From NCBI GenBank assembly GCA_003576805.1, contig QEVM01000030.1, forward strand, positions 1-32,466: a stretch of 32,466 nucleotides of DNA. The letters run 5' to 3'. A program made the position numbers and the translations under genes. Position 1 is the stretch's first letter, and every line of letters begins with the position of its first letter. Shown piece after piece: positions 1-32,466 of the stretch. Source of the stretch: Pseudomonadota bacterium (GTDB lineage: Bacteria; Myxococcota_A; UBA9160; PR03). Under the pieces are notes generated by a model. The model did not search any database, was not told the origin of the DNA, and saw nothing but the letters and a program-made list of their open reading frames with translations.

Positions 1-47
1 CGCCGCCAAGCCTCCGACGCAAACGTCCTCTGATGAGCCACGTCATC

Positions 48-84
48 CCCCCCGGCTCTCTTCTACCATGCCGGGCGGCTTTTT
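48..84 (+). terminator. Intrinsic terminator, + strand
   Basis: A GC-rich stem pairs 48-56 with 70-78, with 8 of 9 positions matching. It encloses a 13-nt loop and is followed by C and five T residues (80-84). It would end a + strand transcript entering from left of the window. It also argues against starting the next gene at the ATG at 68, which lies in the loop. Confidence 0.55.
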
Positions 85-148
85 CAGAGGTTCCCTAGGG
101 GACGAGCGGCCCCGGTACAATCAGCACCGGCCGTCCGGAGGGAGTCGC

Positions 149-886
149 ATGTACGAAGTCGTGGGGGCGTATGCTGTCGCGAAGATCGCCGACAAGCTCA
201 TCGAGGACTTCGCCGGCAGCGTCGTAGAGCGATGGTCCCGCTACCGGGCGCGGCGCTTCATCAACGCATTGGCGAGCGGTATCGCCCAGGGCGCCATCGG
301 CGAAGCGGAAGTCCGAGAGCGAATCGACAAGACGCTCGCCGACGAGAAGAAGTCGGAGGCGCTCTTCGAGGCGTACCGCCGCGTATGCCTCGCTGCATCC
401 CGCGATGTTGGTCCTCGAGTGATCGGCTTTCTCATGGCCAAGCTCCTCGCGGAAGGTCGGACGGCCTCCGACCACGAGGAGCGCCTCATGATGGCTGCCG
501 AGACTCTGACGGACGGAGAATTCCAGGCGTTCGTGGGATTCCTGCACAAGCTGAATGCAGCGGACTCCGACCCGAAGACACGTGACTCGACTATCTGGAT
601 CGAGCAGCATTGGGAGACCGTGGACGACAGCGGCTTGAGTCGCGGTGGAATCGACCTCGCCCCTCTTAACCTCGCCGATTCGCACGGCACGTGGGCGCTC
701 AAGCTCGCCGCCGCCGGGATTCTCGCGCAGCAGGTCCGGCAGACCCACCATCCCTATCACGCAGACTCCGATCGGCACATTGACGAGGATGGCGTGACGA
801 TCAAGTACACCTGGTACGTCGGAGCAGATCGCGCGTTTGCGGGATTCCTCGATTTGCTCGACGTGGCGTCGCGCACGGACGAGTAG
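149..886 (+). CDS. Hypothetical protein, possible cargo gene of the element
   Basis: This 245-aa protein is not recognised. The ATG at 149 was chosen because GGAGGGAG lies 4 nt upstream, while the earlier in-frame ATG at 68 sits inside the terminator hairpin. The N-terminus is a weakly hydrophobic helix (MYEVVGAYAVAKIADKLIEDF). Residues 25-140 are charged and predicted helical, with an acidic stretch around DHEERLMMAAETLTDGEF. The C-terminal third is richer in aromatic and histidine residues. I see no signal peptide, zinc ligands or nucleotide-binding loop. It is monocistronic, runs opposite to the other element genes and looks less GC-rich than the host region. That setting is typical of accessory 'moron' genes, including some defence genes, but no motif supports a particular function. 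Confidence 0.75.
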   Translation: MYEVVGAYAVAKIADKLIEDFAGSVVERWSRYRARRFINALASGIAQGAIGEAEVRERIDKTLADEKKSEALFEAYRRVCLAASRDVGPRVIGFLMAKLLAEGRTASDHEERLMMAAETLTDGEFQAFVGFLHKLNAADSDPKTRDSTIWIEQHWETVDDSGLSRGGIDLAPLNLADSHGTWALKLAAAGILAQQVRQTHHPYHADSDRHIDEDGVTIKYTWYVGADRAFAGFLDLLDVASRTDE

Positions 887-995
887 CAAGCGGCCTTACC
901 CGGGCCTTCCTAGCGCATCTCGGATGTGAGAATCCGATTCGGGATGGCTGGCGTTCGGAGCGCAGACGTGCGGTCTTCCGATCCGCTGGGTCGCG

Positions 996-1457
996 TCAGC
1001 CCTCGGGCCCGACCAGCTCCACCCGCTCGCGACGGCGCAGCAGCTCGACGAACGCGGGCTCGCGCTCGATCAGGAGCCGGCGGTACGCCTGCTCGACCGT
1101 CTCGTCCTCGCCGCGCGCGTCCGCGGCCATCCCCTCCAGCTTCACGTCGATGTCGTGCAGCGTCATGGGCTGCTGCGCGGCGTCGCGCGCCGCGGCGTCG
1201 CGCTCGGCGCGGTCGCGGAGCGACGTGTTTCGGAGTCGCTCGGCGGCGCGCTCCTCCGGGCTGGATTCGAGGGCCGGCACCGCCGGGTCGTCGGCGCCCA
1301 GGGAGGCGAGCGCGGGCGGCATCGCGATGTCGTCGCGCTTCATCATGACCGCGACCGCGCCGCGCTGCGCGGGGCGATCCACCGCGGCCAGCTCGTCGAT
1401 CTTGAACTCCTTCATGACCCGGCGCCTTCGCGCGGAGCTACTCGCGTGATGCGACAC
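996..1457 (-). CDS. Phage-associated small protein with VDRPAQ motif
   Basis: This 153-aa protein is the last gene of the five-gene leftward cassette. The GTG at 1457 is preceded by a strong GGGAGGAGA and overlaps the upstream gene by 20 nt, which decides the start over the ATG at 1415. Residues 19-31 read KIDELAAVDRPAQ and are followed within ten residues by MMKR. I associate this 'IDE-x-x-x-VDRPAQ...MKR' signature with uncharacterised proteins in the head-morphogenesis regions of alphaproteobacterial prophages; that is recollection, not a search result. Residues 116-143 (GEDETVEQAYRRLL...) match a motif that occurs twice in the protein encoded at 1902-2378. The middle is Arg/Ala/Glu-rich and probably helical. 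A structural or scaffolding role is inference. Confidence 0.75.
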   Translation of the reverse strand: MSHHASSSARRRRVMKEFKIDELAAVDRPAQRGAVAVMMKRDDIAMPPALASLGADDPAVPALESSPEERAAERLRNTSLRDRAERDAAARDAAQQPMTLHDIDVKLEGMAADARGEDETVEQAYRRLLIEREPAFVELLRRRERVELVGPEG

Positions 1458-1899
1458 GTCTCTCCTCCCGCCTGCGCTCGTTTCGCTCGAACTGCTCCTG
1501 GTCGAAGTCTTCCCAGCGCTCCGCCAGCTCGACCAGGGACGTGGTCATGTGCCTGCCCCACGGCGTGAACAGATCCGCGCGGACGCGGTCCTCGCCGTAG
1601 AGCGTGACGCAGCGAAGCGTCTCCGCGTCCGGGACGAGCAGCGCGACGCCCGCCTGCTCGACGGGGGCGAACTTGAACTGCCAGGCGTAGTGCCGCGGCT
1701 CCTGATCTCGAAGGCGCAGCTCGCCGCGCGCGAGCGCGATGAGCGGGTAGGTGTTGCAGTCCTCCTCGTCCTCGGCGATGCGGGCCAGCGCGCGCACGCT
1801 CGGCCAGCGGCCGGTCTCGTCGCGCGTGCGACGCGCGTGCGCGTAGGCGTGCAGAGTGCCGGGCAGCAGCATCTCCAGCGGACGGAGGTCGAGCGACAC
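1438..1899 (-). CDS. Hypothetical protein of the small-gene cassette
   Basis: This 153-aa protein is unrecognised. It starts with GTG at 1899, only 2 nt after the stop of the upstream gene, so translation is probably coupled. It looks like a mixed alpha/beta globular domain in residues 1-125 and ends in a highly charged helix (residues 128-153, rich in Glu and Arg). No transmembrane segment, cysteine cluster or catalytic motif is visible. Its 3' end overlaps the start of the next gene by 20 nt. Position in the cassette is the only clue to its role. Confidence 0.7.
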   Translation of the reverse strand: MSLDLRPLEMLLPGTLHAYAHARRTRDETGRWPSVRALARIAEDEEDCNTYPLIALARGELRLRDQEPRHYAWQFKFAPVEQAGVALLVPDAETLRCVTLYGEDRVRADLFTPWGRHMTTSLVELAERWEDFDQEQFERNERRREERRVASRE

Positions 1900-1901
1900 G
1901 G

Positions 1902-2378
1902 CTACGCTGCCTGCTCGTAGCGCTGGTGCATCGCGGCCAGCGCGGCGTCGCCGTCGAGAAGCAGCCGCCCCATCGCCGCCTCGACGCTCTCGTCCGCGCG
2001 CTTCAGCGCCTTCGTGTACGTCTGCATCGCGTCGTAGATCGCGGCGCGCGGGCCGGTCGACTTCACGATGGGCGACTCGGCCGCGTGCCGCTCGCGCAGC
2101 GCTGCGAGCTTCGCGACCTCGCGCTGGCGCGCGTCGCGCAGCTCGATCGTCTCGGCGACGTACAGCGCGCGGGCCAGCTTTGAGAGCCGCTCGTCGCGGT
2201 CGGTGTGCAGCCGGCTGAGGCTCGCACCAACGGATTCGCCGGCTCGCTTCTCACTTTCCGCCAGCGCCAGCATGCACTCCTCGTAGTCGCGCGCGGCGAA
2301 GCGCGGCGTCGCGCCGTTCGTCGACTTCGCGACGCGGTCCGCGTCGCCGAGCACATCGTCGAGATTCGGTTCCGTCAC
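1902..2378 (-). CDS. Hypothetical helical protein with two internal motif repeats
   Basis: This 158-aa protein starts with GTG at 2378, preceded by GGAGG about 9 nt upstream; the start overlaps the upstream stop as GTGA. Two internal repeats are visible. Residues 46-73 (AGESVGASLSRLHTDRDERL) and 128-155 (ADESVEAAMGRLLLDGDAAL) share the pattern E-S-V-x-x-(A/S)-x-x-R-L. A third copy is in the protein encoded at 996-1457. The rest is charged and helical. Repeats of this general look occur in small uncharacterised prophage proteins, so I infer a phage-related origin. Biochemical function is unknown. Confidence 0.75.
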   Translation of the reverse strand: MTEPNLDDVLGDADRVAKSTNGATPRFAARDYEECMLALAESEKRAGESVGASLSRLHTDRDERLSKLARALYVAETIELRDARQREVAKLAALRERHAAESPIVKSTGPRAAIYDAMQTYTKALKRADESVEAAMGRLLLDGDAALAAMHQRYEQAA

Positions 2379-2959
2379 GCTGCGGTGCCTCCAAGAGTCG
2401 CGGTTTCGGCAGTGACCAGGGGACGGACGTGCGCCGCGACCGTCGGGCGTCCCAAGCCCAGGGCGCGCGCGAGCGCCGGGCTCGCGTGCCAGACGGCGCG
2501 CTCGATCGCGGCACCCGAGCGCCGGGCGAGCATCGTCGCAGGGACGTCGCGTCCGGCGGCGCGGAGCACGGCCTCCAGCGCGGCGCCGGACCGCTCGTGC
2601 TCTTCGAGCGCGGCAGCCAGCTCGGTCAGCGCGGCGTCGACGCGCGCAGCGGCGTGCAGCCGGTCGCGGATCAGGTCGTCTGCCTCGCGGCCGGCGGCGG
2701 CGCGGCGCTCGGCGTCGACCGCGGCCCGGGCCTCGTCGACCCGCGCAGTCGCCACGGGAAGCGCGGCGAGCGCGTCGCTCCGGCGCTGCTCTGCGTCGGC
2801 GAGCTGGCGTCGCGCGCGCTCGGCGGCCAGATCGTCGCGTGCCTCCACGGCGAGGCCGAGAGCGCCTCGGGCCTCGGCCGCCTCGGCTTCGGCGTGGCTG
2901 ACCATCTCCTCGAGCTCCGCGCGCCGGGCCTCGGCGGCGGTGATCGCTTCGGTGTCCAT
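2375..2959 (-). CDS. Coiled-coil protein of the small-gene cassette
   Basis: The start is the ATG at 2959, with GGAGGA 7 nt upstream; it shares one base with the previous gene's stop codon (TGATG). The 194-aa product is dominated by a long Ala/Glu/Arg-rich coiled coil over about residues 5-135, with heptad-like hydrophobic spacing. A short globular C-terminus follows (around WHASPALARALGLGRPTVAAHVRP), which could form a small helix-turn-helix. Long coiled coils of this size are common in phage scaffolding or tape-measure-like proteins, but also in many unrelated proteins, so I leave the function open. The stop overlaps the next start by 4 nt. Confidence 0.75.
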   Translation of the reverse strand: MDTEAITAAEARRAELEEMVSHAEAEAAEARGALGLAVEARDDLAAERARRQLADAEQRRSDALAALPVATARVDEARAAVDAERRAAAGREADDLIRDRLHAAARVDAALTELAAALEEHERSGAALEAVLRAAGRDVPATMLARRSGAAIERAVWHASPALARALGLGRPTVAAHVRPLVTAETATLGGTAA

Positions 2960-3252
2960 CAGGGTTCCTCCAGCAGTCGCCAGCACTGCGGGCCGGCGAG
3001 CTCGATCTTCAGGCGGTGGCGACGAAGGTTCCCGACAACGTCGCGCAGGTGGTCGGCGGAGCGGAGCCGCAGCGCGCCTAGGTCGTCGACGCCGACCCCG
3101 CGCTCGCCGCGCTCCCGGAGCAGGGCGAGCACCCGGCCGCCGCTGCTCTCCGGCTCGACGCTATCGCCGGGCCTGCGCGTCGCGGTCGGGCACGGGAACG
3201 CGAAGCGACGCCTTCGCGTCCTGATCCGCTGCTCTCGCCTCGCCTGATCCAT
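2959..3252 (-). CDS. Small winged-helix-like protein, first gene of the cassette
   Basis: This 97-aa protein begins with an Arg-rich segment (MDQARREQRIRTRRRRFAF). Residues 38-95 then look like a winged helix-turn-helix: RVLALLRERG, a turn, LGALRLRSADHLRDVVGNLRRHRL as helices 2-3, and a short wing ending LAGPQCWRLLEE. It is the promoter-proximal gene of the leftward cassette, so it could regulate the cassette or act as a DNA-binding packaging or partition factor. No clear ribosome-binding site precedes the ATG at 3252. The upstream 179 bp must hold the cassette promoter, but I could not identify convincing -35/-10 boxes. Confidence 0.65.
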   Translation of the reverse strand: MDQARREQRIRTRRRRFAFPCPTATRRPGDSVEPESSGGRVLALLRERGERGVGVDDLGALRLRSADHLRDVVGNLRRHRLKIELAGPQCWRLLEEP

Positions 3253-3431
3253 CGCGCGAAGTCTCGGGCGTTGGGGGAGGCGACGACAATGGACCTTCGG
3301 ACCGTGAGTCCGGCGGTCGTGGTCTGCATCAACGTGTGGTTCCTCGATCTTTCGATCGCACGGGGATCGTCAAGAAGGCGGGAAGAAGGTGGCGCCCGCC
3401 TCGCATGCGAAGCGAGCGCCATCCGCCTCGG

Positions 3432-4301
3432 CTACGACGATTGGGATCTCTCGGTACGTGCCCGCTCCGCGACCGCTCTGCATCCATCGAGCACCGTGGC
3501 GCCAGCGGCCAGTCCCAGACGGGAGCGCGCCTTGCGCGGCAGGCGCTCCGCAAGCAGTCGGCGTGCGAACTCGACAACCTGGTCCACGGGCCGAATGCCA
3601 ATGAGCAGCTTCAGCAGCACGTCACCGAAGCCGGGCTCGGGTTCGGGCCCGCCGAGGATCCGCCATACATCAACCGCGCGTCGGGTGTCGCTCTCCTGGA
3701 GGGCGAAGATCGCGACACAGACGGCGCTGCTGCGCGCGACATCCCTGAAGTCGCGCTCCACGACAGGCGCCATGCGCGCCGCGGACCGCGGATTCGCGAG
3801 CAGCTCGAAGACTTGCTCCCAGGTGGCATCCGGTGGCGCGTCGGCAAGATCACGCGCGGTCACGGCCGCGGCATTGTGCAGCGAGCTCCCGCTCCGCTCA
3901 AAATCCTCGATGAGCTGATAGAGCGCCTCGCCGCCATGCACGGCGTGAATGCTCTTCCATTTGTCGAGGAGCCCTGAGAGCACGCGGAATCCATCCGCCC
4001 ACCGCGGCTGCGATGAGGACTGATCGCAGGGCGGAGGCCAGAGGTTGAGTGCGCACATCTGGTCCGCGCACAGCATCATGTCCATCAGTTCCTCATCGTT
4101 CTCAGGCATGCCGTGCTTTTTGAGAATCCCCACAGCAAGAACGAGATCGGATCGATACGCAGCCCACATGATCGCCTCGACCCACGCCCCCTTCGCGAGC
4201 ATTCGCCGGTACGGCTTGTCTCCATATCGCAACAGGATCCGTTCCAGGTCCAGGACACGAGCGGCCTCCGCTCCATGAACAGGTTCGATCACTTCCGACA
4301 A
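3432..4301 (-). CDS. Hypothetical protein, possible cargo gene
   Basis: The product is about 289 aa and unrecognised. The frame is open from a GTG at 4346. I prefer the TTG at 4301 because GGAGGGAG lies 8 nt upstream of it; a GTG at 4292 is another option. The protein looks fully helical, with repeated pieces such as RRMLAKGAWVEAIMWAAY, LYQLIEDFERSG and TWEQVFELLANPRSA suggesting a TPR- or HEAT-like solenoid, although no canonical repeat can be assigned. No transmembrane helix or catalytic motif is seen. It is monocistronic, separated by gaps on both sides, and looks less GC-rich than the host genes, consistent with cargo acquired by the element. Confidence 0.7.
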   Translation of the reverse strand: MSEVIEPVHGAEAARVLDLERILLRYGDKPYRRMLAKGAWVEAIMWAAYRSDLVLAVGILKKHGMPENDEELMDMMLCADQMCALNLWPPPCDQSSSQPRWADGFRVLSGLLDKWKSIHAVHGGEALYQLIEDFERSGSSLHNAAAVTARDLADAPPDATWEQVFELLANPRSAARMAPVVERDFRDVARSSAVCVAIFALQESDTRRAVDVWRILGGPEPEPGFGDVLLKLLIGIRPVDQVVEFARRLLAERLPRKARSRLGLAAGATVLDGCRAVAERARTERSQSS

Positions 4302-4977
4302 CGCACTTTCTCCCTCCGCACAAGCGAGCCCAACAACGCATCGCACGCGGCTCCGACTCGGCTCGCTGACTCCACTGCGAGTTGAGCAGATGAAGCGGCC
4401 TTCGACAGCAGGTGCAGATCACTTCTTGACGTTCTCTGGCAGAAGTGTGTCGGCAACGATCGAGCTAAGTGGACCACTAGTCCCTCACGCGGGCCATTCG
4501 TTGCCGGTCATCATTTTCTTTGGTGCGAGTCGATCAAGCTGCATCGAATCGATCGGAAATCGGGCCTTCCGATCCCCTTCGGATCTGCGATCCGCCGGGC
4601 AGCCGTCGTGTTCCGGTGTCGCGGCGCGGGTTTCGCCCAAGGGGCGGCTGGCGCGCAAGGTCCGAGGCAAGGCGGCGCCGCCCGATCGTCGCGCGGAGCC
4701 GTGCCTCGCGCGCGATCGCGCGGAGGGCCGGGCGGATGGGGCGGGGCGGCGCAGCGGCCTCGCGCTCGCGCGCCCAGGAGTCGCGAGCGGCTCGAAGGTC
4801 GGCTCGCCCACGGGCGCCGGCTGCTCGCGCGCGTGCGCGATCGCGAGGCGTCAGGACCGGTCAATCAGGACGGCGTGCAGCCCGCTCCGTCGTGGTCGCG
4901 CTCCCGCCGGTCGCGTCTGCGCGCGTAGGACTTAACGGAGCGCGCGGGCGGGGTGGGCCGCATACCAGCCCCACTAC
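4302..4977. other. Long non-coding stretch between cargo gene and iterons
   Basis: No frame here gives a convincing protein; the open frames on both strands are Arg/Ala/Pro-rich, as expected from GC-rich non-coding DNA. The part nearest the cargo gene (about 4385-4560) is less GC-rich and probably contains its promoter, though I found no clear promoter boxes. The part from 4600 to 4930 is extremely GC-rich with short inverted repeats. A degraded gene cannot be excluded. Confidence 0.5.
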
Positions 4978-5234
4978 AGGGTCGGTCAGGTCGGTCACAG
5001 GTCGGTCAGGGCGAAGTTCCCGCCCCTACACGACTTTGCCGACTTGACCGACCTAGAAGAAGAGGAGAGGTGGCAGCGCGGAATCGGCCTTCGGCCCGAG
5101 TTCGGTCCGCACCCCTGGGCTCCGTGAAAAACAGGTCGGCTAGGTCGGTCAGGTCGGCAGACCGCTGCAACGGCGCGGGGTTCCGCTTACCGACCCATGC
5201 TCGCAGGTCGGTAGGTGGTCGGCGCAGGTCGGTA
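4978..5234. repeat. Iteron array, probable replication origin (consensus AGGTCGGTC)
   Basis: About eleven copies of AGGTCGG(T/C) lie within 257 bp. Direct copies begin at 4978 (one extra G), 4988, 4999, 5133, 5142, 5151, 5205 and 5226. A variant AGGTGGTCGG starts at 5213. Inverted copies are at 5046-5054 and 5188-5196. Spacings of 10-11, 9 and 21 bp place many copies on one face of the helix. The array ends 3 bp beyond the primase-helicase gene's stop codon. In phage P4 and iteron plasmids, the replication initiator binds such repeats near its own gene. I infer that this is the element's origin and that the 860-aa protein recognises it. Confidence 0.7.
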
Positions 5235-5237
5235 CAC

Positions 5238-7820
5238 CTAGAAGTGGTCGTCGGCCGGGTGCGCGCCGACGGACTCGCCAAGCTGCCACTCGTCGGCGTC
5301 GCCCCATGCGTAGGCGAAGCGCGCCGTCCCCCAGCGCTCGCGTGCCTCGGGCAGCGCCGGGATCTCCCAGCCGCGCGGGCGGCCGTCGTCGCGCTTGGTG
5401 AAGCCCAGCACCTCGCCGAGCAGCGCCTGCACCTTGTTAGCTGTGATGTCGGCGCGGCGCGTCCGGCGCTCGATCTCCTCGAGGAGCTTCTTGGTCGGCA
5501 GCAGCACGGCGCCGCCGCCGAGCCAGCGCCCGGTCGGGAGCTCGCCGGTCTGAAGCATCTCGAACCAGACGCGCTCGACGGGCCGGCTCTGCAGGCTCGC
5601 GGCCTTCTGCCGAGCGAGGGCGGCGGTCTGCGGGATCTGATCGCGCGGGTGCCACTTGTCCAGCCGGAGGCCGAGCAGGTCGTGCAGCATCGCCGCGGCG
5701 CCGCCGCCGCGCATCTCGGCATCGATCGCGCCGAACCACGCCTTGTCCTGCTTGCGCTCGTCTGACGCGTCAAACACTGCGAAGCGTCGCTCGTCGAATC
5801 CAGCCGGGACGACCCAGTCGTCATTCGACGCCATGATCACGTGCAGGTGGTTCGGCGCCTCGATGAGGTCGCGGTTCTTGCCCTCAATCGGCAGCGTCGG
5901 CTCGGTCAGGAACCCCTTGAGCACGCCTTCCGCGGCGCGATCCTCGGGCGCGATCGCCTCGTCGGCGAAGAGCAGCGCGCAGTCACGAAGGTGCGCGTTG
6001 AAGTTCCCAACGAGATGCTTCGACGACATGATCTGCAGCCCGTGCTGCCCGAAGAGGTTCTTCACCCACCGAGCGAACGTGCCCTTGCCGGTGCCGCGCG
6101 CGCCTCGGAAGACAAGCGCCACCTCGGCCTGCCTCTCTGGGTTCTGAACCGCCCACGCGGCCCAGCGCATGATGTACCGGAACGCCGCGCGCTCGCGCCG
6201 CGCGAGAACAACCCAGATGTGTCGCTGCATCGCGCGCCAACTGCCTCGCGTCGGCTCGACTGCGAAACCACGCCAGAGGTTGAACACTCCCTCCGGCGCT
6301 TCCCGACCCGGCAGGAAGTCGATCTGCCGGTACTGGCGGCGGTCCGAATGCTCAAGCCACCAGTCGCCGAGCCGTCGAAACTTCGGATTGCCGTTCTTGT
6401 CCCTCCCGGCCTCGATCTGGCGATTCATGAATCGATTGCGGAAGTCGGGGAACGACTGGAGAACGAGCTCCTGCCGCACCTGACGCTCCTCGTATGCCTT
6501 CTCTCGGAAGAAGGCGACGCGGCACTTCGCCCCCTCGTCCTCCACGACGAAGAACTTCGAATTCATCTCTTCTAGGAGAGGTTCGGCCGCGGCTGCCTTC
6601 GCCTGCGCGATCTGGCGTAGCGCGTACTTCTCGGCGCGCGGGCCCTTGTCCAGGACGGAGGCGCTGATGCCGAACGCCTCGTCCATGACGATGCTGTACA
6701 TGACGTCATCGGGGACGCCGCAGCGGGCGAGGTTGCACAGCGCGTCGAATAGCCACGCGGAGCGCGAGTCGTCGCCCTGCTTTGGGCCCTCGAGCCCGCG
6801 GTTGTCGCCCTGGACGATGATGACCTTGACGCGCTCGGGCACGCCCCAGCGGTCGAGCTCGTTGGTGTCGGCGATCTTGTTCGGCGTGCCGGAGATCTGG
6901 ACCGGGGCCGCGCTGCTGCTGGGCTTCGTCTCCATCGCGGCCGTGAACTGTGAGAGGTCGTAGACTCGATCCTCATGCCACTCGACCAGCTTCGCGACCG
7001 TCGGCACGCGACCCTTCCTGAGCTTCACCTTGTCGGGCACGTTGATCGTTCCCGGCAGGCGCATGATCCTGTCGACGTTGTGGCAGTGGTCACCTCCGAA
7101 CGCCAACTCCAGCGTCAGATTGAAGCGCTTTGCTTCCTCCGCCTTCGCTAGATCGCCCTCGATCAGCAGCGGCTCGCTCAGCTTCCAGAAGCCCTGGTAT
7201 CCGCCGCCGCTGAACACGATCACGGTGGGCGGTGGGATGCGGTCCGGCGGATTGCGCAACATCGCGAGCGCGCGGTTCTGCTCCGCTTCGATGTCCTCGC
7301 CCGCGCGCGGGTCGATGTCGACGTGCAGCCAGTCGAGCGCCGCCACATCCTCGCGGTCCGCCTTCTTGGTCAGCCGCCGCGTGGCGGAGTTGACCATGAA
7401 GTAGATGTTGCGGGTGCCGTTGTGGCGCTCGACCCACTCGGCGAGCCGATCGCGCTTGGTCGCGTCGAACGTCGTCGTCTCGATCGACTTCTTGTCCGTG
7501 CTGATCGCCGTGGCCGCCCAGGGGCCGCCGGGCCGCCAGCGCTCCAGGAAGTCGAGCGCCGCGCCTGTGTCGCCGCGCGGCTCTTCGGTCGGCGGCGGTT
7601 CGGTCACGGGCTCGGGCACGGTCGCGTCGGCGTCGCTTCGCAGCTCTGCCGTCGCGCTCGCCTGCTCCGCGTCGGCGATCTTGCGGTGCAGAGAACTCGC
7701 CTTCAGGAGGTCCACGTCGTCCACGCGCCCAGCGGTCGGTGAAGTGACGCACTTCTGCTCCGCGATTCGCTGCTCGATCTCCGCGAGCTCCTCGCGCAGG
7801 CGGTCGAGGTCCGCGCTCAT
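5238..7820 (-). CDS. Primase-helicase: AEP-type primase fused to DUF5906-like ATPase
   Basis: This 860-aa replication protein starts at the ATG at 7820, overlapping the upstream stop as ATGA; an extension to 7868 is less likely. Residues 1-60 form a short coiled coil. Residues 85-290 resemble an archaeo-eukaryotic primase/polymerase: metal-binding VDID at 167-170, SGGGYQGFW at 204-212, and HNVDRIMRLPGTIN at 247-260. Residues 560-720 form a P-loop ATPase of the phage helicase type: Walker A GARGTGKG 573-580, Walker B LLFADEA 616-622, sensor ASND 664-667 and arginine-finger candidate DERR 676-679. The C-terminus may hold a winged helix. The architecture resembles P4 alpha and NrS-1-type phage proteins, so it probably initiates element replication. 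Whether it extends DNA as well as priming is unknown. Confidence 0.9.
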   Translation of the reverse strand: MSADLDRLREELAEIEQRIAEQKCVTSPTAGRVDDVDLLKASSLHRKIADAEQASATAELRSDADATVPEPVTEPPPTEEPRGDTGAALDFLERWRPGGPWAATAISTDKKSIETTTFDATKRDRLAEWVERHNGTRNIYFMVNSATRRLTKKADREDVAALDWLHVDIDPRAGEDIEAEQNRALAMLRNPPDRIPPPTVIVFSGGGYQGFWKLSEPLLIEGDLAKAEEAKRFNLTLELAFGGDHCHNVDRIMRLPGTINVPDKVKLRKGRVPTVAKLVEWHEDRVYDLSQFTAAMETKPSSSAAPVQISGTPNKIADTNELDRWGVPERVKVIIVQGDNRGLEGPKQGDDSRSAWLFDALCNLARCGVPDDVMYSIVMDEAFGISASVLDKGPRAEKYALRQIAQAKAAAAEPLLEEMNSKFFVVEDEGAKCRVAFFREKAYEERQVRQELVLQSFPDFRNRFMNRQIEAGRDKNGNPKFRRLGDWWLEHSDRRQYRQIDFLPGREAPEGVFNLWRGFAVEPTRGSWRAMQRHIWVVLARRERAAFRYIMRWAAWAVQNPERQAEVALVFRGARGTGKGTFARWVKNLFGQHGLQIMSSKHLVGNFNAHLRDCALLFADEAIAPEDRAAEGVLKGFLTEPTLPIEGKNRDLIEAPNHLHVIMASNDDWVVPAGFDERRFAVFDASDERKQDKAWFGAIDAEMRGGGAAAMLHDLLGLRLDKWHPRDQIPQTAALARQKAASLQSRPVERVWFEMLQTGELPTGRWLGGGAVLLPTKKLLEEIERRTRRADITANKVQALLGEVLGFTKRDDGRPRGWEIPALPEARERWGTARFAYAWGDADEWQLGESVGAHPADDHF

Positions 7821-8065
7821 CGGCCGACCCCCTCGTCGCGCCGCGGCGCCTGGTGCTCCCGCATCCACTGATTCAGGTCCGTGCGCGAGTAGCGAATGAT
7901 CCGACCCACGCGCGTGTAGGGCGGACCTTGCCCGCGCGAGCGCCAGATCTCAAGTCGGGGAACGGAGAGGGAGAGGTACGCGGCGGCCTGCCGCGTGTTC
8001 AGGAACTCGACCGGCGACCCGCGCAGCGCGCGTTCGATCGCCTCTTCAATCTCGTTGGCGTCCAT
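7817..8065 (-). CDS. AlpA/excisionase-like helix-turn-helix protein
   Basis: The start chosen is the ATG at 8065, with GGAG about 10 nt upstream; the frame stays open to 8107. The 82-aa product contains a MerR-like HTH of the excisionase/AlpA type: FLNTRQAAAYLSLSVPRLEIW (about residues 21-41), then a wing with YTRVGRIIRYSRTDLNQWM. In P4-like elements AlpA activates integrase expression, and Xis proteins bend attachment-site DNA for excision. The gene is directly upstream of the primase-helicase, overlaps it by 4 nt (ATGA), and is surely co-transcribed with it. Whether it acts as excisionase, transcriptional regulator or both cannot be told from sequence. Confidence 0.85.
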   Translation of the reverse strand: MDANEIEEAIERALRGSPVEFLNTRQAAAYLSLSVPRLEIWRSRGQGPPYTRVGRIIRYSRTDLNQWMREHQAPRRDEGVGR

Positions 8066-8117
8066 GACAGCCAGCTCCGGAGTTGGCGCTGGCACCTCGA
8101 CACACATCGACAGGCGC

Positions 8118-8134
8118 CAGCGTGGTTAACGCTG
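8118..8134. promoter_or_regulatory. Inverted repeat, candidate operator upstream of alpA-like gene
   Basis: CAGCGT-GGTTA-ACGCTG is a 6-bp inverted repeat with a 5-nt centre, about 53 bp upstream of the AlpA-like start codon. A related GCGCTGG lies at about 8087. Autoregulator binding is possible but inferred only from position. Confidence 0.3.
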
Positions 8135-8372
8135 AGTCCCGTCGATCCCCGGAAGCTCCGGCTAGGGTGGCTACGTATCGAGCGGCGCTCGTGTCCGGAC
8201 TGCGACCGGCATCGGTGAGTCACGCCTCCTGCGAGGCGGATCGCGCTCCGAGCGAGCGACCAATCTCCTTCAGAGCGGTCGTTCCCGCAATACCTCGATG
8301 CACACGCAGGCATTTCGATTTCGCCTTCGCGCGCGGCCGGTATCGTTCGCGCACAAGCTCAGCTCCGAGCGA

Positions 8373-8415
8373 CCCCGCCCGCTGGCCCTCGCGCCTCGGG
8401 CGGGGTTTCTTTCTT
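8373..8415 (+). terminator. Orphan + strand intrinsic terminator
   Basis: An 8-bp perfect GC stem (CCCCGCCC 8373-8380 with GGGCGGGG 8398-8405) is followed by TTTCTTTCTT. The neighbouring genes run on the minus strand, where no T-tract follows the hairpin, so it serves a + strand transcript. No + strand protein gene ends here. Confidence 0.6.
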
Positions 8416-8715
8416 CGACGACGCGCGCGTGCGGCCCGGAGTTGCGCGCTCGCTCGGAACTTCATGACGGGCGCGCGAGTCCCGTCGACACAGACTTCGA
8501 TCGGGCCGGGGCGCGCCTTCCTCGACCCCGGCCGCGTGCCCGCCAGCCGGGCTATGGCGGCACGTCGGCCGGCCCGCTCGCGCCATCTCTTCCGGCGCGG
8601 GCGGGCGACCGGCCTTCCCCGACGCCTTGCTTGGGCCCAGGGGCGACGCCGAAGTACGCGGCTCGACTGCGCAACGGTGACCGTACGCGCGGTCTATGCA
8701 GCCGCGCGAGCGCGA

Positions 8716-9612
8716 TCACGCCTCGAAGAGCACATCCTCATGCGCTTCGAGTGGTACTTCGACGCGAAGCCGGAGGATCGAGCCATCAGCACCGCGTCCC
8801 ACGATTCGAGACTCCGCCGGAGGCGACGCAGCGAAGATGGCGTCGATTGGTGCCCTGTCCCCCGCGAATCCGATGACGCGCAGGTTGTGATTCCACTCTA
8901 CGGCCCACGACCAACACGTTGCTTCGGGGTGCCTGCGGATCACAGCCTTAAAGAATCTGTCGGCAGCGATCGCGACGCAGCGAGGCTCCCATCCCGACAC
9001 GCCGTGCATGAATGCACGATGCATCGCATTTCCCCAATCTCCGCGCAGGCAATAGGAGATCGTGTAGACGTCTCCCAGAAAGAATCCACCCCGACGCGTA
9101 CTGGCGTCGTAGGTGACGCGGTAGAAAAGAGCTTGCGCGTGCATCCTCGCAAGCTCGAACACACGATCTGGATCTGGCTGCGGTGGCCCGTTCAGTGTGA
9201 ACGAGGCGTTGACGCCCGGCATCGGGGCAAGGGCGATCGTCATCGTATGTGCGCTCTCTCCCACAGTCGTGCCGGTTCGACGGTTGATGCTTCCGGCGGC
9301 CTTGCGCATCGCCTCCTCACGAAGCACGGGGTCGGGATCAGCGAACTCGCCCGTCGGATCGGGCTGCATCGTGATCGCGGAGAGATCGTCCTCTAGATCC
9401 GCCTTCCGCGAGTTGCACGTGATGCATGCCCGCAGGATCAGATTCCAGCTATCCGCGAACTTGCCGCGCGGCACGAATCGGCGCCCGATCGCGTGCTCCT
9501 TGTTCCAACTACCCTCAACGAGCTGCGCCCCGCAGTAGGGGCAGTTCTCGTTGTCGAGCACGATCGCCTTGCGAGGCGGAAGCTCGGTTAGGGCTGTGGA
9601 GTCAATGCTCAT
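8716..9612 (-). CDS. HNH-type zinc protein, putative endonuclease
   Basis: This 298-aa protein starts at the ATG at 9612; the frame is open to 9672, overlapping the integrase end. The N-terminal region carries a zinc-bound HNH signature: C24-P-Y-C27, E39-H40, N57 and C63-I-T-C66-N67 followed by SRKADLEDD. This matches the CxxC...H...N...CxxCN layout of HNH nucleases. The remaining 220 residues are unrecognised, with an aromatic central domain (about residues 150-250). It lies 34 nt downstream of the integrase reading frame in the same direction, so the two may share a transcript. Possible roles include element processing, packaging-related cleavage or defence against competitors. Nuclease activity is predicted only from the motif. 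Confidence 0.8.
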   Translation of the reverse strand: MSIDSTALTELPPRKAIVLDNENCPYCGAQLVEGSWNKEHAIGRRFVPRGKFADSWNLILRACITCNSRKADLEDDLSAITMQPDPTGEFADPDPVLREEAMRKAAGSINRRTGTTVGESAHTMTIALAPMPGVNASFTLNGPPQPDPDRVFELARMHAQALFYRVTYDASTRRGGFFLGDVYTISYCLRGDWGNAMHRAFMHGVSGWEPRCVAIAADRFFKAVIRRHPEATCWSWAVEWNHNLRVIGFAGDRAPIDAIFAASPPAESRIVGRGADGSILRLRVEVPLEAHEDVLFEA

Positions 9613-9646
9613 GACGCGGCAGTGTAGAAGGCAAGTTCCTGCTGAT

Positions 9647-10890
9647 CTACTCGGCGTCTGCGCGCTTCTCAATCCACGCCACCAAGAACGCCGTGATCTT
9701 CTCCTGGCTCTCGCGCAGGTGCTCGACGCTCGGCCGCATGTAGCCCTCGGTCACGTCGGAGGAGGGCAGGGTGTGGTTCATGAGCATCTTGAGGTCGAGC
9801 AGCGGCACGCGCGACTCGTGCGCCGCGCTCGCGTAGGTGTCGCGAAGCCGGTGCGGCGACGGCACCCAGCGAACGCGCCGCGGCTTCTTCCCGGCCTCGC
9901 GAATCTCGCGGTAGACGTTCGGCTCCTGTAGCCACGTGACGACGCGGCGGTGGTCGCGCAGCGCGACGCACGGGAACACCCAGCCGTGGTCCCGCCCAGG
10001 GGCCCGAACTCGACGGCGCTCTCGGCGCGGCGCGCGCGCAACAACTCGATGCACCGCTTGGACAGCGGCACCGTGAACGCGCGATCGACGCCACCCTTGG
10101 GCTTCGGCCGGTGCACCGTCGCGGCGTCGAGGTCGACGTGCTCCCAGCGCACCGTCGCCGCGTCGGTCGCGCGCAGGCCGGTGAGCAGCACGAACAGGTG
10201 GTAGTCGCGGCGCACGGGGCTCAGCTCGAGGAGGCGCTCGTGCCAGAGCGGCAGCTCCGTCCAGGTGATCGGCTCGCGGCGGCGGCGCTGCTTGTTCCAG
10301 TCCACCGCGACGGTCGGCGCGCGTCCGGGCAGGTCGTGGACGCGGGCGGCCGTGTTGTAGAGCGTGCGCAGGTGGCGCAGCGCGCGATTCGCCGCGTAGA
10401 TCCCGCTGCGCTCGGTGAGCCGGTGGTGACGCCGACGGCACTCGTCGCGCGAGATCTCGGCGAGCGGCCGGTCGAGCCAGTCGCCCAGGTAGCGGGGGAT
10501 CTCGTAGGTCAGTGTCTCGATCGTGCGCGGGCTCGCGTCCTTTGCTCGCAGCCGCGTGAGGTGCATCTCCAGCGCCTGCCGGAGCGTGACGCCGCGGGCT
10601 GCTCGCGCGCGCTTCGTGACGGCCGGGTCCTCGCCCTTGTCGACGCGCACGGCGAGCGAGCGCGCCTCCTTGCGCGCCTCCTCCGGCGACCACGTCGGGT
10701 GACGCCCGATCGTCATGCGGCGCGTGCGCCTGCCCGGGAGGTCGCGCTGGAAGATGTACGTCTTCGTGTTGGGCCCGACGCGCAGGCCGAAGCCGCGCAT
10801 CTCGGTGTCCCAGAAGATCACCTGCCGCCTGTCAGCGCCGACCGCGCACTTCTCGACGCTCGCCTTCGTCAGCTTCAACTTAGCTGCCAC
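9647..10890 (-). pseudogene. Tyrosine integrase (DUF4102-type), broken by one frameshift
   Basis: The 5' part, from the GTG at 10890 (GGGAG about 5 nt upstream), encodes an arm-binding DUF4102-like domain (KLTKASVEK...GFGLRV...TYIFQ), a core-binding domain, and the catalytic domain up to LTGLRATDAATVRW with the first catalytic Arg. Around 9983-9995 the correct reading moves to another frame: one missing base turns the expected GGTTGWVFP into GGTTAGCSR. The 3' part, in the new frame, holds SPHRLRDTY (His-x-x-Arg), MNH, the nucleophile Tyr of EGYMRP, and the C-terminus ending at 9647. Rejoined length is about 414 aa, normal for the family. This is either a real inactivating mutation or an assembly or sequencing error. 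Its 5' end lies 140 bp from the tRNA remnant. Confidence 0.85.
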
Positions 10891-11029
10891 GCCCGCTCCC
10901 GAGGAAGGTCCGGAGTAAGGCGCCGGAGTACGGCACACACCGACCTTCGTAAAGACCCGACCTGACAATAATCGTGTGTCAGCGGCGAGTTACGGGCAAC
11001 GTATGGCGTGGTAAAAGAAGCAGACGTCC

Positions 11030-11075
11030 TTTCCTAAACCGCGTGTCGGAGGTTCGAGTCCTCTCGGGGGCGCCA
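11030..11075 (+). other. Attachment site: 3' remnant of tRNA-Arg(CCT)
   Basis: The sequence runs from the anticodon loop TTCCTAA (anticodon CCT, 11033-11035) through the 3' anticodon strand, the variable loop, a T-arm GGAGG-TTCGAGT-CCTCT, the 3' acceptor strand CGGGGGC, and an encoded CCA at 11073-11075. The 5' half is missing: the bases before the loop do not pair with ACCGC, and no GCCCCCG acceptor strand lies upstream. Tyrosine integrases commonly recombine in the anticodon loop, so this is the displaced 3' piece on the chromosomal side. The intact tRNA should sit at the element's other end, left of the window. Confidence 0.8.
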
Positions 11076-11191
11076 GTGCAACGCGGCGCATGGCGCCCGG
11101 ACGCCGAGCGTCGTAGGGTCGTCGTTGCCGTGTGCATCACCGTCTGCGTCGGTCGATGCCGGTGTGCGCCGATCCCTGGGGCAGCGAGACG

Positions 11192-11707
11192 ATGAAGGCA
11201 GCGGAAGCTCTCTCGGCGCTCGCAGAGGTCTCCGTCGCCTTCGCGGGCTTCTCGGGCATCGTCACCGCGTTTCGGCAGCACAATCTCGGCGAGTGGAGTC
11301 GGCTCGACCGGTTCCGCTTCCGCTTCATGATCGAGTTCAGCCTCGCCACGTTGGCCCTCTCGCTCCTCCCGTTCTTCCTGTCGGAGCTGGGCCTGTCCGA
11401 GCCGCGCGTATGGAGCATGTCGAGCGTGGTGCTGGGCGCCGGCGCGCTCTTCTATCTGGTGCGTTCCGCGCTCCGCCTCCGTCCGCTCGTCGTCGCGGGA
11501 GAGCCGGTGAGTCGCGGTCTCGCGGCGGTCAGCGTCGCGGTCGGGATCGGGGTGACGGCGTCGGCCCTGGCGAACGCCGCGGGCTTCTTCTCCGCGGCGG
11601 CGGGCGTCTACCTGGCCGGGGTCGGTGGTTGTCTGTTCGTGTCGTCGGCCATGTTCGCGCGCTTGCTCCTGGGCAGCGCGACCGCCTCACGCGACGACGC
11701 ATCCTGA
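11192..11707 (+). CDS. Small integral membrane protein
   Basis: The start chosen is the ATG at 11192; the frame also extends to 11132, but those residues look unstructured. The 171-aa product has about four transmembrane segments: LSALAEVSVAFAGFSGIV, FSLATLALSLLPFFL, VVLGAGALFYLVRSA and a C-terminal pair rich in Ala/Gly/Val. The N-terminal 'LAEVSVAFAGFSGIVTAF' resembles a widespread family of uncharacterised proteobacterial membrane proteins. Function is unknown. It is the first chromosomal gene right of the attachment site. It converges with the DUF218 gene, and the two stop codons are the ends of a palindrome at 11705-11722. Confidence 0.75.
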   Translation: MKAAEALSALAEVSVAFAGFSGIVTAFRQHNLGEWSRLDRFRFRFMIEFSLATLALSLLPFFLSELGLSEPRVWSMSSVVLGAGALFYLVRSALRLRPLVVAGEPVSRGLAAVSVAVGIGVTASALANAAGFFSAAAGVYLAGVGGCLFVSSAMFARLLLGSATASRDDAS

Positions 11708-11722
11708 AGCGCGCGCGCTTCA
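11705..11722. terminator. 18-bp perfect palindrome shared by two convergent stop codons
   Basis: TGAAGCGCGCGCGCTTCA is perfectly self-complementary. Its first TGA is the stop of the rightward membrane-protein gene, and its last three bases are the stop of the leftward DUF218 gene. The RNA from either side can form the hairpin, but no T-tract follows, so it is at best a weak or factor-assisted bidirectional terminator. Confidence 0.4.
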
Positions 11723-12424
11723 ATCGCCCGGCCACGGGGGTCCGGCCCACTTCTCGAACTGGGAGCCGGGCTCGCCGGGATCGAAGCAGCAGTAGTTCCA
11801 CGCGAGGCCGATCGCTTCGATGATCACCGTGCGCGTGCCTTCGCTCGTGCGCCACCAGTGGTCGGCGTTGTACTGGCGCGACGGCGCGCTGATGACACCG
11901 ATCTCGGTCGCGTCGCCGAACGCGATCCGGTAGAGCCGCCGCGTGCGGCGGGCGTGGGGGCCGAGCGTGACGACGTCCATGCGCGGCGGCGTCTCGCGGC
12001 GTGCAGCGAGTTGGTCGCGCAGCATGACGGCGGACAGGAAGGTGCGGTTCTGCGCCGACGGCGGCGAGGGCACGGCCTCGATGACGCCCGCGTCGATGCC
12101 GCGCTTCTCGAGCGCGAGGCGCGCGGCGTCGGCCCAGCTCTGCGCGCCGGTGATGAGCGAGTCGGGGCCGATCGCGCCGCCGGTGGTGACGACGCGCTCG
12201 TAGGCGCCCGTGGCGTAGCGCGCGGCGGCCTCGTCGAAGACGGGCGTGCCCGCCCAGCCCTCGACCACGAGGAGCCCGCCGCCGACGGGATCCGTCGGCG
12301 CGAGGAAGGGGTAGAGAGCGCGCGCGACGCCGAAGCCCGCGGTGAGCGCGAGCGCCGCGACGACGAGCCAGCCGGCGAGCGTCGGCACGGGCAGCTCGCG
12401 CCGGCGCACGAGGCGGATGCGCAT
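11720..12424 (-). CDS. DUF218 (YdcF/SanA/ElyC-like) membrane-anchored protein
   Basis: This 234-aa protein starts at the ATG at 12424; a GTG directly before it is an alternative. One N-terminal membrane anchor (about residues 15-37, LAGWLVVAALALTAGFGVA) is followed by a DUF218-like domain: LLVVEGWAG near residue 52, AAARYATGAYERVVTTGG, then RTFLSAVMLRDQL and DVVTLGPHARRTRRLY. Members such as SanA and ElyC act in cell-envelope maintenance, but the reaction is unknown for most. Here the usual opening 'VVLGGG'-like strand is replaced by VVEGWAG. The domain probably faces the periplasm. The start overlaps the end of a short upstream ORF. Confidence 0.75.
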   Translation of the reverse strand: MRIRLVRRRELPVPTLAGWLVVAALALTAGFGVARALYPFLAPTDPVGGGLLVVEGWAGTPVFDEAAARYATGAYERVVTTGGAIGPDSLITGAQSWADAARLALEKRGIDAGVIEAVPSPPSAQNRTFLSAVMLRDQLAARRETPPRMDVVTLGPHARRTRRLYRIAFGDATEIGVISAPSRQYNADHWWRTSEGTRTVIIEAIGLAWNYCCFDPGEPGSQFEKWAGPPWPGD

Positions 12425-12471
12425 CACGCGTGGCGCAGGATCGCGCGCAGCACGCGGGTCTCGTCGGGCAT
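12424..12471 (-). CDS. Possible 15-aa leader ORF upstream of the DUF218 gene
   Basis: The ATG at 12471 has GGAGG 5 nt upstream. The frame encodes MPDETRVLRAILRHA and stops with TGA inside the GTGATG start of the DUF218 gene, suggesting translational coupling. The frame extends upstream to an ATG at 12492 or a TTG at 12519, so a longer protein is possible. This rests on ribosome-binding-site quality and overlap alone. Confidence 0.3.
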   Translation of the reverse strand: MPDETRVLRAILRHA

Positions 12472-12516
12472 CGGCTCCTCCGCGGCCCGCATGATCTCGC
12501 GTCGCGCAGCCGGGCT

Positions 12517-12532
12517 CAAGCGCCGGCGCTTG
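12517..12532. promoter_or_regulatory. 16-bp perfect palindrome between divergent genes
   Basis: CAAGCGCCGGCGCTTG lies about 100 bp upstream of both the leftward DUF218 gene and the rightward PLP-enzyme gene. Perfect even-length palindromes here could bind a dimeric regulator. In GC-rich DNA such palindromes also arise by chance, so this is tentative. Confidence 0.3.
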
Positions 12533-12632
12533 GGCGGGCTGCTACCAAACCGCGCGACGAGGACGCGAGTCGCGCTCTTCGCGGCCGGCGGCCGAGGCGC
12601 GTGGCGATCGCGAGCGCAGCGAGGAGACGCAG

Positions 12633-14087
12633 ATGAGCGAAGCGCCGCGGATTCCGGCGAAGGGATGGTCGAAGGACGCGGTGCTCGCCGCGCTCGAACG
12701 CTTCAAGCAGGACGACCTGCCGTGGCGCGAGGCGCGCACGTGGGCGTACGTCTACGACCCCGGCCCCGAGGCCGAGGACGTCATCAAGAGCGCGTTCACG
12801 GCGTTCCTGACCGAGAACGCGCTCGATCCGACGGTGTTCCCGAGCACGCTCGCGCTCGAGAACGAGCTGGTCGCGATGGCCGCCGCCCACCTGGAGGGCG
12901 ATGCGCAGGTCGTGGGCAACTTCACGAGCGGCGGCACCGAGAGCATCCTGCTCGCGGTGAAGACCGCGCGCGACCGGGCGCGCGCGCTGCGGCCCGAGAT
13001 CCGCGAGCCCGAGATCGTGCTGCCCGCGACCGCGCACGCGGCGTTCCACAAGGCGTGTCACTACCTCGACGTGAAGCCGGTGATCGCCGCGATCGATCCG
13101 CGCACCTTCAAGGCCGACGCGGGCGCGATGCGCGCCGCGATCACGCCGAACACGATCCTGCTGGTGGGCTCGGCGGTCTCCTACGCGCACGGCGTGGTGG
13201 ACCCGATCGAGGAGATCGGAGCGCTCGCGCTCGAGAAGGACCTCCTGCTCCACGTGGACGGCTGCATGGGCGGCTTCCTGCTGCCGTACTTCCGCCGCTG
13301 CGGAGCGCCGGTGCCGCGCTTCGCGTTCGACGTGCCGGGCGTGACCTCGATCTCGATGGACTTCCACAAGTACGCGTTCGCGGCGAAGGGCGCGTCGGTG
13401 ATCCTGCACCGCAGCAAGGAGCTGCGGCGCTACCAGATCTACGCCTGCGCGAGCTGGACCGGCTACACGGTGATCAACCCCACGGTGCAGAGCACCAAGT
13501 CGGGCGGGCCGCTCGCAGCGGCGTGGGCGGCGCTGCACTTCATCGGAGATGACGGCTACCTGAAGGTCGCCCGGACGGTGCTCGAGATGACGCGGCGGAT
13601 CGCGGACCACGTCGACGCGCATCCCGACCTGCGGCTCCTCGGGCGCCTCGAGATGAACCTCGTCGCGTTCACCTCCGACGCGCTGAGCGTGTTCCACGTG
13701 ATCGACGAGATGAAGCAGCGGGGCTGGTACCTCCAGCCGCAGCTCGCCTTCGGCGACTCCAAGGAGAACGTCCATCTCTCCATCAATCCTGCGAGCGTGC
13801 GCTGGGTCGACGCACTGCTGCGCGACCTCGACGCCTGCGTCGAGCGGGCGAAGGGCATGCCGTCCGGCGCGCTCGCCGCGAAGATCCGCGCCGCCTTCGG
13901 CGAGATGGACGCGAGCGGGCTGGGAGCGGAGAAAGTCGCGGGCCTGCTGCAAATGGCCGGCGTGCAGGGCAGTGCGCTGCCGGGCCGGATGGCGGAGATC
14001 AACGAGGTGCTGAACGCGCTGCCCGCGCCGCTCCGCGAGAAACTGCTCGTGGAGTACCTGAACGAGCTGTTTCGCCAGCCGATCTGA
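12633..14087 (+). CDS. PLP-dependent sphingosine-1-phosphate lyase/decarboxylase-like enzyme
   Basis: This 484-aa protein belongs to PLP fold type I, group II decarboxylases, and resembles sphingosine-1-phosphate lyase more than glutamate decarboxylase. The ATG at 12633 has GAGGAGA upstream. Visible features are the phosphate-binding TSGGTES at 98-104, a His-rich ATAHAAFHKA loop at 132-141 (one His should stack on PLP), HVDGCMGG at 207-214 with the pyridine-binding Asp209, and SMDFHKYAF with the Schiff-base Lys246. No membrane anchor precedes the domain, so it is cytosolic, unlike eukaryotic SPL. The reaction could be retro-aldol cleavage of a long-chain-base phosphate or decarboxylation of an amino acid. 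A lyase role is plausible if the host makes sphingolipids, but no synthesis genes are in the window. Confidence 0.85.
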   Translation: MSEAPRIPAKGWSKDAVLAALERFKQDDLPWREARTWAYVYDPGPEAEDVIKSAFTAFLTENALDPTVFPSTLALENELVAMAAAHLEGDAQVVGNFTSGGTESILLAVKTARDRARALRPEIREPEIVLPATAHAAFHKACHYLDVKPVIAAIDPRTFKADAGAMRAAITPNTILLVGSAVSYAHGVVDPIEEIGALALEKDLLLHVDGCMGGFLLPYFRRCGAPVPRFAFDVPGVTSISMDFHKYAFAAKGASVILHRSKELRRYQIYACASWTGYTVINPTVQSTKSGGPLAAAWAALHFIGDDGYLKVARTVLEMTRRIADHVDAHPDLRLLGRLEMNLVAFTSDALSVFHVIDEMKQRGWYLQPQLAFGDSKENVHLSINPASVRWVDALLRDLDACVERAKGMPSGALAAKIRAAFGEMDASGLGAEKVAGLLQMAGVQGSALPGRMAEINEVLNALPAPLREKLLVEYLNELFRQPI

Positions 14088-14130
14088 GCCGGCCTGTGCC
14101 AAAATGGGCGGCGCGAGGAGGCCGCGCTGA

Positions 14131-17100
14131 ATGGGTGCAGGGTGCGTCGGGTGGTTGGGGGAGGTGCGTCTCGGCGGCGCCCTCGCACTGTGCGTCGCTT
14201 TGCTCGCCGCGGGCGTGGACGTCGCATCCGCCGCGCGGGCGCGCTCGCACGAAGCGGTCGGCTTTCAGCTCTTCGAGAGCCCGCAGGTCGACCCGATCGC
14301 GCTGAACGAAGCGGGCACGCGGCTCTACGTCGCGAACACCACGAGCAACAACGTCAGCGTCACCAACACGCTGAACCATCTGCCGCTGGCGACGCTCGAG
14401 GTCGGCGTCGACCCGGTGACGCTGGCGGTGCGTCCGGGCGCGAACGAGCTCTGGGTCTCCAACCACGTCTCCGACACGGTGAGCATCGTCGACATCGCGC
14501 CGGGCAGCCCGACCGAGAACCGCGTAATCGACACGATCCAGTCGCTCGACGCGCAGGGCGCGACGCGCTTCGACGAGCCGAGCGGCATCGCGTTCACCGA
14601 GGACGGCGCCAAGGCGTTCGTCGCGCTCTCCTCGACGAACCGCATCGCGGTGATCGACGCCGCGACGCGCGAGATCACCGGCTCGCTCAACGTCCGCGCG
14701 CAGGAGCCGCGCGCGATCGCGGTGCGGAACGGGCTGCTCTACGTCACGGCCTTCGAGTCGGGCAATCGCACGGAGCTCTCGATCTGCGGCGAGGCCGGCG
14801 ACACCAACGCCACGACGGCGTGCACGCTCTCGCTCTCCGATCTCGTGACGTTCGCGCAGAACCCGAACATCCCGGGTCGCAACAAGCACATCCAGGTCGA
14901 TCCCGACGTGCCCGACCGCGACCTCTTCGTGTTCGACGCCGCGACCGGCACCGAGATCGCCGCGGTGAACGGGATCGGGACGCTGCTCTACGGCATCGCG
15001 GTCTCGGGCGCGGGCCGCGCCTTCGTCACGCAGACCGACGCGCGCAACGCGGTGAACGGCGCGCACGGCGCGACGCTCGCCGCGCTCGGCAACCGCATGT
15101 TCCTGAATCGCGTCGCCGCCGTGACGTGCACGGCGGGCGGCTGCGGCTCCGTGCAGCAGCGCGACCTCGAGCCGGCGAGCCCCACCGACGCGACCGCGCT
15201 CGCGACGCCGTATGCCGCCAAGCTGTCCGCCGACGACGCGACGCTCTTCGTCACCGCGGCGGGCTCGAGCCGGCTGGTCGCGCTGAACGCCGCGAGCCTC
15301 GCCACGCTCGGCGTCCTCGACCTCGGCTCCGTCGCCAATGGCGACTTCGGCCAGCAGATCCCGCGCGGCGTCGTGCTGCGCTCGGCGCCCGGCGGCGCGG
15401 CGCAGACCGCCTACGTGCTCAACTCGCTCGAGAACACGGTGTCCGTGGTCGACGTCGCAAGCCCGAGCGCGATGAGCGAAGTGCTCCAGTTCCAGGTCGG
15501 CAACGACCCCACGCCCGAGCCGGTGCGGCGCGGGCGGATCGCCTTCCACAACGCGTTCGCGTCGAGCAAGGGCACGTTCTCGTGCGGGAGCTGCCATCCC
15601 GACGCGGACACCGACGAGCTGCTCTGGCGGATCGGCGGGCGCTGCTTCCTCGGCGGCTGCGGCAGCGGCGACAACCCCCGCACCACGATGCCGGTGCGCG
15701 GCCTCAAGAACACGCTGCCGCTGCACTGGGACGGCACGCTCGGCGATCCCTTCGGCGGCGGCAACGGCGCCGTGGGCGTGAACGGCAGCGGCGGCACCGA
15801 CTGCAGCCTCGGCGGCGCGGACGGCGACCACGACTGCTTCCTCGATCTCGCCAACGCGAGCCTGTCCGGCGTCATGTGCGACCAGGGCGGCTCGTGTCCC
15901 TCGGGCGGCAACAAGCTCTCCGCGCAGGAGCGCGACGACCTCGCGAGCTTCCTCGCGGCGGTCTCGTATCCGCCGCCGCGCTCGCGCCGCATCGACGACG
16001 CGCTCTCGAACGCGTCGAGTGAGGTCGCGGTCCCGAACCCGGACGGCTCGCCGAGCGCGCGGCTCGCCAACGCGCACGACGGCTTCTCGCGCTTCTTCGT
16101 CAACAACCAGAACAACCCGCCGCTCACCGATCCCGACACCTGCGCGGACTCCACCGCCGGCTGCCACGCGCTGCCGCTCGGGACCGTGACCAACTCCTCC
16201 ACGCTGAACGGCTTCGAGGCGCCGACGATGCGCGGCCTCACCGACCGCGTCGTGCAGTTCTCGCTCGGGCCGACCAGTGCGGTCGAGATCCAGGTCCAGG
16301 CGAACTCGCAGACGACGCTCACCATCCCGGGCCTGCCGGCGCTGCCGGTCGGCCCGATCGCGCTCGAGCTGCGCTACTCGCCGACGCAGGGCTACCGCGA
16401 GATCACGACCTTCGGCGTCACGTTCCTGCTCTTCAACCTGGTGTACGGAACGCCGCCGCACGACATCTGGCAGATGATCGAGGAGGCGAGCACCGGCTAC
16501 TCGGGCGCGATCGCGCGCCAGGTCGCGCTGAACCTGCGCACGACGAGCGGCGCCGCGCTCGCGGAGACCGAGACGCTGCTCGCCGCGCTCGAGCTCGCCG
16601 ACGGCCGCGGCCTCGTGAACCTGCGCGGCACGGGCGTGCGCAACGCGGCGCCGATCACGCTCAGCTACCGGCCCGACGGCATGTACAAGAACGACGGCCA
16701 GACCGTCGTGCTCTCGCGCGCACAGCTCCTCGCCGAGGCGCAGGCCGGGACCACGCTGCTGACCATGACGGGCGCGCTGCGCTCCGGGCAGCAGGTCCCC
16801 GGGACGGGCGTCCCGCAGCCGCTGCTCGCGGTCGGCACCGGCACGGGCGTCACGGGCGACCCGCCGCTGCGCACGCTCACCGCGGGCGGCGGCGATCCGG
16901 CGCCGATGACGTTCACGGGCACCGACGTGCGCAGCGACGCGATCGTGTTCCTCGACGGCGCGCCGCTCGCGGGCGCCACGCTCGCGTGCTCGGCGGGCGT
17001 CAACGGCGAGTTCTGCACCAACGGCAACGTGGCGGTCGACCTGCCGTCGACGCCGTCCGCCGGCCTGCACCTGCTGCAGGTGCTGAACCCGACCGGCCCG

Positions 17101-17151
17101 ATCAGCAACGAGATGCCGGTCTGCGTCGGCACGCAGACGCAGTGCCGCTGA
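14131..17151 (+). CDS. Secreted YVTN beta-propeller / c-type cytochrome protein, copy 1
   Basis: This 1,006-aa protein has a signal peptide of about 34 residues (hydrophobic ALALCVALLAAG, ending VASA). Residues 40-470 carry YVTN/NHL-like propeller blades: LYVANTTSNNVSV, LWVSNHVSDTVSIVD, AFVALSSTNRIAVIDAAT, AYVLNSLENTVSVVD. A cytochrome-like part follows, with haem motif CGSCH at 485-489 and a later C671-x6-C678-H679 where a second haem motif might be expected. The C-terminal 250 residues are beta-rich and end in a Cys-containing domain. It probably works in the periplasm or on the surface as an electron-transfer or MauG/peroxidase-related protein; substrate is unknown. GAGGAGG lies 11 nt before the ATG. 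The next gene is a close paralogue. Confidence 0.85.
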   Translation: MGAGCVGWLGEVRLGGALALCVALLAAGVDVASAARARSHEAVGFQLFESPQVDPIALNEAGTRLYVANTTSNNVSVTNTLNHLPLATLEVGVDPVTLAVRPGANELWVSNHVSDTVSIVDIAPGSPTENRVIDTIQSLDAQGATRFDEPSGIAFTEDGAKAFVALSSTNRIAVIDAATREITGSLNVRAQEPRAIAVRNGLLYVTAFESGNRTELSICGEAGDTNATTACTLSLSDLVTFAQNPNIPGRNKHIQVDPDVPDRDLFVFDAATGTEIAAVNGIGTLLYGIAVSGAGRAFVTQTDARNAVNGAHGATLAALGNRMFLNRVAAVTCTAGGCGSVQQRDLEPASPTDATALATPYAAKLSADDATLFVTAAGSSRLVALNAASLATLGVLDLGSVANGDFGQQIPRGVVLRSAPGGAAQTAYVLNSLENTVSVVDVASPSAMSEVLQFQVGNDPTPEPVRRGRIAFHNAFASSKGTFSCGSCHPDADTDELLWRIGGRCFLGGCGSGDNPRTTMPVRGLKNTLPLHWDGTLGDPFGGGNGAVGVNGSGGTDCSLGGADGDHDCFLDLANASLSGVMCDQGGSCPSGGNKLSAQERDDLASFLAAVSYPPPRSRRIDDALSNASSEVAVPNPDGSPSARLANAHDGFSRFFVNNQNNPPLTDPDTCADSTAGCHALPLGTVTNSSTLNGFEAPTMRGLTDRVVQFSLGPTSAVEIQVQANSQTTLTIPGLPALPVGPIALELRYSPTQGYREITTFGVTFLLFNLVYGTPPHDIWQMIEEASTGYSGAIARQVALNLRTTSGAALAETETLLAALELADGRGLVNLRGTGVRNAAPITLSYRPDGMYKNDGQTVVLSRAQLLAEAQAGTTLLTMTGALRSGQQVPGTGVPQPLLAVGTGTGVTGDPPLRTLTAGGGDPAPMTFTGTDVRSDAIVFLDGAPLAGATLACSAGVNGEFCTNGNVAVDLPSTPSAGLHLLQVLNPTGPISNEMPVCVGTQTQCR

Positions 17152-17162
17152 GCCCACACGTT

Positions 17163-17185
17163 CCGCGCGCCGCGCGGCGGCGCGG
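17163..17185. other. GC-rich hairpin between the two cytochrome genes
   Basis: CCGCGC (17163-17168) pairs with GCGCGG (17180-17185) around the self-complementary GCCGCGCGGC. No T-tract follows. It could partially terminate or stabilise the upstream transcript in the 77-bp intercistronic space. Confidence 0.25.
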
Positions 17186-17228
17186 CGCAACCCACGACGG
17201 GGATTCGGAGTCGCGGAGGATCCAGACG

Positions 17229-20200
17229 ATGCGGATCGATCGATGCAATCGCTTGGCAGTGTGGGGAGTCGCGGCGGCGATCGCCGTGCTCGCGTCGCCT
17301 TCCGAGGCGGCCCGCCAGCGCACCCACGAGCCGGTGGGCTTCCAGCTCTTCGAGAGCCCCCAGGTGAACCCGATCGTGCTGAACGACGCCGGCACGCGCT
17401 TGTACGTCGCCAACACGACGAGCAACTCGGTCAGCGTGGTGAATCCGTCGAACCAGATCACGCTCGCGACGGTCGAGGTCGGACACGATCCCGTCTCGCT
17501 CGCCGTGCGACCCGGCGGCGCCGAGCTCTGGGTGTCCAACCACGTCTCCGACAGCGTCAGCGTGATCGACATCGCGCCGGGCAGCCCGACCGAGAACCGC
17601 GTGATCGACACGGTGCAGGCGTTCGACGCCGACGGCGTCACCACCTTCGACGAGCCGGTCGGGATCGCGTTCACCGCGGACGGCGCCAAGGCGTACGTCG
17701 CGCTCTCGTCGCGCAACCAGATCGCGGTGATCGACGCCGCGACGCGCGCCGTGACGTCGCGCATCAACGTGCGCGCGCAGGAGCCGCGCGCGATCGCGGT
17801 GCGCGGCGGGCTGCTCTACGTCGCCGCGTTCGAGAGCGGCAACCAGACCGAGACCGGCATCTGCCCCACCGAGAACAACGCCAACGCGCAGTGCACGCTC
17901 GGCCTGCCCGATCTCATCACCTTCGCCACGAACCCGAACATCCCGGGCGAGCAGAAGAACATCGTGGTCGACACGGGCAACCCGGACCGCGACCTCTTCG
18001 TGTACCGCACCGACACGAACGCCGAGGTCGCCGCCGTGCCCGGCGTCGGCACGCTGCTCTACGGCCTCGCCGTCAGCGGCGCGGGCCGCGTCTTCGTCAC
18101 GCAGACCGACGCGCGCAACGCGGCGAACGGCATCATCGCGCCGGCGGGCGCGCGGCAGGACGTCAACGGCGACGGCTCGGTCAACCTGCGCGACCTCGCG
18201 AACCGCATGTTCACCAACGAGATCGCGGCCACGACGTGCACGATCGGCGGCTGCGGCGCGGTCACGGTGACCGACCTCGAGGGCGCCAGCCCGACGCCCG
18301 CCACCGCGCTCGCGACGCCCTACGCCGCGGCGATCTCCGGCGACGACACGACGCTCGTCGTGACCGCGATGGGCTCGAGCCGCGTGTTCACGGTGAACGC
18401 GTCCACGATGGCGATCCTCTCGCGCATCGACCTCGGCTCGGTCGTCGGCGGCGACTTCGGCCAGCAGATGCCGCGCGGCGTGGCGCTGCGCTCGACGGGC
18501 GCGGGCGCGCCGCAGACGGCGTACGTGCTCAACTCGTTCGAGAACACCGTGTCCGTGGTCGACGTCTCGAACCCGAACGCGATCGCCGAGGTCTCGCAGT
18601 TCCCGGTCGGCAACGACCCGACGCCCGAGGAGGTGCGGCGCGGCCGCATCGCGTTCAACAGCGGCTTCGCGGCGGACAACGGCACCTTCTCGTGCGGGAG
18701 CTGCCATCCCGACGGCCACGTCGACCAGCTCCTGTGGCGCATCGGCGGCGAGTGCTTCCTCGGCGGCTGCGTCGCGGGCGAGGACGAGCCGCGCTCGACC
18801 ATGCCCATCCGCGGTCTCAAGAACACGCTCCCACTGCACTGGGACGGCACGCTCGGCGACCCGTTCGGCGGCGGCAACGGCGCAGTGGGCGTCGGCGGCG
18901 CCGGCGGCACCGACTGCTCGCTCGGCGGGCCCGACGGCGACCACGACTGCTTCCGCGATCTCGTGGACGCCAGCCTCTCGGGCGTGATGTGCGACCAAAC
19001 GCCGTCGTGCGCGAGCGGCCCGAGCGGCCTGCCCGGACGGCTCTCGGTGCAGGAGCGCGAGGACATGGCCTTCTTCCTCGCGGCGGTGGCCTACCCGCCG
19101 GCGCGCTCGCGGCGCCCGGACGACACGCTCTCGACGCCGGCCGATCCGGTGCCGGTGCCGAACGGCGACGGCACGCCGAGCGCGACGCTCGCGAACGCTC
19201 TCACCGGCTTCCAGGACTTCTTCACGAACCAGGGCGGCGGCAACAATCCCGACACCTGCGCGGACTCGGACGCGGGCTGCCACACGCTGCCGCTCGGCGC
19301 GGCGACCAACTCCGCCACGCTGAACGGCTTCGACGTCCCGACGATGCGCGGGCTTCCGGACCGCGTGCTCCAGTTCTCGCTCGGCGCGACCAACCCGCGC
19401 GACGTCCTGCTGCAGGCGAACGCCGGCTTCGGCGGGCTCGGCGTCGGTCCGCTCGAGGCGCCGATCCAGTTCTCCGCGAACCAGGGCTACCGCGAGATCA
19501 CGACCTTCGGCAGCGCGTTCCTGATCTTCCAGCCGGTGTACGCGACGCGGCCGCTCCACATGTTCCAGATGTTCGAGGAGGCGAGCACGGGCTTCTCGGG
19601 CGCGCAGTCGCGCCAGGTGCAGCTCAACGTCCGCACCACGACCGGCGGCGCGCTCGCCGAGACCGACACGCTGCTCGCGGCGCTCGAGCTCGCCGACACG
19701 CGCGGGCTCGTGAACCTGCGCGTCGTGGGCGTGCGCGACGCCGGGTCGGGTCCGCAGTTCCTGCGGCTCTCGTTCCGCAACGACGGCACCTACAAGAACG
19801 GCTCGGACGGCCTCTCGCTGACGCGGGCCCAGCTCATCGCGGAGGCGCAGGCGGGCGCGACGGTGATGACGGCGACCGCCGCGCTGCGCTCGCGCTTCGG
19901 AAGCGCCGAGGCGCCGCAGCCGCTGCTCGGCGCGTGCGTCAGCGGCTGCTCGACGACGACCGGCGATCCGGCGCTGCCCAACTTCACGACGGGCGGCTCG
20001 ACGAACCCGCCGGCCTTCACGGTGATCGGCACCGACGTTCGCACGGACGCGCAGATCCTCGTGGACGGCGTTCCCGCGACGGGCACGATCGGGTGCGGCG
20101 CGGGCGTCTCGGGCGACTTCTGCGTGAACGGCAACGTGTCCATCGACCTCGCCGCCAAGCCGGCGGCCGGCCTGCACCTGGTGCAGGTGCAGAACCCGCA

Positions 20201-20258
20201 GGGCCCGCTCAGCAACGAGCTGCCGCTCTGCGTGGGAACGTCGACGAACTGCAACTGA
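17229..20258 (+). CDS. Secreted YVTN beta-propeller / c-type cytochrome protein, copy 2
   Basis: This 1,009-aa paralogue matches copy 1 along its whole length. The start is the ATG at 17229 with GGAGGA about 9 nt upstream. A signal peptide ends near SEAA (residue 28). The propeller blades, haem motif CGSCH (489-493), GGNGAVGVGG loop and C677-x6-C684-H685 are all conserved. Differences: an insertion places a dockerin/EF-hand-like loop DVNGDGSVNLRDL at residues 311-323, where copy 1 has only a short GAHGATL segment, and the region after the CX6CH is shorter. Nucleotide similarity is high around the haem motif, so the pair arose by tandem duplication. Co-transcription is likely. Function is as for copy 1, with possible calcium binding added. 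Confidence 0.85.
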   Translation: MRIDRCNRLAVWGVAAAIAVLASPSEAARQRTHEPVGFQLFESPQVNPIVLNDAGTRLYVANTTSNSVSVVNPSNQITLATVEVGHDPVSLAVRPGGAELWVSNHVSDSVSVIDIAPGSPTENRVIDTVQAFDADGVTTFDEPVGIAFTADGAKAYVALSSRNQIAVIDAATRAVTSRINVRAQEPRAIAVRGGLLYVAAFESGNQTETGICPTENNANAQCTLGLPDLITFATNPNIPGEQKNIVVDTGNPDRDLFVYRTDTNAEVAAVPGVGTLLYGLAVSGAGRVFVTQTDARNAANGIIAPAGARQDVNGDGSVNLRDLANRMFTNEIAATTCTIGGCGAVTVTDLEGASPTPATALATPYAAAISGDDTTLVVTAMGSSRVFTVNASTMAILSRIDLGSVVGGDFGQQMPRGVALRSTGAGAPQTAYVLNSFENTVSVVDVSNPNAIAEVSQFPVGNDPTPEEVRRGRIAFNSGFAADNGTFSCGSCHPDGHVDQLLWRIGGECFLGGCVAGEDEPRSTMPIRGLKNTLPLHWDGTLGDPFGGGNGAVGVGGAGGTDCSLGGPDGDHDCFRDLVDASLSGVMCDQTPSCASGPSGLPGRLSVQEREDMAFFLAAVAYPPARSRRPDDTLSTPADPVPVPNGDGTPSATLANALTGFQDFFTNQGGGNNPDTCADSDAGCHTLPLGAATNSATLNGFDVPTMRGLPDRVLQFSLGATNPRDVLLQANAGFGGLGVGPLEAPIQFSANQGYREITTFGSAFLIFQPVYATRPLHMFQMFEEASTGFSGAQSRQVQLNVRTTTGGALAETDTLLAALELADTRGLVNLRVVGVRDAGSGPQFLRLSFRNDGTYKNGSDGLSLTRAQLIAEAQAGATVMTATAALRSRFGSAEAPQPLLGACVSGCSTTTGDPALPNFTTGGSTNPPAFTVIGTDVRTDAQILVDGVPATGTIGCGAGVSGDFCVNGNVSIDLAAKPAAGLHLVQVQNPQGPLSNELPLCVGTSTNCN

Positions 20259-20278
20259 GCGCGTCGGGACGGGTGCGA

Positions 20279-20305
20279 GGGCCGGGAGGCGCCGCCTTCC
20301 GGCCC
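20279..20305. terminator. Strong hairpin between convergent genes
   Basis: GGGCCGGGAGGCG pairs with CGCCTTCCGGCCC almost perfectly (one G-T pair). It lies between the stop of the second cytochrome gene and the stop of sixA. Only TT follows on the + strand, so termination is plausible but not textbook. Confidence 0.45.
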
Positions 20306-20322
20306 TTCGCCGTTGCGCGCCG

Positions 20323-20832
20323 CTAGACGAGATCGCGCGGCGTCACGAACTCGACGAGCGAACCGGTCCCGAGCGCGACCTCGCTCCAGGAGCCGGCCTC
20401 GAACGCGAGCACCGCGAGCGCGGCGGTCGGGAAGCGCTCGCGCAGCCGCGCGCGCGCGGCGCGGTCGCCGCCGTGCGTGTAGCCGAGCGCCGCCGCGTGC
20501 AGCCCGGGATTGTGGCCGACCACGAGCGCGGCGGCGTGCGCGTCGTCGAGCGCCGCCACGCGCTCGGCGATCGCGTCGGGCGCGGCGAGGTAGAGGCGGC
20601 CGTCGGTCGCGTACGAGAGGCCGAGCCGGCGCCGGATCGGCTCGAGCGTGTCGAGCGCGCGCCGCGCGGTGGAGCAGAGCGCGAACGACGGCGCCGGCGC
20701 GCGCTGCGCGAGGTAGACGGCGACCAGCTCGGCGGCGCGCACGCCGCGCGGCGAGAGCGCGCGCTCGTGGTCGTCCTTGCCGGGCTCGCCCCAGCTCGAC
20801 TTCGCGTGGCGCAGACAGTAGAGCGTCTTCAT
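20323..20832 (-). CDS. sixA: Phosphohistidine phosphatase SixA
   Basis: This 169-aa protein of the histidine phosphatase superfamily has the usual SixA length. LRHAKS at residues 7-12 contains the catalytic Arg8-His9, followed by the SixA-type SSWGEPGKDDHERALSPRG. STARRALDT near 54-62 supplies a further Arg, and VVGHNPG (104-110) the second catalytic His107. In E. coli SixA removes phosphate from histidine in phosphorelay or nitrogen-PTS proteins; the partner here is unknown. It is cytosolic. The gene starts 4 nt after the stop of the oxidoreductase gene, so the two form an operon, although their functions are not obviously linked. Confidence 0.88.
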   Translation of the reverse strand: MKTLYCLRHAKSSWGEPGKDDHERALSPRGVRAAELVAVYLAQRAPAPSFALCSTARRALDTLEPIRRRLGLSYATDGRLYLAAPDAIAERVAALDDAHAAALVVGHNPGLHAAALGYTHGGDRAARARLRERFPTAALAVLAFEAGSWSEVALGTGSLVEFVTPRDLV

Positions 20833-20836
20833 CGCG

Positions 20837-21907
20837 TCAGAAGCCGAGCTCGGCCAGCGCCACCGGGCGGCCGAGCTGGATCGAGCGTTCGCCCGCCACG
20901 CCGACGGCGACCGCCAGCGCGCCGTCCTCCACCGACACCACGGGCTTGCCGCCGCTGCGGATCGCGTCGCGGAACGCGACGTGCTCCCAGAAGGTGGAGC
21001 CGTGGTGCGCGCCGGCGCGGGCCAGGTTCGCGTCGACCGGGAACGTCACGGTGGCGGGCTCGTTGCGATCGCGGCGCGTCAGCACGAGCCGGTGCTCGGG
21101 CACGAACGCCTCCACCTTGCCGCGGTCGCCGGTCGCCGCGATCTCCATCTCGTTGCGCGCGTTCTCGGCGAACATGCACAGGTCGAGCAGCGCGCGCGCG
21201 CCGCCCGCGAAGTCCACGATCGCGTAGGCGTTGTCGAGGATGTCGGGCTTCTCGCCGCCGTAGCGCTCGTCCTGGTGGTTCACGTCGCCGGCGCCGGAGG
21301 CGTACACGCGCAGCGGCCGTTGCTGCGTGATCAGATGCATCAGGTCGAAGAAGTGGCAGCACTTCTCGACCAGCGTGCCGCCGGTGTTGCGCGCGAAGCG
21401 GTTCCAGTCGCCGACCTTGCGCAGGAACGGGAAGCGGTGCTCGCGGATCGCGAGCATGCGGATGCGCCCGATCGCGCCGCCGTGGACCTCCTCGACGAGC
21501 CGCGCCACCGGCCGCATGAAGCGGTACTCCATGCCGACCCAGACGACGCCCGGATGGCGCGCGGCGGCCTCGACGACGCGCAGGCACTGCTCGACCTCGG
21601 TGCACAGCGGCTTCTCGACGAGCACGTGCTTGCCGCTCTCGAACGCGGCGCACAGCACCTCGTAGTGCGTGAAGTTGGGCGACGCGATCACCACCGCGTC
21701 GACCGGCGCGCGGCGCAGCAGCTCGCGGTAGTCGTCGTAGACCTCGACGTCGCGGCCGACGGCGGCGCGCCCCCACTGGCGGCTCGTCGCGTCGGGATCG
21801 GCGATCGCGGTCACGGCGACGCCCGGCACGAGCGCGAGGTTGCGGACGTGCTCGCAGCCCATCATGCCCGTGCCGATGATCCCGTAGCGGATCGTGGCTG
21901 CGTCCAT
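20837..21907 (-). CDS. Gfo/Idh/MocA family NAD(P)-dependent oxidoreductase
   Basis: The 356-aa protein has an N-terminal Rossmann fold with GIIGTGMMG at 9-17 and an acidic end to the second strand (ADPD 37-40). EKP at 98-100 supplies the conserved Lys. The C-terminal alpha/beta domain includes EHRFPFLRKVGDWNRFARNTGGTLVEKCCHFFDL, where the His/Asp pair typical of sugar or cyclitol dehydrogenases is found. Family members oxidise or reduce sugars, inositols and their derivatives; the substrate here is unknown. It is probably co-transcribed with sixA downstream. A second family member lies at 29417-30508 but is not a close copy. Confidence 0.87.
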   Translation of the reverse strand: MDAATIRYGIIGTGMMGCEHVRNLALVPGVAVTAIADPDATSRQWGRAAVGRDVEVYDDYRELLRRAPVDAVVIASPNFTHYEVLCAAFESGKHVLVEKPLCTEVEQCLRVVEAAARHPGVVWVGMEYRFMRPVARLVEEVHGGAIGRIRMLAIREHRFPFLRKVGDWNRFARNTGGTLVEKCCHFFDLMHLITQQRPLRVYASGAGDVNHQDERYGGEKPDILDNAYAIVDFAGGARALLDLCMFAENARNEMEIAATGDRGKVEAFVPEHRLVLTRRDRNEPATVTFPVDANLARAGAHHGSTFWEHVAFRDAIRSGGKPVVSVEDGALAVAVGVAGERSIQLGRPVALAELGF

Positions 21908-21947
21908 GCGCGCTTCCGCGGCGGAGCTGGCGCTGCGCGAACGCGCG

Positions 21948-22679
21948 CTAGTGCGGCGAGGCCGGCGGCGGCGCGTCGGCGGCCGGCGTCTTCACGATCT
22001 CGAGCAGCTCGACGTCGAAGGCGAGCGCCGCGCCGCCCTTGATCTTGGGCGGGAAGCCGCGGTCGCCGTACGCGATGTCGGAGGGGCAGGTGATGTGCGC
22101 CTTCTCGCCGACCTTCATGGTCTGCACCGCTTCGGTCCAGCACGGGATGACGCGGTTCAGCGGGAACTCGGCGGGCTCGCCGCGCTCGACGGAGCTGTCG
22201 AACACGGTGCCGTCGCGCAGCGTGCCGTGGTAGTGAACCTTCACGGTGTCGGTCGCCGTCGGCGACGCGCCGCTGCCTTCCTTGACGACGCGCTTCACGA
22301 GCCCGGACGCCGTCTTCGTCGCGCCGTCGGCCGACGCCTCCTTGGCGAGGAACCCGGCCGACGCGTCCTTCTCGACCTTCGCGACCTCGGCGCCGCGCGA
22401 CTGGCCGAAGTCGCTGATCTTCGGGCCGTAGACGTCGGGATCGACCTTGGGCGCCTCGCCCGCGGCCGCGTCGCGCAGGCCCGCGACCAGGATCTCGAGC
22501 TCGTCGGGCTTGAGCGCGAAGCGCTCGAGGCTCTTCGCCAGCGTGAAGCCCATCGCGTAGACCGTCTTCTGGTCCTCGGTCGAGAGCGCGGGGTCCGCGG
22601 CGCGCGCGGACGGCGCCGCGGCGACGACGCCGAGCGAGAGCAGGAGAGCGGCGAGCCGAGAGAACGATCGAGCGGGCAT
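21948..22679 (-). CDS. Periplasmic FKBP-type peptidyl-prolyl isomerase (FkpA/Mip-like)
   Basis: The ATG at 22679 has a strong GGAGGT 6 nt upstream. The 243-aa product has a signal peptide (RLAALLLSLGVVAAAPSARA, cleavage near residue 27). Residues 33-125 form an FKBP_N helical dimerisation domain (STEDQKTVYAMGFTLAKSL...). Residues 140-230 are the FKBP_C catalytic domain: VKVHYHGTLRDGTVFDSS, GEPAEFPLNRVIPCWTEA, MKVGEKAHITCPSDIAYGDRG and FDVELLEI. It accelerates prolyl isomerisation during folding of exported proteins. A Pro/Ala-rich tail ends the protein. It is divergent from the DUF3047-like gene, with 91 bp between the starts. Confidence 0.9.
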   Translation of the reverse strand: MPARSFSRLAALLLSLGVVAAAPSARAADPALSTEDQKTVYAMGFTLAKSLERFALKPDELEILVAGLRDAAAGEAPKVDPDVYGPKISDFGQSRGAEVAKVEKDASAGFLAKEASADGATKTASGLVKRVVKEGSGASPTATDTVKVHYHGTLRDGTVFDSSVERGEPAEFPLNRVIPCWTEAVQTMKVGEKAHITCPSDIAYGDRGFPPKIKGGAALAFDVELLEIVKTPAADAPPPASPH

Positions 22680-22770
22680 GAATGACCTCCGGGCGCGCGA
22701 GGGTAGCCGGATCGGAGGCCCGCGCTCGCGCGGTTGCCGCTCGGCGGGCCGTGTCGAAGAATGCGCCGCG

Positions 22771-23871
22771 ATGGACGCGAAGCCGGGGCACGCGGAGCTG
22801 CGAGTGCGCTGGGACGCGCTGCTGCGCGCGCTGCCGGCGGCCGTCCGCGACGCGCACGTCGCCGACGCGCGCGTGCTGCACTTGCCGGCGCAGCGGCCGC
22901 CGTGGACCGACACGGGGCTCGCCGTCGCGGCGGGCGACGACGTCACGCTGCTCGCGGAAGGGCGCGTCGTGCTCTCCGAGGCGCTCGACCTCTGGGGCGC
23001 GCCGCGTCTGTTCCTGTGGGGCCGCTTCGCGCCCGGCGGGCGCGTGTGGAACGGGACGCGCGACACGACGACCCAGCGCGCCGACCGCGCCGGCCGCGTC
23101 GAGCTCGGGATCTACCAGGGCGAGTGGGCGAGCGAAACCGGCGAGCTCGCGACGCCGCCGGAAGCGTACGCCGCGCTCGGTGGCGGCTACGACGTCGCGC
23201 TGATCCGCTGGCGCCAGGGCGCGCGCGCGGGTCTCGACGCGCTGCGCGCCGCGGTGTCGGACCCGCTGCTCGACGCCGAGGCGGCGCGGCTCGCCGCGCC
23301 GGCGCCGCCGCCGGCGGGCTGGAGCTACCTCTGGTTCCTCGGGCCCGCCGAGATCTTCCGCGCCGCGCGCCGCGACGGCCGCGACGCGATCGCGCTGCAC
23401 GCCGAGAACGACCTCGGCATCCTGCGCAAGCCCGTCGACTTCGCGCTCGACGCCGACACCGCGCTGTCGTGGAGCTGGCGCGTCGACGCGCTGCCCGCCG
23501 ATCGCGCCGAGGACACGCTGCCGACGCACGACTACCTCTCGGTCGCGCTCGAGTTCGAGAACGGGCTCGACCTCACCTGGACGTGGAGCGCCGCGCTGCC
23601 CGCCGGACGCCACTACGCCTGCCCGCTGCCGCACTGGAACGCGCGCGAGACGCACTGGGTGGTGCGCTCGGGGCGCGACGGGCTCGGCGTCTGGCAGGAC
23701 GAGTCGCGCCGCGTGCTCGCCGACTACGCGCAGGCGGTCGCCGCGCCGCCGCCGCAGCGCGTCGTCGCGGTGTGGCTGATCGCGGTCAGCATCTTCCGCC
23801 ACGGCACGGCGCGCGCGCAGATCTCGGACATCGCGCTGCGCAGCGGCGCGCGCACCCTGAGCGTCCTGTGA
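22771..23871 (+). CDS. DUF3047-like protein with lectin-like N-terminal domain
   Basis: The ATG at 22771 was chosen; the open frame upstream lies over the FKBP promoter region. The product is 366 aa. The C-terminal half (about 185-366) resembles DUF3047: WSYLWF, ALSWSWRVDALP, HDYLSVALEFENG, LTWTWSAALPAG, THWVVRSG, WQDESRRVLADYAQ and RVVAVWLIAVSIF. The N-terminal part (about 45-160) has a pattern like LecA/PA-IL-type domains: WTDTGLAVAAGDDVTLLAEG, then a WGRFAPGGRVWNGT segment and GGYDVALIRWRQGA. No signal peptide is seen. Function is unknown. It is followed after about 30 nt by the CoA-transferase gene, in the same direction. Confidence 0.7.
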   Translation: MDAKPGHAELRVRWDALLRALPAAVRDAHVADARVLHLPAQRPPWTDTGLAVAAGDDVTLLAEGRVVLSEALDLWGAPRLFLWGRFAPGGRVWNGTRDTTTQRADRAGRVELGIYQGEWASETGELATPPEAYAALGGGYDVALIRWRQGARAGLDALRAAVSDPLLDAEAARLAAPAPPPAGWSYLWFLGPAEIFRAARRDGRDAIALHAENDLGILRKPVDFALDADTALSWSWRVDALPADRAEDTLPTHDYLSVALEFENGLDLTWTWSAALPAGRHYACPLPHWNARETHWVVRSGRDGLGVWQDESRRVLADYAQAVAAPPPQRVVAVWLIAVSIFRHGTARAQISDIALRSGARTLSVL

Positions 23872-23902
23872 CGCTCGACGAGGAGGAACGCCCCTGCGCA
23901 CC

Positions 23903-25198
23903 TTGACGCCCGCCGAAGCCGCCGCGCTCGTCCGCGACGTCGACACGCTCGCCGTCCCGCTCGGCCCCGGCCAGCCGCCCGCGTTCCTGCACGCGCTCTC
24001 CGCGCGCGACGACTTCCGCGACCTCGCGGTGTTCGCGGCGCTGCTCGTCGACCTCTTCCCGCTCTTCACGCGCCGCGGCGTGCGCCTGCTCTCGGGCTTC
24101 TTCGGTCCCGTCGAGCGCGTGCTGCGCGCGAAGGGACACGCCGTGGAGTTCGTGCCCGCGGACTTCCGGCGCTTCGCAACGCTGGCGCGCCGGATGGCGC
24201 CGCGCGTGATGGCGACCGCCGTCGCGCCGCCCGACGCCGACGGCTGGATGAGCCTCGCGCTGCACGCGGGCGCCACGGTCGACGAGCTGAAGCGCTGCGG
24301 GCGCGATCCGCACCGGCTGCTCGTGGTCGAGGCGAACGCCGGGCTGCCGCGCACGCTCGGGCTTCCGCCCGCGCATCCGCACGCGCTGCACGTGGACGAG
24401 GTGGACGTCCTGATCGAGGGCGACCGGCCCGTCCGCACGCTGCCCGAGACGCCCGCCGACGAGGCCGAGCGCAAGATCGCGGCGTTCGCGCGCAGCTACA
24501 TCCGCGACGGCTGCACGCTGCAGACCGGCATCGGCGGCGTGCCCGACCTGATCGCGCGCATGCTCGCCGAGGAGCCGGGCGGCGACTACGGCGTGCACTC
24601 GGAGATGTTCACCGACGGCCTGATGCAGCTCCACCGCGCGGGCAAGGTGCGTAACGCCAAGGGCGTGCACGACGGCTACTCGGTGTGCACGTTCGCGATG
24701 GGCAGCAGCGCGCTCTACGAGTGGCTCGACGGCAACGAGCAGGTGCGCTTCATCCCCGTCGACGAGGTCAACGACCCGATCCGGATCGCGCGCAACCGCC
24801 AGATGATCTCGATCAACGGCGCGCTCTCGGTGGACCTCGTCGGCCAGGTCGTCGCCGACCGCATCGGCGATCGCCAGCACTCGGGCATCGGCGGCCACGA
24901 GGACTTCGTGACCGGCGCCGCGATGTCCGAGGGCGGCCACTCGCTGATCTGCCTGCCCGCGACGGCGAAGACGCCGCAGGGCGTCGTGTCGCGCATCGTG
25001 ACCCGCTTCACGGCGGGCTCGACGGTCACGACGCCGCGCCACCAGGTGGACGTCGTGATCACCGAGTACGGCGCCGCCGAGCTGGCGGGCAAGAGCGAGC
25101 GCGAACGCGCCGAGGCGCTCGTCGCGATCGCGCACCCCGCGGCGCGCAAGGCGCTCGCCGACGGCGAGACGCCCGGGCCGATCGCGGACGCGGAGTGA
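23903..25198 (+). CDS. Acetyl-CoA hydrolase/CoA-transferase family protein
   Basis: This cytosolic protein of about 431 aa matches the acetate/4-hydroxybutyrate CoA-transferase family. Residues 209-215 GIGGVPD, VHSEMFTDG with the probable catalytic Glu234, and a later GIGGHEDFVTGAAMSEGG form the CoA-binding and active-site core. ITEYGAAEL and EALVAIAHPAARK are typical C-terminal signatures. It transfers CoA between a short acyl-CoA and a carboxylate, or hydrolyses acyl-CoA. The start is uncertain: TTG at 23903 is 16 nt from AGGAGG, whereas the in-frame CTG at 23894 has ideal 7-nt spacing. The stop overlaps the next start as GTGA. Confidence 0.87.
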   Translation: MTPAEAAALVRDVDTLAVPLGPGQPPAFLHALSARDDFRDLAVFAALLVDLFPLFTRRGVRLLSGFFGPVERVLRAKGHAVEFVPADFRRFATLARRMAPRVMATAVAPPDADGWMSLALHAGATVDELKRCGRDPHRLLVVEANAGLPRTLGLPPAHPHALHVDEVDVLIEGDRPVRTLPETPADEAERKIAAFARSYIRDGCTLQTGIGGVPDLIARMLAEEPGGDYGVHSEMFTDGLMQLHRAGKVRNAKGVHDGYSVCTFAMGSSALYEWLDGNEQVRFIPVDEVNDPIRIARNRQMISINGALSVDLVGQVVADRIGDRQHSGIGGHEDFVTGAAMSEGGHSLICLPATAKTPQGVVSRIVTRFTAGSTVTTPRHQVDVVITEYGAAELAGKSERERAEALVAIAHPAARKALADGETPGPIADAE

Positions 25199-26304
25199 GC
25201 GCGCCGCCCGCGGGCGAGGACGCCTATCGCGGCGCGGTGGCGCGCGTCGGCCAGGCGGCGCTCGCGGCGCTCCAGGGCATGGAGGTGGCCGAGCGGCGCC
25301 TGCACCCGCCGCTCGTGGCGCAGCTCCGCCAGGCGCTCGGGCCCGCGCGCGATCGGCTCGAAGAGGCGCTCGAAGCCTTCGCCGAGGCTGCGCCCGCCGA
25401 CGCCGTTCTGCGTCGCTTCCACGAGCAGCTCGCCGCGGGCGCGGGCGAGGCGCTGGCGGCGCTGCGCCTCTTCCTCGACCGCGCCGCGCCGCACGAGGCG
25501 ACCGCGCGCATCCTCGCGAGCCTCGGCCACGCGCGCCGGGCGCAGTCGAGCCTGTACGGCCTGCGCGGCGTGTTGCCGGGCCTCGAGCCGCTCTTCCTCG
25601 AGGCCGGCGCGCCGGCCGCGGCGCGCGACGCCGACCCGACGCCGCCCGAAGGCTTCCGCGCCGGCCTCTTCGAAGCGCCGCCCGAGCGCGGCGAGCGCGG
25701 CGGCTTCTCGCTCTACGTGCCCGAGTGGTGGGACGGCGCGGCGCCGCGGCCGCTGGTCGTCGCGCTGCACGGCGGCTCGGGCTCCGGGCGCGACTTCCTC
25801 TGGACGTGGCTGCGCGAGGCGCGCAGCCGCGGCTTCGTGCTGCTCGCGCCGACGTCGATCGGTCCGACGTGGTCGCTCGACGCGCCGGGCGTCGACGCCG
25901 CGCGGCTCGTCTCGATGCTGGAGTTCGTCGCGGCGCGCTGGCCGATCGACCGCGCGCGCGTGCTGCTGACCGGCCTCTCGGACGGCGCGACCTTCACGCT
26001 GCTCGCGGGACTGCTCGAGGACGCGCCGTACACGGCGCTCGCGCCGGTGTCGGGCGTGCTGCACCCCGCGAGCTTCGCGCTCGGCAACCTCGGCCGCGCG
26101 CGCGGCCGGCGCATCCACCAGACGCACGGCGCGCTCGACTGGCTGTTCCCGGTCGCGCTCGCGCGGCTCGCGCGCGACGAGCTGCAACGCGCCGGCGCCG
26201 ATCTCGTCTACTGCGAGATCGAGGACCTCTCGCACACCTACCCGCGCGAGCACAACGCCGAGATCCTGGCGTGGTTCGACCCGTCGCTCGCGCTCGCGAT
26301 CTAG
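25195..26304 (+). CDS. Alpha/beta hydrolase (phospholipase/carboxylesterase-like)
   Basis: The GTG at 25195 overlaps the CoA-transferase stop. In the 369-aa product, residues 1-160 are helical and unrecognised. Residues 165-369 form an alpha/beta hydrolase domain: HGGSGSGRD at 192-200 (oxyanion region), the nucleophile elbow GLSDG at 260-264 with Ser262, the acid candidate Asp315 in HGALDWLFP and His347 in LSHTYPRE. The layout fits the esterase/PHB-depolymerase-like group. With no signal peptide it is probably cytosolic. It is translationally coupled to the CoA-transferase, suggesting a shared pathway, for example ester or polyester breakdown followed by CoA transfer; this is inference. Its stop shares CTAG with the convergent HAD gene. 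Confidence 0.82.
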   Translation: MSAPPAGEDAYRGAVARVGQAALAALQGMEVAERRLHPPLVAQLRQALGPARDRLEEALEAFAEAAPADAVLRRFHEQLAAGAGEALAALRLFLDRAAPHEATARILASLGHARRAQSSLYGLRGVLPGLEPLFLEAGAPAAARDADPTPPEGFRAGLFEAPPERGERGGFSLYVPEWWDGAAPRPLVVALHGGSGSGRDFLWTWLREARSRGFVLLAPTSIGPTWSLDAPGVDAARLVSMLEFVAARWPIDRARVLLTGLSDGATFTLLAGLLEDAPYTALAPVSGVLHPASFALGNLGRARGRRIHQTHGALDWLFPVALARLARDELQRAGADLVYCEIEDLSHTYPREHNAEILAWFDPSLALAI

Positions 26305-27044
26305 CCCAGGACCGACTCCAGCTCCGCGAGGTCGGCGATCGTCCAGGTCGGCGCGGGCCCGGCGTAGCGGGCGCGCGCGCCGGCCGGATCGGGCACGCAG
26401 CGCGTCACCCACACGGTGCGCATGCCGAGCGCGGCGGCGCCCGCGACGTCCGCCTCGAGGTTGTCGCCGACGTGGATCACCTCCTCGGCGGGCGCGCCGA
26501 GCGCGTCGAGCAGCGCCTCGAAGATCTCGCGGCGCGGCTTGCGCAGACCGTGCTCGTGCGAGATGACGACGGCGTCGAAGCGCGCGCCGAAGCCGGCGTC
26601 GTCGAGCACGGCGCGCGCGGTCGGCGCGTGCGTGAAGTTCGAGCACAGGCCGATGCGATGGCGCTCGTGCAGCCGGTCGAGTAGCGCCGCGTGGTGCGCC
26701 GGCGTGCGCACGAGGCCCGCCAGCAGACCCATGTGCACCTCGGTCAGCAGCGCGGGGAGGGCCTCGTCGGCGAGGCCGAGCCGCTCCGCGAGGCGCGCGA
26801 AGCGCTGGAGCGTCGGGAACTCGCGCCCTTCCGCCCAGAAGCGGCCGTGCCACTCGCGGTCGACCTCGCGCAGCGCGGCGGCGAAGTCGTCGAGCGCGAT
26901 CGGATGGCGCGCCGCCGTGGTCGCGTGCAGCGCGCCGACGGTGGAGGGCATCTCGCGTCCCGCGATCACGACGCGCGGCAGCTCGCCCATGGGCAGGTCC
27001 ACGAGCGTGTCGAAGAGGTCGAACGAGAGCGCCCCGATCGGCAT
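26301..27044 (-). CDS. HAD superfamily hydrolase
   Basis: The 247-aa protein has the HAD core: motif I DLFDTLVD (nucleophile Asp9, acid/base Asp12), motif II LCSNF, motif III Lys in GLRKPRREIF, and motif IV GDNLEADVAGAAALG. A helical cap of about 110 residues lies between motifs I and II (C1 type), as in haloacid dehalogenase/phosphoglycolate-phosphatase-like enzymes. The substrate cannot be inferred. It is convergent with the hydrolase gene, both stop codons lying within one CTAG (26301-26304). It is divergent from the ABC ATPase gene with only 29 bp between starts, so the two promoters must overlap. Confidence 0.88.
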   Translation of the reverse strand: MPIGALSFDLFDTLVDLPMGELPRVVIAGREMPSTVGALHATTAARHPIALDDFAAALREVDREWHGRFWAEGREFPTLQRFARLAERLGLADEALPALLTEVHMGLLAGLVRTPAHHAALLDRLHERHRIGLCSNFTHAPTARAVLDDAGFGARFDAVVISHEHGLRKPRREIFEALLDALGAPAEEVIHVGDNLEADVAGAAALGMRTVWVTRCVPDPAGARARYAGPAPTWTIADLAELESVLG

Positions 27045-27073
27045 GGAACGGGATCGGATAGCATGCGCTGCGC

Positions 27074-27853
27074 GTGGCGGCGATCGAGCTCGATGCAGTC
27101 GGCAAGCGCTGGGGCGACGCCATCGCCGTGGACGCGCTCACGCTGCGCGTCGACGCGGGCGCGCTGGTCGCGCTCGTCGGCGGCTCGGGCAGCGGCAAGA
27201 CGACGACGCTGAAGATGGTGAACCGACTCGTCGAGGCGGACACCGGCACGATCCGCGTCGGCGGGCGCGACGTCCGCGACGAGCCCGCGCCGCTGCTGCG
27301 CCGCCGCATCGGCTACTGCTTCCAGCAGATCGGCTTGTTCCCGCACCTCGACGTCGCGGAGAACGTCGGCGTGACGCCGCGCCTGCTCGGCTGGCCGGCG
27401 GAGCGCATCCGCCGCCGCGTCGACGAGCTGCTCGCGCTCGTCGAGCTCGAGCCCGCCGCGTATCGATCGCGCGAGCCCGCTTCGCTCTCGGGCGGCCAGC
27501 AGCAGCGCGTGGCGATCGCGCGCGCGCTCGCGGCCGAGCCCGCCGTGCTGTTGATGGACGAGCCGTTCGGCGCGCTCGACCCGCTGACGCGCGACACGCT
27601 CCAGGAACGCTTCCAGGCGATCCGCCGCGCGCTCGCCGTCACGGTGCTCTTCGTCACGCACGACATGGCGGAGGCGCTGCGCCTCGCCGACTCGATCGCG
27701 GTGCTCGACGGCGGCCGCCTCGTGCAGCGCGGCACGCCGGCCGAGCTGCTGCGCGCTCCCGCGACGGAGAGCGTCGCGCGCATGATCGCGACGCCGCGGC
27801 GCCAGGCGGAGCAGGTGGAGGCGCTGCTGCACGCCGAGGCGGAGGGCGCGTGA
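27074..27853 (+). CDS. Betaine/choline-type ABC importer ATPase (OpuCA/ProV-like)
   Basis: The 259-aa protein starts with GTG at 27074; no ribosome-binding site is visible and only 29 bp separate it from the divergent gene, so translation may be leaderless. Motifs: Walker A GGSGSGKTT 36-44, Q-loop FQQ 83-85, signature LSGGQQQR 138-145, Walker B VLLMDEP 158-164, and FVTHD switch His. The specificity-like KMVNRLVEADTG and FPHLDVAENV match the quaternary-amine importer subfamily. It lacks the C-terminal CBS domains of full-length OpuA/ProV ATPases, so osmotic gating through CBS is not expected. The stop overlaps the permease-binding-protein start as GTGA. Confidence 0.9.
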   Translation: MAAIELDAVGKRWGDAIAVDALTLRVDAGALVALVGGSGSGKTTTLKMVNRLVEADTGTIRVGGRDVRDEPAPLLRRRIGYCFQQIGLFPHLDVAENVGVTPRLLGWPAERIRRRVDELLALVELEPAAYRSREPASLSGGQQQRVAIARALAAEPAVLLMDEPFGALDPLTRDTLQERFQAIRRALAVTVLFVTHDMAEALRLADSIAVLDGGRLVQRGTPAELLRAPATESVARMIATPRRQAEQVEALLHAEAEGA

Positions 27854-29397
27854 GGGAAGGCCTCGCGCAGCTCCCCGCGCTCGCCGCCGCGCACCTCGAG
27901 CTCTCGCTCGCGGCGCTCGTGATCGCGGCGGCGATCGCCGTGCCGCTCGGCATCGCGGTGGCGCGGCGCCCGCGCCTCGGCGGTCCGGTGCTCGCGGCGG
28001 CGGGCGTGATCCAGACGATCCCGGGTCTCGCGCTGCTCGCGCTGATGGTGCCGCTGTTCGCGCTGCTCGGCGCGTTCGGCGCGCGCCACTTCGGCATCGA
28101 GCTGCGCGCGATCGGCGCGGGGCCCGCGCTCGTCGCGCTCGTGCTCTACGGCGTGCTCCCCATCCTCCAGAACACCGCCGCGGGGCTGGCGGGCGTGGAT
28201 CCGGCGGCGCGCGAGGCGGCGCGCGCCGTCGGCATGACGCCGCGCCAGTCGCTGCTCGGCGTCGAGCTGCCGCTCGCGCTCCCCGTCGTGATCGCGGGCC
28301 TGCGCACCGCGGCGGTGTGGATCGTCGGCACCGCGACGCTCTCGACGCCCGTCGGCGCGCCGAGCCTCGGCAATCTGATCTTCAGCGGGCTCCAGACGCG
28401 CCGCTTCGAGTACGTGTGGCTCGGCTGCGTGGCGTCCGCGGCGCTCGCGCTCGGCATCGACGCCGCGATCCGGCTGCTCGAGGCCGGCGTGCGGCGTCGC
28501 CGGCGCGCCTGGGTCGCGCTCGCCTGCGGCGCGTTCGCGGCGGCGGCGCTCGGGCTGCTGGCGGCGCGCGGCGTCGGCGCGGTCGGGCGCGAGACGACCC
28601 CGATCCGGATCGGCGCGAAGGCGTTCACCGAGCAGTACGTGCTCGCCGAGATCCTGGCGGGCCGGCTCGCGGCCACGGGCGCGGCGACGGAGGTGCTGCC
28701 CTCGCTCGGCTCGACCGTGCTCTTCGACGCGCTCCGCAGCGGCGAGGTGGACGCCTACGTCGACTACTCGGGCACGCTCTGGGCGACGGTGCTACAGCGC
28801 CGCGGCGCGCCCGGCGATCGCGCCGCGGTGCTGGACGACGTCGCGCGCACGCTCGCCGCGCGGCACGAGATCGAGGTCGCCGCCGCGCTCGGCTTCGAGA
28901 ACACCTACGCGCTGGCGATGCGCCGCGACCACGCCGCGCGGCGCGGCATCGAGACGCTCGCGCAGCTCGCGGCCGCCGCGCCGGCGCTCGAGCTGGGCGC
29001 CGACTACGAGTTCCTGGCGCGCGCCGAGTGGCGCGCGCTCGTCGCGGCCTACGGCTTGCGCTTCCGCGCGTCGCGCAGCATGGATCCGTCGCTGCTGTAC
29101 CAGGCGGTCGCCGCGGGCGAGGTGGACGTGATCAGCGCGTTCTCGACCGACGGCCGCATCGAGGCGCTCGATCTCGCCGTGCTGCGCGACGAGCAGGGCG
29201 TGATCCCGCCCTACGATGCGGTGGTGCTGGTCGGCCCGCGCCTCGCGCAGGGCGCGCCCGCGGCGCTCGCGGCGCTCCGGCGCCTCGCGGGCGCGATCGA
29301 CGCCGAAGCGATGCGGCGCATGAACGCGGCCGTCGACCAGCAGGGCCGCGCGCCGCGCGACGTCGCGCGCGAGTGGCTCGCGGCGCATCCCGACTGA
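27850..29397 (+). CDS. Fused ABC permease and substrate-binding protein (OpuCB-OpuCC-like)
   Basis: The GTG at 27850 follows GGAGGG and overlaps the ATPase stop. The 515-aa product combines two subunits. Residues 1-215 are a six-helix permease with the coupling motif AAREAARAVGMTPRQSLLGVELPLALP (119-145). A transmembrane stretch at about 221-242 then leads to an extracytoplasmic OpuAC-type binding domain (251-515): IRIGAKAFTEQYVLAEILAG, DAYVDYSGTLW, MDPSLLYQAVAAGEVDVISAFSTDG and PPYDAVVLVG. Such permease-binding fusions are known for glycine betaine, choline and related importers. The ligand is likely a quaternary amine, but the binding cage residues cannot be assigned with certainty. Confidence 0.9.
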   Translation: MREGLAQLPALAAAHLELSLAALVIAAAIAVPLGIAVARRPRLGGPVLAAAGVIQTIPGLALLALMVPLFALLGAFGARHFGIELRAIGAGPALVALVLYGVLPILQNTAAGLAGVDPAAREAARAVGMTPRQSLLGVELPLALPVVIAGLRTAAVWIVGTATLSTPVGAPSLGNLIFSGLQTRRFEYVWLGCVASAALALGIDAAIRLLEAGVRRRRRAWVALACGAFAAAALGLLAARGVGAVGRETTPIRIGAKAFTEQYVLAEILAGRLAATGAATEVLPSLGSTVLFDALRSGEVDAYVDYSGTLWATVLQRRGAPGDRAAVLDDVARTLAARHEIEVAAALGFENTYALAMRRDHAARRGIETLAQLAAAAPALELGADYEFLARAEWRALVAAYGLRFRASRSMDPSLLYQAVAAGEVDVISAFSTDGRIEALDLAVLRDEQGVIPPYDAVVLVGPRLAQGAPAALAALRRLAGAIDAEAMRRMNAAVDQQGRAPRDVAREWLAAHPD

Positions 29398-29416
29398 GCG
29401 AGCGGAAGGAGACGGC

Positions 29417-30508
29417 GTGACACGCGAGCGGCTCGAACGGGTGCGGATCGGCCTGCTGGGACTCGGGCGGATCGCCGACCTCCAGGTGCTCGGCTACCGC
29501 GAGCACCCGCGCGTCGAGATCGCGGCGGTGTGCGACCGCGACGCCGAGCGGGCGCGCGCGCGAGCTGCGGAGTGGGGCGTGCCGCGCGTCTACACCGATC
29601 CGGAACGGCTCTTCGCGGACCCGGAGATCGACGCCGTCGACGTCGCGACGCCGCACCAGCTCCACGCCGAGCACGCGATCGCCGCGCTCGAGGCGGGCAA
29701 GCACGTGTCGCTGCAGAAGCCGCCGACGCGCACGCTGGAAGAGCTCGATCGCGTCGCGGCCGCGGCCGCGAAGAGCGGCCGCCTGCTGCGCGTCTTCGAG
29801 AACTTCGCCTACTACCCGCCGCACCGGAAGGCGAAGGAGCTCGTCGACGCGGGCGCGATCGGCGTGCCGCTCTCGGTGCGCGTGAAGACGGCGGCGGGCC
29901 GCCCGGACCGCGGCTGGAAGGTGGAGATGGCGTCGCTCGGCTGGCGCATGAGCCGCGCGCAGTGCGGCGGCGGCCCGACCACCTTCGACCACGGCTATCA
30001 CTGCTTCCAGATGGGCCGTCATTTCATCCCGGCCGAGGTGGAGCGCGTGCACGCCTTCATCCACTGGACGCAGCTCGGCGACGACGCCTGGTACGACGGC
30101 CCCGCGCTGATCTCGTGGCAGTACGCCGGCTCGCCGCCGCGCTTCGGCTCGTGGGAGGTGATCGCGTCGCTCGGCATGGCGGTGCGCTCCAAGTACTACG
30201 TGAGCGACGACCGTCTCGAGATTCACGGCACGGAAGGCGTCGTCTGGGTGAACCGCTGCACCGGGAAGCTGCTCGACGAGCCCTCGGTGGTGCTCTACCG
30301 CGAGGGCGAGACGCGCGCCTTCCACGACCTCGACGTCGACTGGGCCGACTCGTTCCGGCTCGGCACGCGCGACTTCGCCGACGCGCTGCTCGAGGGCCGC
30401 GACTGCTTCCAAGACGTCGGCGACGCGCGCAAGACGCTCGCCTTCGCGCTCGCCGCGGCCAGGAGCGCCGACGAGGCGCGCGAGGTGACGATCGCGGAGA
30501 TGGGCTGA
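29417..30508 (+). CDS. Gfo/Idh/MocA family oxidoreductase
   Basis: This 363-aa protein starts with GTG at 29417, with GGAAGGAG upstream, 19 nt after the importer gene, so it is probably in the same operon. The Rossmann motif is IGLLGLGRIAD (11-21), with CDRD at the end of the second strand. The usual EKP is QKP at 100-102, keeping the Lys. The C-terminal domain holds GGGPTTFDHGYHCFQMGRHF with conserved Asp/His candidates and many Trp/Tyr residues. Substrate is unknown; sugar-like or cyclitol substrates are typical. Proximity to a betaine-type importer does not define one. It converges with the metal importer operon, with a single base between stop codons. Confidence 0.86.
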   Translation: MTRERLERVRIGLLGLGRIADLQVLGYREHPRVEIAAVCDRDAERARARAAEWGVPRVYTDPERLFADPEIDAVDVATPHQLHAEHAIAALEAGKHVSLQKPPTRTLEELDRVAAAAAKSGRLLRVFENFAYYPPHRKAKELVDAGAIGVPLSVRVKTAAGRPDRGWKVEMASLGWRMSRAQCGGGPTTFDHGYHCFQMGRHFIPAEVERVHAFIHWTQLGDDAWYDGPALISWQYAGSPPRFGSWEVIASLGMAVRSKYYVSDDRLEIHGTEGVVWVNRCTGKLLDEPSVVLYREGETRAFHDLDVDWADSFRLGTRDFADALLEGRDCFQDVGDARKTLAFALAAARSADEAREVTIAEMG

Positions 30509-30509
30509 G

Positions 30510-31358
30510 TCAGTCGCGCCGGCGCACGAGCCAGCCGAGCGCGACCCACGCGCACAGGCCGGTCACGGTCGCGTGCGCGGGCGGCAGGTCCCAGTGGTGC
30601 GCGACGACGAAGCCGGCGGCTGCCGTCGCGACCGCGAGCAGCGGCGCCAGCCACAGCACCGGCCGCACCTCGCGGCACAGGTTCTTCGCGGCGAGCGCGG
30701 GCAGCACCAGACAGCCGAAGGTGTAGACGAGGCCCGAGACGTGGATCGAGGCGCCGATGGCGACGCCGAGCCACACGGCGATCGCGGCCCCCGCGCGCCG
30801 CGTCGGGACGCCCACCGCGGCCGCCATCTCCGGGTCCATCGCGAACAGCACGAGGCGCGAGCGGTACGCCGCCACCGCCGCGGCCGTCGCGAGCGCGAGC
30901 GCGGCGAAGCGCGCGACGTCGCGCGGCGTCGATCCGAGCAGCGTCGAGAACATCAGCCGGTGCACCTCCTCGAGGCCGTGCGCGCTGTGCGCGAGCAGCA
31001 GCACCGGCAGGCTCGCGGCGAGCAGGAAGACCCAGGCCGTGCGCGCCTCGGCGCTCTCGCGGCCGGGCGGCGCGGGCCGCGCCGTCGCGAGCGCCGTCGT
31101 GACCGACGCCGCGACCGCGCACGCCGCCGCGGCCGACTCGGACGCGAGCCACGGCGCGGCGGCGGCGGCGCCCAGCGTCTCGAGCCAGAGCAGCAGCGCG
31201 ATCCCGAGCGTCGAGGCCTGCGAGATCGCGGCGCCGAGGAAGAGCTGATCGCGCGCCACCACCCAGACCCCGACCAGCGAGAGCACGAACGCGATCGCCG
31301 TCCCGACCAGGTAGGTGTCGCGGAAGAGCGGCCACGACGCGACGAAGGTCTCGATCAC
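30510..31358 (-). CDS. Zinc/manganese-type ABC importer permease (ZnuB-like)
   Basis: The GTG at 31358 overlaps the ATPase stop as GTGA. The 282-aa membrane protein has about eight hydrophobic segments. The ABC-3 signature region is MDPEMAAAVGVPTRRAGAAIAVWLGVAIGASIHVSGLVYTFGCLVLPALAA, which includes the cytoplasmic coupling helix. An N-terminal WPLFRDTYLVGTAIAFVLSLVGVWVV matches ZnuB/MntB-like permeases. It forms the membrane channel for Zn2+, Mn2+ or Fe2+. It is the last gene of the leftward operon. The metal cannot be assigned; no Zur or MntR box was recognised in this window, and the operon promoter lies beyond the right edge. Confidence 0.88.
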   Translation of the reverse strand: MIETFVASWPLFRDTYLVGTAIAFVLSLVGVWVVARDQLFLGAAISQASTLGIALLLWLETLGAAAAAPWLASESAAAACAVAASVTTALATARPAPPGRESAEARTAWVFLLAASLPVLLLAHSAHGLEEVHRLMFSTLLGSTPRDVARFAALALATAAAVAAYRSRLVLFAMDPEMAAAVGVPTRRAGAAIAVWLGVAIGASIHVSGLVYTFGCLVLPALAAKNLCREVRPVLWLAPLLAVATAAAGFVVAHHWDLPPAHATVTGLCAWVALGWLVRRRD

Positions 31359-32107
31359 GCGCGCTGCTCCGCGGCCGCGCCCGCGCGCGCGCGCAACGCC
31401 GAGCCGAACGCCGCCGCGGCGTGCGCGTGCGCGAGCGTCGCGTCGCGCGGGCCCGCGACCAGCGCGCCGCGCCAGGCGAGCGCCACGTGCGAGGCGAAGC
31501 GCTCGGCGATCCACAGCCGGTGCGTCACGAACAGCACCGACACGCGCTCGTCGCGGTGCAGCGCGGCGAGCGAGTCGAGGAACGCCGCCTCGCTCGTGAC
31601 GTCGAGGCTCTCGGTCGGCTCGTCGAGGATGAGCAGCGACGGGCGCCGCACCAGCGCGCGCGCCACGAGCGCGCGCTGCCGCTCTCCGCCCGAGAGCGCC
31701 CAGAAGCTCCGCTCGGCGAAGCCGTCGAGACCGACCAGGGCGAGCGCGCGCGCGATGCGCGCCGGCCGTTCGGCGCGCGCGTGCGGCACGCCGACCAGCC
31801 CGAGCGTCACGACCTCGCGGACGGTCGTCGGCAGCGCCGGGTTCATGTCGCAGCGCTGCGGCACGAAGCCGATCTGCGCGCGGCCGGCGCGCGCGGGGTC
31901 GCGCGCGAGCGTGCCGCGCCGCGGCGGCAGCAGGCCGAGGATCGCGCGCAGCAGCGTCGTCTTGCCCGAGCCGTTGGGCCCGAGCAGGAACCAGAACTCG
32001 CCCGCGCGCACCTCCCAGTCGACGCCCGCCAGCACGGGCGCGCGGCCGTAGCCGAGCTCGACGCCGCGCAGCGCGAGGAGCGGGCGCTCGCCGGGCGCCG
32101 CGGTCAC
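31355..32107 (-). CDS. Zinc/manganese-type ABC importer ATPase (ZnuC-like)
   Basis: This 250-aa protein starts with GTG at 32107, overlapping the binding-protein stop as GTGA; a longer upstream frame lies over that gene and is rejected. Motifs: Walker A GPNGSGKTT 43-51, Q-loop FVPQR with Gln84, signature LSGGERQR 138-145, Walker B LLILDEP 158-164, and FVTHRL containing the switch His. VREVVTLGL is typical of the metal-importer ATPase group. It energises the ZnuB-like permease encoded next. It ends in an Ala-rich tail (AHAHAAAAFGSALRARAG) with two histidines, as often seen in metal transport components. Confidence 0.9.
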   Translation of the reverse strand: MTAAPGERPLLALRGVELGYGRAPVLAGVDWEVRAGEFWFLLGPNGSGKTTLLRAILGLLPPRRGTLARDPARAGRAQIGFVPQRCDMNPALPTTVREVVTLGLVGVPHARAERPARIARALALVGLDGFAERSFWALSGGERQRALVARALVRRPSLLILDEPTESLDVTSEAAFLDSLAALHRDERVSVLFVTHRLWIAERFASHVALAWRGALVAGPRDATLAHAHAAAAFGSALRARAGAAAEQRA

Positions 32108-32466
32108 GGCGCGCCCAGCAGCGCGCGCACGTTGAAGTCCACCGTCGCGAGATAGTCGTCCGCGCCGGGACGGCTGCCGACCTGGTGCGCGAGCGGAACC
32201 ACGCGCGCGCCCGTCTGCTTCGCGACGCGCTCGGCGTGCGCGGGCGAGAAGTACGCGGTCGAGAGCACGAGCCCGACGCCTTCGGCGCGCATGCGCTCGA
32301 CGACGGCGCCGAGGTGGCGCGTCGTCGGCGCGATGCCGGGCAGCGGCTCGAGCGCCGCCACGAGCACGACGCCGAAGCGGTCGGCGAAGTACGCCCACGC
32401 GCGGTGGTCCTCGACCGCCTTGCGCGGCGCGCCCGCGGCGACCGCGCCGAGCCAGCCGCCGAGCGC
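32104..32466 (-). CDS. Metal ABC importer substrate-binding protein (ZnuA-like), partial
   Basis: Only the C-terminal 120 residues are in the window; the 5' end lies beyond position 32466. Visible signatures are VEDHRAWAYFADRFG, whose His is the usual third metal ligand of cluster A-I binding proteins, LEPLPGIAPTTRHLGAVVERM, and VVPLAHQVG. These match ZnuA/TroA-family proteins that deliver Zn2+ or Mn2+ to the permease in the periplasm. It is the first visible gene of the coupled operon with the ZnuC-like and ZnuB-like genes. The His-rich loop and signal peptide would be upstream and cannot be seen. Confidence 0.85.
   Translation of the reverse strand, partial: ALGGWLGAVAAGAPRKAVEDHRAWAYFADRFGVVLVAALEPLPGIAPTTRHLGAVVERMRAEGVGLVLSTAYFSPAHAERVAKQTGARVVPLAHQVGSRPGADDYLATVDFNVRALLGAP

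Follow-up and report, generated by a model that had tools for sequence, protein, structure and literature searches.

The locus raises the question of whether a cluster of short repeats behind a primase-helicase gene forms, together with that gene, a self-contained replication module. The window analysed is the whole contig (G000:C8, 32,466 nucleotides). Between positions 4979 and 5233 it holds 12 copies of a repeat with a GTCGG core, in both orientations (consensus AGGTCGGT; cores at 4979, 4988, 4999, 5038(-), 5047(-), 5133, 5142, 5151, 5189(-), 5205, 5216 and 5226); an off-core variant, AGTTCGGT, lies within the array at 5099. The sequence-only reading had reported about eleven AGGTCGG(T/C) repeats directly behind the gene, at helical spacing. 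Our count agrees with this, with at most one mismatch to the consensus in 10/12 copies and two in the other two; the spacings of 9, 11, 9, 9 and 21 bp were measured as it gave them, and the array begins 4 bp past the primase stop codon (TAG, 5240–5238; first repeat ending at 5233). Exact AGGTCGG occurs 8 times in 4975–5237 (2000 dinucleotide shuffles: mean 0.13, maximum 2) and forms the top 7-mer cluster of the entire window, where 24 copies are found versus 6.1 expected. The 16-mer AGGTCGGTCAGGTCGG, with up to two mismatches, clusters in the genome at this array only.

The array is built around two inner groups of opposite orientation, each with a 9-bp period: a pair on the minus strand (5038–5054) and a triplet on the plus strand, proximal to the primase stop (5133–5158). 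Together they create a 20-nt inverted repeat (5037–5056 and 5140–5159, 95% complementary) with arms 83 nt apart. The spacer between them (5055–5132, 78 bp) is weakly AT-rich (AT 0.36 versus 0.28 for the window), carries the purine run AGAAGAAGAGGAGAGG on the plus strand, and is a possible melting or loading site.

The gene next to the array (5238–7820, minus strand) encodes an 860-aa AEP primase/SF3-AAA+ helicase, the proposed initiator. It matches DUF5906 (PF19263, E 8e–19, 68.7 bits versus a gathering score of 27.6) and the PHROG 1829 DNA primase family (E 8e–60). The frame is open across all 860 aa and every motif is present: the AEP motifs VDIDP (167), SGGGYQ (204) and DRIMRLPGT (250), and, as in DUF5906/SF3-AAA+ proteins, Walker A (573), Walker B (616) and the arginine pair. 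The best fold match of its AlphaFold2 model (mean pLDDT 89.6) is the NrS-1 phage helicase, which is the closest solved structure (6k9c) by sequence as well as by fold; several viral primase-helicases and SaPI5 PriRep1 follow. The initial comparison with P4-type elements is a loose one, as the protein scores 33.4 bits against the P4-family primase model TIGR01613 (cut-off 108.7 bits). The DUF5906 primases of Mesyanzhinovviridae phages, the NrS-1 helicase and SaPI5 PriRep1 are nearer. The C-terminal 126 residues form an independently folding unit of helices and beta strands (pLDDT 88), whose model recalls a winged helix. This does no more than suggest a DNA-binding fold, because a search of this part against the PDB gave no significant match, the weak ones including several winged-helix proteins.

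An AlpA/HTH_17-like protein (PF12728, E 2e–10) is encoded immediately upstream on the same strand (7817–8064; the longest ORF reaches 8107). Its TGA (7819–7817) overlaps the primase ATG (7820–7818) as ATGA in the sequence ...CGATGAGC, in line with the translational coupling of the two genes that had been proposed. Given this overlap, the primase most likely starts at ATG 7820 (860 aa) rather than at the first GTG of the ORF (7868).

The window primase clusters with L040, L042, L043, L128 and L055 in the protein tree (support 0.68 with the window and 0.98 for the others). These five close relatives are 48–50% identical to the window primase and all have ACCGAC(C/T)T iterons; L040, at 50% identity, shares the same word, ACCGACCT. 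An integrase is found in the entire group except on the short contig L055. When the origins of the window, L040, L042, L043 and L128 are aligned, the order and orientations of the copies are identical, the inner triplet falling on its counterparts, and 43/88 columns are invariant within iterons versus 26/193 elsewhere; conservation extends to single iterons that are not part of the inverted repeat. Elsewhere in the tree the words differ (e.g. GGTTGGAC, GTGGGACA, TGTCCAGGG). The suggested new initiator/origin pair is therefore not a lone one, since five relatives share the iteron. Similarity of the repeat word tracks similarity of the protein (Mantel rho –0.29, P-value 0.0005). For the 29 proteins with all domains, tracking is strongest for the C-terminal part (–0.33), and its correlation persists after correction for the helicase part (–0.29, P-value 0.001). 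This co-divergence is correlative, along a tree, and does not prove contact.

The module sits in an integrated element. The attR site (11030–11075, plus strand) is the 3' part of tRNA-Arg(CCT) and is identical over 42 bp (11030–11071) to an intact tRNA on another contig of the assembly, C325. The far right flank of the window (from 20.3 kb) has its counterpart in genes beside this tRNA, on one side, in two relatives of the same family; one of the two, L039, also matches the upstream flank of C325 on the opposite side. From the tRNA core match and the synteny of both flanks, the element is thus composed of positions 1–3600 of C325 (L034) as its left part, a gap, and positions 1–11075 of the window as its right part. 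It is at least 14.7 kb long, with G+C mostly below that of the host flank. Padloc, run on the available ORFs, found no defence genes and returned one weak match to AlpA alone. Three tandem ORFs of ~153–158 aa with strong G+C codon bias (996–2378, minus strand) have no Pfam match above cut-off. Outside the element, the ~9 kb between attR and the first syntenic genes (11.1–20.3 kb) encode, among others, DUF218, PLP decarboxylase, lactonase-like and 1027-aa proteins; these genes are absent beside the tRNA in the two relatives, and the block is possibly a second insertion.

The tyrosine integrase of the element (9647–10968, minus strand; Arm-DNA-bind_3 plus catalytic domain) is split over two reading frames, one with the arm-binding and first catalytic part and the other with the HRLRDTY...EGYM part. 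At its start, near attR, there are two more AGGTCGG on the minus strand, 17 bp apart (10940–10963), which could be due to chance or could reflect a control link between initiator and integrase. The frameshift may be a real mutation or an error of a fragmented draft assembly (a MAG of 422 contigs), and because of it the element may be immobile. This counts against a working module: the element could be decayed, a remnant in which origin and initiator are still recognisable while excision and replication are lost. We consider such decay improbable. The broken integrase frame is consistent with it, as is the lack of packaging genes (no terminase, capsid or portal gene, and no relaxase gene either, was recognised in positions 1–3600 of C325 and 1–11075 of the window). 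However, the primase is open over its full length with all motifs, 10 good array copies are kept in a conserved layout, and the frameshift may itself be an assembly error.

If the array were the origin used by this primase-helicase, homologous elements should carry one too, and their lack of repeats had been named as the observation that would speak against it. We surveyed 162 loci, counting the window, in which the sequence 3' of a homologous primase could be used; they were taken from genome contigs, viral contigs, phage records and plasmid records; single-sequence searches of the genome and viral contigs found no relatives, and an alignment query did. Under a strict definition, which asks for four or more occurrences of one 8-mer within 450 bp, an array is present in 51/90 loci without a phage-type PolA versus 0/71 with PolA. 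A looser score that allows one mismatch places an array at the same position in 62/91 loci without phage PolA versus 7/71 with it, and the remaining 29/91 loci, some of them short or with divergent repeats, show no clear array by this score. On this test the origin reading held up: integrative and plasmid homologues carry an array in the same place, and polymerase-carrying phage homologues are without the 9-bp array. Four PolA phage contigs (L151, L169, L170 and L174), which make up 4/7 of the polA loci passing the looser score, have CCCTGCC-type repeats 3' of the primase, unlike other phages.

A plain positional test at lag 9 is confounded by the codon period of 3, so we measured periodicity as lag 9 minus the mean of lags 6 and 12. 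The 9-bp excess in PolA-less loci is 0.051 ± 0.006 at 0–330 bp past the stop and at every other offset stays within –0.007 to 0.011; behind the primase stop of the 71 PolA phage loci there is no 9-bp period (excess –0.009). Neighbouring copies are most commonly spaced by 9 bp (159 cases), followed by 11 bp (22 cases). The copies that flank the spacer face opposite ways in 51/58 loci, and spacers of the relatives are mostly 70–115 bp. Over the locus set, spacers are significantly AT-rich compared with the locus (P-value 3e–7) but not compared with the iteron flanks. Of the array loci, 60 are in the tree, where they make up 42 groups at <70% protein identity. A blind DNA search of viral contigs for triple ACCGACYT returned 7 loci, none of them beside a primase and several resembling coding repeats. 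In the viral contig L201 (~4413), AGGTCGGTC repeats in 9-bp tandem face GACCTGACCG repeats across an AT-rich stretch, with no primase found nearby, and in the phage-like contig L025 (G059:C1) CAAAGACT words recur at gene junctions.

Plasmid loci offer a natural experiment. A 9.7-kb Roseomonas plasmid (L022) encodes a DUF5906 primase followed by ten copies of TCCAGGGT in 9-bp steps and two groups, and Pfam recognised no other replication protein on it. Arrays also lie behind the primase genes of pMP1 of Vibrio vulnificus (L024) and pMNOD07 (L023). Circular plasmid records must replicate somehow, so gene and array are likely the replicon of these plasmids. A second repeat cluster of pMP1, of AACTGTACC type and far from the primase (6573–6814), is perhaps a partition or second control site. 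The repeats could alternatively be operators for AlpA or another DNA-binding regulator of transcription or excision, and not an origin. AlpA is indeed encoded in the primase operon, and in satellites proteins of the AlpA type target promoters or att sites (PMC10803314, PMC10111431). We regard this as very unlikely: the array is at the 3' end of the operon and not at the alpA promoter or the att site, arrays are present in L022 and L024 with no detectable integrase or AlpA, and the partner that stays the same from locus to locus is the primase-helicase, whose C-terminal part the repeat sequence tracks. An origin function residing in a stem-loop 3' of the gene, with the repeats secondary, is likewise very unlikely: the inner arrays do form an inverted repeat, and a stem-loop downstream of the primpol gene has been proposed for pRN1-type replicons and is used by pRN1, which requires 166 bp of downstream sequence in addition to its repressor-primpol operon (PMC4234260), but opposed iterons create an inverted repeat as a by-product, the single iterons outside it are conserved too, and a stem-loop does not need direct 9-bp spacing.

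We compared the locus with known systems. PICIs of the GP and GN types have an origin with two iteron sets directly 3' of the initiator gene, and cloned pri-ori is able to replicate (PMC6092414). The window element shares with GN-PICIs (e.g. EcCICFT073; PMC6092414) two iteron sets around a spacer, a predicted origin immediately 3' of the primase gene, and an integrase and AlpA, with int and alpA upstream of the primase in the same direction and int reading inward from att. It differs in its weakly AT-rich spacer, host lineage and tRNA-Arg site, and has no demonstrated helper, packaging or interference genes. PICMIs and GN-PICIs have int, alpA and primase in common, DUF5906 being among the primase/replication markers (PMC10803314, PMC10111431), and the order int-alpA-prim-ori seen here matches both. 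Like PICMI satellites (PMC10803314), the element has int, AlpA (PF12728) and a DUF3987/DUF5906-type primase together on one strand; unlike them, it is larger (at least 14.7 kb) and its att site is in tRNA-Arg(CCT), not next to fis.

Self-loading initiators are represented by SaPI5 PriRep1 and SCCmec Cch2 (7ola, 7pds; PMC7581432). PriRep1 matches the helicase fold of the window protein, at 13% identity in the fold alignment. Cch2 recognises direct repeats that lie past the end of its gene, and for this binding the isolated C-terminal domain is enough (PMC7581432); downstream repeats are common to Cch2 and the window, whereas C-terminal-domain binding is a feature of Cch2, whose site has three 5-nt iterons. 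NrS-1 PrimPol (6k9c) likewise combines AEP and SF3 helicase, but belongs to a phage and uses two single 8-nt sites and no array (PMC7102993). DNA primases of Mesyanzhinovviridae (Ab18, PaMx11, MW2) are 42–46% identical to the window protein and have a small upstream gene, annotated as a repressor in Ab18 and MW2; these phages, however, have their own DNA polymerase and no 9-bp array behind the gene.

The locus is best read as a PICI/PICMI-like module whose iteron is specific to its clade. Judging from the sequence, the array is very probably the replication start of the element, bound by the primase-helicase. We are fairly sure that the two serve an integrative element as its self-contained replication module, in which the protein would load at its own 3' iterons and a host polymerase would continue. 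We infer that the primase-helicase binds the AGGTCGGT iterons just past its own gene, and that the two opposed groups of 9-bp-spaced copies, ~80 bp apart, load two helicase rings facing each other. These rings would open the DNA in between and prime synthesis, the remaining replication being left to the host polymerase, and AlpA, produced from the same message, may couple excision to replication.

PICIs already provide established examples of an initiator followed by a 3' iteron origin (PMC6092414). What is added here is a 9-bp dyad grammar found across many lineages and absent in polymerase-carrying phages; in the literature searched, in which subscription journals were thinly covered, this pattern was not described for DUF5906 elements. 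We lean towards the view that DUF5906 primase-helicases generally have the 9-bp dyad iteron origin as their cis partner, across integrative elements and small plasmids from several bacterial phyla, with one word per initiator clade that would be read by the C-terminal domain, and with no array where the element has its own DNA polymerase. If so, nature would offer a large set of matched initiator/origin pairs. The window itself provides a concrete, testable pair from an uncultured-type draft genome, and the survey yields ~42 divergent initiator/iteron pairs with one common geometry, which makes both the origin reading and the co-evolution of self-loading helicases with their iterons directly testable.
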